Shown here: piece by piece, positions 1 to 64,000 of the stretch
Layout of the letters: each line of letters begins with the position of its first letter
Numbering within the stretch: the stretch's first letter is position 1
Assembly: GCF_016919385.1 (NCBI RefSeq)
Contig: NZ_CP070351.1
Coordinates: 372,001-436,000, forward strand
Reading direction: 5' to 3'
Length of the DNA stretch: 64,000 nt
DNA from: Gordonia sp. PDNC005
GTDB lineage: Bacteria > Actinomycetota > Actinomycetes > Mycobacteriales > Mycobacteriaceae
The notes under the pieces: generated by a model
What the model saw: only the letters and a program-made list of their open reading frames with translations
The model's database searches: none
Told to the model about the DNA's origin: nothing
Made by a program: the position numbers and the translations under genes

Positions 1-22
1 GCCTTCTGTGTCGTTAGAGTAT

Positions 23-67
23 GTCGGCGACTGCGTATGTGCATAGCCCGCATACTTGGGTCAACCC
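23..67 (+). repeat. Imperfect direct repeat flanking IS remnant, copy A
   Basis: This segment contains GCGTATGTGCATA followed by TGGGTCAACCC. It matches 733-776 at about 39 of 44 positions with one single-base gap. The two copies sit just outside the opposite ends of the IS remnant and are in the same orientation. That is much longer than an IS3 target duplication (normally 3-4 bp), so they may be an older duplicated host sequence or products of recombination. Confidence 0.65.
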
Positions 68-117
68 ACTGTCCCGGGTTCTCCGGAGGGCTCAGATTGT
101 GAGTGCTTCTGTGGTGC

Positions 118-347
118 ATTTGGCGGTATCCGTACACGCTGTAGTTCTCGGCGTGAATCCGATGCATGTCCTCGATCAGCATCACATCGCGCACCGCTCG
201 AGTTCTGGTCGGCCGAGCTTTGGCGGCTCGATAGCCGCGTGAGGTGAGAAACCCACAGTCTGCCGTCTGGAGTACCCGGCAGATGGCCTCGACCGGAGAA
301 CTGATCGCGGTACTTGTCGATGAAGGCGATCATCTCGTCGTGGGGCG
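118..347 (-). pseudogene. IS3-family transposase OrfB, frameshifted and truncated
   Basis: The frame opens with MIAFIDKYRDQFS, a usual OrfB start, and then shifts by one base. The adjacent frame continues VEAICRVLQTADCGFLTSRG and ends MHRIHAENYSVYGYR. These are the first ~75 residues of an IS3 OrfB; the rve integrase domain with its DDE triad is absent. Two independent lesions (indel and truncation) show decay rather than a sequencing slip alone. Confidence 0.7.
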
Positions 348-364
348 GTCGGTTTCCGCGGTGA

Positions 365-643
365 AAACGCTGAGGCTGCTCTGAGGATCTCGTTCGCTCG
401 GCGTGACTCGGCAAGTTCACGGCGGAGTCGGCGATTCTCCTGCTCGAGCGACTCCTGCGGGTCGGGGTGCGCATCGGTCGGACCGTGTCGGTTGCACCAG
501 ATCCGCAGGGTTTCCACGCCGACCCCCAGCTGCGGTGCCACTGCCCGGGTCCACTCTGCTCGCGGACCGCCTTCCAAGGCCTGACGGTCGTAGACCATCC
601 GGACCGCACGGTTACGGGTCTCCGCACTGAACTTCTTGGGCAA
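365..643 (-). pseudogene. IS3-family transposase OrfA (N-terminal helix-turn-helix part)
   Basis: About 93 residues beginning MPKKFSAETRNRAVRMV match the IS3 OrfA pattern: an HTH_Tnp_1-type domain (roughly residues 1-55), then a leucine-zipper-like stretch ending ESRRANEILRAASAF. In intact elements a -1 frameshift near this point fuses OrfA to OrfB. Here the frame runs on into nonsense because the downstream part is rearranged. It may still be translated as a short DNA-binding fragment, but transposition would need a complete OrfB elsewhere. Family assignment is confident; the exact 3' limit is not. Confidence 0.7.
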
Positions 644-732
644 CTTCCGATTCTCTTTTATGAGACTCGGAACTAAACCCCGGGCGCTTCATATACGAGT
701 CCTGATCCGTTGGGTGTGGGACCGAATCTGGC

Positions 733-776
733 GTCGGCGACGGCGTATGTGCATAACCGCACACGTGGGTCGACCC
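733..776 (+). repeat. Imperfect direct repeat flanking IS remnant, copy B
   Basis: Second copy of the ~44-bp repeat (see 23-67), lying between the IS remnant and the lipoprotein gene at 844. It contains a short inverted element, TGTGC-N6-GCACA, that is only partly kept in copy A. It could therefore include a regulatory site for the downstream gene; that role is a guess. Confidence 0.6.
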
Positions 777-843
777 TCGTCGAGTCGACCGGGCGGTACT
801 CTGTGAAAGGCTGATTACTCCCGTCGACGCGACCAGGGGAAGA

Positions 844-1245
844 ATGCGTTTCAAGAAGATCGCTGCAGTAGTGGCAACTGTCGGTGCGTTGACGTTCCTC
901 GCCGCATGCGGCGACGACACGGCCGCTGAGGCGCCGCAGACGACGGCGGCGACCGTGCCCGACGGCTTCCCGAAGGACGTGCCGGTGGTCGGGGCGATGT
1001 TCACCAGCTACGACTCGCAGGTCGAAGACGCCGTCGGCATGGAAGTGGTCGGGGCGACCGCGACCTCGTTCGACGATGCCGTCAAGAAGCTCCGCGCAGC
1101 GAAGTTCGAGGAGGTTCTGTCTCCGGGCCCCGCGAGACAGCAGCGGGATGCGACGTTTGCGAACCCGAAGTACACCGTCGCAGTGTCGGGTGTGGAGTCC
1201 GCAGGTCGGTTCCGGCTGACGTACAGCGTCATCGTCGCGGGCTGA
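844..1245 (+). CDS. Small secreted lipoprotein, function unknown
   Basis: 133 residues. The N-terminus is a classic lipoprotein signal: basic MRFKK, a hydrophobic stretch and the lipobox LAAC with the acylated cysteine at residue 22. The mature part starts with an acidic, Thr/Ala-rich linker (residues 23-40) and then a compact ~90-residue domain ending in beta-rich sequence (FRLTYSVIVAG). I do not recognise the domain. A GTG start for the next gene lies 1 nt after its stop, so the two genes are probably co-transcribed and possibly coupled. ATG follows a weak AGGGGAAGA Shine-Dalgarno. A candidate -10 (TACTCT) lies near 797. Confidence 0.7.
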   Translation: MRFKKIAAVVATVGALTFLAACGDDTAAEAPQTTAATVPDGFPKDVPVVGAMFTSYDSQVEDAVGMEVVGATATSFDDAVKKLRAAKFEEVLSPGPARQQRDATFANPKYTVAVSGVESAGRFRLTYSVIVAG

Positions 1246-1246
1246 C

Positions 1247-2179
1247 GTGGGCATCTTCGGTCGCCGCCGGAGCGGACCGTCTGCGCCGGAGCCGTCCGAC
1301 CGGCCCGACCAGGTGTTCGGCCGGTTGTCGGCCGGTGACGTCGCCTGGATCCGGGGCCTTGCTCAGCGGACTCTCGGCGAGAACGGGGTGGAGGCGATCG
1401 TCGACGAGACGGGTGCCGATCTGATCGGGTCTGACGGTATGCGTTTCGCGCTCGACAACGTGATGACGACCTGCGCGAGTGCGCCGCGGTCTGACTGGCC
1501 GCAGATCGTCACCCATCACTTCGCGGCGATGGCCCGGACGACGGGCGCGCCGGGCGTGCGTGACCTCGGCCGGGACGAACTCTTTCAGCGTGTCCGGACC
1601 AGGCTCCTGCCCGTCGACGCCCTGCACATGAATGGCCTCGACCTCGCGACGCATTCGCGTCCCGTCGCCGCAGACCTGGCCGCGGTCTTGTGCGTCGACT
1701 TCCCGGAGACGGTCAGTTACTTCGACAGCACCGTCGCCGAAGGGCTGCCGATCGACGAACTGTTCCGAGCAGGACAGATCAATACCGATGCCGAACCGAT
1801 CGAGGAGATCGGGACCTCGGACGACGGTGTCCTCACCTTCGTGGCCGGATCCGTCTACACGGCGTCGAAGACTCTGTCGATGGCGAACCTCGTCGATCGG
1901 GTGTTCGGCCGCGACATGCCGCACGGAGTCGTGTTCGCCGTTCCCGACCGGAACTGCGTGCTGTTGCATCCCGTGGAGTCCATCGACGTGCTCGGTGCGA
2001 TCTCTCATCTCGCCGGTACCGCAGAACGGATCTTCACCGACGCCGCGTGGTCGGTGTCGCCGAACGTCTACCACTGGTATCGAGACACGATCACCAGGAT
2101 CTCGACAGTCGATGATGAGCGTCTCACCATCGTGCCGACCGAAGAGCTCGTCGAGATTCTCGGGCGGCTCGCGGGCTGA
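1247..2179 (+). CDS. Conserved hypothetical protein of the lipoprotein operon
   Basis: 310 residues starting at GTG one base after the lipoprotein stop. There is no signal peptide or membrane segment. The N-terminus is basic (MGIFGRRRSG) and the rest looks like a soluble alpha/beta protein with many acidic residues. A central stretch around DRVFGRDMPHGVVFAVPDRN resembles a compact globular core. No enzyme motif is recognisable and I cannot name the family. The tight spacing suggests it works with, or is regulated with, the upstream lipoprotein. Confidence 0.65.
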   Translation: MGIFGRRRSGPSAPEPSDRPDQVFGRLSAGDVAWIRGLAQRTLGENGVEAIVDETGADLIGSDGMRFALDNVMTTCASAPRSDWPQIVTHHFAAMARTTGAPGVRDLGRDELFQRVRTRLLPVDALHMNGLDLATHSRPVAADLAAVLCVDFPETVSYFDSTVAEGLPIDELFRAGQINTDAEPIEEIGTSDDGVLTFVAGSVYTASKTLSMANLVDRVFGRDMPHGVVFAVPDRNCVLLHPVESIDVLGAISHLAGTAERIFTDAAWSVSPNVYHWYRDTITRISTVDDERLTIVPTEELVEILGRLAG

Positions 2180-2367
2180 CCCACTCGGCCGTTTTACGTT
2201 CCCCGGATAGGTGGATATCGCCCCCGGATTACGACGTAATCCGTGAAATCGGGGAATGTTGGACGCCCGCGGCGCGTCCGACACACAAACGACCGGAATG
2301 ACGTTTCTGGACGGAAACGTGAGACAGTCGACGTCAACTCAGTCGTTGTAGTGGGGAGAACTACGTC

Positions 2368-3930
2368 GTGGGCAAGAAGCTGATCATCGCTGGTGGGGCG
2401 GCGGCCGCAGTCGCAGTCCTGCTCGGAGTCACGTTGTCCGGCGTTCTGGCGCCGTCCATGGACGGGACTCCCGCGCCGAACGAGGCCATGCGTGCCCTGC
2501 AGGGTGTCAACACGGCGTCGTTGTCACTCGCCGAGGCGCCAGGCGCCACGTACGACGGCACGATCACGCTCGGCGGCAGCACCGGGTCGAAGTCGACGAT
2601 CGACATCACGAAGATGACAGTGACCGCGACGGGCGACCTCCGCGGAAAGCTCCGGCAGGGCGGCGGCTCCGCCGAAGTCCTGCAGATCGGAAACATGACT
2701 CTCGTCAAGGGCGACTCCTCCTTCTGGTCCGCCCGGCCCGGCCCCCGGCAGCCCGCAGGTGTGCTGACCGAGAAGTCGCTGTCCGACAAATGGGTGACCA
2801 TCGGTACGAAGTTCCTCGACGTCGACCTCGGTGTTGCACTGCTCCCGTCCCGGCTCGGCCTGCTCCTCGGCCAACAGGACGCGATCCTCGGCGACGCTGA
2901 GGTGACCGGCACCAACGTCGGGCGTCTCACCGACACTCCCGACCGCCGGGTCGCGTCCGGAACCGACCGCCCGAACATCACCGAGGTGGAAGTAGAGGAC
3001 GCCGACGGCGGCGTCGCCGGCACCCGCAGGTTCACCGCCTCCTCGATGAGCATCGGCGTGGACGACACCGGAACGCTCACCGCATTGCGCGGACCGATCG
3101 GGCCGCGCGTCGACGCAGACCTCCGCGTCACACCGGCCACGTCGGTCGCAGTCCGAGACTTCTACTCCTCGGCGAAGTCCGCCGTCGCCGAGGGCCGGAT
3201 CGGGTCGTCGACGATGACAATCGGCGACCCGACAGGCAGCCTGGACTGCAACGGGCCGACCTGCTTCGTCAACTACGACCTGACCAACGCGAACTCCGGG
3301 CTCGTCGGCGGAACGGTCACGATCGGGCTGACCGCAGACTTCAAAGCGGGCGATCGGAAAGTCGGAGCGTGCAGCGGAAGCGGAACGATGCCGATCAACG
3401 GTCGTGGCCACGTCACGTGCACCATCCGGTATACGCAGACCTCAGACATGACGTCGCAGTCCCGGTTCACCGTCACGGTGAACGGCACCGTCGACCCTGC
3501 CGTCATCGATACCGCGGCCACCACCGGCAACCGAATCGCCGAAGCCGCCAAGGGCTGGCAGATGACCGCTCCGAAGGCGAGCGAGCCCGCCCGCCGTTAC
3601 AACCGTCAGATCGCACACGCCCCGTCTGGCTACACGCTCAAAGTCGGTGGCTTCAACTTCGACGGCCGCGCGAGCGACGGCACACTGCTCCTCTCCTACG
3701 GCGCCGGGTACGACGGGCACCTCCTGCCCGACGGCGCGATCGATCCGGCGTGGCAGGGCACCGAACAGATCCTGTCGCAGGCCCGCGACGCCCTCACCGC
3801 GGCAGGCGACACGCAGGTGCGTCTGGTCTTCGCCGAACAACGCGCCGCCGACGCGGTCAGGGGGCTCCTCATCGCGAACAAACTCGAGCGCGTCCAAGTG
3901 GTCTTCGTCTCACTCAACGCGGAGGCGTAG
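2368..3930 (+). CDS. Membrane-anchored protein with degenerate Tox-REase-5-like C-terminal domain
   Basis: 520 residues from GTG behind a GGGGAGAA Shine-Dalgarno. Residues 4-28 form a single hydrophobic anchor or uncleaved signal. Residues ~35-170 are beta-rich and distantly resemble LppX/LprG-type mycobacterial lipoprotein domains (weak, by eye). Residues ~270-375 are a second beta domain with paired cysteines. The last ~110 residues begin ARRYNRQI and continue KVGGFNFDG ... LLLSYGAGY ... QILSQARDALTAAGDTQVR. This is the layout of the restriction-endonuclease-fold toxin domain Tox-REase-5. In active members I recall the signature as LL-[DE]-A-K-GPGY; here the acidic and lysine positions are L and Y, so nuclease activity is unlikely. 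It stands alone, with no obvious immunity gene. The domain call is from memory and needs a profile search. Confidence 0.5.
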   Translation: MGKKLIIAGGAAAAVAVLLGVTLSGVLAPSMDGTPAPNEAMRALQGVNTASLSLAEAPGATYDGTITLGGSTGSKSTIDITKMTVTATGDLRGKLRQGGGSAEVLQIGNMTLVKGDSSFWSARPGPRQPAGVLTEKSLSDKWVTIGTKFLDVDLGVALLPSRLGLLLGQQDAILGDAEVTGTNVGRLTDTPDRRVASGTDRPNITEVEVEDADGGVAGTRRFTASSMSIGVDDTGTLTALRGPIGPRVDADLRVTPATSVAVRDFYSSAKSAVAEGRIGSSTMTIGDPTGSLDCNGPTCFVNYDLTNANSGLVGGTVTIGLTADFKAGDRKVGACSGSGTMPINGRGHVTCTIRYTQTSDMTSQSRFTVTVNGTVDPAVIDTAATTGNRIAEAAKGWQMTAPKASEPARRYNRQIAHAPSGYTLKVGGFNFDGRASDGTLLLSYGAGYDGHLLPDGAIDPAWQGTEQILSQARDALTAAGDTQVRLVFAEQRAADAVRGLLIANKLERVQVVFVSLNAEA

Positions 3931-4030
3931 TGGAGGCAGGTGGTCGCGACACGCGCGTCGAAGTTGCGGACGCCACGAACCTCCCATAGTGTGCGGCCTG
4001 TCACATTGCTAACCGACGGAGGCCGTTCTC

Positions 4031-4978
4031 GTGTCTGACCTGACTCAACTCCAACTGCTCAAAGAGCTGGAGCCCGTCGCCGAGAACGAGCTGAACCGGC
4101 ACCTGTCGTTGGCCCGCGAATGGCATCCGCACGATTACGTCCCGTGGGACCAGGCCCGGAACTTCGCGGCGATGGGCGGCGAGGACTGGGAGCCTGAGCA
4201 GTCGCAGCTCAGCGAAGTCGCCAAGGCGGCGATGACGTTGAACCTTCTCACTGAGGACAACCTGCCGTCGTACCACCGCGAGATCACCGACTACTTCTCG
4301 CCGGACGGTGCATGGGGAACCTGGGTGGGACGTTGGACCGCCGAAGAGAACCGCCACGGCATCGTCATGCGCGATTACCTCGTCGTCACGCGCGGCGTCG
4401 ACCCCGTCGCGCTCGAGAACGACCGCATGGCCAACATGACCAAGGGTGCGCACTCGGACGACCTCAGCGGACTCCTCAAGGGCGTCGCATATGTGACCGT
4501 CCAGGAGCTCGGAACACGCGTCAGTCACCGCAACACGGGTAAGGCGTGCAACGATCCGGTCGCCGACCGAATGCTGCAACGCATCGCGGCCGACGAGAAC
4601 CTGCACATGATCTTTTACCGAAACATCTGTGCCGCCGCGCTCGAACTCGCACCGGACCAGGCGATGGAGGCGATCACCAGCGTGCTGGTGAACTTCGACA
4701 TGCCGGGAATCGGGATGCCGAACTTCCGCAAGATGAGCCTCATCATGGCCAAGCACGGAATCTACGACATCCGCCAGCACCTCGACGATGTCGTGTGGCC
4801 CGTCATGCGCAAGTGGAACATCTTTGAGCGCAACGACTTCGGGGCCCGCGGCGAGAAGGCTCGCGAAGAGCTCGCGGCGTTCCTCGAGCAGACCGAACTC
4901 GACGCCAAGCGCTTCGAAGAACAGCGTGAACGGTTCCTCGCACGCGAAGCGGCCCGTCGGGAGAAGGCGTCCGTCTAG
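4031..4978 (+). CDS. desA: Acyl-ACP desaturase (ferritin-like di-iron), DesA family
   Basis: 315 residues, the usual length for mycobacterial DesA1/DesA2-type soluble desaturases, which put a cis double bond into acyl-ACP using O2 and reduced ferredoxin. Di-iron ligands are visible: E75, the helix motif EENRH (105-109), E159 and DENLH (188-192), giving the two E-x2-H type ligand sets of the fatty acid desaturase 2 family. There is no membrane segment. GTG is chosen as start because GACGGAGG lies ~8 nt upstream. The next gene is a WS/DGAT, so desaturated acyl groups may feed neutral lipid storage, although a 126-bp gap separates them. Which DesA paralogue it corresponds to cannot be decided from this sequence. 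Confidence 0.9.
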   Translation: MSDLTQLQLLKELEPVAENELNRHLSLAREWHPHDYVPWDQARNFAAMGGEDWEPEQSQLSEVAKAAMTLNLLTEDNLPSYHREITDYFSPDGAWGTWVGRWTAEENRHGIVMRDYLVVTRGVDPVALENDRMANMTKGAHSDDLSGLLKGVAYVTVQELGTRVSHRNTGKACNDPVADRMLQRIAADENLHMIFYRNICAAALELAPDQAMEAITSVLVNFDMPGIGMPNFRKMSLIMAKHGIYDIRQHLDDVVWPVMRKWNIFERNDFGARGEKAREELAAFLEQTELDAKRFEEQRERFLAREAARREKASV

Positions 4979-5104
4979 GGACGTGTCGAATGTCGCCATG
5001 CGGCGATGGCATCGCGCGGGCTTCCCGGCGCTACTGTGAGACAGCATGGAATTGGAACATGTTCCTCAGTGCATCAGTAGGCAGTCGCAACGTTAGGGGC
5101 CCAC

Positions 5105-6556
5105 ATGCAACGGTTGAGTGGTCTGGACGCGTCATTTCTGTACCTTGAGACCCCGTCCCAGGTGATGAATGTCGCCGCGATCCTGCAGCTCGACCCGTCG
5201 ACCGTGGTCGGTGGTTACTCGTTCGACAAGATGCGCAACGAGATGGCGCGTCGCGTCACCGCGATGCCGTCGCTGCGTCGCAAGCTCGCCGATTCCCTGA
5301 CGAACGTCGACCATCCGGTGTGGATCGAAGACGACGACTTCCGCATCGAACGCCACGTCCACCGCATCGCGGTCCCGTCTCCCGGCCGCGTCCAGGAACT
5401 CGCGCAGATGTGCGGACACCTGATCGGTCAGGTCCTCGACCGCAAGAAGCCGTTGTGGGACCTGTGGGTTCTGGAAGGCATGGAGGACGGCAAGATCGCC
5501 GTCATGCTCCGGATGCATCATGCGGGTGTGGACGGTGCGACGGTCGCCGACATCCTCGGTGAACTCGCGACCCTCACCCCGGAGCCGCCGGAGCTCGACG
5601 TCGAGAAGATGGCCCGGACCGCTGGGCCTGCGTCGCGCCGCGACATGGCTGTCGGGGGCGCGGTCAACTACTTCCTGCAACGACCGGTCGCAGCGTTGAA
5701 GCTGATCCCGAAGACGGTTCCGGTTCCGTTCGAGTGGATCCGCAGGGTCCGTTCCGGCGAGGGCATGCCTGCGCCGTTCCTGGCGCCTCGGACCAGGTTC
5801 AACGCGCCGCTGTCGCCGCGCCGATCCATCGCGCTCACGCAGCTGCCGCTCGACGACGTCAAGAAGGTCAAGGATCACTTCGGCGTCAAGATGAACGACG
5901 TCGTCCTGGCGATGGCAGGCGGCGCGCTCCGCGAGTACCTCGCCGCTCACGACGAACTGCCGACCGAACCGCTGGTGGGGATGGTTCCCGTCTCGGTCCG
6001 CGGTGCCGAGGAGAAAGACCTCGTCGAGACCGGAACCAACAAGGTCACGGGCATGTTCACACGACTTCCGAGCGACGTCGAGGACCCGCTCGAACGACTC
6101 CGCGAGGCAGGCGTGTACGCGACCATAGCCAAGCAGCACCTCCAGGACATCGACGCCAACATCCTTCGCGGGTTCGCCGAGTTCGCGCCTGGGAACTCGA
6201 TGGGCGCGCTGATGCGGCTCTACGGCGATCGGCGCCTGTCAGCGCTGCACCCGCCGGTGTTCAACGCGATCGTGTCCAACGTCGCCGGACCCGCGTTCGA
6301 CATGTACATGCTGGGCGGACGTGTCGAATCGGTGTACCCGCTGGCACCGATCTTCCACGGCCTCGGCCTCAACATGACGGTGTTCTCGTCGGCTGGCAAG
6401 CTCAACGTCGGCCTGTTGACCTGCAGCGACCTCGCGCCCGACATCTCGACGATGACTCAGGCGTTCCACGATCAGCTTGATCTCCTCCTCGCTGCCGTCG
6501 AGCGCGGTGAGCAACTTCCAGAGCCCGCGTACGAGACTGAGCCGACGGAGGGCTGA
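5105..6556 (+). CDS. Wax ester synthase / acyl-CoA:diacylglycerol acyltransferase (WS/DGAT)
   Basis: 483 residues. It makes triacylglycerol from diacylglycerol and acyl-CoA, or wax esters from fatty alcohols. The condensing-enzyme active-site motif HHAGVDG is at 138-144 (HHxxxDG), preceded by the family motif PLWD at 116-119. The start MQRLSGLDASFLYLET is the standard WS/DGAT N-terminus, and a C-terminal ND-type motif region (FNAIVSNVAGP) is present. The protein is cytosolic or peripheral on membranes, with no clear transmembrane helix. The Shine-Dalgarno is weak (TTAGGGG). The DUF1877 gene follows after 1 nt, forming a two-gene unit. Confidence 0.93.
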   Translation: MQRLSGLDASFLYLETPSQVMNVAAILQLDPSTVVGGYSFDKMRNEMARRVTAMPSLRRKLADSLTNVDHPVWIEDDDFRIERHVHRIAVPSPGRVQELAQMCGHLIGQVLDRKKPLWDLWVLEGMEDGKIAVMLRMHHAGVDGATVADILGELATLTPEPPELDVEKMARTAGPASRRDMAVGGAVNYFLQRPVAALKLIPKTVPVPFEWIRRVRSGEGMPAPFLAPRTRFNAPLSPRRSIALTQLPLDDVKKVKDHFGVKMNDVVLAMAGGALREYLAAHDELPTEPLVGMVPVSVRGAEEKDLVETGTNKVTGMFTRLPSDVEDPLERLREAGVYATIAKQHLQDIDANILRGFAEFAPGNSMGALMRLYGDRRLSALHPPVFNAIVSNVAGPAFDMYMLGGRVESVYPLAPIFHGLGLNMTVFSSAGKLNVGLLTCSDLAPDISTMTQAFHDQLDLLLAAVERGEQLPEPAYETEPTEG

Positions 6557-6557
6557 C

Positions 6558-7049
6558 GTGGGACTGCTCGCTGTGTACCTCGGCGTTCCGCCCGACGCCG
6601 ACGAGCGTCTCGGCGACCTCGATCCCGACGGCGTCGTCGACTTCGTCGAAGGGCTGCTCGAAGGTGGGGCGCCGTCGGTCGACGTCGACAAGGCGTGGGA
6701 CGGCCTGCACTTCCTGCTGACCGGTACCTCGGCGTCCACCCCGATCGAGGACGACGCACTCAGCGAAGCGGTCGTCGGAGTGTATGAGTTCGAGAGTGAG
6801 GACTTCCTCGGGCTCACACCGGCAGCCGACCTCCCTCGGGTGATCGCGGCTCTGGAAGCAGTCGACATCGACGCACTGCTGTCGTCTGCCGACTTCAGCG
6901 CATTCCACGCCGCCGAGCTGTATCCGAACATCTGGACCGACGAGCGCGCAGCCCTCGAGTCGATGCTCCGTTCTGCATTCGGCGACCTTCTGGCGGTCCA
7001 CCGTCTCTGCCTCGCCGACGGCCTCGACCTCTTGGTCTCGATCTACTGA
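6558..7049 (+). CDS. DUF1877 (YfbM-like) protein
   Basis: 163 residues from GTG, 1 nt after the WS/DGAT stop. The family hallmark DKAWDGLHFLLTG is at about residues 40-52, followed by an alternating helix/strand pattern and a C-terminal LYP.IW-type motif. Members are small soluble proteins of unknown biochemical role. A longer in-frame extension exists upstream, but it would lie inside the WS/DGAT gene and lacks family similarity, so the GTG is preferred. Coupling to WS/DGAT hints at shared expression only. Confidence 0.8.
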   Translation: MGLLAVYLGVPPDADERLGDLDPDGVVDFVEGLLEGGAPSVDVDKAWDGLHFLLTGTSASTPIEDDALSEAVVGVYEFESEDFLGLTPAADLPRVIAALEAVDIDALLSSADFSAFHAAELYPNIWTDERAALESMLRSAFGDLLAVHRLCLADGLDLLVSIY

Positions 7050-7056
7050 CCTCTCC

Positions 7057-7146
7057 CGTTGAGCCGCCTCGCGGACGTCTGCTTCCCTGCTCGTTGAGCC
7101 GCCCCACGGACGCTGCCTCCCTGCTCGTTGAGCCGCCTCCGAGGCG
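7057..7146 (+). repeat. Three tandem ~35-bp units beginning CGTTGAGCCG
   Basis: CGTTGAGCCGCC(T/C)C recurs at 7057, 7092 and 7126, a period of 35 then 34 bp, with TCCCTGCT linking the units. The third unit is the left arm of a larger inverted repeat (7124-7323). It lies in the ~300-bp gene-free stretch between two convergent genes. Confidence 0.75.
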
Positions 7147-7323
7147 TTAGCCGAGGTGGCGTGTCGAAGCGTGGTGAGGTGTGCTGGGTCGCAGTCGCCG
7201 GAGTGGTACGGCTCGGGGTTGGCGAGGCGCTATAGAACGTCGGACGTCTTGTGCGGTACCACTCGCGCGAGTCGGCTCGCTTCGACACGGTCCTGCGCTA
7301 TCGCTCCGGTCCGGCTCAACGAG
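7124..7323. repeat. Palindromic REP/MITE-like element with 11-12-bp matching arm ends
   Basis: The left arm (7124-7170) starts CTCGTTGAGCCG and ends CGTGTCGAAGC. The right arm (7279-7323) is its inverted counterpart, starting GCTTCGACACG and ending CGGCTCAACGAG. The outer and inner 11-12 bp of the arms match exactly and the middle parts diverge. The ~108-bp centre shows no gene. This is a short, non-coding, terminally inverted element. A shorter relative with 26-bp perfect arms is at 42069-42145. Confidence 0.7.
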
Positions 7324-7350
7324 CAGTGGGCTACTCCGAGGCGGAGCGTG

Positions 7351-7869
7351 TCAACCCTCGTCGAGCACCTCGTCAATGATCTGGAGCGCGGCTGGATAGT
7401 CGAGCGCGTAGGCGAGGTCGACCATTCGCAGGTACAGGCGCTCGTCTGCTTCGGCGAGCGAGGCACCGACCGTGCCGTCGAGAATGACAGCCGCCCAGGC
7501 GCAGATGTCATCTGTGCCTACCAACGCCCGATCGAACCGAGCGAGAATCATTCGTACAGTTGCGACGAGAGACGGTGTGCCGTTCGTGCTGGCCGCCAGC
7601 GCCGCGAGGCGGTCCTCGAAGATTCGACACTGCTCACTCGACACGGCGTCATTCCGGTCGGATGCGATGGCAACTGTGATCTCCACGTCCCAGGCGAGTT
7701 CCGCGAGCGCGTCGATGAAACAGTCTGCCTCTGAGGAAGCCTCCGTGAGCGACAGCAGTTCTGACGCCAGATCGTAGGCATGGGGTGAACTGAGTGGACG
7801 ATATCGACTGCATAGTTCGCGAACCACCTGTGCTCGGTGCCACTCCGTGCTCGTCAGAGGTTCGATCAC
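7351..7869 (-). CDS. Hypothetical alpha-helical protein coupled to nadE
   Basis: 172 residues starting at GTG 7869, which overlaps the nadE stop as GTGA. Translation is therefore probably coupled. The start gives [19 protein letters not shown] longer upstream extension would run through nadE and is not believable. The protein is rich in Ala, Leu, Asp and Glu, almost wholly helical by inspection, with no signal or membrane segment. A similar small helical protein after nadE is not something I recall as a named family. Its position suggests a role linked to NAD supply, as an inference only. Confidence 0.65.
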
Positions 7870-9890
7870 CGATCGGCGTGGAGCTCTCGGAGCCAGGCGG
7901 TGGCGGGAGCGTCGGAGGGGGAGCGCCAGTCGCCGCGGGGCGAGAGGGAGCCGCCGGACCCGATCTTCGGGCCGTTGGGCATCGCGGTGCGTTTGAACTG
8001 GTTCGACATGAACCGCTTCAGGAACACTTCGAGCCACTTGTCGATGGTCTCGCCGGTGTACTCGTTGCGCTGATCGTCAGTCATCATGTCCGACCACGGA
8101 CCTCGGGTCTTGTCGCCCCATGCCTGCCGCGCGAGATACGCGATCTTCGACGGCCGGTAGCCGAAGCGGGTGAGGTGATAGAGGAAGAAGTCGTGCAACT
8201 CGTATGGGCCGACGGTGTCCTCGGTGCTCTGCACGTTGCCCGCGGCGTCGGCGGGAACGAGTTCCGGCGAGATGACGTCGTCGACGATCTCGCGGAGCGC
8301 CTCGATCGTGGCGTCCGCATATCCCGACGTGGCGATCTTCCACCGGATCAGGTGCCTGACCAGTGTCTTCGGTACCGATCCGTTGACGTTGTAGTGCGAC
8401 ATCTGGTCGCCGACACCGTAGGTGCACCAGCCGAGCGCGAGCTCCGACAGGTCGCCGGTGCCGAGAACGATCCCGCCCAGGTAATTGGCGAGGCGGAACA
8501 GGTGCGATGTGCGTTCGCCCGCCTGAACGTTCTCGAACGTGACGTCGTAGACGGGCTCGCCGTCGGCGAACGGGTGACCGAGGTCGGCGAGCATCTGGGT
8601 GCACGACGGTCGGATGTCGAGTTCGTTCCCCGTGACACCGAGCGAGTCCATCAGGACATGGCTGCGGGCGAGGGTCGCGTCACCGGTGGCGAAGCCGGGC
8701 ATCGTGTACGCGTGAATGTCGGTGCGCGGCAGTCCGAGGAGATCGAACGCCTGCACTGCGACGAGCAGTGCGAGGGTCGAATCGAGTCCGCCGGAGACCC
8801 CGATGACGATCTTGGAGATGCCCGTCGCGCGGAGGCGGGCGACAAGCCCCTGGACCTGGATGTCCAGCACTTCGCGGCATCGCTGATCGCGGTCGGCGGC
8901 GCCGGTCGGCACGAACGGGAATCGCAGAACGGTCCGCTTCAGATCGTCGACGCCGTACTCGGCGTCGAGCTCGAACGGGATCCGGCGGATCGCGCGGGCC
9001 CGGTCCGAGAAGTCGCCGACCTGGTCGCGCATGCTGATCAGTCGTGAACGCTCTTGACGGATGCGGTCGAGGTCGATGTCGGCGACCACCAGTTGCGGGT
9101 CCATCGAGAACGTGTCCGACCGCGCCAACAGGGTCCCGTTCTCGGCGATCAGTGCGTCACCGTCCCAGGCGAGGTCGGTCGTCGACTCGCCGAAACCCGA
9201 TGCCACGTACAGGTGCGCTGCCACGTTGCGCGCCGAGTGCGACGTCGCGAGCGCCCGGCGGTACTCCTCTTTGCCGACGGTCACCGGGCTGCCCGAGAGA
9301 TTGACCAGCAGCGTCGCGCCGGCGAGTGTCGCCCACGTCGACGGCGGGATCGGCACCCACCCGTCCTCGCAGACCTCGACGTGGAACCGCAGGCCGGGGA
9401 CGTCGACGGCCTCGAATACAAGGTCGGGCCCGAACGGCACCTCGTACTCGCCGAGCGTGATCGAGTCGACCACGGCGTCACGGGCCGCAGCGAAGTACCG
9501 CTGCTCGTAGAACTCGCGGTAGTTCGGGAGATACGACTTCGGCGCCACACCGAGGACCTCACCGTCGTGGATCACGACGGCGCAGTTGTAGAGGCCGTCG
9601 TCGATGCGCAGCGGTGCGCCGACGAGAACCACTGACGACACTCGCCGCGTCGCATCGACGACAGTCATCAGAGCGTCCATCACGTCGTCCAGAAGCGCAT
9701 CCTGCTGGACGAGGTCGTCGACGCTGTACCCGCATAGGCCGAGTTCCGGGAACGCGACAAGCGCCGCACCCTCGTGGTGCGCACGGTTGATCAGTTCGAC
9801 CGTGCGCGCCGCGTTCTCCAGAGGATCGGCGAGGGCGACGGGTGGGACAGCGGCTGCGATACGGGCGAATCCGTGTGAGTAGACCGACAC
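7866..9890 (-). CDS. nadE: Glutamine-dependent NAD(+) synthetase
   Basis: 674 residues, the long two-domain form also found in mycobacteria. The N-terminal nitrilase-like glutaminase (residues ~1-290) carries the Glu-Lys-Cys triad: E49 in [11 protein letters not shown]118 in [13 protein letters not shown] and C174 in [10 protein letters not shown]. The C-terminal ATP-pyrophosphatase synthetase domain has the P-loop SGGLDS at 366-371. The enzyme amidates nicotinic acid adenine dinucleotide with ammonia channelled from glutamine, the last step of NAD synthesis. ATG 9890 gives the normal family N-terminus. The small gene at 7351 overlaps its stop. It is divergent from copC. Confidence 0.96.
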
Positions 9891-9956
9891 GCCTACAGGT
9901 TAGTGCCCGTGGGACGATGGACTCATTCCATTCGTCACCAGTCAGGGGTGTGTTTC

Positions 9957-10499
9957 ATGTTCGGTGTCGTCAAGCGGTCGGCCGTGGTGGCCGTCGTCAT
10001 CGCGTTCGCGGCCCTGATTGCGGGCGTTCTCGCGGGACCTGCCGCCGCCCATTCGGCCCTCACCGGATCGTCGCCGGAGAACGGCGCGTCGATCGCCACG
10101 GCGCCAGACAAAGTGACGCTGACGTTCAACGAAGACCTGCAGCCCGCGTTCGCCACCGTCAAGGTGGTCGGGCCCGACAACAACTTCTGGCAGACGAGTG
10201 AACCGATCATCGAGGGCCGCACGGCATCGGTGACGCTCAACGGTCTCGGCCCCGCGGGCGACTACGAGGTGAACTACCGCGTCACGTCGGCCGACGGGCA
10301 CCCGGTGTCCGGGCAGACGACATTCACCTTGACCAAGGCGGGAACCGGCACACCGGGCGCAGCGGTACCGGCCGACTACCAGGCGCCTGAATCGAGTGAG
10401 CACGGAGTCAAGGCGTGGCCGATCGTCCTCGGCGTTGTGGCCGCAGTGATCGTCATCGGCGGCGCGGTGGTGTTCACGCTGGTCAAGCGTCGCCGATGA
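9957..10499 (+). CDS. copC: CopC-domain copper-binding protein, membrane-tethered
   Basis: 180 residues. A signal peptide ends near AAAH (residues ~29-32). The mature N-terminus HSALTGSSPENGASI provides the amino-terminal His ligand typical of CopC, followed by an Ig-like beta-sandwich with the conserved SADGHPVSGQTTFT motif near residue 110. A Gly/Pro/Ala linker and a single C-terminal transmembrane helix (about 152-173) with a basic tail KRRR anchor it outside the membrane. AGGGGTG precedes the ATG. The copD-like gene follows after 4 nt, giving the usual copC-copD copper-handling pair. Confidence 0.92.
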   Translation: MFGVVKRSAVVAVVIAFAALIAGVLAGPAAAHSALTGSSPENGASIATAPDKVTLTFNEDLQPAFATVKVVGPDNNFWQTSEPIIEGRTASVTLNGLGPAGDYEVNYRVTSADGHPVSGQTTFTLTKAGTGTPGAAVPADYQAPESSEHGVKAWPIVLGVVAAVIVIGGAVVFTLVKRRR

Positions 10500-10503
10500 C
10501 TCG

Positions 10504-11382
10504 GTGACACGCTCACGCGCGGGAGTCGTCGCGGCGTCGGTCGTCGCGGTGTTCGTCGGTGTCGGGACAGCGGTGGTTCTCGCCACGCCGGAGCCTTCCG
10601 TGTGGGCCGACGGCCTCGCGCTCTCGTCGGTCTGCCTGTTGTTCGGACTCGGCTTGCTCGGTTTTGTCGATGCGGAGCCGTCGCCGAGCGTGATCGCGGC
10701 CGTCGCCACGGTGTGGGGTGTGACGTCGCTCGTGTCTGCGTGGTTGCAGGTGGCGCAGCGGGCGGGTGTCCCTGCCGGGGATGTCGGCGTCGGCGATTTC
10801 ACGGTCAGCGTGGAGACAGGACTTCCCGTGGTCGTCAGTGTCGTCGGGGCCCTCGCGGTGTTGGCCTGGGCGTGGTGGACCCCGTCTGACGTGTACGTTG
10901 TCGGCGCCATCGCGGCGGTCGGGATTCTGTCGACGTCCGTGACCGGCCACGCCGGGCAGTCGACGTGGATCCCGATCGCCGTCGGTGTCCATGCACTGGC
11001 CGCGGCCTGGTGGATTGGGACCCTCGGCGCGCTGGTCCTGACTGTTCGTGGACGCGGCGGGTGGGCGAGGTCGCTCCCGGTGTTCTCCGATCGTGCACTG
11101 CCCGTGGTCGCAGTGCTGACCGCGACGGGCCTGATCGCCGCGGTCGGGCGCATCGGACTCGACGCGGACTGGTGGCAGACGGGCTACGGCCGCGTACTGC
11201 TTGCGAAGATCGTGCTGCTCGCCGCGGTGGCCGCGGTGGCGAGATGGCATAGGACGGTGTGGGTCGCCAAAGCACGACGCCACGGCGCGGACGAACTGCT
11301 GTCCATCCGGAACGCCGGCATCGAGATCGTTCTCCTCAGTGTTGTCCTCGGCCTCGCCGCCGCACTGTCGGTGACGGGGTAG
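10504..11382 (+). CDS. copD: CopD-family copper resistance/uptake membrane protein
   Basis: 292 residues from GTG, 4 nt after copC. There are about eight hydrophobic helices. The C-terminal half carries the CopD signature YGRVLLAKIVLL near residues 220-231, and WW and HA pairs sit in helices facing the presumed metal path (HALAAAWWIG). In characterised systems CopD moves copper across the membrane with CopC. No copper-responsive regulator is adjacent. The gene is short compared with CopC-CopD fusions but complete for the stand-alone form. Confidence 0.88.
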   Translation: MTRSRAGVVAASVVAVFVGVGTAVVLATPEPSVWADGLALSSVCLLFGLGLLGFVDAEPSPSVIAAVATVWGVTSLVSAWLQVAQRAGVPAGDVGVGDFTVSVETGLPVVVSVVGALAVLAWAWWTPSDVYVVGAIAAVGILSTSVTGHAGQSTWIPIAVGVHALAAAWWIGTLGALVLTVRGRGGWARSLPVFSDRALPVVAVLTATGLIAAVGRIGLDADWWQTGYGRVLLAKIVLLAAVAAVARWHRTVWVAKARRHGADELLSIRNAGIEIVLLSVVLGLAAALSVTG

Positions 11383-11401
11383 CTTCGAGTCGACGCGTCC
11401 G

Positions 11402-12304
11402 TCAGCTCCACGCGGCGAGGAGGGCGTCGAGGATCTCGATGGCGTGATCGAGGCCCGACAGGTGACTCTGGCCCGGCATCGAGTGAAGCTCGGCGTTCGG
11501 CAGGAGCGCGACCATGTGAGCGCCGTGCTCGTACGGGATGATGTTGTCAGCGTCGCCGTGCCACCAGTGGATCTTGGCCTGCACGTCGCCGATCCGGAAT
11601 CCCCAGTCGCGGACGAACAGTTTGAGGTCGGCGAACGGCGCCTCCATGCGGCGGCTTCCGCCGTGTAGGAGATCGTCGAGGAACATCGCACGGAACTCCG
11701 GACGCGACAGCAGTTCACGGTCGGCTTCGGGGGAGAGCCTGCCGTAGATGCTGATGGCCGGATCGGCGATCGGACGCGCCACGCCGAGCGCCATGCTGAG
11801 CGCTTTGCCGATCGGGCGACCCGCGACGTTGAGCAGCGGCACGGCGTACTTCGCGATGTCGACGGCGCCGCCTGCCACCGCGTCGGGGCCGTTCACGGGC
11901 GCGACACCGCCGATGATCGCGGTCGAGACGATGCGGTCCGACAGCACGTGGGACACGGCGAGCGAGTACGGTCCGCCGCCGGACAGTCCGATCACCGAGA
12001 ACTTGTCGATGCCGAGGGTGTTGAGGACGGTCTGGAAGTCCTGTGCGAAGTCAGCGATGGAGTCGTACGAGTGGGCCGTCGACGAGCCGACTCCGGGCCG
12101 GTCGAGGCCGATCAGTCGGAAGCCTCGGATCTCGGCGTATTCGCGTGCCTCGGACGGGATCTGGCGTCGGGCGCCGGGCGTGCCGTGCAGCCAGACGATC
12201 GCCGGGCCCTCGGGGTCTCCGAACTCGGAGAAGCCGATGCGGCGGGTGCGGGTGTCGCCGACGGCGATCGAGCCTTCGAGCTTGGGGCGATCGATGGGAA
12301 TCAC
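11402..12304 (-). CDS. Alpha/beta hydrolase
   Basis: 300 residues from GTG 12304. CATACT lies 7 nt upstream, suggesting a leaderless transcript; a TTG at 12325 is the alternative start. The fold is clear: oxyanion-hole HGTPG, nucleophile elbow GLSGGG, a catalytic acid in WWHGDADN and a histidine in GQSHLSGLDH. It is soluble and lacks a signal. Substrate is unknown; the overall look is of an epoxide-hydrolase/haloperoxidase-type esterase. It stands divergent to a second alpha/beta hydrolase with leaderless-type promoters on both sides. Confidence 0.85.
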   Translation of the reverse strand: MIPIDRPKLEGSIAVGDTRTRRIGFSEFGDPEGPAIVWLHGTPGARRQIPSEAREYAEIRGFRLIGLDRPGVGSSTAHSYDSIADFAQDFQTVLNTLGIDKFSVIGLSGGGPYSLAVSHVLSDRIVSTAIIGGVAPVNGPDAVAGGAVDIAKYAVPLLNVAGRPIGKALSMALGVARPIADPAISIYGRLSPEADRELLSRPEFRAMFLDDLLHGGSRRMEAPFADLKLFVRDWGFRIGDVQAKIHWWHGDADNIIPYEHGAHMVALLPNAELHSMPGQSHLSGLDHAIEILDALLAAWS

Positions 12305-12386
12305 GACGCGCAGTATGTCAGACAAACGGCCGAGATTGATACGGATTCACAGATTCGTCCAAGGCGTCGCGTGTATTTTCGATCGC

Positions 12387-13304
12387 ATGATCGAGTCATC
12401 AGTCGCGGGCATCCGTCGTCGTCTCGCGGACGCTGTGGGCACCGCCCGGCGCGGCGTGGGGCACGCACTCCGGCCGTACCCGGTCGCCGACCTGCCCACC
12501 GGCCGTCGCATCGACCTGCCCGGCCGCGGCACCACGTACGTGACCGAGTCCGGGCCCGTCGACGCCCCGGTGGTCTTCCTGCTGCACTCGGTCAGCACAA
12601 CCGGACTGCTGTGCTGGTACCCGGTGGTGCCGAAGCTGGCACAGGATTATCGCGTCGTCACGATCGACCATCGATGGCACGGGCGTGGCATCCGATCGGC
12701 CGATTTTACGCTCGCGGACTGCGCCGACGACGTCGTCGCTGTCGCCGATCAGCTGGGCGTCGACAGGTTCATCGCGGCCGGATTCTCGATGGGAGGCGGC
12801 ATCGCACAGCTCACGTGGCAGCGTCACCCCGATCGTGTCTCCGGACTGGTCCTCTGCTCGACGGGCCCGTACTTCTCCAGCATCGATCCGCGACGGCTGG
12901 AAGCCGAACGACGCATCGGGCGCTGGCTCCGGCCGGTGGACAAGATCCTCCCCACTCCGTCGGACGCCCGCCTCGACAACTGGCAGGGAAGCCCACTGCT
13001 GTGGGCTTTAGCCCACGTCGTGTCGACGCCGCTGAGCCATCAGGGCGACTTCTCCGCGGCCATGGCCGCGTTCGACGCGCGCCCATGGCTTTCCGAGATC
13101 GACGTACCCACCGCCGTCGTCGTCTCGACGCGCGACAAGATCGTCCAACCCGAACGTCAGCAGCTCCTGGTCGACGGGATTCCACGGGCGCAGCGGTTCG
13201 ACGTCGACGGCGGACACGCCTGCTGCGTGATCGGTGCCGAACTGTTCATCCCCGAGTTCCTCAAGGCCGTCGACGCCGTCAGCCGCGCCCACGTGACGAA
13301 CTGA
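12387..13304 (+). CDS. Alpha/beta hydrolase
   Basis: 305 residues. The ATG at 12387 follows a -10 hexamer TATTTT (12374-12379) by 7 nt with no Shine-Dalgarno, pointing to leaderless mRNA. The nucleophile elbow GFSMGGG has Ser134, with HSVSTTG as the oxyanion loop, Asp in VVSTRDKIV and His in VDGGHACC. The family resembles lactonase/3-oxoadipate enol-lactone-type hydrolases, but no substrate can be named. The last 26 bp overlap the 3' end of the convergent MmpL gene. Confidence 0.85.
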   Translation: MIESSVAGIRRRLADAVGTARRGVGHALRPYPVADLPTGRRIDLPGRGTTYVTESGPVDAPVVFLLHSVSTTGLLCWYPVVPKLAQDYRVVTIDHRWHGRGIRSADFTLADCADDVVAVADQLGVDRFIAAGFSMGGGIAQLTWQRHPDRVSGLVLCSTGPYFSSIDPRRLEAERRIGRWLRPVDKILPTPSDARLDNWQGSPLLWALAHVVSTPLSHQGDFSAAMAAFDARPWLSEIDVPTAVVVSTRDKIVQPERQQLLVDGIPRAQRFDVDGGHACCVIGAELFIPEFLKAVDAVSRAHVTN

Positions 13305-16300
13305 CCGACGGCCACCACATCCGGTCACCCAGGATCACCATCGTTGCCGGGACCAGCACGGACCGGACGATCACGATATCCAGGAGCAGTCCGAGTCCGA
13401 CGGTGAAACCGATCTGCACAAGATTCAACGTGGTGCCGCTCATCAACGCGAACATCGTCAGGGCGAACACCACACCCGCGGTCGTGATGACGCCGCCGGT
13501 GCTGCCGAACCCGCGGATCATGCCCTGCATCATTCCTCGACCCGTCGACTCCTCGCGGATCCGTGACGCGAACAGCATGCTGTAGTCGGCGCCGACGGCG
13601 ATGAGCGCCATGAACGAGATCGGGGCGACAGACCAGTCCAGCGGGATGCCGATGACGTGTTGCCACACTAGCGTCGACACACCGAGTACGGCGGCGAACG
13701 ACAGGACGACCGTCGCGACCAGGATCAACGGTGCGACGATGCTGCGCAGCAGGACCGCGAGGACGATCGTGACCGCGAGGATCGCCACGAGACCGAACAC
13801 CAGCATGTCGCGGGTCAGCTGGTCGTCCATGTCAGCTGACAGCGAGGCGAGGCCGGTGCTCGTCACCTCTGCGTTCGAGAGTCCGGTACCCGCGAGAGCG
13901 GCGGCCGCGGTCGGTGCGACGTCGCGGCTGCGCTCAAGGGCCTCTGGCCCGTACGGGTTGACCGACCACGTGACGACCATTCGCGCCGTTCGACCGTTCG
14001 GTGAGATCAGCAGCTTTGCACCCTCGACGAACCGGGGATTCGTCAGGGCCTCCGGAGGGAGATAGAAGCCGCGGCCCGGGCCGTCGGACGTCGCAGCACT
14101 CATGTCCGTCAGATAGTCCGTGGCGGTCCGCAGCCCGGCGTGGAGCTTGTCGGTCAGCGAGGTGAGCCTGGCGGTGCCCTCGTTCACCTGGTGGAGTCCG
14201 TCGGCGAGCTGCGCCATGCCGGTGGACAGTTCGCCGACGCCCGACCGGAGTCGGACGAGGTCGGAGCGAACCTGGCCGGGGGAGCGACCGTCGAGTTGCC
14301 CGAGCAGCCCCTGCAGCCGTCCGAGCAGGTCTTTCAACGCGTAGACGGACCGGCCCGCGCGAGCGGACGCTTCGGCCGGCACACCTGCCGCGCTGCGAAG
14401 AGCTGTGAGCGTCGTGCGCGCCCGACCGCCCGTCGCCGCGTTCAAGCGATCGAAGGCCGCGCGTGCCGCTGCACAGGCCGGGTCCGACGAGCACGTTGCA
14501 GAGCTGCGGGATCGCAGCAGAGGGCCGAACAGTTCGTCGAACTGGTCGAGCGAGGGCTGGACTGCGACTGCCGTCCTCCGGAGATCGGCGAGGACTGGTC
14601 CGATGCCGTCGAGTCCGGCGCGGAGTTCCGTAGTGGCGCCGGCCAGGTCCGTGCGCGAGTCGGTCGCCGCGGCGACGAACCGTTCCGCGGAATCGAGGGC
14701 GTCGAGGACCCCGGTGGCCATACTGATGACCTGATCGGTGCCGTCGACGAGTTCGGGCATACGCGCGTTCGCGGAATCTGCGCCGTCGGTGAGTTGCTGT
14801 ACCCCCGATGCGAGTTTTCTGAGGTCGGGGCGTGCGTCGCCGAGTTGTTTCGCAGCGTCGCCCAGCTGCGATCCGACCTGGCCGGGGACGTAGCCTGCAG
14901 CCGACTCGGTGAGCGGTTTGCCGTCTGGGCGCGTGATCGAGCGGACGGAGGCGACTTCGTCGAGGCGTGCGACGGCGTCCGCGGCCAATTCGAGAGCCGC
15001 GAGATCTGAGGTGTTCCGAAGGTCGTGATCGGCACGGACGATCAGGTATTCGGGCGCGATCGCATTGTTCCCGAAATGCTTGTAGACCTCGTCGTACCCG
15101 CGCGTGGAGTCGTTGGCGTAGACGAACATCGACGACTCGTCCCAGTTGCGCTGGTGCGTGAACAGGATCGCCGAGCACGACACCAGGAAGATCAATGACG
15201 CCGCAGCGTATACGCCGGCACGGCGGACGATGCGTGTTCCTCGTCGCTGCCATCGACGCTCCGACGCCGCGCCGGGTTCGGCGAGTCCACGTCGTCCTGC
15301 GAGTGAGAGCAGGGCAGGCGGCAGCGTCAGGGCGATCAGCAGCCCGACGATCACGGCGATGGCCGTCGGCGGCCCCGCTGTGCTGAACATGCCGATCTTT
15401 GTGAAGATCATCGACGTGCACGCGACCGCGATGGTCAGGGCGGAGGCCACCAGGATCGGCCCGGTCCGGCCGCTCGCCATCGCGACGGCGTCGCCGACGG
15501 GCAGCCCCGAGCGTCGCCCTTCGTGATACGCGGAGAGCGTGAAGATCGCGTAGTCGGTGACGGCGCCGAGCACAAGCGCGGTCATGATCGCGATGGTGAA
15601 GTTCGAGACCGACAGCAGGTTGTGGCCGCCGAGAAACGAGATGATCGGCCGTGTCACGGCCAGACCGACACCGAGCGTGATCAGCGGGATGGCGGCGGTC
15701 GCGAATCGTCGGTAGACCGCGAACAGGATCAGGGTGATCAGCACGATCGAGACGCCGGTGATGATGAGCAGCGAGACGTCGATCGCCGAGAAGAGGTCGG
15801 CGAGAGCGGCAGTCGGACCGGTGTAGTCGACCTGCAGGGTCGACGGCGGTTCGGCATCGTCGATCACCTGCCGGATGCCTTGTGCCGCATGGTGAGCGCG
15901 TGTCGAACCGACCGACCCCTCGGCTGCGACGAACAGCGTGATCGCCTTGCCGTCGGGACTCGCGGCGGCTTCGCGGGTGATCGGATGCCCCGCGAAGTCG
16001 AGGAGATAGGCGACGTCATCACTGTGCAGGAGATGGTCGACCAACCGGCCGTAGTACCGCTCGTCCTCCTCGGAGAACCCGTCCTCGTCGACCATCACGA
16101 TGCTGCTGACCGCGTTCGACTCGGGTGACCCGAAGTCGCGCGCCATCTGCTCGAGATGCTGGTTGGAGGGGAGTGACCGGGGCAGGAAGTCGGCGGACGT
16201 CTTCGACACCGTTGTCTCGATCTGGGGGATCGACAGGTTGAGCACTGCGGCGAGCAGCACCCAGAATCCGACGACGATCCATGCGCGGCGATGGGTGAAT

Positions 16301-16341
16301 GCTCCGAGTCGGGTGAACGTGCGGCTTGGGCCGTGTGCCAT
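13279..16341 (-). CDS. MmpL-type RND transporter
   Basis: 1020 residues. It is a proton-driven exporter of the MMPL family, which in Mycobacteriales usually moves lipids or hydrophobic metabolites. Layout: N-terminal helix 20-36, periplasmic loop to ~188, five helices, a very large second loop (~385-820) rich in Ala/Leu/Arg heptads with Gln/Asp patterns suggesting coiled coil, then five more helices. Asp-Tyr proton-relay pairs are present at D263-Y264 and D919-Y920. Length and the helical loop resemble long mycobacterial MmpL proteins more than MmpL3. It has no MmpS partner nearby. A 23-bp perfect palindrome lies 23 nt before the start. Confidence 0.9.
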   Translation of the reverse strand: MAHGPSRTFTRLGAFTHRRAWIVVGFWVLLAAVLNLSIPQIETTVSKTSADFLPRSLPSNQHLEQMARDFGSPESNAVSSIVMVDEDGFSEEDERYYGRLVDHLLHSDDVAYLLDFAGHPITREAAASPDGKAITLFVAAEGSVGSTRAHHAAQGIRQVIDDAEPPSTLQVDYTGPTAALADLFSAIDVSLLIITGVSIVLITLILFAVYRRFATAAIPLITLGVGLAVTRPIISFLGGHNLLSVSNFTIAIMTALVLGAVTDYAIFTLSAYHEGRRSGLPVGDAVAMASGRTGPILVASALTIAVACTSMIFTKIGMFSTAGPPTAIAVIVGLLIALTLPPALLSLAGRRGLAEPGAASERRWQRRGTRIVRRAGVYAAASLIFLVSCSAILFTHQRNWDESSMFVYANDSTRGYDEVYKHFGNNAIAPEYLIVRADHDLRNTSDLAALELAADAVARLDEVASVRSITRPDGKPLTESAAGYVPGQVGSQLGDAAKQLGDARPDLRKLASGVQQLTDGADSANARMPELVDGTDQVISMATGVLDALDSAERFVAAATDSRTDLAGATTELRAGLDGIGPVLADLRRTAVAVQPSLDQFDELFGPLLRSRSSATCSSDPACAAARAAFDRLNAATGGRARTTLTALRSAAGVPAEASARAGRSVYALKDLLGRLQGLLGQLDGRSPGQVRSDLVRLRSGVGELSTGMAQLADGLHQVNEGTARLTSLTDKLHAGLRTATDYLTDMSAATSDGPGRGFYLPPEALTNPRFVEGAKLLISPNGRTARMVVTWSVNPYGPEALERSRDVAPTAAAALAGTGLSNAEVTSTGLASLSADMDDQLTRDMLVFGLVAILAVTIVLAVLLRSIVAPLILVATVVLSFAAVLGVSTLVWQHVIGIPLDWSVAPISFMALIAVGADYSMLFASRIREESTGRGMMQGMIRGFGSTGGVITTAGVVFALTMFALMSGTTLNLVQIGFTVGLGLLLDIVIVRSVLVPATMVILGDRMWWPSVSSSRGRG

Positions 16342-16364
16342 CTGCTGTCCTCTGCTCCGTGGAT

Positions 16365-16387
16365 TGCTGTGACCTTAAGTCACAGCA
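16365..16387. promoter_or_regulatory. Palindromic operator candidate upstream of the MmpL gene
   Basis: 9-bp arms TGCTGTGAC and GTCACAGCA are perfectly inverted around CTTAA. The site ends 23 nt before the MmpL ATG, where a repressor would block transcription or early elongation. The shape fits a TetR-type dimer. TGTGA and TCACA half-sites are present, but their 7-bp spacing differs from the 6 bp of CRP/GlxR sites. Confidence 0.65.
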
Positions 16388-16559
16388 GAATGATCGGTCT
16401 ACGGCGAGCGCGTCACTCCCGTGCGTGAATGTGAGCTGAGTCTCTGACTGGCCATCGAGGGAGGTCGGGGCGTCGACGGCTGAAGCCCTCGTGTGCATGC
16501 GCATCGCCAGGCTCCGGCGCGTCGGTGTGTGGGCGCCCTGTAAGGTGGACTCGCTGCAC

Positions 16560-16632
16560 GCCCCTATAGCTCAGTTGGTAGAGCTACGGACTTTTAATCC
16601 GCAGGTCGTAGGTTCGAGCCCTACTGGGGGCA
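16560..16632 (+). tRNA. tRNA-Lys (anticodon TTT)
   Basis: A 73-nt cloverleaf. The acceptor stem GCCCCTA pairs with TGGGGGC, the D-arm contains AGCTCAGTTGGTAGAGC, the anticodon loop CTTTTAA gives TTT, and the T-arm is GTAGG-TTCGAGC-CCTAC. The discriminator is A, and CCA is not encoded. A strong terminator follows. Confidence 0.97.
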
Positions 16633-16643
16633 CCGCACAGCAC

Positions 16644-16686
16644 GAGGCCGGGCCGGGGATCTCTCCCCGGCCCGGCCTCATTCTTT
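16644..16686 (+). terminator. Rho-independent terminator of tRNA-Lys
   Basis: A 16-bp perfect GC-rich stem (16644-16659 with 16664-16679), a TCTC loop and the tail ATTCTTT. Confidence 0.9.
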
Positions 16687-16823
16687 GACTGTCTTCCGTC
16701 GTGGGCGCTGCGGCGTGGGTTGCACGGTCCGCTGCGGTTCCCATCGAGGCTTGCTGACCTGCTGGAAGTCTGTCGACGCAGTGATTTATGCCATTCGCCC
16801 ACGGCGTCGTCGACAATCTCCTA

Positions 16824-16849
16824 CATTTGCAAATGTTCCATATGGAACA
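16824..16849. promoter_or_regulatory. Two abutting palindromes, operator candidate for the amidase operon
   Basis: CATTTGCAAATG (16824-16835) and TGTTCCATATGGAACA (16834-16849) are both perfect palindromes and overlap by 2 bp. They lie 65 nt upstream of the 60-aa gene start, where a -10/-35 would be expected. TTCCA-N2-TGGAA is compatible with an IclR- or TetR-type dimer site; no such regulator is next to it. The AT-rich composition stands out from the surroundings. Confidence 0.65.
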
Positions 16850-16913
16850 AATTCAGATGATCGTAATGAGCCTGGTGCGGCCCGCCGACCGGCCCGGATC
16901 GAATGGAGAACAG

Positions 16914-17096
16914 ATGACGCTGTCCATCAAGGACGCTCTGGCTGCCAGGGGTGTCGCCCCGACGGTTGACGAGCTGAAGAAGATCGAAAGCAAGTGGTCC
17001 GAAATAGTCGCGCTCAAGGGCGATCTGGACATCATCGCCATCGACGATGCGGACATCTCGCTCCGCAACATCCCTGGAGGCGATCACATTGGCTGA
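16914..17096 (+). CDS. 60-residue GatC/AtzG-like partner of the amidase (putative)
   Basis: Starts at ATG behind AATGGAGAAC and ends by overlapping the amidase start. The sequence is TLSIKDALAARGVAPTVDEL, a charged helix containing KKIESKWSEIVALKGDL, then a short tail ending GDHIG. Some amidase-signature enzymes (GatA, AtzE) work with tiny partner subunits (GatC, AtzG) encoded just upstream. Size, helical character and coupling fit that pattern, but sequence similarity is not evident by eye, so this is an inference from context. A longer reading from upstream ATGs would cross the operator palindromes and is disfavoured. Confidence 0.6.
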   Translation: MTLSIKDALAARGVAPTVDELKKIESKWSEIVALKGDLDIIAIDDADISLRNIPGGDHIG

Positions 17097-18501
17097 TGAC
17101 CTGCTCAAGAAGTCCGCCACCGAGATCGGTGACTTGATCCGCACCAAGGAGATCTCACCCGTCGACGTGACGCGACGCCTTCTCGACCATGCCCACGGGC
17201 TCAACGAGACGGTGAACGCCTACGTCAGCTTTCGGGACGACGAGGCGATGGCCGAGGCGAAGAAGGCGGAGACGGAGATCGTCTCGGGTGACTATCGCGG
17301 ACCGCTGCATGGCGTTCCGATGGGTCTCAAGGACAACCTGTATGTCGCTGGCGAAGTCACGACGATGGCGTCGAAGATCCACGGCGATTTTGTGTCCAAT
17401 GACGATGCCACCGTCGTCAGCAAGCTTCGGGACGCGGGCATCGTGCTCACCGGCAAACTCAACATGCATGAGTACGCATGGGGGATCGACAACAACAGTC
17501 CGCATTTCGGGCCGGTCCACAATCCATGGAACCTCGACAAGGTTCCGGGTGGGTCGAGCGGCGGCTCAGGCGCGGCGGTCGCCTCTGACATGTCGTTCAC
17601 GACCCTCGGCACCGATACCGCGGGTTCGATCCGCATCCCGTCGTCGGCGTGCGGACTCGTCGGTCTCAAGCCGACGCACGGCCGGGTCGCAAAGTTCGGC
17701 TGTTACCCGCTCGCCTGGTCACTGGACCACATCGGTCCGATGGCGAAGACTGTCGAGGACGCGGCAGTTGTACTCCAGGCCATCGCGGGCTTCGACCGTC
17801 GTGACCCGACGTCGGTCGACGTCCCGGTCGGTGACTACCGTGCTGCGCTGGGTGGCGACCCCAAGGGGCTCGTCATCGGTGTGGAGGAGGACTACTACTT
17901 CCGTGGCGTCGACTCCAGCGTGGAGCGTGTGGTCCGTGCCCGGATCGACGACCTCGTCAGCCGTGGAGCGACGGTGAAGAAGGTCTCGATCCCAGCGCTG
18001 AAGTACTCGGAGTGGACCGAGCTCGCCACCAGTCTGTCGGAGGCGTCCGCGATCCATCACCGAGACCTCGAGGCTCGGCCGGAGGACTTCGGCGCGGACA
18101 TCAGGTTCTTGTTCTACCTGGGAGAACTCTTCTCGTCAGTCGACTACCTCCAAGCGCAACAGGTTCGGCGGCAGATCAAACGAGAGTTCTCAGCCGCTCT
18201 CACTGACGTGGACGTCCTCATCGCGCCGACGCTGCCGGTCATGGCCCCGGACATCGGCTCGGCCGTTGCCGATCTGAACGGCGACCCAGTGGATCTCGTC
18301 GACAGTTTCATCCGATTCACCGGACCGAGCAACTTGACCGGTTTGCCTGCGATGACAGTTCCCGGTGGCTTGAACGACGGGCTGCCCGTGGGTGTTCAAA
18401 TCGTTGGCAAGGCGTTCGACGAGGCGACCGTCCTGCGGGTGGGTCGCTTCATCGAGGAGTCGGATCCGATGCAAGGACAACGCGCGCCGATCGGCGCCTG
18501 A
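17089..18501 (+). CDS. Amidase-signature family hydrolase
   Basis: 470 residues from TTG 17089, chosen because CTGGAGG lies ~10 nt upstream and the next ATG nearby is out of frame. It overlaps the preceding 60-aa gene by 8 nt. The Ser-cisSer-Lys triad is visible: K81 in MGLKDNLYV, S157 in GGSSGGSGAAV and S180 in GTDTAGSIRIP. These enzymes hydrolyse amides or ureides to acid plus ammonia. The neighbouring AmiS/UreI-type channel and AmiC-like sensor suggest a small amide or urea-derived compound as substrate. No membrane segment or signal is present. Confidence 0.9.
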   Translation: MADDLLKKSATEIGDLIRTKEISPVDVTRRLLDHAHGLNETVNAYVSFRDDEAMAEAKKAETEIVSGDYRGPLHGVPMGLKDNLYVAGEVTTMASKIHGDFVSNDDATVVSKLRDAGIVLTGKLNMHEYAWGIDNNSPHFGPVHNPWNLDKVPGGSSGGSGAAVASDMSFTTLGTDTAGSIRIPSSACGLVGLKPTHGRVAKFGCYPLAWSLDHIGPMAKTVEDAAVVLQAIAGFDRRDPTSVDVPVGDYRAALGGDPKGLVIGVEEDYYFRGVDSSVERVVRARIDDLVSRGATVKKVSIPALKYSEWTELATSLSEASAIHHRDLEARPEDFGADIRFLFYLGELFSSVDYLQAQQVRRQIKREFSAALTDVDVLIAPTLPVMAPDIGSAVADLNGDPVDLVDSFIRFTGPSNLTGLPAMTVPGGLNDGLPVGVQIVGKAFDEATVLRVGRFIEESDPMQGQRAPIGA

Positions 18502-18516
18502 TCGACCGATGGTGAT

Positions 18517-18561
18517 CTGGCCCGCGAACGAGGAGCCGCTCACGCCTCGCTCGCGGGCCAG
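18517..18561 (+). terminator. Intercistronic hairpin between amidase and AmiS/UreI genes
   Basis: An 11-bp perfect outer stem (18517-18527 with 18551-18561) with an inner CGAGG/CCTCG pairing. There is no T-tail, so it may act as a processing site or attenuator rather than a full terminator. In Pseudomonas amidase operons AmiR works by antitermination at a leader hairpin; whether this hairpin has such a role is a guess. Confidence 0.45.
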
Positions 18562-18645
18562 TCGTCGTCACCCTGGAGAGTCGCCGGTCGATCTGGCGAC
18601 AGTCGCACTCCGCCCACCTCCCAGCCCGAACCGAAGGGTCCATCG

Positions 18646-19248
18646 ATGTCCAGTCTCGCACTTGTCTTCGTCGGCGCAGTTCTGCTCGCCAACGGCCTCG
18701 TCTTCCTTGGACGCATGTCCCCACGCGCCGCGATTCCAGTGAACCTCCTGGTGGGGGCGTTGATCGTCACCACGGCGCTGCTCGGAGCCGTGCCTGCAGC
18801 ACTCGACGAGCGCGCGATGCTGTTCGGGGCACTCGGCTTCAGTGTCTTCGGTTTCACCTACCTGATCGTCGCGTTGAACTCTTTGCTCGACGCCGACGGT
18901 TCCGGTGTCGGGTGGTTCTGCGGATGGGCGGCGATCGTTTCGTGCGTGCTCGCCATGGTGAGTTTCGGTGACGGCGACCCGCGGCTGGCGTGGCTGTGGG
19001 TCTCGTGGGTTGTGCTGTTCACGGCATTCTTCCTCGCCGCGACCGTCGACGACGCCCGATTCGGTCGGGCCGCCGGTGTCGTCGCGGTGATTCAGTCGGT
19101 CACCACGGGCACGATTCCCGGCCTGTTGATGGTCGGTGGCACGTGGGAAGATCTGTCCGTGACCGTCATTGCAGCTGTGCAGATCCTCGGAGTGGTCGGG
19201 TATCTCGCCACGCTCGCACGACCAGCGCGCGTCGTCCAGCACGCGTGA
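18646..19248 (+). CDS. AmiS/UreI-family amide or urea channel
   Basis: 200 residues with six hydrophobic helices and short loops, the size and layout of AmiS/UreI. Family features include VGAVLLANGLVFLGRMSP at the N-terminus and FGFTYLIVALNSLLDADGSG in the middle. Characterised members pass urea or short amides, gated by pH in Helicobacter UreI. Position behind an amidase is the common arrangement in amidase operons. The next gene starts within its stop codon (GTGA). Confidence 0.87.
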   Translation: MSSLALVFVGAVLLANGLVFLGRMSPRAAIPVNLLVGALIVTTALLGAVPAALDERAMLFGALGFSVFGFTYLIVALNSLLDADGSGVGWFCGWAAIVSCVLAMVSFGDGDPRLAWLWVSWVVLFTAFFLAATVDDARFGRAAGVVAVIQSVTTGTIPGLLMVGGTWEDLSVTVIAAVQILGVVGYLATLARPARVVQHA

Positions 19249-20414
19249 CCGCCGCATCGGGTCGGTGGTGGCTTGTCGGGGCGTCGGTTGTCGCCGGAGG
19301 CGTGCTGGTCGCAGTGTCGCCCGACGAAGCGCGCAGTCTTCTCGAGCGACTCACGCCTGTGCTCGTGTTCGTCGCCGCGATGTCGATCGTGGTCAACACC
19401 GCGGCCGACGCCGGCGCATTCGACGCGATCGCGGCGGGCCTGCGACGCATCGCATTGCCGAGGCTGTCCGCGCCCGCGGCGACCTGGGTGCGAGTAGTTG
19501 TCCTCGCGCTGGTCAGCACAGTCTTCCTGTCCCTTGACACGACGGCAATCATGGTGACTCCACTGGCGGTCGCCCTGGCTCGACGGGCTGGAGTTGGAAT
19601 CGCCGCCATTGGTCTCGCCGTGGTGTGGATCGCCAATATCGCGTCGCTGCTGCTCCCGGTATCGAATCTCACCAACCTGTTGGCGGTGTCGGGGGAGGAG
19701 TTCGTCGGCACCGGCGACTACTTGTCGGTGATGTGGCGCCCCGCACTGGTCGCGACGGCGACCGCCGTGCTGGCATCGTGGATCGTCTACCGTTCGTCGG
19801 CGCGAAAGCCGGACGCAGCCGAGGTGGAGCATGACAACGTCGCGGTCGGCGATCGAGACCCGCGGCTCCGCACCAGCCTCGTCGTGTTGGGGTGCATGCT
19901 CCCTCTGTTGGTGTCTCCGATTCCGTACTGGTTGACGGCGAGCGTCGGCGCGCTCGTGTTGGTGGTCGTATCGCTGCGGGACGGGGTGCCAAGGGTGTCG
20001 CACTCGTCCATTCCCTGGCATTCATTGTTCTTTGTCGTCGCGCTCTCCTCGGCAGCAGCCGTACTCCATTCTCTCGGTGCGACGGACTGGTTGGCCCGAA
20101 TGCTCAGCGGAAGCGATGAGTCGACCGGTGGTCTGCTGTTTGTCGGCGGTGTGGGTGCCCTGCTGTCGAATCTCATCAACAACATCCCGGCGTTCCTCGC
20201 CCTCGAAGCCGCCGTGGACGGGCATGCCGGGACCGCAGCGCTCCTCATCGGCGTCAACGTCGGTCCGATCATTGCGCCCTGGGCATCACTCGCGACCCTG
20301 CTCTGGCACGACCAACTGCGTCGTAGCGGCGTCGACGTCCCGTGGCGCCGTTACATCCTCGCCGGCTGCATCTTGATGCCCTTCGCGGTGATCGCGCCGA
20401 TCTTCGCGATCTAG
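19245..20414 (+). CDS. ArsB/SLC13-like ion transporter of the amidase cluster
   Basis: 389 residues from GTG 19245, overlapping the AmiS/UreI stop by 4 nt. About eleven hydrophobic helices. The half-repeat motifs are typical of the ion-transporter superfamily: FLSLDTTAIMVTPLAVALA in the first half and LLSNLINNIPAFLALEA in the second. Such proteins include arsenite pumps and Na+/dicarboxylate or Na+/H+ carriers. No arsenic gene is nearby, so export or import of the acid product, or of ammonium-coupled ions, is more plausible than arsenite transport. Substrate is not decidable from sequence. The strict overlap says it belongs to the amide module. Confidence 0.75.
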   Translation: MTAASGRWWLVGASVVAGGVLVAVSPDEARSLLERLTPVLVFVAAMSIVVNTAADAGAFDAIAAGLRRIALPRLSAPAATWVRVVVLALVSTVFLSLDTTAIMVTPLAVALARRAGVGIAAIGLAVVWIANIASLLLPVSNLTNLLAVSGEEFVGTGDYLSVMWRPALVATATAVLASWIVYRSSARKPDAAEVEHDNVAVGDRDPRLRTSLVVLGCMLPLLVSPIPYWLTASVGALVLVVVSLRDGVPRVSHSSIPWHSLFFVVALSSAAAVLHSLGATDWLARMLSGSDESTGGLLFVGGVGALLSNLINNIPAFLALEAAVDGHAGTAALLIGVNVGPIIAPWASLATLLWHDQLRRSGVDVPWRRYILAGCILMPFAVIAPIFAI

Positions 20415-20419
20415 CGTCG

Positions 20420-21487
20420 CTACAGCGTCTGGATCACTTCGAAATCGAAGGCGTCGGCGCGGGCCAGATTCACCGATTGCACGGCCTGGTTGCCGTGGTA
20501 CCGGACGATGCCGCGCGGCCCTTCGAGCACCAGACCGTCGATGACGTCGTCGAAGGCGGCCACGGTGAGGGAGTCAGCGCGCTGCGAGAGCCGAACCAAT
20601 GTCTGAATTCCCTGGTAACACGACTGCGCCATATTGTTCAGAGCCGGTGCGGCCGGTCCTCCGGCTGACACGTAGCGGCTCAAGAAATCCAATGCGTCGG
20701 CACTGGTCAGACTGTTGAAATATGAGGCCGAGCAGTACAGGTTCTCGGTCGCTTCGGCACCACTGGCCAACAACATGTTCTCATCCATCAGGGGGCTGTA
20801 CCGAGTGATTCGGCGATGCAGCCCGGCGTCGGCGAATGAACGGTTGAACGCCACCGCGTCCTGGCCGACGAGCAGCATCAGGACACCGTCGCACCCGCTC
20901 ACGGCCACGTCGAGTGGCAAGAGCGGGTCTGCGCCCGACCCCATGTCAACAAAGGTGCTGCCGACGATTTCGACGTCCATCGTCGATGCCGACTGGATCG
21001 TCTTCTCCATCGACCGGACCGGCCAGACGTACCGCGCGCCGACCACATGCCACCGTCGGATCCCGAGGTTTCGGCGCAGCCACTGCATGGCCGGGAACAC
21101 CTGCTGTTCCGGGGTCTCGCCGCTGCAGTAGACGCCCGGCGCGTGCTCGCCGCCCTCGAACAGCGACGTGTAGACGTACGGGACGCGTCCACTGACGATC
21201 GGCGCGAGAAGGCGTCGGATCGATGAGATGTGCCACCCGGTCACGGCGTCGATCAGATCGTCCTCGATGAGGCGTGCTACCTCCTCGGCGACGCGCTGCG
21301 GGCTCTGTCCGCCGTCGATGTACACCAGTTCGGCTTGCCGGCCGGCTACGCCGTCATCCCGGTTGATCTCGTCCTTCGCCATTTCGCACACGGAGATGCA
21401 CGACGGACCGAAGATGCCGCCGGGCCCCTGCAGCGGGATCACAACTCCTATCCGAAACGACTGAGCGGCAGGTTGCACCCGCGGCAT
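20420..21487 (-). CDS. Cytosolic AmiC-like amide/urea sensor (ABC-type binding-protein fold)
   Basis: 355 residues. ATG 21487 is preceded by GGAGGAGG at a good distance; an upstream extension is less likely. The sequence is a periplasmic-binding-protein type I fold: RIGVVIPLQGPGGIFGPSC at the start, DEINRDDGVAGRQAELVYID, and the hinge region near VTGWHISSIRR. It resembles FmdD/AmiC short-chain amide or urea receptors. There is no signal peptide, which separates it from transport receptors and fits a regulator such as Pseudomonas AmiC. No AmiR or ANTAR protein is in the window, so the partner may be the divergent MarR protein or be elsewhere. Its 3' end is 5 bp from the convergent permease. 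Confidence 0.8.
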   Translation of the reverse strand: MPRVQPAAQSFRIGVVIPLQGPGGIFGPSCISVCEMAKDEINRDDGVAGRQAELVYIDGGQSPQRVAEEVARLIEDDLIDAVTGWHISSIRRLLAPIVSGRVPYVYTSLFEGGEHAPGVYCSGETPEQQVFPAMQWLRRNLGIRRWHVVGARYVWPVRSMEKTIQSASTMDVEIVGSTFVDMGSGADPLLPLDVAVSGCDGVLMLLVGQDAVAFNRSFADAGLHRRITRYSPLMDENMLLASGAEATENLYCSASYFNSLTSADALDFLSRYVSAGGPAAPALNNMAQSCYQGIQTLVRLSQRADSLTVAAFDDVIDGLVLEGPRGIVRYHGNQAVQSVNLARADAFDFEVIQTL

Positions 21488-21624
21488 CGGGCCTCCTCCG
21501 CGACGACGGACCTCACAGCCCGCGCGTACTTTGGGGTGTTTCACAGCGACTGCACTAATCTGTAGGGTAACTGCCTGCAAGACGTCGGATCAACGAATCT
21601 CCGGCCGGGAGTACGAGGTGCCAG

Positions 21625-22080
21625 ATGAGCGACGCAGCAGGACCTGCGGTGGCCGCCACCGGCTTGGAGTCGTCCACGGATCTCGTGAAGAATCTGCTGT
21701 TGGGAGCACACGCGACCGCGGCGAGCCTGGCCGCGATCGGTACCAATCGCGAACTCACCGTCGACGAATGGCTCATCCTCGACGCGCTCGGCAACGCGGA
21801 CGGACTGTCGATGTCGACGCTTTCTCGGCGCACACTCGCCTCCGGGGCGTCGTTGACTCGTGCGGTCGACAAGCTCGTCACCGCGTCGCTGGTCTACCGA
21901 GCCCCCAGTGCAACCGACCGCCGCAAAGTCGAAGTGCGAATCAGTGAACTCGGGAGGGAGCGTCACGCCGAGATGAGCGATGAGGTGCGCGCACTCGACT
22001 CGACACTGAGGTCACTGATGGGCGCCGACGCCGACATCGTTGCCGACGTGCTCGGGCGAATCGGCGTCAATCTCGGGTGA
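21625..22080 (+). CDS. MarR-family transcriptional regulator
   Basis: 151 residues with the winged-helix layout of MarR: helices around LTVDEWLILDALGNADGLSM, recognition helix SGASLTRAVDKLVTASLVYR and wing DRRKVEVRISELGRE. It is divergent to the AmiC-like gene, with a 137-bp shared region, so it probably controls itself and that gene. A small aromatic or amide-derived ligand would be usual for the family. Confidence 0.88.
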   Translation: MSDAAGPAVAATGLESSTDLVKNLLLGAHATAASLAAIGTNRELTVDEWLILDALGNADGLSMSTLSRRTLASGASLTRAVDKLVTASLVYRAPSATDRRKVEVRISELGRERHAEMSDEVRALDSTLRSLMGADADIVADVLGRIGVNLG

Positions 22081-22171
22081 GCGCTGCTGAAACGACCGCT
22101 GGCCTGCGGATTTGTGTTTCTCTGAGCGCGTGCCATAAAGTAATCCTCGCTCCCAGCGGGAACAAGCACCG

Positions 22172-22244
22172 GCCCCCTTCGTCTAGCGGCCTAGGACGCC
22201 GCCCTTTCAAGGCGGTAGCGCGGGTTCGAATCCCGTAGGGGGTA
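22172..22244 (+). tRNA. tRNA-Glu (anticodon TTC)
   Basis: A 73-nt cloverleaf: acceptor GCCCCCT with AGGGGGT, anticodon loop CTTTCAA giving TTC, T-arm GCGGG-TTCGAAT-CCCGT. CCA is not encoded. It is the first of three tRNAs within 350 bp. Confidence 0.97.
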
Positions 22245-22342
22245 CGCAGATCGGTTCTCACCGAGAAGCGCCTGAAACACCGATTCGGTGATCAGGAGCG
22301 GATCGGCTAGGATCGAAACGCACAAAAGATACAAAAGAATAT

Positions 22343-22416
22343 GGCCCTGTGGCGCAGTTGGTTAGCGCGCCGCCCTGTCACGGCGGAGGTCGCGGGTTCG
22401 AGTCCCGTCAGGGTCG
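22343..22416 (+). tRNA. tRNA-Asp (anticodon GTC)
   Basis: A 74-nt cloverleaf: acceptor GGCCCTG with CAGGGTC, anticodon loop CTGTCAC giving GTC, T-arm GCGGG-TTCGAGT-CCCGT. TAGGAT at 22308-22313 may be its -10 box. Confidence 0.97.
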
Positions 22417-22445
22417 CTAGGTTTCGGTTTTAGCCGACGCCGTCT

Positions 22446-22519
22446 GGCCAGGTAGCTCAGTTGGTACGAGCGTCCGCCTGAAAAGCGGAAGGTCGTCGGT
22501 TCGATCCCGACTCTGGCCA
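22446..22519 (+). tRNA. tRNA-Phe (anticodon GAA)
   Basis: A 74-nt cloverleaf: acceptor GGCCAGG with TCTGGCC, anticodon loop CTGAAAA giving GAA, T-arm GTCGG-TTCGATC-CCGAC. It lies 29 nt after tRNA-Asp, so the pair is probably one transcript. Confidence 0.97.
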
Positions 22520-22521
22520 CA

Positions 22522-22553
22522 AGAAGAACCACCCGGTAACGGGTGGTTCTTCT
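22522..22553 (+). terminator. Terminator of the tRNA-Asp/Phe transcript
   Basis: A 14-bp perfect stem (22522-22535 with 22540-22553), GTAA loop, right arm ending GGTTCTTCT. Confidence 0.88.
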
Positions 22554-22585
22554 CGTATCTCGGGTGCTATTCATGCAGTTGCGGG

Positions 22586-23017
22586 TCAGCCGCGCAGGGT
22601 GATCCCGAACGGGTTGTCGATCACGTATCGCCAATAGCCGTCGGCACCTCTCCGAGCCACGTCGGTAGCCGTGCCGCGGAGGTCGATCGACTGTCCGGAC
22701 TGTGAGCGCCCGACGATCGCCCAGTCGACGATGAGCAACGCAGTGTCGCCGGACTGGATGACATTTCGGGGATTGACGGATATCGGAATTCCCAGGGAGA
22801 GATGTTCGGTGAGGGCGGCCTGGCGGTCTGCACCGACGGCGAGTCTTCCCTCGTCGGTGACCAGCACCGCGGACTCTTCGTAGACGCTCTCGACGATGGC
22901 AGGGTTTCCTGACTCGATAGAGGCCGCGAAGGCACGGGCGAATGCGGCTGGGTGGTCGTCGGGAGTGATGGCCAACTCGGGGGTGGCCGACGGTGGCAGA
23001 CTATTCGTATCCATCAA
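22586..23017 (-). CDS. NTF2-like (SnoaL/DUF4440-type) protein
   Basis: 143 residues. A cone-shaped NTF2-like fold is suggested by the N-terminal helix pair HPAAFARAFAASIESGNPAI, then beta-rich segments (SAVLVTDEGRLAVGAD, TALLIVDWAIVGRS) and the ending YWRYVIDNPFG. Such proteins act as small-molecule binders or as unspecialised hydrolases/isomerases. It is divergent from the HxlR gene with only 21 bp between starts, so HxlR may control it. Confidence 0.75.
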   Translation of the reverse strand: MMDTNSLPPSATPELAITPDDHPAAFARAFAASIESGNPAIVESVYEESAVLVTDEGRLAVGADRQAALTEHLSLGIPISVNPRNVIQSGDTALLIVDWAIVGRSQSGQSIDLRGTATDVARRGADGYWRYVIDNPFGITLRG

Positions 23018-23038
23018 CTGAGCGAATCAGGGAGCGCT

Positions 23039-23491
23039 GTGGCTCACCAAACGGTAAGGGCGGTTGAGTGGGACCCGGAGCTGGTCCCCACCGCGGACGG
23101 ACGCACAGTTCGCCCCAGTGGGCAATGCCCGGTTGAAGTGGCGCTGGCCGCTATCGGTGGACGATGGACGACCCTGATCCTGCGTGACCTTGCAGTCGCA
23201 GACGGCCCCGTGTCGTACTCGGCGTTGGCTGACGGGCTTCCGGAGTTGAGCGACAAGGTCCTCGCTGAGCGGCTCGCAAGACTCACCACGGACGGCTACG
23301 TGAACCGGGAGGCGACCGGCGGCTATCCGACACGTGTCCACTACCGAATCAGCGCTCGTGGGAGGTTGCTGAGACCACTGCTGATCGAGCTCTACCGAAC
23401 CGGGACGGTGTTGAAGGAGACTGATCGACCTGTCTCACACGGCTTTGAGGGTGCCTCCGTCGGCGATGAAGTCGGCGCCGGTGAGGTTTGA
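23039..23491 (+). CDS. HxlR-family transcriptional regulator
   Basis: 150 residues from GTG 23039 with GGGAG upstream; an earlier ATG would overlap the divergent gene. The HxlR signature is clear: CPVEVALAAIGGRWTTLILR with the redox-capable N-terminal cysteine, then LSDKVLAERLARLTTDGYVNR as recognition helix and wing. The 3' end overlaps the convergent SDR gene by 57 bp. Targets are likely the divergent NTF2-like gene or itself. Confidence 0.88.
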   Translation: MAHQTVRAVEWDPELVPTADGRTVRPSGQCPVEVALAAIGGRWTTLILRDLAVADGPVSYSALADGLPELSDKVLAERLARLTTDGYVNREATGGYPTRVHYRISARGRLLRPLLIELYRTGTVLKETDRPVSHGFEGASVGDEVGAGEV

Positions 23492-24202
23492 CGCGCGCGG
23501 TGATGCCAAGAAGGCGATGAGGGCGGCGGTCTCCTCCGGCTCGCTCAACCGTCCCGAAGCGATCGACATCGCCTCGGGCACGGCTCGGACGAACTCGTCC
23601 AGAGACACTCCGGCTTGGTCTGCGAGGTGCCCGGCGTAGCCGCTCGGGTCGCCCCAATTCGCGGTCCGCGTCGGTCCGGGGGTGACGGTGACGGATCTGA
23701 GTCCCTTATCGCCGAACTCCTCCGACAGCGCCTTGCTCATGTTCGTCAGTGCGGCCTTGGCTGCGCCGTAGTCGACCGGCTGGTACGCGGCACGGGCGCC
23801 GATCGACGAGACGTTGACGACCACACCGCGGCGCGACAGCAGCGACGGCAGAAACGCCTGGGTGACTCGCACTGTGGCGAAAAGATTCAACTCAAACGTC
23901 TCGCGCCAGGCGGCGACGTCGAGCGCGAGAAATCCCCCCGCATCCATACTTCGGGGTAGTACCGCGCCTAGGTTGTTGACCAGGATGTCGACCGGACCGA
24001 TCATTTCGGCGAGGTCGGCGGCCGCCGTCTCGTCGGTGAGATCTCGGGGCAGGAAAGAGACTCCAGCAATCGGAGCAGGCAGGGTCCGCGCGATGCCGTG
24101 CACCGTGGCGCCCTCGCGGGCGAGCAGCCGGGCAGTCTCAAGTCCGATGCCCTTGCTGGCACCGGTCACCACCGCAGTTTTGCCGGTCAGTTCGAGATCC
24201 AT
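23435..24202 (-). CDS. Short-chain dehydrogenase/reductase (classical SDR)
   Basis: 255 residues. The cofactor loop TGASKGIG is at 13-20, the structural motif is NNLGA (76-80, usually NNAG), the catalytic Ser is near 132-133 and Y145-GAA-K149. Arg in the beta2 region (GIART) suggests NADP(H) preference. Substrate unknown. It follows the TetR gene on the same strand after 30 bp, so it is probably in a repressor-controlled operon with it. Confidence 0.9.
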   Translation of the reverse strand: MDLELTGKTAVVTGASKGIGLETARLLAREGATVHGIARTLPAPIAGVSFLPRDLTDETAAADLAEMIGPVDILVNNLGAVLPRSMDAGGFLALDVAAWRETFELNLFATVRVTQAFLPSLLSRRGVVVNVSSIGARAAYQPVDYGAAKAALTNMSKALSEEFGDKGLRSVTVTPGPTRTANWGDPSGYAGHLADQAGVSLDEFVRAVPEAMSIASGRLSEPEETAALIAFLASPRASNLTGADFIADGGTLKAV

Positions 24203-24232
24203 GGTCGCTCCTAGGTGATTGCTGTGCTGTGG

Positions 24233-24811
24233 TCAGAGTCCGAGCAACGCTGCGTCGGCCAGGGCGGCGAGTCGCGTCGGCGACGGGTCGACACGTGCGA
24301 GCACCCGGATCCCGTTGACTGTCGCGACGAGGAGGTTGCCCATCGATGTGCTGTCGACAGCGGGGTTGATCTCTCCGGTGACTTGTCCGTGCGCGATAGC
24401 TCGGCTGAACGCCGCGACCTGGTCGTCGACCACCTGGGCTAGTAGCGTGCGCACCTGTTCGTCGTCCCGTGCGCGTTCGATCGCCGCATTCGTCACCATG
24501 CAGCCTCGCCGTTCGGCATCGAGCAGCGACAGGTCAACGACGCGTTCGATCGCCGCGCGAAGCTTGGGCAGCACGTCGCCAGGCTGATCAAGGAGCTCGA
24601 TGACCTGTGAAGACTCGTCGCGGATGTATCGTTCCAGGGCCCTGAGATACAGGTCTGACTTGCTGCCGAAAGTGTTGTAGAGGCTACTGCGTGCGATCCC
24701 CATGCCCGCTTCGAGTGCCGCGGGCGTGGCGTCGGCGTATCCGCGTGACCAGAAGACGTCCACAGCGGCGTCCGTTGCAGCGTCCGGGTCGAACTTCTTG
24801 GGGCGTCCCAT
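24233..24811 (-). CDS. TetR-family transcriptional regulator
   Basis: 192 residues from ATG 24811. The start MGRPKKFDPDAATDAAVDVF and the HTH GMGIARSSLYNTFGSKSDLY (about 35-54) are typical of TetR; the C-terminal half is helical ligand-binding. An upstream in-frame ATG lies within the operator palindrome and is not used here. It precedes the SDR gene and is divergent from the repeat-protein gene. Confidence 0.93.
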   Translation of the reverse strand: MGRPKKFDPDAATDAAVDVFWSRGYADATPAALEAGMGIARSSLYNTFGSKSDLYLRALERYIRDESSQVIELLDQPGDVLPKLRAAIERVVDLSLLDAERRGCMVTNAAIERARDDEQVRTLLAQVVDDQVAAFSRAIAHGQVTGEINPAVDSTSMGNLLVATVNGIRVLARVDPSPTRLAALADAALLGL

Positions 24812-24823
24812 GTGGCTCAGGAT

Positions 24824-24855
24824 AACAGTTATGTACCTCAAGGTACATAACTGTT
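24824..24855. promoter_or_regulatory. 32-bp perfect palindrome, operator of the TetR-SDR unit
   Basis: 15-bp arms (AACAGTTATGTACCT and its complement) flank a CA centre. The site ends 12 nt before the TetR ATG and 171 nt before the repeat-protein start, so it may be shared. It is AT-rich in a GC-rich background. Autoregulation by the adjacent TetR protein is the obvious reading. Confidence 0.85.
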
Positions 24856-25026
24856 GGGAGATTCTGAGTAGTAAGGCCGGTTTCTGCGTAGCGTGAACCG
24901 ACGCTCGTGGAGCCCGTAAACCGTTCGCTCAATGTTGTTTTGGACTCAAAGCCGCATGCCGCGGTGAACATCGAGTCAGGCTGTGGAAGTGTGGACACAG
25001 TCGAATACCCGTGTCGAGGAGAGATG

Positions 25027-27720
25027 ATGACCGAAGGCGCCGACCAGGACCCCACAAATCCTGAGTTGACCATCGTCGACAACGTCGTCGACCGCGAATA
25101 CACGGTCGAGCGGCTCGTCGAGAACCCCGTCGAAACAGTGATCGACAAGCCGATCACCCTCGAGCGCATCGTCGAACGCCTGGTGATCGACACCGTCGAC
25201 ACCGTCATCGACAAGCCTGCCACCGTCTCCCGCCTCGTCGAGAAGCCGGTCGTCACCGTCGTCGACGAAGTGACCGACAAGCCAGTGACGCTCAAGCGGA
25301 TCGTCGAACGTCCCATCGTCACGGTCGAAGACGAACTGACCGACAAGCCGGTGAACGTCCAGCGACTTGTCGAGCAGCCCGTTGTGACGATCGTCGATGA
25401 CGTCGTCGACAAGCCCGTCGACGTCGCACGACTCGTTGAACACCCGATTGTCACCGTCGTCGACAACGTGGTGGAGAAGCCCGTCGACGTGCCGCGCGTC
25501 ATCGAGCAGCCGGCCGTCACCATCACGGACGAGATCGTCGACAAACCTGTTGAACTCCCGCGCCTTGTCGAGAAGCCGATCGTCACCGTGTACGACGAGA
25601 TCGTCGACAAGCCCGTCGAAGTGGCGCGACTGGTGGAGAAGCCGATTGTCACAGTCGTCGACGAGATCGTCGACACCCCGGTCGAGCTGACGCGCATCGT
25701 CGAGAAGCCCGTCATCACGGTGGTGGACGAGATCGAAGACGTCGCTGTGGAACTGCCGCGTCTCATCGAACGTCCCATCGTCACCGTCGTCGACGAGATC
25801 AAAGAGACCGAAGTCGAGATCTCGCGTCTCGTCGAGAAGCCGATCGTCACCGTCCTCGACCAGATCGCCGACAAGCCCGTTGAGATCCAGCGGCTCGTGG
25901 AACGCCTCATCGTCACTGTCGTCGACGAAGTGATCGAGCGGCCAGCCGAGGTCCAGCGCGTGATCGAGAAGTTGATCGTCGACATCACCGACACAGTCGT
26001 CGAGAAGCCGATCACCGTCGAGCGCATGGTCGAGAAGCCCATCGTCACGCTCGTCGACAAGATCGTCGAAGTACCGGTCGAGTCGATCGTCGAAAAGGTC
26101 ATCGAGAAGCCTGTCGAGAAGATCATCGAGATCACCGTCGAGAAGCCGGTCGAGAAGATCGTCGAACACATCATCGAAGTCCCCGTCGAGAAGAACGTGT
26201 ACACGACGGTCGAGAAAGAGATCGAGGTCCCCGTCGAAGAGGTGATCTACAAGACGGTCGAGAAGCCCGTTGAGAAGATCATCGAGGTGGTCGTCGAACG
26301 ACCCGTCATCAAGGTCGTCGAAGTGCCCCGCGAGGTGGTCGTCGAACGACTCGTCGACAAGCCGATCGAGAAGACCGTCGATCACGTCATCGAACGCATC
26401 GTCGAGAAGCCGAACGTGGTGGAGAAGGTGATCGAGAAGCCCGTCGAGAGGATCGTCGAGCGCATCGTCGAGAAGCCCGACATCGTGGAGAAGGTGATCG
26501 AGAAGCCCGTTGAGCACGTCCTCGAGCGAGTCGTCGAGAAGCCAGAGGTGATCGAGGAGATCATCGAGACCACCGTCGAGCGAGTCGTCGAGCGTGTTGT
26601 CGAGATGCCCAACGTGGTCGAGAAGGTCGTCGAGAAACCCGTCGACCGTGAGGTCGAGCGTGTCGTCGAGGTTCCGAACGTGGTGGAGAAGGTCGTCGAA
26701 AAGCCTGTCGACCATGTGGTCGAGCGGATCGTCGAGAAGCCGAACGTCATCGAGAAGGTCGTCGAAAAGCCCGTCGACCACGTCGTCGAGCGTGTCGTCG
26801 AGGTTCCGAACGTGGTGGAGAAGGTCGTCGAAAAGCCTGTCGACCATGTGGTCGAGCGGATCGTCGAGAAGCCGAACGTCATCGAGAAGGTCGTCGAGAA
26901 ACCCGTCGACCACACGGTCGAGAAGATCGTCGAAGTCCCCAACATCGTCGAACAGATCGTCTCTCGACCCGTCGACCACGTCATCGAGAAGATCCTCGAA
27001 GTCCCCGAGATAACCGAGGAAGTAGTAGAGCGTCCCGTCGAGAGGACCGTCGAGAAGGTCGTCGAGAAGCCCAACGTCATCGAAAAGATCGTCGAGAAGT
27101 CGGTCGATCACGTCGTCGAGCGCATCGTCGAGAAGCCCAACGTTGTGGAACAGATCGTCGACAAGCCGGTCGAGCACATCGTCGAGAAGATCGTCGAGCG
27201 GCCTGAGATCGTCGAGAAGGTGATCGACACCCCGGTGCACCGCGAGTTCGAGAAGCACGTGCAGACGCCGGTGCTCGTCGAGAAGGTCATCGAGAAACAG
27301 GTCAACGTCGTCTCCGAGCGGATCATCGAGAAGCCTGTCGAACACGTTGTGGAGAGGGTCGTCGAGAGGCCCGTCTATCGCGAGGTGGAGCGGATCATCG
27401 AGAAGCCGATCGAGAAGATCGTCGAGGTGGTCGTCGAGAAGCCTGTCATCGTCCGCAGGATGGTCGAGAAGGAGGTCGAGCGAGTCGTCGAGGACGACAC
27501 GTCGACCCGGACCGTCACTCACGACGCGTACGCGGGCGAGCCCGTGCAGCCGCACTTCCTGGACAAGGCGCCGTCGAACGGTGACCGCTGGGTCGAAGCG
27601 GGCACCGGCAAACACCCGGATGACGGGACCGCCGGCTCGCAGTCGGAAGAGGCGATCGCTCGCGATCGTGTGGAACCGCAATACCAAGCCCGCCGCGCCA
27701 AGCACCGCTCGGCTGACTAG
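25027..27720 (+). CDS. Giant 22-residue VEKP-repeat protein, function unknown
   Basis: 897 residues; ATG 25027 (or 25024) follows CGAGGAG, while upstream sequence lacks the repeats. Residues 1-39 are an acidic lead-in. Residues 40-347 are 14 exact-length 22-residue units of the form DKPVEVARLVEKPIVT plus VVDEIV. Residues 348-822 continue with Glu-rich units whose core reads VEKPVDHVVERIVEKPNV, mostly also 22 long. Residues 823-897 are a non-repetitive hydrophilic tail. There is no signal, membrane helix or sortase motif, and almost no Cys or aromatics. Alternating Val/Ile with charged residues and a Pro every ~11 suggests a long beta or coiled fibre. The pattern recalls EKIVEVP-type repeats of eukaryotic alveolins. 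Role is unknown; a cytoskeletal or scaffold role is inference. Confidence 0.88.
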   Translation: MTEGADQDPTNPELTIVDNVVDREYTVERLVENPVETVIDKPITLERIVERLVIDTVDTVIDKPATVSRLVEKPVVTVVDEVTDKPVTLKRIVERPIVTVEDELTDKPVNVQRLVEQPVVTIVDDVVDKPVDVARLVEHPIVTVVDNVVEKPVDVPRVIEQPAVTITDEIVDKPVELPRLVEKPIVTVYDEIVDKPVEVARLVEKPIVTVVDEIVDTPVELTRIVEKPVITVVDEIEDVAVELPRLIERPIVTVVDEIKETEVEISRLVEKPIVTVLDQIADKPVEIQRLVERLIVTVVDEVIERPAEVQRVIEKLIVDITDTVVEKPITVERMVEKPIVTLVDKIVEVPVESIVEKVIEKPVEKIIEITVEKPVEKIVEHIIEVPVEKNVYTTVEKEIEVPVEEVIYKTVEKPVEKIIEVVVERPVIKVVEVPREVVVERLVDKPIEKTVDHVIERIVEKPNVVEKVIEKPVERIVERIVEKPDIVEKVIEKPVEHVLERVVEKPEVIEEIIETTVERVVERVVEMPNVVEKVVEKPVDREVERVVEVPNVVEKVVEKPVDHVVERIVEKPNVIEKVVEKPVDHVVERVVEVPNVVEKVVEKPVDHVVERIVEKPNVIEKVVEKPVDHTVEKIVEVPNIVEQIVSRPVDHVIEKILEVPEITEEVVERPVERTVEKVVEKPNVIEKIVEKSVDHVVERIVEKPNVVEQIVDKPVEHIVEKIVERPEIVEKVIDTPVHREFEKHVQTPVLVEKVIEKQVNVVSERIIEKPVEHVVERVVERPVYREVERIIEKPIEKIVEVVVEKPVIVRRMVEKEVERVVEDDTSTRTVTHDAYAGEPVQPHFLDKAPSNGDRWVEAGTGKHPDDGTAGSQSEEAIARDRVEPQYQARRAKHRSAD
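26653..26897 (+). repeat. Near-tandem perfect 113-bp duplication inside the repeat gene
   Basis: 26653-26765 and 26785-26897 are identical base for base, offset by 132 bp (two 66-bp units). The rest of the gene has repeats that are conserved in protein but varied in codons. This identity therefore marks a recent duplication or gene conversion event. Confidence 0.9.
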
Positions 27721-27730
27721 CGCTACAGGT

Positions 27731-27780
27731 ACCTCACAGCCCGTCCGATGCCTCAGGGAGGCACGCACGGCCTGTGAGGT
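27731..27780. terminator. Hairpin terminator after the repeat gene
   Basis: Outer 14-bp arms (27731-27744 and 27767-27780, one mismatch) and an inner GCCTC-AGG-GAGGC stem. It lies between the convergent repeat-protein and Nudix genes and may serve both. Confidence 0.7.
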
Positions 27781-27819
27781 GCCACTCGCGCGACGTCTTG
27801 ACCCTTCAGTGGGCGGAGT

Positions 27820-28425
27820 TCAGCGCCAGGCGAAGACCGGTTGGTCGTAGTCGACGACGCGGACTGGATCGCCGTGCAGCGCGACCCGTGCGAACTGATA
27901 GATAACGGCGGCCGTCGGGGCATGGATGCGCCGGCCGATGATCGGCAGTGACATCACGGGGCGATCAGACTCGGGAATGGCCTCGAAGATCGGCTCCACG
28001 GTGGCCAGTTCGTCGAGATCGATAAGAAACACGCGCTCCACCTCGGCTGGATTGGGACGGGGCGTCATCTCCTCGTTGCACCACACGACAGTCGGGGACA
28101 TCACAAAGCCGGACCTCGTCGCGTAGTCGTCGAGGTCGCCGAGGATCGATTCCGGGCCCAGGCAGATCCCCATCTCCTCCTCCAGTTCGCGCAGAGCCGC
28201 GTCGTGCGCGGTCTCCCCGTCGTCGAGACGTCCACCCGGCAGCGCGAACTGCGCAGCGTGGCGACGCATGTCCGACGGGCGACGTGTCAGCCAGATGCCT
28301 CGTCGGCCGTCCGCGGCCGGCGCCACGACGATCGCCACGGCAGCAGCCCGGGCATCGGGTCCGAGGGGGATCCTGCGCACGTCGAAACTGTCGAGTCGAG
28401 CGCTCAGGTCATCACGTAGGCCCAT
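27820..28425 (-). CDS. Nudix hydrolase, CoA-pyrophosphatase-like (NudL type)
   Basis: 201 residues from ATG 28425. The Nudix box runs from the GG of [17 protein letters not shown] through RELEEEMGI, with the REL-EE-G core intact. Preceding residues [12 protein letters not shown] and the ~200-residue length resemble the CoA diphosphatase subgroup, which cleaves CoA and acyl-CoA to phosphopantetheine and 3',5'-ADP. It is divergent from the YceI gene across an operator-like palindrome. Confidence 0.87.
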
Positions 28426-28456
28426 CGCTCCAATGTAACGTCCATCACACATGGAA

Positions 28457-28480
28457 GTAAACGGACCGCGGTCCGGTTAC
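28457..28480. promoter_or_regulatory. Palindromic operator between Nudix and YceI genes
   Basis: A perfect core CGGACCGCGGTCCG (28462-28475) flanked by GTAA and TTAC, with one mismatched pair between. The CGGACC-GGTCCG shape is common for TetR-type operators. No regulator gene is adjacent. It could control either divergent gene. Confidence 0.7.
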
Positions 28481-28557
28481 ATTGATTGCAAGCGATCGCC
28501 ACGCGGCAGACCGCAGGCCCAGAACCTCATCAACGCGCACTTCCCAAGGAGACAACG

Positions 28558-29109
28558 ATGACCACCGCACTCGCACCCGCCGAACTGACCGCAGGCACCT
28601 GGAACATCGACCCGACGCACTCCACAGTCGGCTTCACCGTTCGCCACCTCATGGTCTCCAAGGTCCGCGGCACCTTCGGTGCATTCACCGGCACCATCGA
28701 GATCGCCGAGGACGGCAGCCCCGCAGTGAACGCCACCATCGACGTCACCTCGATCGACACCCGCAACGAGCAGCGCGACCAGCACGTCCGTTCGGCCGAC
28801 TTCTTCGATGCCGGAAACCATCCGACCGCCACGTTCGTCTCCACGTCGGTCGAGGCCGACGGCGACGACTACCTCGTCCACGGCGACTTCACCCTCCGCG
28901 GCGTCACCAAGCCCGTCACCCTCCAGATGGAGTTCAACGGCGTGAACCCGGGCATGGGCCACGGCGCCGTCGCTGGTTTTGAGGCCAAGACGGTGATCAA
29001 CCGCAAGGACTTCGGCATCGACATCGAGATGCCGCTCGAGACCGGCGGCACCGTCGTCGGCGACAAGATCACGATCAACCTCGAGATCGAAGCCGTTCGC
29101 GCCGCCTGA
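28558..29109 (+). CDS. YceI-family polyisoprenoid-binding-like protein
   Basis: 183 residues; ATG follows CAAGGAGAC. The family pattern is clear: WNIDPTHSTVGFTVRHLMVSKVRGTF, SIDTRNEQRDQHVRSADFFDA, HGDFTLRGVTKPVTL and an ending with INLEIEA. The fold is a lipocalin-like barrel that in TT1927b and E. coli YceI binds polyisoprenoids. Many homologues are periplasmic; this one has no signal peptide, so it is probably cytosolic. An operator-like palindrome lies ~80 nt upstream. Confidence 0.92.
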   Translation: MTTALAPAELTAGTWNIDPTHSTVGFTVRHLMVSKVRGTFGAFTGTIEIAEDGSPAVNATIDVTSIDTRNEQRDQHVRSADFFDAGNHPTATFVSTSVEADGDDYLVHGDFTLRGVTKPVTLQMEFNGVNPGMGHGAVAGFEAKTVINRKDFGIDIEMPLETGGTVVGDKITINLEIEAVRAA

Positions 29110-29213
29110 CCTCAACGCATGATGCGCGGCGAGTGATCGCGCACACCCTGTCACCTCCCAGGTATTCGGTACTCTCTCCAGAGATCGAGACAACCTGGGA
29201 GGTGATGCGTTTC

Positions 29214-30932
29214 ATGACAAAACGTCAGCGAGAGAAGGCGCATCGCATCGCCGACCGGATGGATCGCCGTTTCAAGACGATGGTCATGCTCGGCGGGCTG
29301 AACGCCCAGGGGCGCGACCGTGACGAGGTGGAGATCCTCGAGCTCGACCCGCAGACCCGCAAACGGTTCGCTACTCGTGGACTGCTCATCGGCGGCATGA
29401 TCGTCGCCGGCGCCAAGGTGCTCATCGGCATCGAGACGTTCGTCGCGGTGCTGCTCGCCTTCAACGGCGGACGTTTTGAGATCCACACCGACGCCGACAT
29501 GGGCGCCGTCCTGGCCGCCTTGCTCGTCGGCACCGTCGCCAGCGTCCTCGCATCGATCTTCTTCCTTCTCCCGCAGTACCGCTGGTTCGTCACTGCGGAG
29601 CCCGCCGACGCACGTCGCAGACGGGACGTGGTCCGCATACCTGCGAGTCTGGTCGTCGCCGACCTCCTCGGGTGGATGACGGCGTTCGGCGTGTACGTCA
29701 CGATCTCGGACATGCGGCTGGTGTTCGTGCTTGCAGTGGGCGGCGCGTTCGGCCTCGCCGCGATCACCTCGTGCTCCCTCACGTACCTCTTCGCCGAGAG
29801 CGCCGCCCGCCCGCTCGCCATTCTTGCGATGCGCGGGTCCACGTCGACCCGCGTCGTCCACGGCGTCCGCGAGCGGATGATCGTCGTGTGGGTCGTCTCG
29901 TCGGCAGTGCCGATGGTCGGCCTGCTGCTGGTGAACCTCGGCCGTGGACTCGGCTGGGTCCCGCCCGTCGCGGGCACCGTCGACTGGACGGTCATCCTGC
30001 TGGCGATCATCGCGCTGACATCCGGCGCGCGCGTGGTCGGCCTGGTGAATCGCGCTATCGCCGACCCGTTGAACGACATGCGCGAAGTGGTCGAGGCCGC
30101 GCGCAACGGCGACATCTCGCAACGCGTCGCCGTCTACGACGCCTCCGAGCTCGGCGTGCTCCAGGCGGGCTTCAACTCGATGCTCGACGGTCTGGCCGAA
30201 CGGGAAAGGATGCGCGACATCTTCTCGCGGCACGTCGGAGACCACGTCGCTCAGCTGGCACTCGAGCAGGACGGCGAACTCGTCGGATCCAACACCGACG
30301 TCGCCGTCATCTTCGTCGACATCACCGGATCCACCGCATTCGCCGCAGACCGTGATCCGCGTGAGACGGCCGTCGTCCTCAATGCGTTCTTCTCGATCGT
30401 GGCCGACGTCGTCGACCGGCACGGCGGCTTCATCAACAAGTTCGAAGGTGATGCCGCGTTGATCGTCTTCGGCGCGCCCGCGCCCCTGGGCGACCCGGCG
30501 CTGGCTGCGTTGACCGCGGCCCGTGAACTCGGCGCGGAGCTCAGTGAGCGTCTGCCTCTCGAATGGGGGATGGGCGTGGCCTACGGCCGCGTGTTCGCGG
30601 GCAACATCGGCGCACGGACGCGCTACGAATACACGGTGATCGGGGATTCGGTAAACGAGTCGGCCCGCCTCTCCGACCTGGCGAAAGAGGGCTATTCGTC
30701 AGTCTATGCGAGCCGTGCCGCGATCGAGGCGGCCGCTGAGGATGAGGCTGCGCGGTGGAAGCGGGTCGACCGTCAAGTGCTGCGCGGACGTGCTCACGTG
30801 ACAGAGATCTTCGCACCGTCCGAGCTGCTCGTTCGCCACGAGCCGCCGTCTCTCGGTAGTGTTCTCGCCGATCTGGTCAAGTTCGCCATGCCCGGCGAGC
30901 GAGCGTCGAGGGTCACGACCAAGGAGGCTTGA
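29214..30932 (+). CDS. Membrane adenylate cyclase (class III, Rv1318c/Rv3645-like)
   Basis: 572 residues; the ATG at 29214 sits 11 nt after GGAGG. Six hydrophobic helices (~57-83, 97-119, 145-163, 168-192, 222-243, 258-275), HAMP (~277-330) and a C-terminal cyclase domain (360-545). Metal-binding D369 (FVDITGS) and D413 (KFEGD), base-recognition K409 with T474 in YTVIGDSVN, and transition-state N481 and R485 are present, so it should make cAMP. Lys/Thr instead of Lys/Asp marks class IIIb, as in bicarbonate-responsive cyclases. The downstream SDR begins 2 nt after its stop, suggesting an operon. The CRP-type site at rpfA (43270) is a possible downstream target. Confidence 0.92.
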   Translation: MTKRQREKAHRIADRMDRRFKTMVMLGGLNAQGRDRDEVEILELDPQTRKRFATRGLLIGGMIVAGAKVLIGIETFVAVLLAFNGGRFEIHTDADMGAVLAALLVGTVASVLASIFFLLPQYRWFVTAEPADARRRRDVVRIPASLVVADLLGWMTAFGVYVTISDMRLVFVLAVGGAFGLAAITSCSLTYLFAESAARPLAILAMRGSTSTRVVHGVRERMIVVWVVSSAVPMVGLLLVNLGRGLGWVPPVAGTVDWTVILLAIIALTSGARVVGLVNRAIADPLNDMREVVEAARNGDISQRVAVYDASELGVLQAGFNSMLDGLAERERMRDIFSRHVGDHVAQLALEQDGELVGSNTDVAVIFVDITGSTAFAADRDPRETAVVLNAFFSIVADVVDRHGGFINKFEGDAALIVFGAPAPLGDPALAALTAARELGAELSERLPLEWGMGVAYGRVFAGNIGARTRYEYTVIGDSVNESARLSDLAKEGYSSVYASRAAIEAAAEDEAARWKRVDRQVLRGRAHVTEIFAPSELLVRHEPPSLGSVLADLVKFAMPGERASRVTTKEA

Positions 30933-30934
30933 AC

Positions 30935-31816
30935 GTGGGTGGTTGGAGCCGCGACGACATCCCCGCACAGCACGGCCGACGTTTCATCGTCACCGGCGCC
31001 AACAGCGGGCTCGGTGCCGAGACGGCCAAGGCGGTCGCCGCAGCGGGTGGACGCGTGACTCTTGCCTGCCGCAACGTGGCCAAAGCGCGGACGGTCGCCG
31101 AACAGATCGGTCCGTCTGCTACCGTCGCAGAACTCGACCTCTCCGACCTGGCCTCGGTGCGTGCCTTCGCCGACACCGTCGACGACGCAGACGTCCTGGT
31201 GAACAACGCGGGCATCATGGGAGTTCCCTACGGGCGGACGACGGACGGCTTCGAGCTCCAGATGGGCACCAATCACCTGGGGCACTTCGCTCTGACGGCG
31301 CTCATGCTTCCGAAGATCGCCGAGCGAGTGGTGGTCCTCTCGTCGATCGCGCATCGCTTCGCCCGCATCGACGTCGACGACCTCGGCTATGACCGGCGGA
31401 CGTACCGCCGCGCGATCGCGTACGGCGACTCGAAGTTCGCGAACATGCTGTTCGGGCTCGAACTCGCCCGCCGGTTCGAGGTGGCGGGTTCGTCGAAGAT
31501 CGCGGTTCTGGCCCATCCCGGCTACGCGTCGACGGGGCTACTCGGCAAAACCGAGACCACATTCGACTATGTGATGAAGGCGGGCGATCTGCTTCGCGTC
31601 GGGCAGACTCCCGCGATGGGAGCTCTGCCGCAGCTCTTCGCGGCCACGTCGCCCGCGGCGCAGAACGGCGCGTACTACGGCCCTCGGGGTCTTGGAGGAC
31701 TCCGTGGCAAGCCGACGGCGGCACGGACCAGGCGGGGGGCATCCGATCTGGACCTTCGTGATCGACTGTGGGCGGAGTCGGAGCGATTGACGGGAGTCGA
31801 GTTCCCCGCCGTATGA
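30935..31816 (+). CDS. Short-chain dehydrogenase (retinol dehydrogenase-like SDR)
   Basis: 293 residues from GTG 30935, with AAGGAGG at 30921-30927; a TTG at 30929 is too close to that site. Cofactor motif TGANSGLG at 20-27, NNAGIMG in the middle, catalytic Ser in VVLSSIAHR and YGDSK. Length and motifs match the retinol-dehydrogenase/WWOX-like group common in actinobacteria, which usually act on lipophilic alcohols or ketones with NADP(H). It is tightly linked to the adenylate cyclase. Confidence 0.9.
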   Translation: MGGWSRDDIPAQHGRRFIVTGANSGLGAETAKAVAAAGGRVTLACRNVAKARTVAEQIGPSATVAELDLSDLASVRAFADTVDDADVLVNNAGIMGVPYGRTTDGFELQMGTNHLGHFALTALMLPKIAERVVVLSSIAHRFARIDVDDLGYDRRTYRRAIAYGDSKFANMLFGLELARRFEVAGSSKIAVLAHPGYASTGLLGKTETTFDYVMKAGDLLRVGQTPAMGALPQLFAATSPAAQNGAYYGPRGLGGLRGKPTAARTRRGASDLDLRDRLWAESERLTGVEFPAV

Positions 31817-31820
31817 CGTT

Positions 31821-31836
31821 TCGAACAGGTGTACGA
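31821..31836. promoter_or_regulatory. LexA (SOS) box overlapping the alkB-like promoter
   Basis: TCGAAC-AGGT-GTACGA matches the actinobacterial SOS consensus TCGAAC-N4-GTTCGA at 11 of 12 defined positions. A -10 hexamer TACGAT (31832-31837) lies partly inside it, 7 nt before the ATG. LexA binding would block this leaderless promoter. Confidence 0.82.
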
Positions 31837-31844
31837 TCATCTGT

Positions 31845-32474
31845 ATGGCCGCGGGACTCCAGGCGTCGTTGTTCGACACGGACTCAGACGCGCCTGCGCT
31901 GACCTCGCTCGCGCGCGGCGCACGGCGGACCGAACTGGCCGACGGCGCGTGGGTTGATCTGCGGCCCGGTTGGCTGCAGGGGTCGATGGAGCTGTTCGAC
32001 GGTCTCCGCGCCGACGTGCCGTGGCGGGCCGAAGAACGCCGGATGTACGACGCGACAGTCCCCGTCCCACGCCTGCTCGCGATGTACCTGGAGCGGGATC
32101 GATGGCCGCACCCGATCCTCGACGCTGCGCGAGTCGAACTCAGCGATCACTACCGCGCCGAGCTGCCGTCGGGCTTCGCGACGGCGGGTCTGTGCCTGTA
32201 CCGCGACGGTTCCGACAGTGTCGCGTGGCATGGCGATCGCATCGGCAAAGGCCGATCGCAGGACACCTTGGTCGCCATCCTGTCGCTGGGAGCTCCCCGG
32301 CCGCTGTTGCTGCGCCCGCGCGGTGGGGGAGCGTCCCGCCGATTTGTCCTCGGGTCGGGCGACCTCCTCGTCATGGGCGGCAGCTGCCAACGGACGTGGG
32401 ACCACGCGGTCCCGAAAGTCGCCGGCGCAGGCCCGCGGATCAGCGTGCAGTTCCGTCCGTCCGGCGTCTTCTGA
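31845..32474 (+). CDS. alkB: AlkB-family 2-oxoglutarate/Fe(II) dioxygenase
   Basis: 209 residues. Iron ligands H129-G-D131 in AWHGDRIG and H187 in TWDHAVPK; 2-oxoglutarate and substrate residues R198 and R204 in PRISVQFRP. AlkB proteins oxidatively remove methyl groups from N1-methyladenine and N3-methylcytosine. It is closest in layout to the ALKBH2-like group of actinobacteria. Leaderless ATG under a LexA-box promoter (31821) supports a DNA repair role. It is convergent with dapC. Confidence 0.9.
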   Translation: MAAGLQASLFDTDSDAPALTSLARGARRTELADGAWVDLRPGWLQGSMELFDGLRADVPWRAEERRMYDATVPVPRLLAMYLERDRWPHPILDAARVELSDHYRAELPSGFATAGLCLYRDGSDSVAWHGDRIGKGRSQDTLVAILSLGAPRPLLLRPRGGGASRRFVLGSGDLLVMGGSCQRTWDHAVPKVAGAGPRISVQFRPSGVF

Positions 32475-32481
32475 TCGGCTT

Positions 32482-33630
32482 CTACAGCGTCCGTAGGCGA
32501 CGTGCGGCTTCGGCGATCGCGTCGTCGCTCTTGGCGAACGCGAAGCGGACCATGTGACGCCAGGGGCCGGCATCGTCGACGAACGCGCTGATGGGAACGG
32601 CGGCCACGCCGACGCGTTCGGGGAGTTCACGGCAGAACGCATCGCCGTCGGTGATGCCGAGCGGCCTCGGGTCCGCGCACACGAAGTAGGTGCCCTGGCT
32701 TCGGTGAACGTTGAAACCGGCGTCGGCCAGGGCGGCCGACAGCATGGTGCGCTTCTCGCCGAGGGCGACGGCGTCGTCACGCACCCAGTCCATCTCGTTC
32801 CGCAGCGCGTGGGCGATCGCCGGCTGGAACGGCCCGCTCCCGACGTAGGTCAGATACTGCTTGGCGGCCCTGGCCGCGGCGATGAGCTCCCGCGGACCGC
32901 TTATCCAGCCCACCTTCCACCCCGTGACGTGGAATGTCTTGGCCGCACCGGAGATCCGGAGAGTCCGCTCCTTCATTCCGGGGAGAGTCGCAAGCGACCG
33001 ATGGGCGGCTCCGTCGAAGACGAGGTGCTCGTACACCTCGTCGGTGATCGCGACGACGTCGTTCGCGATGCACAGTCGTGCGATCTCGGCGAGGTCGTCG
33101 TCGGAGAGGATCGTGCCGGTCGGGTTGTGCGGCGAGTTCACGATCACCGCGGTGGTCTTCGGGCCGAATGCTGCGGCCAGGGCGTCACGGTCGAGTCGGA
33201 AACCGTCGCCGTCCGGAACCAGGGAGACGGTTCGGCGGACGCCTCCTGCGAGGGCGACGGTCGCCGCGTACGCGTCGTAGTACGGCTCGATCATCACCAC
33301 CTCGTCGCCTGCTTCGACGAGTCCCAGCACGGCGCCTGCGATCGCTTCGGTGGCGCCGACAGTGATCAGGACATCGGTGTCCGGGTCGTAGGCGAGGCCG
33401 TAGTCGTCGAGTTGCTGGGCGGCGACCGCCTCGCGCAGTTCGGGGATCCCCGCACCGGGCGGATACTGGTTGAATCCGTCGGTGATTGCGGCACGCGCAG
33501 CGTCGAGCATCGACTCCGGGCCGTCCGAGTCGGGAAACCCCTGCCCCAGGTTGACGGCGTCGTGCGCCACGGCGAGTGCCGACATCTCCGCGAAGATCGT
33601 CGACGTGAACGGCTGCATCCGGGCGACCAT
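32482..33630 (-). CDS. dapC: N-succinyldiaminopimelate aminotransferase (DapC-type)
   Basis: 382 residues; ATG 33630 is favoured because CTTGGAG is 8 nt away, with ATG 33636 as alternative. Fold-type I class I/II aminotransferase: SPHNPTG at 166-172, D197 and Y200 in ITDEVYEHLV, PLP-lysine K231 in SGAAKTF, C-terminal arginine in MVRFAFAK. The N-terminal half (TIFAEMSALA ... VNLGQGFPD ... QYPPG) closely matches Rv0858c, which transfers amino groups in meso-diaminopimelate/lysine synthesis. Proximity to the XPB helicase repeats the Mycobacterium order. Confidence 0.87.
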   Translation of the reverse strand: MVARMQPFTSTIFAEMSALAVAHDAVNLGQGFPDSDGPESMLDAARAAITDGFNQYPPGAGIPELREAVAAQQLDDYGLAYDPDTDVLITVGATEAIAGAVLGLVEAGDEVVMIEPYYDAYAATVALAGGVRRTVSLVPDGDGFRLDRDALAAAFGPKTTAVIVNSPHNPTGTILSDDDLAEIARLCIANDVVAITDEVYEHLVFDGAAHRSLATLPGMKERTLRISGAAKTFHVTGWKVGWISGPRELIAAARAAKQYLTYVGSGPFQPAIAHALRNEMDWVRDDAVALGEKRTMLSAALADAGFNVHRSQGTYFVCADPRPLGITDGDAFCRELPERVGVAAVPISAFVDDAGPWRHMVRFAFAKSDDAIAEAARRLRTL

Positions 33631-33700
33631 GGGCATACTCCAAGCCTAGGCGCATCGCAGCGTGGTCCGTGCCGGGCGCGGACGAAGAGGGATTCAGTGG

Positions 33701-33719
33701 TATTGCTAGCCTACCCTTA
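33701..33719 (+). promoter_or_regulatory. IdeR/DtxR box at the siderophore permease promoter
   Basis: A 19-bp site with core CTAGCCTACCCT matches the IdeR palindrome consensus at about 13 of 19 positions. It overlaps a -10 hexamer TAGCCT (33707-33712) and reaches the ATG, so iron-bound IdeR would repress directly. No Shine-Dalgarno precedes the ATG (leaderless). Confidence 0.65.
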
Positions 33720-34708
33720 TGTCCAGGCCGCGGATGTTAGCCGCACTCAGCGTTCTGCTGGTCGCAGCTGCCACCGCGTCGATCCTGTTCGCGACTCGAT
33801 CGGTGTCGGTCGCCGAAGTCGTCACCTCCCTTTGGCATCGCGACCCGACAGACGATCTCTACATTCTGGTCCGCGACGAGCGGATACCCCGCACCCTGAT
33901 GGCGATCGTCGTCGGCGGTGCGATGGCGGTCGCCGGCGCCGTGATCCAGGGTTACACCCGGAATCCGCTCGCCGACCCCGGCATCCTAGGCATCTCGAAC
34001 GGTGCCGGTTTCGCGGCGGTGCTCGCCGCGATGCTGTTCGGGGCGCAGAGCGCCGGGATGTCAGTGCTGTTCGGGCTGGCTGGAGCCGCCGTCGCCGCAC
34101 TGCTGGTATTCGGCATCGGGACCCTCGGCGCGGGCGGGGGCCCCATGTCATTGGTGCTGTCGGGAGCAGCGCTGACCGCGTTCTTCGTCTCGGCGACAAC
34201 TGCGGTGGTACTCGCGAACAAAGAGAGTCTCAATCAGTACCGCTTCTGGAATGCGGGATCGCTCGTCGGCCGAGGACTCGACGTCCTCGGCCCGGTAACT
34301 GTCCCTGTTCTCCTTGGGCTCGTGTTGGCGTTCGCCGTGGGGCCGGCCTTGAATGCGTTGGCGGTCGGAGACGAAACAGCCACAGCGCTCGGCATCCGTA
34401 TCGGCTGGGTTCGCGCAGCGTGTTTCCTTTCCATCACCCTTCTCACTGGTGCGGCCAGTGCGGCGGTCGGCCCGATCGTGTTCGTCGGGCTGGTGGTCCC
34501 TCACCTGATCCGTGCGGTGACCGGCCCAGACCATCGATGGCTTCTCCCGTTGTGCGTTCCAGCAGGTGCGGTGTTGGTGCTCGTGTCGGATGTGATCGCA
34601 CGGATCGTCCTCCGCCCGGCGGAGGTGCCGGTCGGCGTTGTGCTGGCGTTCGTCGGCGTGCCGTGCTTCATCTGGTTCATTCGACGACGGAAGCTGGTCG
34701 CAGCATGA
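33719..34708 (+). CDS. Siderophore ABC transporter permease (FecCD family), subunit 1
   Basis: 329 residues with about nine or ten hydrophobic helices. FecCD hallmarks: RIPRTLMAIVVGGAMAVAGA, the TRNPLADPGILGISNGAGFA loop that contacts the ATPase and substrate channel, and GPIVFVGLVVPHLIR near the C-terminus. It pairs with the next permease, which overlaps its stop (ATGA). The IdeR box at 33701 indicates iron control. Gene names such as fepD are avoided because the siderophore is unknown. Confidence 0.92.
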   Translation: MSRPRMLAALSVLLVAAATASILFATRSVSVAEVVTSLWHRDPTDDLYILVRDERIPRTLMAIVVGGAMAVAGAVIQGYTRNPLADPGILGISNGAGFAAVLAAMLFGAQSAGMSVLFGLAGAAVAALLVFGIGTLGAGGGPMSLVLSGAALTAFFVSATTAVVLANKESLNQYRFWNAGSLVGRGLDVLGPVTVPVLLGLVLAFAVGPALNALAVGDETATALGIRIGWVRAACFLSITLLTGAASAAVGPIVFVGLVVPHLIRAVTGPDHRWLLPLCVPAGAVLVLVSDVIARIVLRPAEVPVGVVLAFVGVPCFIWFIRRRKLVAA

Positions 34709-35766
34709 GCGCGGAACTGACGACGCCGGCTCCGCTGCCTCGACGTGGCGAGGTCGTGCTGCCAGTCCCCAGAATGCGAGTCCGCTGGTACGGCGTGGCG
34801 GTCGCCGGGATCCTCACTGCGGTCCTGCTCGTGGAGATCGCGTTGGAACTGTCGATCGGTGAGTACCCGATCGCCCTCGGCGACGCGTTTCGGATCATGT
34901 TCGGTGGGGGCGACGACATCGAACGCCTCGTCGTCGACTCCCGGCTCGCGCGGGCGCTCGTGGCACTCGGTGCGGGAATCGCACTCGGCTCGGCAGGCGC
35001 CCTGACCCAGACGATGGCGAAGAATCCGCTCGCCAGCCCCGATGTCATCGGAATCACCATGGGCGCAAGCGCAGCCGCAGTCTTCGTGCAGGTGACCGCT
35101 CCGAACTTCGCGGGCGTGTGGAGCGTCCCGATAGCGGCGATGGCGGGTGGAGTGGCCACCGCGACCGTCGTCGTTCTGCTGTCGGCGGGAGGCGGAGTCG
35201 ACACCATGCGACTAGTTCTCGTCGGCGTGGCAGTGAACGCCCTAGCCGCAGCTGTGGTCTCGTTCCTTCTCGTCAGCATCGATCTGCAGGACGCATCGTC
35301 CGCCGTCTCATGGCTGGCGGGGAGTGTCACCAACAGCACGTGGGTCGAGGTGGGCCCGCTGTGGGCGGTGATCGCCGTGTGTGCGGTAGTCGCGGCTGCG
35401 ACATCGTTCGACCTGCGGGTGATGCGTCTGTCCGACGCTTCGGCACGGGGTCTCGGTGCCCCGGTCGGTGTCCTCACACTCGTCTACTGGGCCGTTGCCG
35501 TCTTGCTCGTGTCGGCTGCGGTCGCGGCGTCGGGACCGATCGGCTTCATCGCACTGGCCGGCCCTCAGATCGCACGCCTGATGTTCCGATCGCCGACACC
35601 CCCGCTGATCGGTGCCGCGCTCACCGGGGGTGTGCTTCTGCTGGGTGCGGACCTTCTGAGTCGGCTCGTGCTGTCTGATCTGGCAGTCGGTGTGGTCACT
35701 GGAGTCCTCGGCGCACCGTTCTTGCTGGCGTTGCTCGTGATCATGCACAGAAAGGCCACGGTATGA
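34705..35766 (+). CDS. Siderophore ABC transporter permease (FecCD family), subunit 2
   Basis: 353 residues from ATG 34705, overlapping the upstream stop by 4 nt; a longer upstream frame is spurious. A ~30-residue hydrophilic N-terminus precedes the first helix. Motifs RLARALVALGAGIALGSAGA and MAKNPLASPDVIGITMGASA match the FecCD coupling region, and GPIGFIALAGPQIARLMFR is the C-terminal signature. It forms a heterodimer with the preceding permease. The ATPase gene begins in its stop codon. Confidence 0.92.
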   Translation: MSAELTTPAPLPRRGEVVLPVPRMRVRWYGVAVAGILTAVLLVEIALELSIGEYPIALGDAFRIMFGGGDDIERLVVDSRLARALVALGAGIALGSAGALTQTMAKNPLASPDVIGITMGASAAAVFVQVTAPNFAGVWSVPIAAMAGGVATATVVVLLSAGGGVDTMRLVLVGVAVNALAAAVVSFLLVSIDLQDASSAVSWLAGSVTNSTWVEVGPLWAVIAVCAVVAAATSFDLRVMRLSDASARGLGAPVGVLTLVYWAVAVLLVSAAVAASGPIGFIALAGPQIARLMFRSPTPPLIGAALTGGVLLLGADLLSRLVLSDLAVGVVTGVLGAPFLLALLVIMHRKATV

Positions 35767-36602
35767 CGGAGAAGTCCCCACCCGACTCGTCGGCGGCGCC
35801 TGGACTCTCGGCGCAGAGGATCAGGGTCGCGTACGGCGACCGCACCGTCATCGACGACCTGTCGGTGAGCATCGCGCCAAACGCCCTCACCGGGGTCGTC
35901 GGACCGAACGGGTGCGGAAAGTCGACACTCGTCAAAGCGCTGTCGCGGCTCAATCCGCTTTCCGCAGGGGCAGTCATGCTCGACGGCGAGCCGATCTCGG
36001 CGATGTCGACTCGAGCCCTCGCCCGGGCGATCGGCGTACTGCCGCAGAACCCGATCGCGCCCGAGGGGATTCAGGTCGCTGATCTTGTCGCCTTGGGGCG
36101 GCATCCTCACCAGAACTGGATCCGGCAATGGTCTGGCCGGGATTCGGATGAGATCGTTCGTGCCCTCGAACAGACCGGTGTGGCCGACCTGGCGGACCGA
36201 CGCGTGTCGGACCTGTCTGGAGGTCAGCGGCAGAGGGTCTGGGTTGCAATGGTCCTCGCACAGCAGACAGACATCTTGCTGCTCGACGAACCTACGACGT
36301 TTCTCGACCTCGCACGCAGCCTCGAGTTGCTCGACCTTGTGGACATGCTCCATGCCGAGCAGGGCCGGACTGTCGTGATGGTGCTGCACGACTTGGCTCT
36401 CGCCTGCCGATACTGCGACGAATTGATCGTCATGCGCGACGGATCGATCGTCGTCCAGGGCGCGCCGCAGGACATCGTCACCGAGGAGTTGCTCTGGGAT
36501 GTCTTCGGTCTCCGCAGCAGAGTCATCCCCGACCCCGTGTCTGATCAGCCGCTGGTCGTACCTGTCGGGGAGCGGCGAGTGCGCCGCAGTATCGTTTCTT
36601 AA
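35763..36602 (+). CDS. Siderophore ABC transporter ATPase (FepC-like)
   Basis: 279 residues. Walker A GPNGCGKST at 47-55, Q-loop PQNPIAP, signature LSGGQ at 151-155, Walker B ILLLDEP at 171-177 followed by the D-loop and switch His in VLHDLALA. It has the standard length and pattern of the FecE/FepC ATPases energising iron-siderophore uptake. ATG overlaps the permease stop (ATGA), so the three subunits are translationally coupled. Confidence 0.94.
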   Translation: MTEKSPPDSSAAPGLSAQRIRVAYGDRTVIDDLSVSIAPNALTGVVGPNGCGKSTLVKALSRLNPLSAGAVMLDGEPISAMSTRALARAIGVLPQNPIAPEGIQVADLVALGRHPHQNWIRQWSGRDSDEIVRALEQTGVADLADRRVSDLSGGQRQRVWVAMVLAQQTDILLLDEPTTFLDLARSLELLDLVDMLHAEQGRTVVMVLHDLALACRYCDELIVMRDGSIVVQGAPQDIVTEELLWDVFGLRSRVIPDPVSDQPLVVPVGERRVRRSIVS

Positions 36603-36621
36603 TTAGGTAACGCTCACCTAT
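36603..36621 (+). promoter_or_regulatory. IdeR/DtxR box before the siderophore-binding lipoprotein
   Basis: TTAGGTAACGCTCACCTAT matches the IdeR consensus at about 14 of 19 positions, with intact TTAGGT and ACCTA half-sites. It starts immediately after the ATPase stop and lies ~47 nt before the lipoprotein ATG, implying a second iron-controlled promoter. Confidence 0.82.
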
Positions 36622-36667
36622 GCTTGGGCGATCTGATGCTCAACGACCACACATTCCTGGAGGACAT

Positions 36668-37681
36668 ATGACCAACCAGTCGAGGCGCACGATCGGTGTC
36701 ATCGCCGTCGTCATCGCACTCATCGCGGCACTCGTTGCCTGTGGAAGCGGCGACGACTCGACCGACGGGTCGAGTCAGGTGACTCCGGAAGCGGGCGCTC
36801 TGCCGGTGACCCTGAACCACAAGTTCGGGCAGACGACAGTGACCAAGGCACCCAGCCGCGTCGTGTCGCTCGGCTACTCCGATCAGGATGCGCTGCTTGC
36901 TCTCGGCATCACGCCGATCGCTGTTCGCAATTGGGAGGGCATGGCCCCGGAGGGCGAACCCGCCGGTCCGTGGGCGATCGACAAGGTGACCGGCGACAAG
37001 CCGAAGATCATCACCTCCGACACCGTCTCGTTCGAGGAGGTCGCGGCGCTCAAACCGGACCTGATCGTCGCTGTCTACTCGGACGTCGACAAGTCGTTGT
37101 ACGACCAGCTGAGCAAGGTCGCGCCAGTCCTGGTCCAGAAGGGAGAGTTCGACGACTACCAGCAGCCGTGGGACGTCACGACTGAGGAGATCGGCAAGGC
37201 TGTCGGCAAACCCGAAGCCGCGAAAGCGCTCGTCGCAGGTGTGAAGGGTCGCATCGCAGACCTGGCCGCACGACATCAGAACTGGAAGGGCAAGACGGTC
37301 TCGATCGCCACCTACGACGGGACTGATCTCGCCGCATTCGCAGGGGCGGATCCGCGAGTCGCGTTCTTCAAGGCGCTCGGCTTCGCGCCGAATCAGGCCG
37401 TGGACGCGGCAGCGGGTGACAAGTTCTACGCCAAGCTCTCGATCGAAGAGGCGCGGAAGCTCGACACCGACGTCATCGTGTGGGATCAGTTGTCCTACGC
37501 GCCGAAGGGCAAGGCGACGATCACCGAACAGTCCACGCTCGCGAATCTCCCGGCTGTGAGGGATGGGCGGAGTGTGTTCCTCGAGGGCGAGCTGGAGAAG
37601 GCGTTCGGTTGGCAGACCGTGCTCAGTCTTGGCTTCGTCGTCGACAACATCGAGCAGCCGCTGGTCGCCGCGACCAGCTGA
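36668..37681 (+). CDS. Iron-siderophore-binding lipoprotein (FepB/periplasmic-binding family)
   Basis: 337 residues from ATG 36668 behind CTGGAGGA. The lipoprotein signal ends in lipobox LVAC with C25. The mature protein is a class III binding fold (PF01497 type): RVVSLGYSDQDALLALGITP near the start, LKPDLIVAVYSDVD, a long connecting helix in the middle, and a C-terminal lobe with IVWDQLSYAP. It captures ferric siderophore outside the membrane for the upstream permease-ATPase. The overall pattern is of FepB/FhuD-like proteins for catecholate- or hydroxamate-type compounds; the exact ligand is not decidable. Confidence 0.92.
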   Translation: MTNQSRRTIGVIAVVIALIAALVACGSGDDSTDGSSQVTPEAGALPVTLNHKFGQTTVTKAPSRVVSLGYSDQDALLALGITPIAVRNWEGMAPEGEPAGPWAIDKVTGDKPKIITSDTVSFEEVAALKPDLIVAVYSDVDKSLYDQLSKVAPVLVQKGEFDDYQQPWDVTTEEIGKAVGKPEAAKALVAGVKGRIADLAARHQNWKGKTVSIATYDGTDLAAFAGADPRVAFFKALGFAPNQAVDAAAGDKFYAKLSIEEARKLDTDVIVWDQLSYAPKGKATITEQSTLANLPAVRDGRSVFLEGELEKAFGWQTVLSLGFVVDNIEQPLVAATS

Positions 37682-37712
37682 ACTCGGCCGTGCTCGGCAA
37701 ACGGTCGACGAA

Positions 37713-39347
37713 TTAGAGGTCGGCGGCGTCGATGATGCGGTAGGCGTAGCCCTGTTCGGCGAGGAAGCGCTGGCGGTGGGCTGCGTAATCGGCGTCGAGG
37801 GAGTCGCGGGAGACTACGGAGTAGAAATGCGCCTGCCCGCCGTCGGCCTTGGGGCGCAGGAGCCTCCCGAGGCGCTGCGCCTCCTCCTGCCGTGAGCCGA
37901 ACGTACCCGACACCTGCACGGCGACGGACGCCTCGGGCAGGTCGATGGAGAAGTTCGCGACTTTGGAGACGACAAGCGTCGACAGTTCGCCGCGACGGAA
38001 CGCGTCGAACAGCTTCTCTCGTTCGGCATTTCGGGTCGACCCCTGGATCACCGGGCAGTTCAGCGCTTCGCCGAGTGCCTCGAGCTGATCGATGTACGCG
38101 CCGATCACCAGAGTCTGGGCGCCGGAGTGACGGTCGAGGATCGACTTCACCACCGACATCTTCGATCGCGCCGTCGAGCAGAGCTTGTACTTCTCCTCGG
38201 CTTCGGCGACGGCGTACTGGAGACGCTCCTCGTCGGTCATCGTCACGCGGACCTCAACACAGTCGGCAGGGGCGATCCACCCCTGCGCCTCGATGTCCTT
38301 CCACGGTGCGTCGTACCGCTTGGGGCCGATCAGGCTGAACACGTCGCCTTCCCGGCCGTCCTCACGGACGAGTGTCGCCGTGAGCCCGAGCCTGCGGCGC
38401 GACTGGAGGTCCGCCGTCATTCGGAACACAGGTGCCGGAAGCAGGTGGACCTCGTCGTACACGATGAGGCCCCAGTCCCGAGAGTCGAAGAGATCAAGAT
38501 TCTTGTACTCGCCCTTCGACTTCCGAGTCACCACCTGATAGGTCGCGATGGTCACCGGGCGAATCTCTTTGCGTTCGCCCGAGTACTCGCCGATCTCGTC
38601 CTCGGTGAGCGACGTGCGAGCAACGAGTTCACGCTTCCACTGCCGACCCGCGACGGTGTTCGTCACCAGGATCAGGGTGGTGGCAGCGGCCTTCGCCATC
38701 GCCGCGGCGCCGACCATCGTCTTACCCGCACCGCACGGCAGGACGACGACTCCGGAGCCGCCGGCCCAGAACGAGTCGGCCGCGAGTTCTTGGTAGTCAC
38801 GCAGAGCCCAGCCGTCCTGTACAAGATCGATCGGGTGCGCCTCGCCGTCGACGTACCCGGCGAGGTCTTCGGCAGGCCATCCCACCTTGAGCAGCACCTG
38901 CTTGAGTCGTCCGCGCTCGGACGGGTGCACCACGACGGTGTCGTCGTCGAGGCGATCGCCCAGCATCGGTGCGACCTTCTTGTTGCGGAGGATCTCCTCG
39001 AGCACAGCACGGTCGAACGACACCAGCGTCAGGCCGTGTGCAGGATGCTTCACCAGTTGAAGCCTGCCGAACCTGCCCATGGTGTCGACGATGTCGACGA
39101 GCAAAGGCTGCGGGACGGGGAACCGGGAGTAGGTGACGAGAGCGTCGACAACCTGCTCGGCGTCGTGGCCCGCGGCTCGCGCATTCCACAGTGCGAGCGG
39201 AGTGACCCGGTAGGTGTGGATGTGTTCGGGCGCGCGCTCGAGTTCGGCGAACGGAGCGATCGCCGCCCGCGCCTTGGCGGCGTCCGGGTGATCCATCTCC
39301 AGCAGGAGGGTCTTGTCCGATTGCACGATCAGCGGTCCGTCAGTCAC
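37713..39347 (-). CDS. ercc3: XPB/Ssl2-type DNA helicase
   Basis: 544 residues from GTG 39347. SF2 helicase of the XPB family: N-terminal helicase-associated domain (~1-170), Walker A PCGAGKT at 204-210, DEVH box at 298-301, motif III LTATLVRED with the XPB-specific RED triad at 328-330, and a C-terminal RecA domain with GSTRNAEREKLFDAF and QRLGRLLRPK (motif VI). The M. tuberculosis homologue Rv0861c is a 3'-5' helicase able to unwind and anneal. The neighbouring gene on the same strand encodes the usual associated-domain partner. Confidence 0.95.
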   Translation of the reverse strand: MTDGPLIVQSDKTLLLEMDHPDAAKARAAIAPFAELERAPEHIHTYRVTPLALWNARAAGHDAEQVVDALVTYSRFPVPQPLLVDIVDTMGRFGRLQLVKHPAHGLTLVSFDRAVLEEILRNKKVAPMLGDRLDDDTVVVHPSERGRLKQVLLKVGWPAEDLAGYVDGEAHPIDLVQDGWALRDYQELAADSFWAGGSGVVVLPCGAGKTMVGAAAMAKAAATTLILVTNTVAGRQWKRELVARTSLTEDEIGEYSGERKEIRPVTIATYQVVTRKSKGEYKNLDLFDSRDWGLIVYDEVHLLPAPVFRMTADLQSRRRLGLTATLVREDGREGDVFSLIGPKRYDAPWKDIEAQGWIAPADCVEVRVTMTDEERLQYAVAEAEEKYKLCSTARSKMSVVKSILDRHSGAQTLVIGAYIDQLEALGEALNCPVIQGSTRNAEREKLFDAFRRGELSTLVVSKVANFSIDLPEASVAVQVSGTFGSRQEEAQRLGRLLRPKADGGQAHFYSVVSRDSLDADYAAHRQRFLAEQGYAYRIIDAADL

Positions 39348-39399
39348 CCGACCATTGTTCCTTTCTCGGGAGGTCCCGGCCACCTCGGGTCGGTTCGGG

Positions 39400-41745
39400 C
39401 TACAGGAGTTCGACGCGGGTGATGCGGTGGAGGGCGAAGCGGATGTCGGTGTCGCCCGCCTCCTCGTCGGCGACGAGTTGCCCTGCCGCCAATGATCGAG
39501 CCTTCACGACGTGTCGGCTCGCACCGCCCTGGGCGTCGACGTAACCGATGCGAAGCCGCCGACCGGTCTGGAGCGCGAGCTGGATCAGCGTCGACGTCGT
39601 CTCGCCCGAGCCGGATGTCGCGTGCGCGGTGATCGGTCCGTCCGCCCGGTCGGCGGTCCGCATGCGCGAAACCACGGTGCTCGCCTGTCCGGGGCCGATC
39701 CGCCCTCGTTTGGCGGGTCGCCTGGAGCCCGATTGACGTGCGTGCACACGGACACCCGTGCTGCGCAGGTCGACGAGTGTGCCCGACGAGTCTTCGCCCG
39801 CGGGCGCGAAGCCGGCGCCGCGGAGACGCTCGATCACTTCCCGCAGTGGCGCCCCCGACACTGCGACAGTGGGCGCCAGCGCTCGGAGGGCGAGCTCTGC
39901 GGCGGCGTCGCTGCGCAGGACTTCGGTGAGCATCGCGGCGTCGTCGCAGCGGACGAACGACGACGCGACACCGACCCGGAGACTGCCGTGACGCCGCGCG
40001 ACGTCGTCGATGAGATACGTCAAGGACTGCGGCACAGGAGTTTTCGAGTGTTCGGTGAACAACGCCGACAGTTCTGCCGCGGTGCGTCCAGCGTCCAACG
40101 CGCGGCGTACACCGTCCTCGGTGACGCGGTACACCGACGCGGCACCGCCTGATTCGAGGTCGGCGACCAACGCGAGTCGGTCGGCGAGCGACTGTGTCAG
40201 CGGGCCGGGGACGGTGACCGTGAAGTCGGCCTGGACCAGGAAGTAGTCGATCGGTTCGGGCAGTGACGACGCCATCGCGGCGACGAGCGCACTGGAGTCC
40301 TCGGCGTCCGGATCCGACTCGAGCAGCGTTCGGCCGGCCGATGTGAGACTCCCGTGGGCCACCAAGCCGAGTTCGGTTGCCTCGCGCAGAGTCTCACCGA
40401 CCACACGACGTGACAGCCGCCGAAGCTGGCGCGGATGCCGCCAGCCGAGCAGCGCGACAAGGTCGTCGACGGTCACCGGTACCGATGGCCGGGTCTCGGT
40501 CAGTGGCGCGAGCACTGTGCGGCGCAGCAGCGGCGCAGCGGCGTCGAACGACTCCGACACGAGTGCCCCGATGATCGCGCCGTCGCGGTCGGTTTCGCCG
40601 ATCTGCCACGGGCGACGAGGCAGATCGAGCCACGCGGCGGACATGGTGGCCCAGCGGCGTTCCGGATCCTGGTGTCGCCAACCGTCGAAGACCGTGGTCG
40701 GCGCGAACACCTCGTCGGTCGACAACACGTCCATCGTCTCGGGCACACCGGCGCCGATCAGGCGGGCGGCGGTGAGGAGCTCAACCAGCAGGCCGACGCG
40801 GGTGACGCTCACTCCGAGGGTCTTGGCGAGACGGCGGAGCTCACGCACTCCCATGCCGCCCGACCGTAGGACCGCGGCCGGGGCCTCGCCGAGCGCTCCG
40901 ACCAGATCCGCGGTGTGCCGGAGCAACTCCAGTGCTTCGCCCGCACCGGCGGCGTCGACGTCGAATCGGGACGGATCCCCGGCGAGTACCGGTTCGCGGA
41001 GCGTCGCCGTGATCAGTGGCGGTTCGCCGCGCAGCACCTGCCCCACCTGCGGAGGAAGCTCGACTGTCTGCTCGTCGACTCGAGCCAACAGATCGGCGGC
41101 GAGGAGTCGGGGGACCGGTGCGGAGGCATCGGCGTCCGGTGCGGCGTCCCGCGACCGTCCGAGGGCCGGTCCCTGCGCCAACGTGCTCAGAAGTTCGCGC
41201 GGTCGCTCGTCGAGTGCGGCCACGCGCTCGGCGATGTCGGATGCGTCGACGGACGCCATCGGCCCGAGGAGATGGGGAGCACGCCAGGGGAGTGCGGACG
41301 GGAGGTGGCCCGCCGCAACCCAGCTCGCCGCCTTGCGGCCCGACGACGGCCCGGACGGCCAGATCAGGGCCCGCTCCGACAGATACGTCAGTCGTGCGTC
41401 CACGTCGGCGCGCAGCGCACGCCGGCCGAGTCGGGAGACGATGTCGTCGCGGCTCACCGGTCCGAGCAGATCGTGGTGGCCGTCCCCGGGTCGCTCCCTC
41501 TCTGCGAGGCGGGCGCAGTCGAGGAACGCCTCGACGACCGCCACGCTGAGAAGGTCGAGGCCTTCACCTGCGAGCGCGATGGACGCCGCCGACATGGCGC
41601 GCTGCGCCAGCACGCCGGTGCCGCGAGGCGGCGGCGACGCGAGGTCGGGGCGTCGGACCAGAAGTTCGACGAGCTGATCGTCCGACCGCGACGCCAACTC
41701 GTCGGATGACGTGCGCAACGACGGGTCCGGACTCATTCGGTCCAT
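39400..41745 (-). CDS. Helicase-associated-domain protein (Rv0862c-like)
   Basis: 781 residues from ATG 41745 (ATG 41736 is possible). A large soluble protein whose C-terminal part contains the helicase XPB/Ssl2 N-terminal-type domain ([18 protein letters not shown] ... [17 protein letters not shown] ... [16 protein letters not shown]). It ends with a WYL-like small domain ([22 protein letters not shown]). The N-terminal two thirds are helical, winged-helix-like repeats. Syntenic with Rv0862c next to the XPB helicase. Exact role unknown; a DNA-binding accessory factor for the helicase is a fair inference. Confidence 0.85.
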
Positions 41746-41814
41746 GTTACCGATCGGGACAGATGTACCCGGGTGTGTAGGCCCGCCGGGCCGTCGCATG
41801 GCAGAATGGTCGAC

Positions 41815-41994
41815 GTGGCTAAGAAGAATGGATACGTGGACGCGGGTTGGCCCGAAGAGGCCGGAGACGACCACGCTGTGACCGAGCTCCTCGCGCACCT
41901 CTCCGGTGCACTGTCCCCGTTCGGCGACACGCAGTTCCCGCTGCCTGTCGACGACCTTCCGTACATTCACGCGAAGACCGTCGTCAACCGCTGA
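41815..41994 (+). CDS. Small conserved protein, Rv0863-like by position
   Basis: 59 residues from GTG 41815; CAGAAT lies 7 nt upstream and suggests a leaderless transcript (ATG 41806 is the alternative start). Acidic, with the central motif [20 protein letters not shown] and an ending [12 protein letters not shown]. No known domain is recognised. It sits between the helicase partner and rpfA, as does Rv0863 in mycobacteria; the match rests mainly on position. A strong terminator follows 19 nt after the stop. Confidence 0.65.
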
Positions 41995-42013
41995 CGCCAC
42001 TCGCAGACAATCC

Positions 42014-42044
42014 AACGGCCCCCGCTCAATGAGCGGGGGCCGTT
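42014..42044 (+). terminator. Terminator of the small gene at 41815
   Basis: A 14-bp perfect stem (42014-42027 with 42031-42044), AAT loop, then GTTGTTG. Confidence 0.9.
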
Positions 42045-42068
42045 GTTGTTGTGGAGACGCCTCACGAC

Positions 42069-42145
42069 CTTTCGACTCGCTGCGCTCGCTCAAGGATCAG
42101 TGGGGACGCCTTCCTGCTTCTTGAGCGAGCGCAGCGAGTCGAAAG
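42069..42145. repeat. Inverted repeat with perfect 26-bp arms
   Basis: 42069-42094 and 42120-42145 are exact inverse copies (CTTTCGACTCGCTGCGCTCG at the outer part). The 25-bp centre is not palindromic. It lies between two terminators in a gene-free spot. The arm design (TTCGAC ... CTCAAG) resembles the element at 7124-7323, so both may belong to one dispersed genome repeat family. Confidence 0.85.
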
Positions 42146-42147
42146 GC

Positions 42148-42185
42148 GAAGACCCCCGCTCCGGAGAATCGGAGCGGGGGTCTTC
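42148..42185. terminator. Terminator of rpfA (minus strand), probably bidirectional
   Basis: A 15-bp perfect stem (42148-42162 with 42171-42185) around an 8-nt loop, 20 nt past the rpfA stop. Confidence 0.85.
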
Positions 42186-42205
42186 GGGTGATGCCTGGGT
42201 GAGGA

Positions 42206-43042
<837 letters not shown>

Positions 43043-43269
43043 TGTCCGGCGGAGCGAGGCTTGGCGCGGTCAGACGGGGCTATTCGGTTGAGTGGACATC
43101 ACCCTTCGATGACGACCGACCTGAACACTACGGGTTGGTACTCGCCAGTTCACCCGTTGTTTCGAGGAGCATTTCTACCGGCGAGTAACGCGTTTCGGAC
43201 AGCTTTCGGCGTCGTCGCAGTTCACGCAGCTGACACCCGGTCCGTATCCGGTTCGTTATCGTCTTGTTA
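43043..43269 (-). other. Gene-free rpfA promoter region
   Basis: This 227-bp stretch between the riboswitch and the CRP-type site should hold the rpfA promoter. No credible reading frame is seen on either strand, and no clear -35/-10 pair could be chosen by eye. Confidence 0.5.
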
Positions 43270-43285
43270 TGTGACAAGGATCACA
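43270..43285. promoter_or_regulatory. CRP/GlxR-type site upstream of rpfA
   Basis: TGTGA-CAAGGA-TCACA is a perfect TGTGA-N6-TCACA palindrome in the rpfA upstream region, ~230 bp before the riboswitch and 32 bp before the 3' end of the flavin reductase gene. Rv3676 (CRP) is known to control rpfA in M. tuberculosis. Confidence 0.8.
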
Positions 43286-43316
43286 TTCAGATTGAGACTC
43301 GCGCCACGCCGTTGGC

Positions 43317-43826
43317 TCAGGATTGTGTCCGGCGGGCTTCGAGAGCGCGGAATGTCGACGCGTGAAAGACAAGCGGCTCGACGCTCGGATCGCTGCGCAG
43401 CGCATGAATCTGCAGGAGGACGACGTAGTGATCGCCCGCCGGTACCTCCTGTAGCACCGAGCAGTCCAGATGGGCCGCGGCCCCGGTGATCATCAGGGCG
43501 CCCGATGCTGTGACGAATCGTTTCACTGAATCGAACCGCTGCTCCGGAGGGCCGGCCAGGCGGCGGCAGATCTCGCCCTGGTGTCCGGCGAACACGCTGA
43601 CGCCCAGCCGGTCGGCGGTTGTCAGTCGAGGCCACGTCGTCGACCCGTCACGGACGCACACCGATACGAGCGGTGGATCGAGAGAGACCGTGGCGAACGA
43701 GCTCGCCGACATCCCGATGTCTTCGCCGTCAGAGGTTCGGCGGCATACAGCGACGACACCGGTCGGGAAGCAACTGAAGGCCCGCTTGAGTGCGGATTCG
43801 TCTGACGCCGGCAGGAGGTCGGTCAT
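43317..43826 (-). CDS. Flavin reductase-like FMN-binding protein
   Basis: 169 residues from ATG 43826. Split-barrel flavin reductase family: AFSCFPTGVVAVCRR at the start, SASSFATVSLDPPLVSVCV, then GDHYVVLLQIHAL near the end. Such proteins reduce FMN or FAD with NAD(P)H, often for two-component monooxygenases, and some are stand-alone. It overlaps the upstream two-helix membrane protein gene by 4 nt, so the pair is coupled. No oxygenase is adjacent. Confidence 0.88.
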   Translation of the reverse strand: MTDLLPASDESALKRAFSCFPTGVVAVCRRTSDGEDIGMSASSFATVSLDPPLVSVCVRDGSTTWPRLTTADRLGVSVFAGHQGEICRRLAGPPEQRFDSVKRFVTASGALMITGAAAHLDCSVLQEVPAGDHYVVLLQIHALRSDPSVEPLVFHASTFRALEARRTQS

Positions 43827-44032
43827 CGACTTCGCCGTCCCGAGCGCAAGGCGAAGACGAGACCGAGCAGGAAACCGGCCGGAGCCCCCAACGCGAGGAT
43901 GTACAGGGTTGTCACCAGGACGGTTGAACTGTCGCGAACCGGTGGCAGGAGGAGGGTCAACGACGCGACCATGCCGATTGCGAACAGGATCACCGCAGTG
44001 GGCAACAGGCGCGACGGCTTCTGGGTCTCCAT
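43823..44032 (-). CDS. Small two-helix membrane protein
   Basis: 69 residues from ATG 44032 (GTG 44041 is the alternative start). Two hydrophobic helices, about residues 12-31 and 38-60, and a basic end SGRRSR. No family is recognised. The stop overlaps the flavin reductase start (ATGA). It is divergent to the cold-shock gene. Confidence 0.6.
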   Translation of the reverse strand: METQKPSRLLPTAVILFAIGMVASLTLLLPPVRDSSTVLVTTLYILALGAPAGFLLGLVFALRSGRRSR

Positions 44033-44147
44033 GACTTCCACGGTAAACCAGCAGAGTAGAATCGGTTCCAGTGCGTCTCCGCTCTCCTGTCAGCGAGCGA
44101 GGGCGCTTTTTCATAGCTGACAGTAGAGATCATTGAGGGTGAGTGCT

Positions 44148-44576
44148 GTGCCAACCGGCCGAGTGAAGTGGTACGACGCCGACAAGGGCTTCGGGTTCCT
44201 GTCGCAGGACGACGGTGAGGACGTATACGTCCGTGCGGACGCGCTGCCGTCCGACGTCGCCGACCTGAAGGCCGGTCAGCGAGTGGAGTTCGACATGGCC
44301 GCAGGTCGCCGCGGCCCGCAGGCTCTTCGGGTGTCGGTGCTCGAGCCCGCCCCGAGTGTCGTCAAGAACACCAGGGAGGCGTCACGTCGGGAGCACAAGC
44401 GCCCGGACGTCGAGCGTAAGAGCCCCGACGAGCTTCACGGAATGATCGCCGACCTGATCACGCTTCTCGAGGGCGCCGTCCAGCCCAGCCTGCGCAATGG
44501 CCGATACCCGGACCGCAAGACCTCTCAGCGCATCTCCGAAGTGGTCCGCGGCGTCACGCGCGAACTCGACCGCTAG
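44148..44576 (+). CDS. cspB: Cold-shock-domain protein with C-terminal extension (CspB/Rv0871-like)
   Basis: 142 residues from GTG 44148, GAGGG ~9 nt upstream. Residues 1-65 are the [23 protein letters not shown] with RNP1 KGFGFL, then DVYVRADAL. Unlike the ~67-residue classical Csp, it has a ~75-residue basic and acidic tail with a helical end ([20 protein letters not shown]). This is the long actinobacterial form, syntenic with Rv0871. It binds single-stranded nucleic acid; the tail's task is unknown. Confidence 0.9.
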
Positions 44577-44588
44577 ATCGCCGATTCA

Positions 44589-44626
44589 ACGACGAACGCG
44601 GCCTTCACGAAGGCCGCGTTCGTCGT
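44589..44626. terminator. Bidirectional terminator between cspB-like and DUF2771 genes
   Basis: A 17-bp perfect stem (44589-44605 with 44610-44626) and CACG loop, between two convergent genes. Confidence 0.87.
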
Positions 44627-44645
44627 CGACAGGGGTCTGCTCCGT

Positions 44646-45239
44646 TCAGGCGCGGATGTCGGGCAGTTCGGTGACGTTCTTGACCGTGTAGCCGTCGGGG
44701 CGGGCGTCGACTGAGAAGACGCCCCGCATCAGAATCGATCCGTCGGGGGAGTTCAGGCCGTTGGGAGAGTTGTCGAGGACCGTGGCCACCGACTGAATGT
44801 CGACACCGAGCAGGACCCGATCGGGGGAGCTCGTGAGTTCCATCGTGTACAGCGAGTCGGAGCGATTCAACGTGACGACTCGCTGCAGGCCGTCCGGCGT
44901 GGCGTACTGCGCAAACGCGAACCACGGTCCGGACGCGATCTCCTCGGGCACCGTCAACAGCATCGTGGAGTCGATCGGTGTGGCCGCACGGGCCACCTGA
45001 GTCGGGACCTGCTTCGCGGTCCGGGGATCCGCGGGCGTGCAGTCGGTCATGTCTCGTTCGCACCAGTACGCGGGCTGCACCTGGACAAAAGTGTCGCCGG
45101 CCTGGACTGAGACGGTCGGCACGTGATCGTCGTCGGACGTGACGACGAGGACCGCGGTGAGCCCCGCGATGAGGACGACCACGGCCGCCGCTGCAGCGGC
45201 GAGGATCGTCAATGCCTTCTTGTCTCCGGGGTGCTGCAC
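44646..45239 (-). CDS. DUF2771 exported protein (Rv0875c-like)
   Basis: 197 residues from GTG 45239. An N-terminal hydrophobic segment (~9-31) is a signal anchor, followed by SDDDHVPTVSVQAGDTFVQV. The outside domain has a Cys pair (YWCERDMTDCTP) that can form a disulfide, and a beta-rich remainder ending in VTELPDIRA. DUF2771 is limited to Mycobacteriales, and its place beside the MFS gene matches Rv0875c-Rv0876c. Role unknown. It lies 35 bp after the MFS gene in the same direction, probably co-transcribed. Confidence 0.8.
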   Translation of the reverse strand: MQHPGDKKALTILAAAAAAVVVLIAGLTAVLVVTSDDDHVPTVSVQAGDTFVQVQPAYWCERDMTDCTPADPRTAKQVPTQVARAATPIDSTMLLTVPEEIASGPWFAFAQYATPDGLQRVVTLNRSDSLYTMELTSSPDRVLLGVDIQSVATVLDNSPNGLNSPDGSILMRGVFSVDARPDGYTVKNVTELPDIRA

Positions 45240-45274
45240 GAGAAGTCCTGTCGGTCGTTCGGTGGGATCGAAAG

Positions 45275-47167
45275 TCAGCGGGTGGTTCGGCGTGTCGGTG
45301 CGCCGCTCGGTCCGGTCGGCGGCTGCGCCTGGAACGGAACCGTGGGTGCGGCATGATCGGGCCTGCGGCCGCCGAAGCCGGGAACCATCGTCGCACCGCG
45401 GCTGGTCAGGACGGTCTGCACGAATCCGATTCCGACAAGCACCGCGACGACGGTGAAACCGATCGAGAGTGTGGTCGGCAGGACCACGCCGAGGCTCGCG
45501 CCGATCACCCAGCACAGCTGCAGGACGGTCTCAGAGCGGCCGAACGCCGATGCGCGGGATTCTTCGGGCAGATCGTCCTGGATCGCCGAGTCCATGCAGA
45601 CTTTCGCGATCGCGCTGGTTGCCGAACCGATGAAGCCGGCCACCACCACGAAGACGAGCGAGCCGAAGATCGCCGCGAGTACACACGCGACGAAGGTCGC
45701 TCCGGTGGCGAGGAGCACGATCTTCGTCGGATGCTTCAGTTCGAGGCGTGTGCCGAGACCGTTGCCGAGGAAGTTGCCCACACCTGCCGCCGCTCCGACT
45801 GCGCCGAGCATCAACATCTGCTGCCAGCCCGACGTGGTGGGCTGTGCCTTCGCGTAGAAGGCGATGTACAGCGTCAGGAACCCGGTCAGAATGCGGATGG
45901 TGCCATTGCCCCAGAGGCCGGTGACCACCGTGCGGCCGAGCGGTTGGCGCATTTTGGCGGCCAGTTCTCGTGAGAAGCTGCCGCCCTTGGACGAAGGAGC
46001 GGAGTCCTCGTCGTTCGGGTTGCCGCGGTAGGTGATCGTCGTCGGCACCTCACCCTCCGTCGACTCCACCCAGGCAGGGATCTTCATGCAGAAGTACGCG
46101 CCGGCGGCAGCGACCAGGCACAGCCAGACCATGGCGCCGGGAACATGGAACGGCAACGCCTTGGCCAGCAGGAGTTCGAGGATGCCCGCAATCGCACCGC
46201 CGACCATCGTGCCCGCGACCAGCCCGAACGTGGTGAGACGCGAATTGACGCGCACGAGGTCGATACTCGGCGGAAGCACTCGGGGCGCAACCGCGGATTT
46301 GAGGACGCCGAACGATTTCGACAGCACCATGAGACCGAGGGCGGCCGGGTACAGCACCCAGGGCTTGTACTCGAGCTGCATCTTGTCCGAATCCCACGAT
46401 GAATTCACGATGATCAGCAGGCCGAGGACGACACGGAGTCCGAACGTCGTCGCCATGGCGATGCGCCGCCCATGCTGGAGCCGGTCCAACACCGGCCCGA
46501 TCAGGGGCGCGATCAGCGCGAACGGTGCGATCGTGATCGCCAGGTACAGTCCGACGCTCACCTTCGACTCACCGGTCGCGGCGGCGAAGAACAAGGTGTT
46601 CGCCAAGGCGATGGCCATCGCCGCGTCGACGGCGGTGTTCGCGATCACCGGCAGCGTCAGAGCGGTGAGGCCCGAACGGTCGGCGCCGTCGGCAGTCGCC
46701 GCGCGGTGCACCATCTGCGCACCGCGTTCGGTGAAGTACTTCGATCGACGCGCCATCACGCGGACGACGGTTACCTTCTCCGGCGGAACGTATTCGGCGC
46801 CCTTGCGGCGGCCTGTGCCGTCCCGGTCGAAGGCCTCGGTCTGTTCGTCGAGTGGGTCCGACTGAGGTGGGAGTGGCGGGAGGTGCGGATTGTGGGTGCG
46901 CGGTGGCAGGTACCCGTTGCTCGCGGGACGGCCGTGATGTGCTTCCGGCGCATCGAACCGCTGGGTGGGAACACGAGGTGACCGGCGCGGAGCGTCGGCC
47001 GGATAGTTGGCCTGGCCCGGATGCGGTGCCGGGCGGCGGGGACGCCGAGCCTGCGGGTCCTGCGGCGTCGGGTTCGGCCGGCGGGCGCCGCCGGGCTGGG
47101 GATCGCCGGGCGGGGGATTCTGGCGACCGGCCGCCCCACGGTCGTCACGAGATCCACGGGTGTTCAC
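45275..47167 (-). CDS. MFS transporter with long disordered N-terminus (Rv0876c-like)
   Basis: 630 residues. Residues 1-~130 are Pro/Arg/Gly-rich and probably disordered (GAAGRQNPPPGDPQPGG), with EKVTVVRVMARRSKYF just before the membrane part. Twelve hydrophobic segments follow between ~160 and 600, with an intracellular loop near 390-420. The layout is of a DUF/MFS_1 type carrier; substrate unknown. Rv0876c has the same position relative to DUF2771 and DUF3027. The start is not certain: internal GTG codons would shorten the disordered part. Confidence 0.8.
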   Translation of the reverse strand: MNTRGSRDDRGAAGRQNPPPGDPQPGGARRPNPTPQDPQARRPRRPAPHPGQANYPADAPRRSPRVPTQRFDAPEAHHGRPASNGYLPPRTHNPHLPPLPPQSDPLDEQTEAFDRDGTGRRKGAEYVPPEKVTVVRVMARRSKYFTERGAQMVHRAATADGADRSGLTALTLPVIANTAVDAAMAIALANTLFFAAATGESKVSVGLYLAITIAPFALIAPLIGPVLDRLQHGRRIAMATTFGLRVVLGLLIIVNSSWDSDKMQLEYKPWVLYPAALGLMVLSKSFGVLKSAVAPRVLPPSIDLVRVNSRLTTFGLVAGTMVGGAIAGILELLLAKALPFHVPGAMVWLCLVAAAGAYFCMKIPAWVESTEGEVPTTITYRGNPNDEDSAPSSKGGSFSRELAAKMRQPLGRTVVTGLWGNGTIRILTGFLTLYIAFYAKAQPTTSGWQQMLMLGAVGAAAGVGNFLGNGLGTRLELKHPTKIVLLATGATFVACVLAAIFGSLVFVVVAGFIGSATSAIAKVCMDSAIQDDLPEESRASAFGRSETVLQLCWVIGASLGVVLPTTLSIGFTVVAVLVGIGFVQTVLTSRGATMVPGFGGRRPDHAAPTVPFQAQPPTGPSGAPTRRTTR

Positions 47168-47256
47168 ACCATTGATTGTTCCTCATCGACCCGACAACGG
47201 TGGGAACCCATTCCCCTGACGTGCGTCGGTGGGCCCGACTATTGCACACTGGACGG

Positions 47257-48027
47257 GTGACTGTTGCATTCGAATCTCCTCGACTCGTCGATGCGGTCGA
47301 CGTCGCGCGCTCCGCGCTCGTCGCCGAAGGTGAGCAGCCGGGCGCACACACTGGTGCCCGAGCCGAGGGCGACTACGCCGCGACGCACTACTTCGACGCC
47401 GAGCTGCCCGGTTACCGCGGGTGGCAGTGGTGCGTGGTCGTGGCGGGTGCACCCGACTCGTCCGAGGTCACAGTCAGCGAAGTTGCCCTTCTACCGGGTG
47501 GCGGCGCGCTCCTGGCCCCCGACTGGGTGCCGTGGGTGGAGCGCATCGCGCCGGGCGACCTCGGTCCCGGTGATCAACTCGCCGCGCCCGCCGACGATCC
47601 TCGCCTGGTGCCCGGCCACATCGACACCGAGGACGTCAGCCTCATCGACGCCGACGAGATCGGTCAGGTCAACGCCGAGATCGGTCTGGGTCGCAAACGG
47701 CTGCTGTCGTTCGAGGGGCGTACCGACGCAGCTCAGCGATGGTTCGACGGCGAGTACGGCCCGACGTCCACGATGGCCCGCAACGCGCGGCACTCGTGCG
47801 GTACCTGCGGTTTCTACCTGCCGATCGCAGGCGCATTGCATTCCGGATTCGGAGTCTGCGCCAACGAGTTCGCCGCAGACGGCCGTGCGGTGTCCGCCGA
47901 GTACGGATGCGGTGCGCATTCGGACGTGACTGCGCCGACCGGTGCGGGCAGCCCTGCCTACGACGCGTTCGACGATGGCGCGATCGAGATAGTCGCACAG
48001 GCCGCGCCCGGTGCCGCCGACGCCTGA
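47257..48027 (+). CDS. DUF3027 protein with Cys/His metal-site motif (Rv0877-like)
   Basis: 256 residues from GTG 47257; no Shine-Dalgarno, CACACT 6 nt upstream. The N-terminal two thirds are acidic alpha/beta. The last third has HSCGTCGFYLPIAG, then a Cys in FGVCANEF and CGAHSD, a pattern able to bind zinc (C-x2-C ... C ... C-x2-H). DUF3027 is conserved in actinobacteria without known function. The Hsp90-like ATPase gene overlaps its end by 17 nt, so the two are likely co-translated. Confidence 0.85.
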   Translation: MTVAFESPRLVDAVDVARSALVAEGEQPGAHTGARAEGDYAATHYFDAELPGYRGWQWCVVVAGAPDSSEVTVSEVALLPGGGALLAPDWVPWVERIAPGDLGPGDQLAAPADDPRLVPGHIDTEDVSLIDADEIGQVNAEIGLGRKRLLSFEGRTDAAQRWFDGEYGPTSTMARNARHSCGTCGFYLPIAGALHSGFGVCANEFAADGRAVSAEYGCGAHSDVTAPTGAGSPAYDAFDDGAIEIVAQAAPGAADA

Positions 48028-50722
48028 TCGACTCACCGCCGATCCTTTCGGAACGGCGGCCCTCCGTGATGCCACGTTGCGTGCGTGGGCGTCGTCACCG
48101 ACTCGGATGGCCGAGGACGCGGCGGCCGAGGCCGAGCTCGCCGACATCGGGTATCGCGGCCGACTCCTGACCGAGCTCGCCGCCAACGCCGCCGACGCCG
48201 CGGGGGACGACGGCGTGCTGTGGATCCGCCGCGACGGCGACGAACTGCGCTTCGCGAACACCGGAGCCCCGTTGACACGCGACGGCGTCGAGTCGTTGAC
48301 TGCGCTGCGCGTGTCACCCAAATCGCATGCGGAGACGGTGACCACCGTCGGGCGGTTCGGCGTCGGGTTCCGGGCGACGGCGTTCGCCGACACGGTGACA
48401 GTCGCCTCCACCAGCGGGTCGATCGAGTTCAGTCGGGCGCGGACCGTCGCCGCGGCCGGATCGCACGATGCTCCGGCGCAACGTCTCGCGTGGCCGTCCG
48501 CCGCCGAACCGCCTCGCGGATTCACCACGGAGGTGTCGATCGACGTCGGAGAGGACGCGGCTGCGCTGTTCGACAGCTTCTCCGCGCAGGTTCCCGACCT
48601 GCTGCTCGAACTCAAGGCGCTGGCGCGCATCGAGGTCGACGACACGGTGTTCACCCGCATCGTCGACGGCGACGACGTTGTCATCAACCGCGGCGGCGCG
48701 GAGCTGCAGCGTTGGCTCACCGCGCGGGTGCATGGGACATCGTGGATGGTGCGTGTCGTCGACGGAGCAGTGGTCCCGTGCAAGGACGAGGTGCTGCGCA
48801 GCCCGACACCGACCGGCGTCGAACTGGCACTGCCGGCGCGTGTCATCACCGACCTTCCGCTGACCCCGGATCGGCGTGACGTCCATCCGGATGCCGACGT
48901 GGCGAAGGCCGCCCGGGGGTACGCCGACCTCGTCGCACTCGCGCCAGACCGAGACAAACATCTCCTTGTGCCGCGCCCGACATTGGGTGCGGGACGGGTG
49001 GACGCCGAGTTGCGCTCGGCGATCCTGTCCGACCTCGCCGACGCAGGATGGGTGCCCGCTGTCGGCGGCGCCGCTTTGGCGCCCAAGCGCACGTGGGTGC
49101 TCACCAACGTTTCGGAGCGGTTGGCTGACGTGCTCGCCGAGGTGATGGTTCCGCTGGCGCATCCCGACGTGTCCGAACGGGTGAGCGCAGCCGCACTCGT
49201 TCGGCTCGGCGCCCGGGAACTCGGGCTCGCCGACATCGCCGACCTCCTCGGTTCCACCGTGCGTGAACCCGCATGGTGGGCAACGCTCTACTCGGCTCTC
49301 GCCGACCGCGTCCAGACCGGCGACGACGCGGCCGAACTCGGCGCGCTGCCCATCCCTCGCATCGACGGTCGCACTCACATCGGTGCGCGCGGCCTAGTGG
49401 TGGTTGACGGACTCGGCGCGGACGACGCCTCACCGGACTGGATGGCGATCGTCCATCCGGACGCGTACGACCCGCTCCTCGATCGGCTCGGGCTCCAGCA
49501 CTGCTCGATCGCCGACGTTCTCGCCGATCCGGCGCTTGCGGCCGCGATCGGTTCCGCCGACGACCACGCAGAGCTCGCCGACTCCGTTCTGCGTCTGCTG
49601 AGCGCCGGGGGAATAGCGGAACAGCAGCCCGGGCTGGGTCGGATCGAGATCGCGGGAGCCGACGGAGACGAGTGGCCCGCAGACGAACTGCTGCTGCCCG
49701 ACGCCCCGATCGCTGAGCTCCTCGGCGAGGATTCGCCCTTCGGGGTGGTCGCTGCCGGCGTCGTCGAGCGGTATGGGCGGGCCCCGCTGCGCGCACTCGG
49801 AGTCGGATGGGCTTTCGGGACCGTCCACGACGACGTGCCTACCGGCCCCGACCACGATCTCCCCGACGAGGAACAGTGGTGGGACGAGTTCGACGTTCCT
49901 CCAGAACGTCTCGACGCGGTCCGAGATCTCGACCTCGTCGAGCCGGGGAGGTGGACCGACGCACTGGCGCTCCTCGCTGACGACCCGGCGACTTCGCAAC
50001 TGCTGGGCAGCGGGTACACCAGGTGGTGGTTGCGGCGATACGCTGAGATCGACGGGGTACCGCTTCGCAGGCTCCGGGGTGCCGACGACCGACGCTTCGC
50101 CGGCCTCTTCGATGTGGCGCCGGACTCGGACAGGTACCCGTCGTTGCTCGTCGGCGACGGCCCGGACGACTCCGACGACGCCCAGGACTGGATCGACGCG
50201 CTCGCCGACCCGGATCGTCAGGTCAGCGCGGGAGTCGCTGCTCGCGCGCATTCGGCGCTGATCACCGCGGTCCGCGACGGGCGGGTGGATCCTCGTCGTC
50301 TCGAGCCTCCCGACGGAATCCGGGCCCTCGACGGATCGGTCACCGACCGGCCCGTGGTGATCGATCAGCCGTGGTGGGCCGCCGTGGTTCCCGCGGACCG
50401 AGCCGTGCTCCCGGGGCCGTTGGTGTCCGAGTCCGATGCGCAGGTCCTCGGCGATCTCCTCGACGTTGATCTAGCGAGCCGACTGTGTCGTGCGATCCCG
50501 GTCGGCCAGGGGCGAACCGTGGACGTCGACTCCGCCGAGGCGGCCTGGATCACCGCGGTCAGCGGTCGAGAGTCGCGAGGACCGATCGTCGTCCACGACC
50601 GGCTGGTTGTCGCCGTTGACCTCGACGGTGAGGAGCGCCATGTCGCTGTCGAGCAGTGGGTGGACGACGCCGGAACCACACACTCGGTAGGTTGGACGCG
50701 TGATGGCTCCGTTCAGCGTTGA
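48011..50722 (+). CDS. Sacsin/Hsp90-like GHKL ATPase protein
   Basis: 903 residues from GTG inside the end of the DUF3027 gene. The N-terminal ~200 residues form a GHKL ATPase: ELAANAADA (Mg-binding Asn in motif N), DELRFANTGAPL (the G1 Asn-Thr-Gly in place of Asp-x-Gly), and VGRFGVGFRATAFADTV (G2). This is the sacsin N-terminal-like type. The remaining ~700 residues are acidic, Asp/Ala/Leu-rich, without known motif, possibly repeats of substrate-binding modules as in sacsin. No Hsp90 C-terminal dimer motif is seen. Role probably chaperone-like; inference only. PAP2 gene overlaps its end by 20 nt. Confidence 0.82.
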   Translation: MPPTPDRLTADPFGTAALRDATLRAWASSPTRMAEDAAAEAELADIGYRGRLLTELAANAADAAGDDGVLWIRRDGDELRFANTGAPLTRDGVESLTALRVSPKSHAETVTTVGRFGVGFRATAFADTVTVASTSGSIEFSRARTVAAAGSHDAPAQRLAWPSAAEPPRGFTTEVSIDVGEDAAALFDSFSAQVPDLLLELKALARIEVDDTVFTRIVDGDDVVINRGGAELQRWLTARVHGTSWMVRVVDGAVVPCKDEVLRSPTPTGVELALPARVITDLPLTPDRRDVHPDADVAKAARGYADLVALAPDRDKHLLVPRPTLGAGRVDAELRSAILSDLADAGWVPAVGGAALAPKRTWVLTNVSERLADVLAEVMVPLAHPDVSERVSAAALVRLGARELGLADIADLLGSTVREPAWWATLYSALADRVQTGDDAAELGALPIPRIDGRTHIGARGLVVVDGLGADDASPDWMAIVHPDAYDPLLDRLGLQHCSIADVLADPALAAAIGSADDHAELADSVLRLLSAGGIAEQQPGLGRIEIAGADGDEWPADELLLPDAPIAELLGEDSPFGVVAAGVVERYGRAPLRALGVGWAFGTVHDDVPTGPDHDLPDEEQWWDEFDVPPERLDAVRDLDLVEPGRWTDALALLADDPATSQLLGSGYTRWWLRRYAEIDGVPLRRLRGADDRRFAGLFDVAPDSDRYPSLLVGDGPDDSDDAQDWIDALADPDRQVSAGVAARAHSALITAVRDGRVDPRRLEPPDGIRALDGSVTDRPVVIDQPWWAAVVPADRAVLPGPLVSESDAQVLGDLLDVDLASRLCRAIPVGQGRTVDVDSAEAAWITAVSGRESRGPIVVHDRLVVAVDLDGEERHVAVEQWVDDAGTTHSVGWTRDGSVQR

Positions 50723-51317
50723 CCACCGCGTGACCGACGCGGTGGTGTCCGGCCGTCACGAACCCTGGACGTCGCTCATGCAGTTCATCACCGTCTGGGG
50801 CGACACGCTGACCCTGTCTCTGATCGTCATCGGCGTTGTGATGTTGTCGTGGCTCGCCGGACGCATCGACTTCGCGGTGCTCATCGTCGTCGCGTCACTC
50901 ACCGGCTACGGGCTGATGGTGCTGCTCAAACTGATCTTCTCGCGTGATCGGCCACCCGTCGCGGACCGCCTCATCGACATAGGGAGCGCGTCGTTCCCGT
51001 CCGGACACGCGATGATGTCGATGATCATCTACGGTCTCGGCGCGATCATCCTGCACCGTGTGTACCCGCGTGTACGACGTCATGCATGGTGGCTGCTGGC
51101 CGCGCCCCTTGTGGTGGCCGTCATCGGGTTCAGCCGCATCTACCTCGGCGTTCACTGGTTCAGCGACGTCATGTTTGGCTGGCTGTTCGGCCTGATCTGG
51201 GTCGCGGTGTGGGTCGCCGTTCACATTCAGGGCTCCAAGCGGAGACAAGCGGCCCGCGCCGCGGCACGTGCGGCCGCCACCGAGCGGACCGCACGCATGG
51301 CGAGCCTCTCGAGCTAG
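50703..51317 (+). CDS. PAP2-family phosphatase
   Basis: 204 residues from ATG 50703, overlapping the previous gene by 20 nt. Five to six hydrophobic helices. Phosphatase motifs: K76 with RDRPP (81-85), PSGH (99-102) and SRIYLGVHWFSD (144-155) with catalytic His151. Such enzymes remove phosphate from phosphatidic acid, undecaprenyl diphosphate or similar lipids outside the membrane. Its C-terminal tail is basic and Ala-rich. The coupling to the sacsin-like protein is unexplained. Confidence 0.92.
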   Translation: MAPFSVDHRVTDAVVSGRHEPWTSLMQFITVWGDTLTLSLIVIGVVMLSWLAGRIDFAVLIVVASLTGYGLMVLLKLIFSRDRPPVADRLIDIGSASFPSGHAMMSMIIYGLGAIILHRVYPRVRRHAWWLLAAPLVVAVIGFSRIYLGVHWFSDVMFGWLFGLIWVAVWVAVHIQGSKRRQAARAAARAAATERTARMASLSS

Positions 51318-51562
51318 TCGAGACCTTCTTGGGCGCTCGTCGAACCGCGACGTACCGCGGCCTTCTGCGCGAGGACCAGAACGGTGCCCGCGACACCGAC
51401 GACCAACCCCACCAGGCATACGATCAGCGCTCGATCGCCGCCCAGATCCGTCAGCCAGACCACAACCGTCGCTATGAGCCACGCCACCATGCCGACGACG
51501 ATCACCGGCTCGGGGGCGCGGAGTCGCGCGGGAAGCTCGGGGATCGGTGTCTCATCGGCCAT
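51314..51562 (-). CDS. DUF2530 membrane protein (Rv0879c-like)
   Basis: 82 residues from ATG 51562. Two hydrophobic helices (~19-36 and 44-63) after the segment ELPARLRAPEPV, the usual DUF2530 look. Function unknown. The last 4 bp overlap the PAP2 stop. Position matches Rv0879c. Confidence 0.8.
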   Translation of the reverse strand: MADETPIPELPARLRAPEPVIVVGMVAWLIATVVVWLTDLGGDRALIVCLVGLVVGVAGTVLVLAQKAAVRRGSTSAQEGLD

Positions 51563-51641
51563 GCTCACAGGGTAGCTTTTCACCAGTGGTGCGCAGTTCG
51601 CGCACCGACGTTCCTGCATCCGTTACGTGAAGGGTGAACTG

Positions 51642-53087
51642 ATGACCGATGCCGCTGGAAAGCCTGCCGGTGGTGTGCTGGACCGCTATTTCAAGATCTC
51701 CGAACGAGGGTCCACGATCGCCAGGGAGGTTCGCGGCGGTCTCGTCACGTTCTTCGCGATGGCGTACATCGTCGTCCTGAACCCGATCATCATCGGCGGT
51801 GAACACAACACCGACGCCGCCGGGAACTTCCTCGATCCGACTCAGGTGACCGCTGTGACGGCGCTCGTCGCGGGTGTCATGTCGCTGCTCTTCGGTTTGA
51901 TCGCGAACTTCCCGTTCGCTTTCGCCGCCGGGCTGGGCATCAACAGTCTCCTCGCCGTGACGATCGCGCCGCAGATGAGCTGGCCCGCGGCGATGGGGCT
52001 GGTCGTGATCGACGGCATCATCATCGTGATCCTCGGTTTCACCGGTGTGCGCACCGCGGTGTTCAACGCGGTCCCCAACGAGTTGAAGGCTGCGATCGCG
52101 GCGGGCATCGGCGCGTTCATCGCGCTCGTCGGCCTCGCCAACGCGGGATTCGTCACGCACGGCCCCGAGCACGGACCGCCGGTCAGCCTCGGTGTCGACG
52201 GTTCGATCGCCACCGTCCCGACTCTGCTGTTCTGCATCGGTGTGCTGCTGATGGGCGTTCTTGTCGTCCGAAAGGTTCCGGGCGGTCTGTTGCTCGGCAT
52301 CGTCGTGATGACGATCGTGTCGATCATCGTCGAAGCCGTCCTCGACCTGAAGTCGGGTGAACAGGGCGGATGGTCGATGAACGTCCCGAAGCTTCCCGAT
52401 GGCGTCGGAGGAGTCCCCGACCTCTCGCTCGTCGGCGACGTCGACCTCTTCGGCGCCTTCACCGGAGCGTTCGAGCACGTCAGCATTCTGATCGCCTGCG
52501 TCTTCGTGTTCAGCCTCGTGCTGTCGAACTTCTTCGACGCGATGGGCACCATGACCGGCCTCGGCAAGGAAGCCGGCCTGACCGATAAAGACGGAAACCT
52601 GCCGGGCATCGGCAAGGCCCTGGCAGTCGAGGGCGTCGGCGCCGTCGCCGGCGGTGTCGCATCGTCGTCGTCGAACACGGTGTTCGTCGAGTCGTCGTCG
52701 GGTATCGCCGAAGGCGCCCGCACCGGTCTGGCGAATGTCGTGACCGGCGTGCTGTTCCTGGCCGCGATGTTCTTCACGCCGCTGTACAAGATCGTCCCGA
52801 TGGAGGCCGTCGCCCCGGCCCTGATCGTGGTCGGCGCTTTGATGATGGCGCAGATCAAGGAGATCGACTTCAGTCGATTCGACTACGCGCTTCCCGCGTT
52901 CCTGACGATCGTCGTCATGCCGTTCACGTACTCGATCGCGAACGGTCTCGGAGTCGGCTTCATCGCATGGGTCGTCATGCAGTCGGCCCGCGGCAAGATC
53001 CGCCAGGTGCATCCGCTCCTGTGGGCCGTGGCGATCCTGTTCCTCGTGTACTTCGCTCGCGGACCGATCGAGAATCTGATCAACTGA
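51642..53087 (+). CDS. NCS2 purine permease (AzgA/PbuG-type)
   Basis: 481 residues from ATG 51642 (GTG 51627 also possible). About 12-13 hydrophobic helices. Family motifs: GLVTFFAMAYIVVLNPIII in TM1, FAFAAGLGINSLLAVTIAP in TM3, VFSLVLSNFFDAMGTMTGLG, and SSSSNTVFVESSSGIAEGAR in the substrate-binding region. Homologues take up adenine, guanine or hypoxanthine by proton symport. No purine riboswitch is seen upstream. A terminator hairpin follows. Confidence 0.93.
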   Translation: MTDAAGKPAGGVLDRYFKISERGSTIAREVRGGLVTFFAMAYIVVLNPIIIGGEHNTDAAGNFLDPTQVTAVTALVAGVMSLLFGLIANFPFAFAAGLGINSLLAVTIAPQMSWPAAMGLVVIDGIIIVILGFTGVRTAVFNAVPNELKAAIAAGIGAFIALVGLANAGFVTHGPEHGPPVSLGVDGSIATVPTLLFCIGVLLMGVLVVRKVPGGLLLGIVVMTIVSIIVEAVLDLKSGEQGGWSMNVPKLPDGVGGVPDLSLVGDVDLFGAFTGAFEHVSILIACVFVFSLVLSNFFDAMGTMTGLGKEAGLTDKDGNLPGIGKALAVEGVGAVAGGVASSSSNTVFVESSSGIAEGARTGLANVVTGVLFLAAMFFTPLYKIVPMEAVAPALIVVGALMMAQIKEIDFSRFDYALPAFLTIVVMPFTYSIANGLGVGFIAWVVMQSARGKIRQVHPLLWAVAILFLVYFARGPIENLIN

Positions 53088-53099
53088 CGCGCCCGCGTC

Positions 53100-53134
53100 G
53101 TTCAACCATCACCGCTCAGCGGTAATGGTTGAAC
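53100..53134. terminator. Bidirectional terminator between permease and Eis-like genes
   Basis: 16-bp arms (53100-53115 and 53119-53134) with one mismatch and a TCA loop. Confidence 0.82.
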
Positions 53135-53140
53135 GGGAGT

Positions 53141-54337
53141 TCAGAAGAAGGTTCCCGCAAATGGGGCCCGCGGCACATCGAACATGCGGGTCAGGACCGT
53201 CAGGCACTCGTCGCTCGTCTCGATCCGACCTGCCAAGGCGAGTTCACGCGCCGACACCCCACCGAGGTAGACGCTCGACAATGTCGCGATGTCGAGTGCG
53301 GCGTCGGCCGGTTGATCAGTGCGTGAGACCGTCGCACGTCCGCCTGTCACGACGATCTCGTAGCGGCCTGCGCGATCGGAGTAGGTGTCGGCGACGTCGA
53401 GCACGATCGATCCGTCGACGCCGTAGGATCGACGGCTCAACGCGTCGACGACGTCCAGGATCGACACCCAGAGGGTGTCGGGGCGGCCGGTGACGGTGAC
53501 CGATCGTGTGTTTGTCACCAGGTGTCCGAGGACATCGTCTACTGGTACCGATGCGTGGATCGCGGTGATGAGGTCGAGGCCCGTGAGAACCCGCCACAGG
53601 TCGTCGTGTGCCTGCGGCGTGACGGCGACGAAGTCTTCCACAGTCGCAGTGTGGTGGCGGGTGTCGGTCCGATAGGAGGCATAACCGTCGGCGTGCAACA
53701 GGTAGTGCAGGCATGACGTCTGCGAATCTCGTCGGTATGGGCGATCGGCGAGGATCGACGGCCACCAGCTGGCGGGGCGGCCGAGAGCGCCGGGGTGAGT
53801 GACCGCCCATCTCGCGTGGATCTCAGGTACGCGCGTCTTCACCTCATCGGGCATGGCGTAGCGGACACGGGAATCGGCGGGAGCAGGATCCCTGAACTCG
53901 ACGGCTGAGGGGTCTATGCGGATCTCGTGTGCGAATACAGCCGGTCCGAAACCGAATCGTTCGTAGATCGTCGCCTCTGATGCAGTGAGGATCGCGATAC
54001 CGAGGTCGGATGCGCGCCAAGCGGCGAACTGCGCGTCCATCATGGTGCGGAGGATGCCCCGCCGACGGTGTGTTGCGGCGACGGCAACCCACGACAGACC
54101 TGCGGTCGGCACAACGTCGCCGCCCGGCACGGTCAACGGAATGGGGAAGTACATGGAGAACGCGGCGAGGCGGCCGTCGTCGCGGACGACGAACGTGGCA
54201 TCCTCCGGGAATCGGGCGCGGAACTCGGCGATCTCGTCGTCCGGTAGTGGAGCGGGGAGTACGAATGCACGTGCATCCGATCCGATGATCTCAGGCCAGT
54301 CGGCTTCGGTCGCGGGGGACATCGTCAGCGAAGTCAC
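53141..54337 (-). CDS. eis: Eis-like GNAT N-acetyltransferase
   Basis: 398 residues, the length of mycobacterial Eis. N-terminal GNAT with acetyl-CoA motif VAVAATHRRRGILRTMM (~87-103), second GNAT-like middle region, and a C-terminal SCP2-like domain (GRATVSRTDQPADAALDIAT). The chain ends in a Phe carboxylate (AGTFF), as needed for Eis catalysis. Eis proteins acetylate amines including aminoglycosides and histones as multimers. The physiological substrate in this organism is not known. It is divergent from the TrmH gene. Confidence 0.9.
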   Translation of the reverse strand: MTSLTMSPATEADWPEIIGSDARAFVLPAPLPDDEIAEFRARFPEDATFVVRDDGRLAAFSMYFPIPLTVPGGDVVPTAGLSWVAVAATHRRRGILRTMMDAQFAAWRASDLGIAILTASEATIYERFGFGPAVFAHEIRIDPSAVEFRDPAPADSRVRYAMPDEVKTRVPEIHARWAVTHPGALGRPASWWPSILADRPYRRDSQTSCLHYLLHADGYASYRTDTRHHTATVEDFVAVTPQAHDDLWRVLTGLDLITAIHASVPVDDVLGHLVTNTRSVTVTGRPDTLWVSILDVVDALSRRSYGVDGSIVLDVADTYSDRAGRYEIVVTGGRATVSRTDQPADAALDIATLSSVYLGGVSARELALAGRIETSDECLTVLTRMFDVPRAPFAGTFF

Positions 54338-54390
54338 ATCACTACTCTGTCATTTTCTCCGCAGGCGTCCGCATGTGCCACCGTATAGAC

Positions 54391-55269
54391 GTGAGCACCC
54401 GTGCAGCCATCGAGGTTATCGACATCACCGACCCGTTCGACGTGCGAGTCGACGACTTTCGTGACCTGAACTCAGTCGACCGCCGTCCCGACCTCCCCGC
54501 CTTGCCCGGGGGACGGGTCGGTAAGGCGTTGGTCATCGCCGAGGGCGTCCTGGTGGCGCAGCGGATGATCGCGTCCCGGTTCGCGCCGCACGCCTTCTTC
54601 GGCGTGGACCGACGCCTGGCCGAACTCTCCGACGACGTCGTCGAGCAGCCTGGCGGAGTGCCGTTCTATCGTGCGAGCGCCGACGTGATGGCCGAAGTCA
54701 TCGGCTTTCATCTCAATCGTGGGGTGCTCGCGGCAGCACGCAGGCCGGAGGCACTCTCGGTGTCCGAGGTCATCGAATCGGCGCGCACGATCGCCGTTCT
54801 CGAAGGCGTCAACGATCACGAGAACATCGGCAGCATCTTCCGGAACGCCGCAGGATTGGAAGTGGACGCCGTGATCTTCGGCGCAGGATGCGCCGATCCG
54901 CTGTACCGACGCTGCGTCCGCGTCTCGATGGGGCACGCGTTGCTGGTGCCGTTCGCCAAGTCGGACAACTGGCCTGGCGATCTGGAACTCCTGCGCGAGA
55001 AGGGGTTCCGCACCATCGCGCTGACGCCGGGGGAGGGGAGCGTGCCGCTTCGTGACGCCGTGACAGGCCCCTCGCGCGTGTCCTTCAACTCCCCGAGCCC
55101 CGTTGAGGGGAAGCTCGCCTTCCTCGTGGGCGCAGAGGGTCCGGGTCTGAAGGAGCACACGATGCGTTCGTGTGACGTGCGTGCGCACATCCCGATGAGT
55201 CGGGGAACCGACTCGTTGAACGTCGCGACGGCGGCCGCAGTCGCGTTCTACGAGGCGCTCAGCAGGTAG
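54391..55269 (+). CDS. TrmH/SpoU-family RNA methyltransferase (Rv0881-like)
   Basis: 292 residues from GTG 54391 (ATG 54373 adds six residues). N-terminal substrate-binding domain (~35-110) then SPOUT domain with the three motifs: EGVNDHENIGSIFRNAA, AFLVGAEGPGL and IPMSRGTDSLNVATAAAVAF, which form the deep-trefoil knot binding S-adenosylmethionine. It probably 2'-O-methylates ribose in rRNA or tRNA. Close to Rv0881. The stop abuts the stop of the convergent gene with no gap. Confidence 0.93.
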   Translation: MSTRAAIEVIDITDPFDVRVDDFRDLNSVDRRPDLPALPGGRVGKALVIAEGVLVAQRMIASRFAPHAFFGVDRRLAELSDDVVEQPGGVPFYRASADVMAEVIGFHLNRGVLAAARRPEALSVSEVIESARTIAVLEGVNDHENIGSIFRNAAGLEVDAVIFGAGCADPLYRRCVRVSMGHALLVPFAKSDNWPGDLELLREKGFRTIALTPGEGSVPLRDAVTGPSRVSFNSPSPVEGKLAFLVGAEGPGLKEHTMRSCDVRAHIPMSRGTDSLNVATAAAVAFYEALSR

Positions 55270-56079
55270 TCAGAGTCGACCGCGGAAGCCGAAATACCGG
55301 GAGATCGGACCCGGTGAGCGGGTGGTCTGCGCGGCGTCGTCCACGTCCACTCGCGCGATCGGCATCGTCACCTCGACGTCGGGCGGACTCTCGACGACGG
55401 CGGTTTCACGCGCGGGGGCCTGAGAGGCAGGTGACCAATCGGCCCCGGACGGCCGGATGGTGTACGCGTAGACGGGGATCCGGTCGAGTGCGGTGTCGTC
55501 GTCGCCGGATGGCGGGGTGAACCGGAACCCGAGCCATCGCCGGTTGGCCTCCTCGGCGAGCTCTGCGGGATGGAACGGCAGATCAAGCGGGTCGGGTTCG
55601 GCGTCGGGAAGATACTGCAGGGGTCGATCGCCTGCCCAGAACTCGCTCTCGAACGGGTACGGCAGACCCTGATCGTCGTGGATGGTCGCCGGAGACGCCG
55701 CGAACGAGCGGACCAGGCGACCGTGTTCCCACCGGGCGAACGTTCCGGTGGAGGTCTCCGGGTTGAGCGACAGCAACAGCACCGTGCGGTCGGGGGCCAG
55801 TCCGGCGACGAACTCGGTGAGTTCGGCGGGCGACGTCGTCGACAGCGATCGTCCGGCCAAGACCGTCAGGTCGCCGAAGTGACCGGCGAACACCTCGTCG
55901 TCACCTGCGGTCACCAATGCGGACAGGTCCGTCGAAGCCACCGCAGACGGTGAACTGTCGACGAATGCGCGTCGAATGAACTCATCGGTCCGATCGGGAT
56001 CGGCGACAACGCCGCGCCGCAGTTGTTCTGCGGGATCGGGACATGCGACCAGCCACAAGGTGGTGGTGTGAACGAACAC
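55270..56079 (-). CDS. Conserved actinobacterial protein, DUF6928-like
   Basis: 269 residues from GTG 56079, 5 nt after the sepH stop. The start VFVHTTTLWLVACPDPAEQL and a following acidic alpha/beta domain (PDRTDEFIRRAF, GDLTVLAGRSL) resemble DUF6928, from memory. The second half is Pro/Glu-rich and lower in complexity, ending ISRYFGFRGRL. No catalytic motif is seen. It is in one transcription unit with sepH. Confidence 0.65.
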   Translation of the reverse strand: MFVHTTTLWLVACPDPAEQLRRGVVADPDRTDEFIRRAFVDSSPSAVASTDLSALVTAGDDEVFAGHFGDLTVLAGRSLSTTSPAELTEFVAGLAPDRTVLLLSLNPETSTGTFARWEHGRLVRSFAASPATIHDDQGLPYPFESEFWAGDRPLQYLPDAEPDPLDLPFHPAELAEEANRRWLGFRFTPPSGDDDTALDRIPVYAYTIRPSGADWSPASQAPARETAVVESPPDVEVTMPIARVDVDDAAQTTRSPGPISRYFGFRGRL

Positions 56080-56084
56080 CTGCT

Positions 56085-56951
56085 CTACTCTCCGGGATGA
56101 CTGCGGACGCCGAGGAGGACATCTTCCCACGCCGGTACTGTCGGGGTCGCGCGCTTGGAGCTGCGGTGCTTCGGAAGCGACTCTCCCGCAACCGAATGCG
56201 GCACGGAATCGTCGAACTCGAGTTCCAGCGGGGCGGCCGGCTCAGTGCGTTCGCTGCGGCTCTGACGTTCGATGAGCCGATCGGCGTCGACCGTCACCTC
56301 CTCGTGTCCGTCGGGCAACACCTCGCGCTGCGGGCGCGGAGCGGGAGGCGGTACCGCCGCCATCACGGATCGTCGTGCGGCACGGGCTAGTTCAGGTTCG
56401 GTGAGTTCGACGGCGAGGTCGTCCAACGGTTCGGTGACGCCGCCGTGAGAGCCGGGGGTGAATCGCCAGTGGGCGAACTCGACGTCTCCGGCTCCCGGCC
56501 AGCCCACCTGGACCACCCAGCGGCCGTCGTCGGGTCGCCACGCGTCCCATTCGGCATCCGACGACGCGCTTCCGCGCAGAGCGAGGCATTCCGCGACGAG
56601 CTCACCGAGCGTCGACGAACTGGTGCCGTCGATCCCCGACGGGTGCGAGGCTCGGGCGAGTTCGGCGGCACGCATGCGTTCAAGGAGGACCGGGTGGGCG
56701 AATCGATGGATCTTGTCTTCCGGCACCCCGGTGGCAGCAGACAGTTCGGCGACAGTCGCACCGGCCCGGATGCGGGCCTGGATCTCGCGCGGACTCACCT
56801 CGACGGCCGGAACTGTCGGCGTGGCCGATGCGGGCAGAACCGCAGCTCGGAGAGTGTCGTCAACGGCCAGGGTGAACTCTTCGTCCGATTCGGGATCGAT
56901 GCAGATCACCGAACCGTCGGGTTCGACGCGATCTGCTTTGAGCTTCCGCAC
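56085..56951 (-). CDS. sepH: Septation protein SepH (DUF3071)
   Basis: 288 residues from GTG 56951 behind GGAGGAG; an upstream frame is not conserved. The N-terminal DUF3071 domain (RKLKADRVEPDGSVICI ...) contains a helix-turn-helix (QARIRAGATVAELSAATGV), then a variable charged C-terminal part with PRPQREVLPDGHEEVTV. SepH binds FtsZ and supports division in Streptomyces and mycobacteria. It equals Rv0883c in position next to serC. The downstream gene starts 5 nt after its stop. Confidence 0.9.
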   Translation of the reverse strand: MRKLKADRVEPDGSVICIDPESDEEFTLAVDDTLRAAVLPASATPTVPAVEVSPREIQARIRAGATVAELSAATGVPEDKIHRFAHPVLLERMRAAELARASHPSGIDGTSSSTLGELVAECLALRGSASSDAEWDAWRPDDGRWVVQVGWPGAGDVEFAHWRFTPGSHGGVTEPLDDLAVELTEPELARAARRSVMAAVPPPAPRPQREVLPDGHEEVTVDADRLIERQSRSERTEPAAPLELEFDDSVPHSVAGESLPKHRSSKRATPTVPAWEDVLLGVRSHPGE

Positions 56952-57017
56952 GCGACCCTCCTCCGGTCCCCTCGTACACGGATGTTCTCCCCAGCGTAGG
57001 TCACCGTGCTGATAGAA

Positions 57018-57098
57018 GACTGATGGACACGCGGCGAACATCTCGACTGCGCTCGATGAACGAGGGCAAACGTCGGATCTGCGGCGTGTCCATCAGTC
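57018..57098. repeat. 15-bp perfect inverted repeat between serC and sepH
   Basis: 57018-57032 and 57084-57098 (GACTGATGGACACGC and inverse) flank 51 bp. The site starts 21 nt after the serC stop, so it may end serC transcription, but it lacks a T-tail and its loop is large. It lies within the 168-bp sepH upstream region. Confidence 0.6.
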
Positions 57099-57119
57099 GG
57101 ACTACGGGTGGCCCCTGGG

Positions 57120-59037
<1,918 letters not shown>

Positions 59038-59061
59038 GCCCACCATCCTCCGGCGTACTGG

Positions 59062-59081
59062 ACTGGTAATCCATAGCCAGT
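59062..59081. promoter_or_regulatory. Inverted repeat in the yczE/mocR intergenic region
   Basis: ACTGG-N10-CCAGT at 59062-59081, with direct repeats of ACTGGA at 59057 and 59090. The site is in the 61 bp between two divergent starts, a natural location for MocR binding. Such regulators often use direct repeats. Confidence 0.6.
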
Positions 59082-59098
59082 TGGGTAACACTGGACCT

Positions 59099-60559
59099 AT
59101 GATCACGGCCACTGGCTCCATCAGCGCGCAGACTCTCGCCAAGCGACTCGGAATGTGGCGGCCGGACGGTCCGCGACCGGCGTACCTCGCATTGGCCGAT
59201 GCAATGCGCGTGCTCCTGCTCGACGGGCGGGTGGCCGTGGGCACGGCCGTGCCGAGTGAGAGGGCGTTGGCGCAAGCGCTCGACGTCTCCCGGACGACAG
59301 TCGCCGGCGCGTACTCGACGTTGCGCGAGTCCGGCCATCTCAACTCGCGACAGGGAGCGAGGAGCGTTCTGAGCCTGCCGGTAGCTGTGCCTGCGGAGCC
59401 GTTCGAGATCGGCGCCGAGGCCGACATGTGCAAACTCAACATCGCAGCGCCTGCGGCTCCCGACCAAGTGGTCCACGACGGCTATCGGCACGCGCTCGAA
59501 TGCGCGCCCACCTACCTGACCGGCACCGGTTTATACCCCAACGGGCTTCGTGCGCTGACCGAGACCATCGCCCGTCGCTACTGCGAGCGTGGACTGCCGA
59601 CGACTCCGGAACAGATCCTCGTGACCTCAGGCGCCCAGCACGCGTTGCGGTTGGTCCTCGACATCCACGTGTCGCCGGGGGATCGGGTGGTGGTGGAGCA
59701 GCCGACCCATCACGGGACGATCCTGGCGCTGGCCCGACACCGAGCACGACCGGTCGCGCTTCCATTGGACTCGGAGTCGGGGTGGGACCTCGACCTTCTG
59801 GAATCGATCGTCCGATTGCAGCGGCCGAGCCTGATCTTCATGATCCCCGACTTCCACAATCCGACGGGTCTCCTGCTCGACGTCGAGGGACGACGTCGGC
59901 TCGCCGAGATCGCGGCGCGGCACCGCGTCCCGCTGGTGATCGACGAGACGATGGTGGAGATCGGACTCGATGAGGACGCGCCTCCGCCGGTCGCCGCGTT
60001 CGCGCCGCGCGGCGCGCAGGTCATCACCCTGGGGTCGGCCAGCAAGACCGTGTGGGCGGGTCTGCGTGTCGGCTGGATTCGCACCGAGACGCCGCCGGAC
60101 CCATACGTCCTCGCCCGCTACGAGCTCGATCTCGGTGGGGCGGTGATGGAACAGTTCGCGGCGCAGTATGCACTCGATCACCTCGACGACTTCCTTCCCG
60201 CCCGCCTCGACGGACTGCGCCTCGCACGTGCCGCGGCACTCGCGTCGATCGACGAATACCTTCCGGGCGCGACGGCGGTCCGCGGCGTCGGAGGCCTCAC
60301 GCTGTGGGTCCACCTGCCAAGGCCCGTAGCGACCGTCACAGCGGCGGCGGCCGCCGGACTCGGAGTCCGGCTGACACCGGGTAGTTCGTTCGGGCCCGAC
60401 GGCGGTCTCGAGAGCCACATACGCATTCCGTACACACTGCCGATCGACCACCTCGTCTCCGGAATCCGGGCAGTCGGGCTGGCGTACCGTCGGTCGGTCG
60501 GCGTCGACACAGTTGCGGCTTCGGCGGACGTTGACTTGGCGGGTCGGCTGGTCGTGTAA
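59099..60559 (+). CDS. MocR-family regulator (GntR HTH plus aminotransferase domain)
   Basis: 486 residues from ATG 59099, leaderless type (TAACAC 7 nt upstream). Residues ~20-90 are a GntR winged helix (GTAVPSERALAQALDVSRTT). Residues ~115-470 are aminotransferase fold type I with PDFHNPTG, VIDETMVEIG and the PLP-lysine in GSASKTVWAG. MocR proteins sense PLP or amino compounds rather than catalyse. It stands divergent from yczE and 0.6 kb from pdxH, so PLP-related control is possible. Confidence 0.92.
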   Translation: MITATGSISAQTLAKRLGMWRPDGPRPAYLALADAMRVLLLDGRVAVGTAVPSERALAQALDVSRTTVAGAYSTLRESGHLNSRQGARSVLSLPVAVPAEPFEIGAEADMCKLNIAAPAAPDQVVHDGYRHALECAPTYLTGTGLYPNGLRALTETIARRYCERGLPTTPEQILVTSGAQHALRLVLDIHVSPGDRVVVEQPTHHGTILALARHRARPVALPLDSESGWDLDLLESIVRLQRPSLIFMIPDFHNPTGLLLDVEGRRRLAEIAARHRVPLVIDETMVEIGLDEDAPPPVAAFAPRGAQVITLGSASKTVWAGLRVGWIRTETPPDPYVLARYELDLGGAVMEQFAAQYALDHLDDFLPARLDGLRLARAAALASIDEYLPGATAVRGVGGLTLWVHLPRPVATVTAAAAAGLGVRLTPGSSFGPDGGLESHIRIPYTLPIDHLVSGIRAVGLAYRRSVGVDTVAASADVDLAGRLVV

Positions 60560-60602
60560 GTCGGTTGCTCCACCGAGTTCGACGGGCGACGATGAACGTC
60601 TC

Positions 60603-61130
60603 ATGGAGATCACGTTCACCAAACTCGCCGGCCGGTACGACATCGCGGTGCACCGCGATGTCGGGCACGCGCTCGCTCCACGCAACGGGCCGGGATTCCA
60701 CGACGCGGTGCCGCACGACGTCGCACATCTGATCGTCGAGTCTGAATGGGGCATCCGCGGCGGTGTGTACGGTCGGCTGGCCGCCGCCGACGGCGATGAC
60801 GGGATGTTCTGGGCAGCTGATCCCGCGGTGAAGCGGAAGGCCACGAAGAATCGTCGTACTCCGACGGAGTCGGAGTCGGTCGACATGGCGAAGTCGGAGC
60901 GGTTGGCGTCGCTGACCGTCGCCCTGTGGGAAGTCGCGCGCGGGCGTCGGCGCCCTGATCCCGCGTGGCCGGGTACGGAGGCCGCATCCGGTGAGAGCCC
61001 CGAGCTCCTGCAGCAGGTCTACGACAGGTATGACGACTTCGCACGTACCTGGTCGTCACTGCCGATCGGGAGATCGGTGACCATGCCGTGGCCCTTCCCA
61101 GAAGGCGTCGGCAAGAGGGCCCGACGGTGA
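60603..61130 (+). CDS. Hypothetical protein between mocR-like and pdxH genes
   Basis: 175 residues from ATG 60603. Soluble, with MEITFTKLAGRYDIAVHRDVG at the start and acidic and basic stretches (AVKRKATKNRRTPTESES). No signal, no membrane helix, no known domain. The middle PHDVAHLIVESEWGIRGGVYGRLAA suggests a small alpha/beta fold. It precedes pdxH by 19 bp and could be in the same operon. Confidence 0.65.
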   Translation: MEITFTKLAGRYDIAVHRDVGHALAPRNGPGFHDAVPHDVAHLIVESEWGIRGGVYGRLAAADGDDGMFWAADPAVKRKATKNRRTPTESESVDMAKSERLASLTVALWEVARGRRRPDPAWPGTEAASGESPELLQQVYDRYDDFARTWSSLPIGRSVTMPWPFPEGVGKRARR

Positions 61131-61149
61131 GGCGAATAGCATCGCAGGG

Positions 61150-61845
61150 GTGAACGACGAAGTGGATCTGCCGAGCATGCGCGTCGGATATGGCGCTGCG
61201 GACCCGACGGGGAAGGACGGTGTCGCAGCGAATCTCGACCCGTCGTGGCTGGTAGGCGATCCGCCGTGGCGCTCCCTGTTCGACACGTGGTTGGCCGACG
61301 CGATCGCCGCGGGTGTCGTTGAACCGAACGCGATGATCGTCGGGACCGTTGACGCTGACGGCCGTCCGGCTACCCGCACGGTTCTGTGCAAGGGTGTGTC
61401 CGACGCTGGGATCGTGTTCTTCACCGGCTACGACTCCGACAAGGGGCGTGCGATCGCCGCTCATCCGTACGCGTCGGCGACATTCCCGTGGATCGCGATG
61501 GAACGGCAGATCCACGTCCGCGGTCGCGTCGCGAAAGTGGACCGGGCCGAGACCGAGGCCTACTGGAACTCCCGCCCCCGCGGCTCCCAGCTGTCGGCGA
61601 CGACGTCTGACCAGTCTCGCCCGATCGCCTCCCGCGGCGCGCTCGAAGCGGCTGCGGCGGCGGTGTCCGAGGAACTCGGCGGGTTGTCGTCGTCGACACC
61701 CGTCCCCGTGCCCGAGAATTGGGGCGGCTACCGGATCGAGCCCGACGTCGTCGAATTCTGGCAGGGCCGAGCCGACCGTCTGCACAACCGGGCTCGCGCC
61801 GTCCGCGACGGTGACGGTTGGCGCGTGGAACGCCTGCAGCCCTGA
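61150..61845 (+). CDS. pdxH: Pyridoxamine 5'-phosphate oxidase
   Basis: 231 residues from GTG 61150, with CAGGGG upstream. It has the split-barrel FMN-binding fold: RTVLCKGVSDAGIVFFTGYD, FPWIAMERQIHVRGRV, the QLSATTSDQSRPI loop and C-terminal VEFWQGRADRLHNRARA, all PdxH signatures. It oxidises pyridoxine or pyridoxamine phosphate to PLP. The MFS gene overlaps its stop (TGATG). Confidence 0.93.
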   Translation: MNDEVDLPSMRVGYGAADPTGKDGVAANLDPSWLVGDPPWRSLFDTWLADAIAAGVVEPNAMIVGTVDADGRPATRTVLCKGVSDAGIVFFTGYDSDKGRAIAAHPYASATFPWIAMERQIHVRGRVAKVDRAETEAYWNSRPRGSQLSATTSDQSRPIASRGALEAAAAAVSEELGGLSSSTPVPVPENWGGYRIEPDVVEFWQGRADRLHNRARAVRDGDGWRVERLQP

Positions 61846-63137
61846 TGGGAAGACTTCTCGCCGACACGACGCCACTGGCGAACACGCATTTCCGCCGACT
61901 GTGGTGGGCCAACATCATCACGGTCATCGGAGCACAGCTGACCGTCGTCGCGGTTCCCGCGCAGATCTACGCGATGACCGGCAGTTCTGCGTACGTCGGG
62001 CTGACCGGAGTGTTCGGGCTCGTGCCGCTCGTGGTGTTCGGCTTGTGGGGCGGTGCGCTCGCCGACGTGTTCGACCGTCGGCGGATCCTCCTGGTCACCA
62101 CGGTCGGCCTCATCGCGACGAGCGTCCTGTTCTGGGTGCAGTCGGCGGCGGGTTGGGGCAACGTCTGGATCCTGCTCGGGGTGTTCGCACTTCAGCAGGC
62201 GTTCTTCGCCGTCAACCAGCCGACGCGATCGGCGGTTCTGCCGCGGATCCTGCCCGCCGACGAACTTCCTGCCGCGAACTCCCTCAACATGACGGTGATG
62301 CAGGCCGGCGCGATCGCCGGTCCGCTCGTCGGCGGCGCGCTGATCCCCGTCTTGGGCTTCTCGCTGCTGTATCTGGTCGACGCGATCTGTCTGCTCGCCA
62401 CACTCTGGGCCGTGATCGGGCTGCCGTCGTTGGTCCCGGAACTCTCCGGCGACGAACGGCCCAAGACACCCGGTCTCAAATCGGTGATCGACGGGCTCGG
62501 TTACCTGCGCGGACATCCCGTGCTGCTGATGTCGTTCGTCGTCGACCTGATCGCGATGATCTTCGGGATGCCGCGCGCGCTGTTCCCGCAGATGGCGCAC
62601 GAGAGCTTCGGCGGCCCGTCGGATGGCGGCATCGCCTTCGCCTTGTTGTTCATCGCGATCCCGCTGGGCGCCGTTGTCGGAGGCGTCCTGTCCGGATGGG
62701 TCTCCCGGGTGCAGCGACAGGGTCGGGCCGTCGTCATCTGCATCATCGTGTGGGGTCTGTCGGTGACTGTCTCCGGCGGTCTCCTGTTCTTCGCGCACGG
62801 CTCGGCACTGCCGATCCTGCCGCTCGTCGTCGTCGCGCTGATGGTCGGCGGCGCCGCCGACATGGCGTCGGCGGCCTTCCGTCAGACGATGCTGCAGTCC
62901 GCTGCCACCGACGACGTCCGCGGACGACTGCAAGGTGTGTTCATCGTGATCGTCGCGGGCGGACCGCGCATCGCCGATGTCGCACACGGTGCGACGGCCG
63001 CGGTGGCCGGCACCGCGGTGACGGTCGCAGGCGGCGGCATCGCAGTCGTCATCGGAACCGTTCTCGCCGCGCTCGCCGTCCCCGCCTTCTGGCGCTACCG
63101 GGCGTCCGTCCGCGAGGAGGGGCCGAAGATCGGCTGA
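61845..63137 (+). CDS. MFS exporter (EntS-like)
   Basis: 430 residues, ATG overlapping the pdxH stop by 1 nt. Twelve hydrophobic helices with GGALADVFDRRRILLV (the MFS loop 2-3 motif) and NQPTRSAVLPRILPADELPAANSL typical of the EntS/DitE multidrug or siderophore exporter group. Substrate unknown. The coupling with pdxH is curious: vitamin B6 compounds or unrelated small molecules are possible; this is inference. Confidence 0.88.
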   Translation: MGRLLADTTPLANTHFRRLWWANIITVIGAQLTVVAVPAQIYAMTGSSAYVGLTGVFGLVPLVVFGLWGGALADVFDRRRILLVTTVGLIATSVLFWVQSAAGWGNVWILLGVFALQQAFFAVNQPTRSAVLPRILPADELPAANSLNMTVMQAGAIAGPLVGGALIPVLGFSLLYLVDAICLLATLWAVIGLPSLVPELSGDERPKTPGLKSVIDGLGYLRGHPVLLMSFVVDLIAMIFGMPRALFPQMAHESFGGPSDGGIAFALLFIAIPLGAVVGGVLSGWVSRVQRQGRAVVICIIVWGLSVTVSGGLLFFAHGSALPILPLVVVALMVGGAADMASAAFRQTMLQSAATDDVRGRLQGVFIVIVAGGPRIADVAHGATAAVAGTAVTVAGGGIAVVIGTVLAALAVPAFWRYRASVREEGPKIG

Positions 63138-63151
63138 TCCATCGATCGATC

Positions 63152-63775
63152 TCAGGGAGCCGGTGCTGCGGTCCGTCTCGCGACCCGGTCTCCGGCGCGG
63201 TCGACGAGGAAGGCGAACAGTGCCATCGCAGCGAACACTCCGACAAGGATCGCCGACATCACCGTGTACCCGTGCTCGCGCGGGTCGATGAACGGGTACG
63301 GGTACCAGTCGACGATCGGTCCTCGGACCAGTGTGTACACGCCGTAGGCGAGTGGCGCGATCAGCCACTGCGCCCACCTCGACCTGCCGCCGGGTGCGCC
63401 GGGGACCAGCAGCCAATCGAGGGCGAGCACGATCGGGAGCACCAGGTGCATCACCCGATTGATCCACATGACGTTCAGCTGCACGTCGATCCCGGACAAC
63501 AGCGCCGCGTAGACGACGCCGGTGATGACCATGCACGTGGTCGCGAGACCTCTGATCCACGTGAAACTTCGCGATTCCGGAACTGGAGCGACAGCGCACG
63601 TCAGCAACGTCCCGACCGCCAGCACATTGCTGAGCACGGTGAAGTAACTGAAGTAGTTCCCCAGCCCGAATCCGGGGTTGTCCCAGCTCAGGATCGGAAG
63701 AACGACGAGTGCAACGCCGCCAAGGATCGCGGCGGCGAGTCGGAGCGCTCGGACGACGAGCGAGTCACCTGTCAT
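63152..63775 (-). CDS. Pr6Pr-family membrane protein
   Basis: 207 residues from ATG 63775. Six hydrophobic helices with FSYFTVLSNVLAVG, INRVMHLVLPIVLALDWLL and YTLVRGPIVDWYPYPF, features of the Pr6Pr/FAR-17a-like family. Function unknown. The first ATG further upstream would lengthen the N-terminus by 19 unlikely residues. A related, shorter gene lies next to it at the window edge. Confidence 0.78.
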   Translation of the reverse strand: MTGDSLVVRALRLAAAILGGVALVVLPILSWDNPGFGLGNYFSYFTVLSNVLAVGTLLTCAVAPVPESRSFTWIRGLATTCMVITGVVYAALLSGIDVQLNVMWINRVMHLVLPIVLALDWLLVPGAPGGRSRWAQWLIAPLAYGVYTLVRGPIVDWYPYPFIDPREHGYTVMSAILVGVFAAMALFAFLVDRAGDRVARRTAAPAP

Positions 63776-63860
63776 CAGTGCAGTCTGACTGGTCGGTCCT
63801 TGTAATGGCGGCGAATGCCGCAGGCGTGGCACTGCGAGCGTTCACGCATCAGGCGTCTGT

Positions 63861-63889
63861 TCCCGCTAATGGTCTGACTATTAGCGGGA
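63861..63889. terminator. Hairpin between the two Pr6Pr-like genes
   Basis: 10-bp perfect arms TCCCGCTAAT and ATTAGCGGGA around a 9-nt loop, followed on the minus strand by CAGACGCC. It probably terminates the gene reading in from the right edge. Confidence 0.65.
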
Positions 63890-63929
63890 GTCGATTTCTG
63901 CAGCGGGAAGCCTGAAGGTGTTGCTGTAG

Positions 63930-64000
63930 TTACCTCGTCCAGCGAGTCCGGATGCCCGGCACGAGCAGCCAGTCGAGCACCATCAGGATCGGAAGCATGA
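63930..64000 (-). CDS. Pr6Pr-like membrane protein, 3' end only (partial)
   Basis: The minus strand at the edge reads LPILMVLDWLLVPGIRTRWTR followed by TAA. It matches LPIVLALDWLLVPG of the neighbouring Pr6Pr protein, so it is a paralogue running off the window. It stops where the neighbour continues for ~80 more residues including two helices, which suggests a truncation or pseudogene. Confidence 0.6.
   Translation of the reverse strand, partial: MLPILMVLDWLLVPGIRTRWTR

Follow-up and report, generated by a model that had tools for sequence, protein, structure and literature searches.

Judged from its sequence, the 897-residue product of a forward-strand gene (25027..27720) in a 64,000-nucleotide stretch of the Gordonia sp. 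PDNC005 genome, referred to below as the window, is a real and conserved bacterial protein, restricted to its lineage and made up like the membrane-skeleton proteins of protists; in some relatives it is accompanied by a candidate envelope tether. The role we infer for it, as the best if still tentative explanation, is that of a cytoplasmic sub-membrane scaffold of beta-rich repeat bodies, tethered in some lineages by an LGFP-repeat protein. Section 32 of PMC6212826 does not expect walled prokaryotes to build epiplasts; Caulobacter is the bacterium discussed there. If the repeat family is a true scaffold, it would be a convergent system in walled actinobacteria, built on one gene, and could show whether epiplastin-like composition suffices for a membrane-supporting mesh.

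The gene was defined by translation, genome search and orthologue comparison. Translation gave 897 residues with one terminal stop, as a sequence-only reading of this DNA had reported for a bacterial repeat protein, and a search of the 4.26 Mb genome located a single copy. Two minus-strand matches returned by the same search fall on the gene itself. By sequence reading, a ribosome-binding-like GAGGAG (25016–25021) lies upstream of two neighbouring ATGs, at 25024 and 25027, so that this element and the alternative start occupy 25016..25026 (+). Orthologues from G. malaquae, G. spumicola, G. zhenghanii and G. liuliyuniae are 96, 88, 78 and 80% identical to the window protein, with dN/dS values of 0.07, 0.13, 0.27 and 0.21, respectively; third codon positions account for 157 of 197, 248 of 366, 289 of 509 and 299 of 500 changes in the same order. 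The gene is real and under purifying selection. One reading makes the frame an artefact, arising in repetitive DNA by chance or from the antisense strand; it is suggested by an antisense open frame of 930 residues, but the third-position bias and dN/dS fit the sense frame, and the antisense frame contains a stop in two of five genomes and is for that reason taken as a by-product; the artefact reading is refuted on these grounds and retains a negligible probability. At 0.643, codon adaptation of the gene exceeds that of every other window gene among the 14 compared (0.406–0.595) and lies below that of ribosomal proteins (0.748), with 0.59 for the tail alone, which hints at good expression.

The protein was divided by composition into a head (residues 1–17), a body of 798 residues (18–815) and a tail of 82 (816–897). 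A short head and a tail had been seen before, the latter put at 75 residues. The Asp-rich zone (residues 18–347; 25078..26067, +), defined by self-identity and unit matching, holds 15 units of 22 residues; the 14 consecutive exact units recognized earlier at 40–347 stand, and a degenerate fifteenth begins ahead of them at residue 18. Lag-22 self-identity over this zone is 0.58 (z 27.7, 300 shuffles). Its N-terminal stretch (residues 18–79, VDNVVDR..TVERLVE..; 25078..25263, +) was set apart by zone-wise identity and family alignment. The middle zone (residues 348–460; 26068..26406, +) has 4/12-residue spacing and was delimited from self-identity lags, the best being 16, 40, 36, 12 and 20, together with zone identity and dN for 348–475. 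The Glu-rich zone (residues 461–815; 26407..27471, +) was defined by self-identity, unit matching and the Pfam IMCp match described below. Because lag-22 self-identity reaches 0.62 in 461–770 (z 21.7, 300 shuffles), most of the Glu-rich half is a 22-residue array as well, with 14 units (461–768) followed by prolines mostly 12 residues apart up to 815. The sequence-only reading was correct in calling the second half Glu-rich, but it overlooked both this array and the separate middle zone. Proline spacing mostly alternates between 10 and 12 residues, giving the main period of 22, and is 12 in much of the middle zone. The shift from Asp to Glu described earlier is real, with D 9.4% and E 12.7% in 18–347 versus D 2.6% and E 21.4% in 348–815. 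The tail (27472..27717, +), delimited by composition and alignment, is of ordinary composition (G 7.3, A 12.2, S 6.1, T 7.3%).

In the Asp-rich zone, the orthologous unit was the best or tied match for 14 of 15 units in G. malaquae, 15 of 15 in G. spumicola, 12 of 15 in G. zhenghanii and 14 of 15 in G. liuliyuniae. The corresponding counts for the Glu-rich zone were 13, 10, 7 and 7 of 14, and its units are more homogeneous than those of the Asp-rich zone. Since the Asp-rich units keep their own identity across species, the array is read as old and fixed and not as a product of recent slippage. Total length stays at 897–902 residues in seven genomes, although their sequences diverge by as much as 23% (897 in the window genome, three close species and G016, 898 in G057 and 902 in G. 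zhenghanii). The middle zone is the most conserved, with 112, 110 and 107 of 113 residues identical in relatives L004, L005 and L007, respectively. Residues 18–79 (61, 60 and 54 of 62 identical) are recognisable in Gordonia, in a MAG labelled Mycobacteriaceae and in Nocardia. The tail is fast-evolving overall (80, 62 and 47 of 82 identical); T-x-x-H-P is nevertheless retained in all 17 tails aligned, mostly as W-x-x-x-T-G-x-H-P, with W replaced by F in Nocardia and G by R in the MAG. The molecular ruler proposed in the sequence-only reading would be a rod, stiff or springy but fixed in length, non-polymerising and held between partners at the N-terminal units and the tail. The constant length in the seven genomes, the lack of interchange among Asp-rich units and the recognisable elements kept at both ends across the family agree with such a spacer, but lengths in the wider family run from about 630 (Nocardia) to about 971 residues, and a most-conserved middle with a tail among the least conserved parts (47 of 82 in L007) is unexpected for a plain spacer. 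We regard the ruler as rather unlikely.

The composition of the body was compared with the epiplastin medial profile given in PMC6212826. The published values (V 25, I 9, L 2, E 16, K 9, D 3, R 7, G 0.4, A 1, S 1 and T 3%) compare with V 27.7, I 10.5, L 3.0, E 17.8, K 8.8, D 5.4, R 6.0, G 0, A 0.9, S 0.8 and T 5.0% for residues 18–815, where none of the 11 residue classes compared deviates from the epiplastin mean by more than 1.2 SD; the Asp-rich zone taken by itself departs from the profile (z 3.2 for D, 2.7 for T and 2.0 for L). As described in the sections of that paper drawn on here, epiplastins (alveolins, articulins and epiplasmins) share with the repeat protein a low-complexity V/I/E/K medial domain with almost no G or A, and the normal G/A/S/T content of their heads and tails fits the tail of the repeat protein, whose head is just 17 residues. 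Unlike epiplastins, the repeat protein is bacterial, has a regular 22-residue repeat, is enriched in Asp and Thr over its first half, has a body of 798 residues against an average of about 200, and is constant in length among its seven nearest genomes; its cortical site is a proposal.

The alveolin-like pattern pointed out in the sequence-only reading found measurable but partial support, as a resemblance more than as family membership. The Pfam model IMCp (PF12314; cut-off 21.1) matched the whole protein at 29.6 bits and residues 461–815 at 59.7 bits; one reversed and two shuffled versions of 461–815 gave no match, nor did the Asp-rich zone or the Nocardia orthologue. EKIVEVP-like degenerate heptads occur 21 times (shuffle mean 0.03), the exact EKIVEVP once. 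The direction-specific match in the Glu-rich zone and the heptads favour descent from the alveolin/articulin family, acquired from a protist, but several observations speak against it. DUF445 (35.5 bits for the whole protein, cut-off 33.8) and MIP-T3 (28.8 bits for the Glu-rich zone, cut-off 23.4) also passed their Pfam thresholds and were rejected as spurious, so sequences of this kind draw spurious matches and caution extends to IMCp. The Asp-rich zone and the Nocardia orthologue are unmatched by IMCp, and a whole-genome IMCp search misses the repeat gene, though the same search detects Caulobacter vibrioides. Alveolins (12-residue repeats, EKIVEVP), which form a cortical filament network beneath the membrane, resemble the protein in its degenerate heptads and in the 12-residue proline spacing of some parts, whereas its main period is 22, and tandem 12-residue repeats with EKIVEVP, the alveolin criterion, were not found in it. 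More than three VPV modules, the articulin criterion, were likewise not found, the window protein having three VPV and no VYV; some relatives have four or five VPV modules, and L047 has nine. The articulin-like proteins of Caulobacter, the only bacterial articulins in the literature surveyed, are also bacterial and of the same make-up, and are set apart by their many VPV and VYV modules (PMC6212826).

All clear relatives detected belong to the Mycobacteriales, and similar VEKPVE stretches are found in several proteins with other architectures, which argues for convergence; both weigh against protist descent. A homologue search with the repeat protein returned 507 proteins at E ≤ 1e-3. Fourteen of the best 120 were read and assigned to classes by that reading and their listed Pfam domains; they are helix-hairpin-helix, OmpA-like and eukaryote-like proteins with VEKPVE stretches, which we treat as convergent with the repeat protein. 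One match (P0024) may be a protist epiplastin-type protein, and Gordonia orthologues were not among the best 120 of the 507. A homologue search with the Nocardia repeat protein gave nothing at E ≤ 1e-20. Convergence is likelier than descent from alveolins, which we consider very improbable, and the protein has probably come to be built like an epiplastin independently. Among other profile searches, NCBIfam gave gltX alone, at 8.5 bits and far under its cut-off, and a PDB profile search gave four weak matches (best E 0.017) taken as chance. Assignment to an adhesin family, named in advance as the outcome that would count against a filament, scaffold or ruler, was not obtained in Pfam or NCBIfam. 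No description of the repeat-protein family was found in the literature on Gordonia repeat proteins and cytoskeleton or on Nocardia LGFP repeats.

Structure prediction, one of the checks suggested with the sequence-only reading, was carried out as single-chain AlphaFold models, which had strands and no helix in the body at low confidence (mean pLDDT 33 for the whole protein from 7 sequences, 45 for the Asp-rich zone from 6). Epiplastins are characterised in PMC6212826 by beta-strand and coil with no helix. The longest proline-free stretch among the repeats is 21 residues (of 32 such runs, one extends into the tail), and V, I and T together make up 43%. Both arrays have hydrophobic periodicities of 4.4, 3.65 and 5.5 residues, showing no clean beta alternation; this pattern matches neither a plain strand nor, given prolines 10–12 residues apart, a coiled coil. 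The missing confident fold and a body rich in P, E, V and K are what would be expected of a disordered charged spring, as in the PEVK part of titin, or of a condensate-forming polymer. The body is, however, 38% Val plus Ile, which is hydrophobic for a disordered chain, and residue order is kept unit by unit, beyond mere composition; the spring or condensate is accordingly judged unlikely.

Single alveolin domains are also unordered in AlphaFold and form beta-ribbons when modelled as pairs, according to the part of PMC12465100 used here. For the scaffold, our preferred reading, the gene would encode a cytoplasmic structural protein in which the proline-punctuated Val/Ile and Glu/Lys units of the 798-residue body form extended, beta-rich segments that pair side by side. 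Molecules would join into ribbons or a mesh, as is thought for alveolins and other epiplastins. Specific contacts would be made at three places, namely the conserved units near the N-terminus, the middle zone and the short element preserved in the tail. We infer that such a mesh would sit under the plasma membrane. In favour of this reading we count purifying selection, the fixed array and its constant length, codon adaptation, the epiplastin-like composition, the IMCp match of the Glu-rich zone and the partner gene described below; against it stand the low model confidence, the hydrophobic periodicity, the other Pfam matches above cut-off, the many Gordonia genomes lacking the gene and the carriers in which no partner was found.

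Homologues were looked for in related genomes, and length variation was seen among them, as noted above. The repeat gene is present in 16 of 59 Gordonia genomes, the window genome included, and absent from 43. Of 401 genomes sampled from the family, 25 matched at E ≤ 1e-3: 14 were Gordonia, one was a Nocardia (G310) and the other ten were weak matches (E 5.5e-10 to 9.6e-4), one of which (G404) is of the same genus as G310; the single weak match inspected (G313) proved on reading to be an Ala/Lys/Pro protein with hydrophobic helices and was set aside. An order sample gave four matches among 397 genomes at E ≤ 1e-8, all Gordonia. The clear relatives found outside Gordonia are the Nocardia and the MAG, in which the gene is split over two contig ends. 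No match was found in phages and plasmids. The 16 carriers are exactly the 16 Gordonia genomes that score highest for the adenylate cyclase encoded nearby, with no carrier below 658.6 bits and no non-carrier above 552.4, and from these scores they are read as one group with vertical descent. The locus is fixed in Gordonia carriers: of 15 loci scanned, all but the MAG have genes for tRNA-Glu, tRNA-Asp and tRNA-Phe upstream (in L040 about 5 kb away), and every one of the 14 Gordonia loci of sufficient length has genes for YceI, adenylate cyclase and SDR downstream. Loci from seven of the 43 non-carriers have NUDIX, YceI and cyclase genes in 7/7, the tRNAs in 5/7 within the stretch fetched, and the repeat gene in none.

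In six loci (four Gordonia, the MAG and the Nocardia), a gene for an LGFP-repeat membrane protein directly follows the repeat gene. The repeat-gene stop overlaps the next start (TGATG) in G002, G019 and G048, and a similar LGFP gene is directly downstream in G014, in Nocardia aurantia (G310) and in the MAG, where its start is uncertain. By reading, the partner combines a signal peptide and LGFP repeats with a single transmembrane helix, after which come basic residues and a variable tail; near the end of that tail, on the predicted cytoplasmic side, the motif [VI]-x-Y-x-N-N-A-[VIL]-G is conserved. LGFP repeats (PF08310) scored 97, 97 and 108 bits in the three of six partners tested (cut-off 22). 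In this the partner resembles LGFP-repeat envelope proteins as proposed for Corynebacterium PS1, to which it adds the single helix and the cytoplasmic Y-x-N-N-A tail. A role in cell-wall anchoring has been proposed for LGFP repeats (PMC3314691), whence the idea of a tether. The sequence-only reading had seen no signal or anchor; this holds for the repeat protein itself, in which reading showed no signal peptide, transmembrane segment or cell-wall motif, but a possible anchor gene adjoins it in these six loci.

Long repeat proteins are often surface proteins, and the adjacent envelope-protein gene in the six loci is also compatible with a surface or secreted adhesive protein exported without a classical signal. 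Against this stand the absence of export and anchoring motifs just described and the position of the partner's conserved motif, predicted to be cytoplasmic, after the helix and basic residues; we hold a surface location to be improbable. Under the favoured scaffold, the LGFP protein of Nocardia aurantia, the related MAG and one Gordonia subgroup would contact the mesh through its Y-x-N-N-A tail and tie it to the envelope. A fuller version, in which mycolic-acid bacteria independently evolved an epiplastin-like beta-ribbon membrane skeleton tethered through LGFP and Y-x-N-N-A, with the tether lost or replaced in the window lineage, is a speculative extension and probably not correct as a whole.

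The window genome gave two weak LGFP matches (≤31.4 bits) and lacks the tail motif, and no Y-x-N-N-A LGFP partner was found there or in 11 other Gordonia carriers, so an LGFP tether is not universal. An LGFP relative occurs in at least 12 named Nocardia records and the repeat gene in one Nocardia of the 401-genome family sample; given also the partnerless window genome, each protein may work without the other. A DNA pattern for the tail motif matched six of 25 genomes, five at the partner and one (G037) elsewhere; G037 was the single match among the 12 partnerless carriers scanned, and there the motif lies in an unrelated membrane protein. An LGFP search gave some match in 59 of 59 Gordonia genomes, with scores of at least 265 bits in G002, G014, G019 and G048 and 69 bits in the next-best genome. 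Six non-carrier loci among the best 30 encode LGFP-like proteins that have a hydrophobic helix but differ at the C-terminus. LGFP repeats with a helix are therefore not in themselves tied to the repeat protein, and restriction of the partner to carriers rests on the tail motif. Y-x-N-N-A was seen in four of the best 30 Gordonia LGFP loci (29 with a frame), all in repeat-gene carriers. Of the Nocardia partner's 38 relatives, 24 also have it; the first 28 of the 38 all have a helix segment by hydropathy, and 24 of the 28 have the motif.

For the LGFP-repeat single-pass membrane proteins encoded at four related loci (L041, 8365–9801; L046, 8674–9846; L063, 7877–9112; and L010, from a metagenome-assembled genome, 841–2262), the predicted cytoplasmic tail carries a conserved Y-x-N-N-A-x-G motif. 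Y-x-N-N-A was likewise present in 24 of the 38 relatives of the Nocardia LGFP partner, and in many Nocardia relatives Y-x-N-N-A-x-G is followed by D-K-S-D. LGFP-like proteins with a hydrophobic helix were also found in Gordonia genomes lacking the repeat gene (L076, L079, L082, L083, L084, and L095); these share a different C-terminal ending, E-[IV]-W-F-A.

Downstream of the repeat gene, an adenylate cyclase-like gene was identified by reading (window 29133–30932, + strand), and carriers share it at this position, as do the seven loci read from non-carriers. Comparison with G. malaquae (L004), in which the repeat gene is located near the tRNAs, revealed two additional blocks at the tRNA cluster of the window. 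The first (16635–22171) places ~5 kb between tRNA-Lys and tRNA-Glu and contains amidase-like, AmiS-like, substrate-binding, and MarR-like genes, all assigned by reading. The second (22521–25026) separates tRNA-Phe from the repeat gene by ~2.3 kb and contains SnoaL-like, HxlR-like, and SDR genes by reading, as well as a TetR gene by Pfam. None of the genes of either block were found in L004.

An open antisense frame of 930 residues (window 24976–27768, − strand) spans the repeat gene and is a by-product of its codon make-up. The low-complexity motif VEKPVE seems to arise repeatedly. Among the proteins retrieved by the homologue search, P0005, P0022, and P0006 differ in architecture from the repeat protein, being read as helix-hairpin-helix or OmpA-like, and contain VEKPVE stretches.
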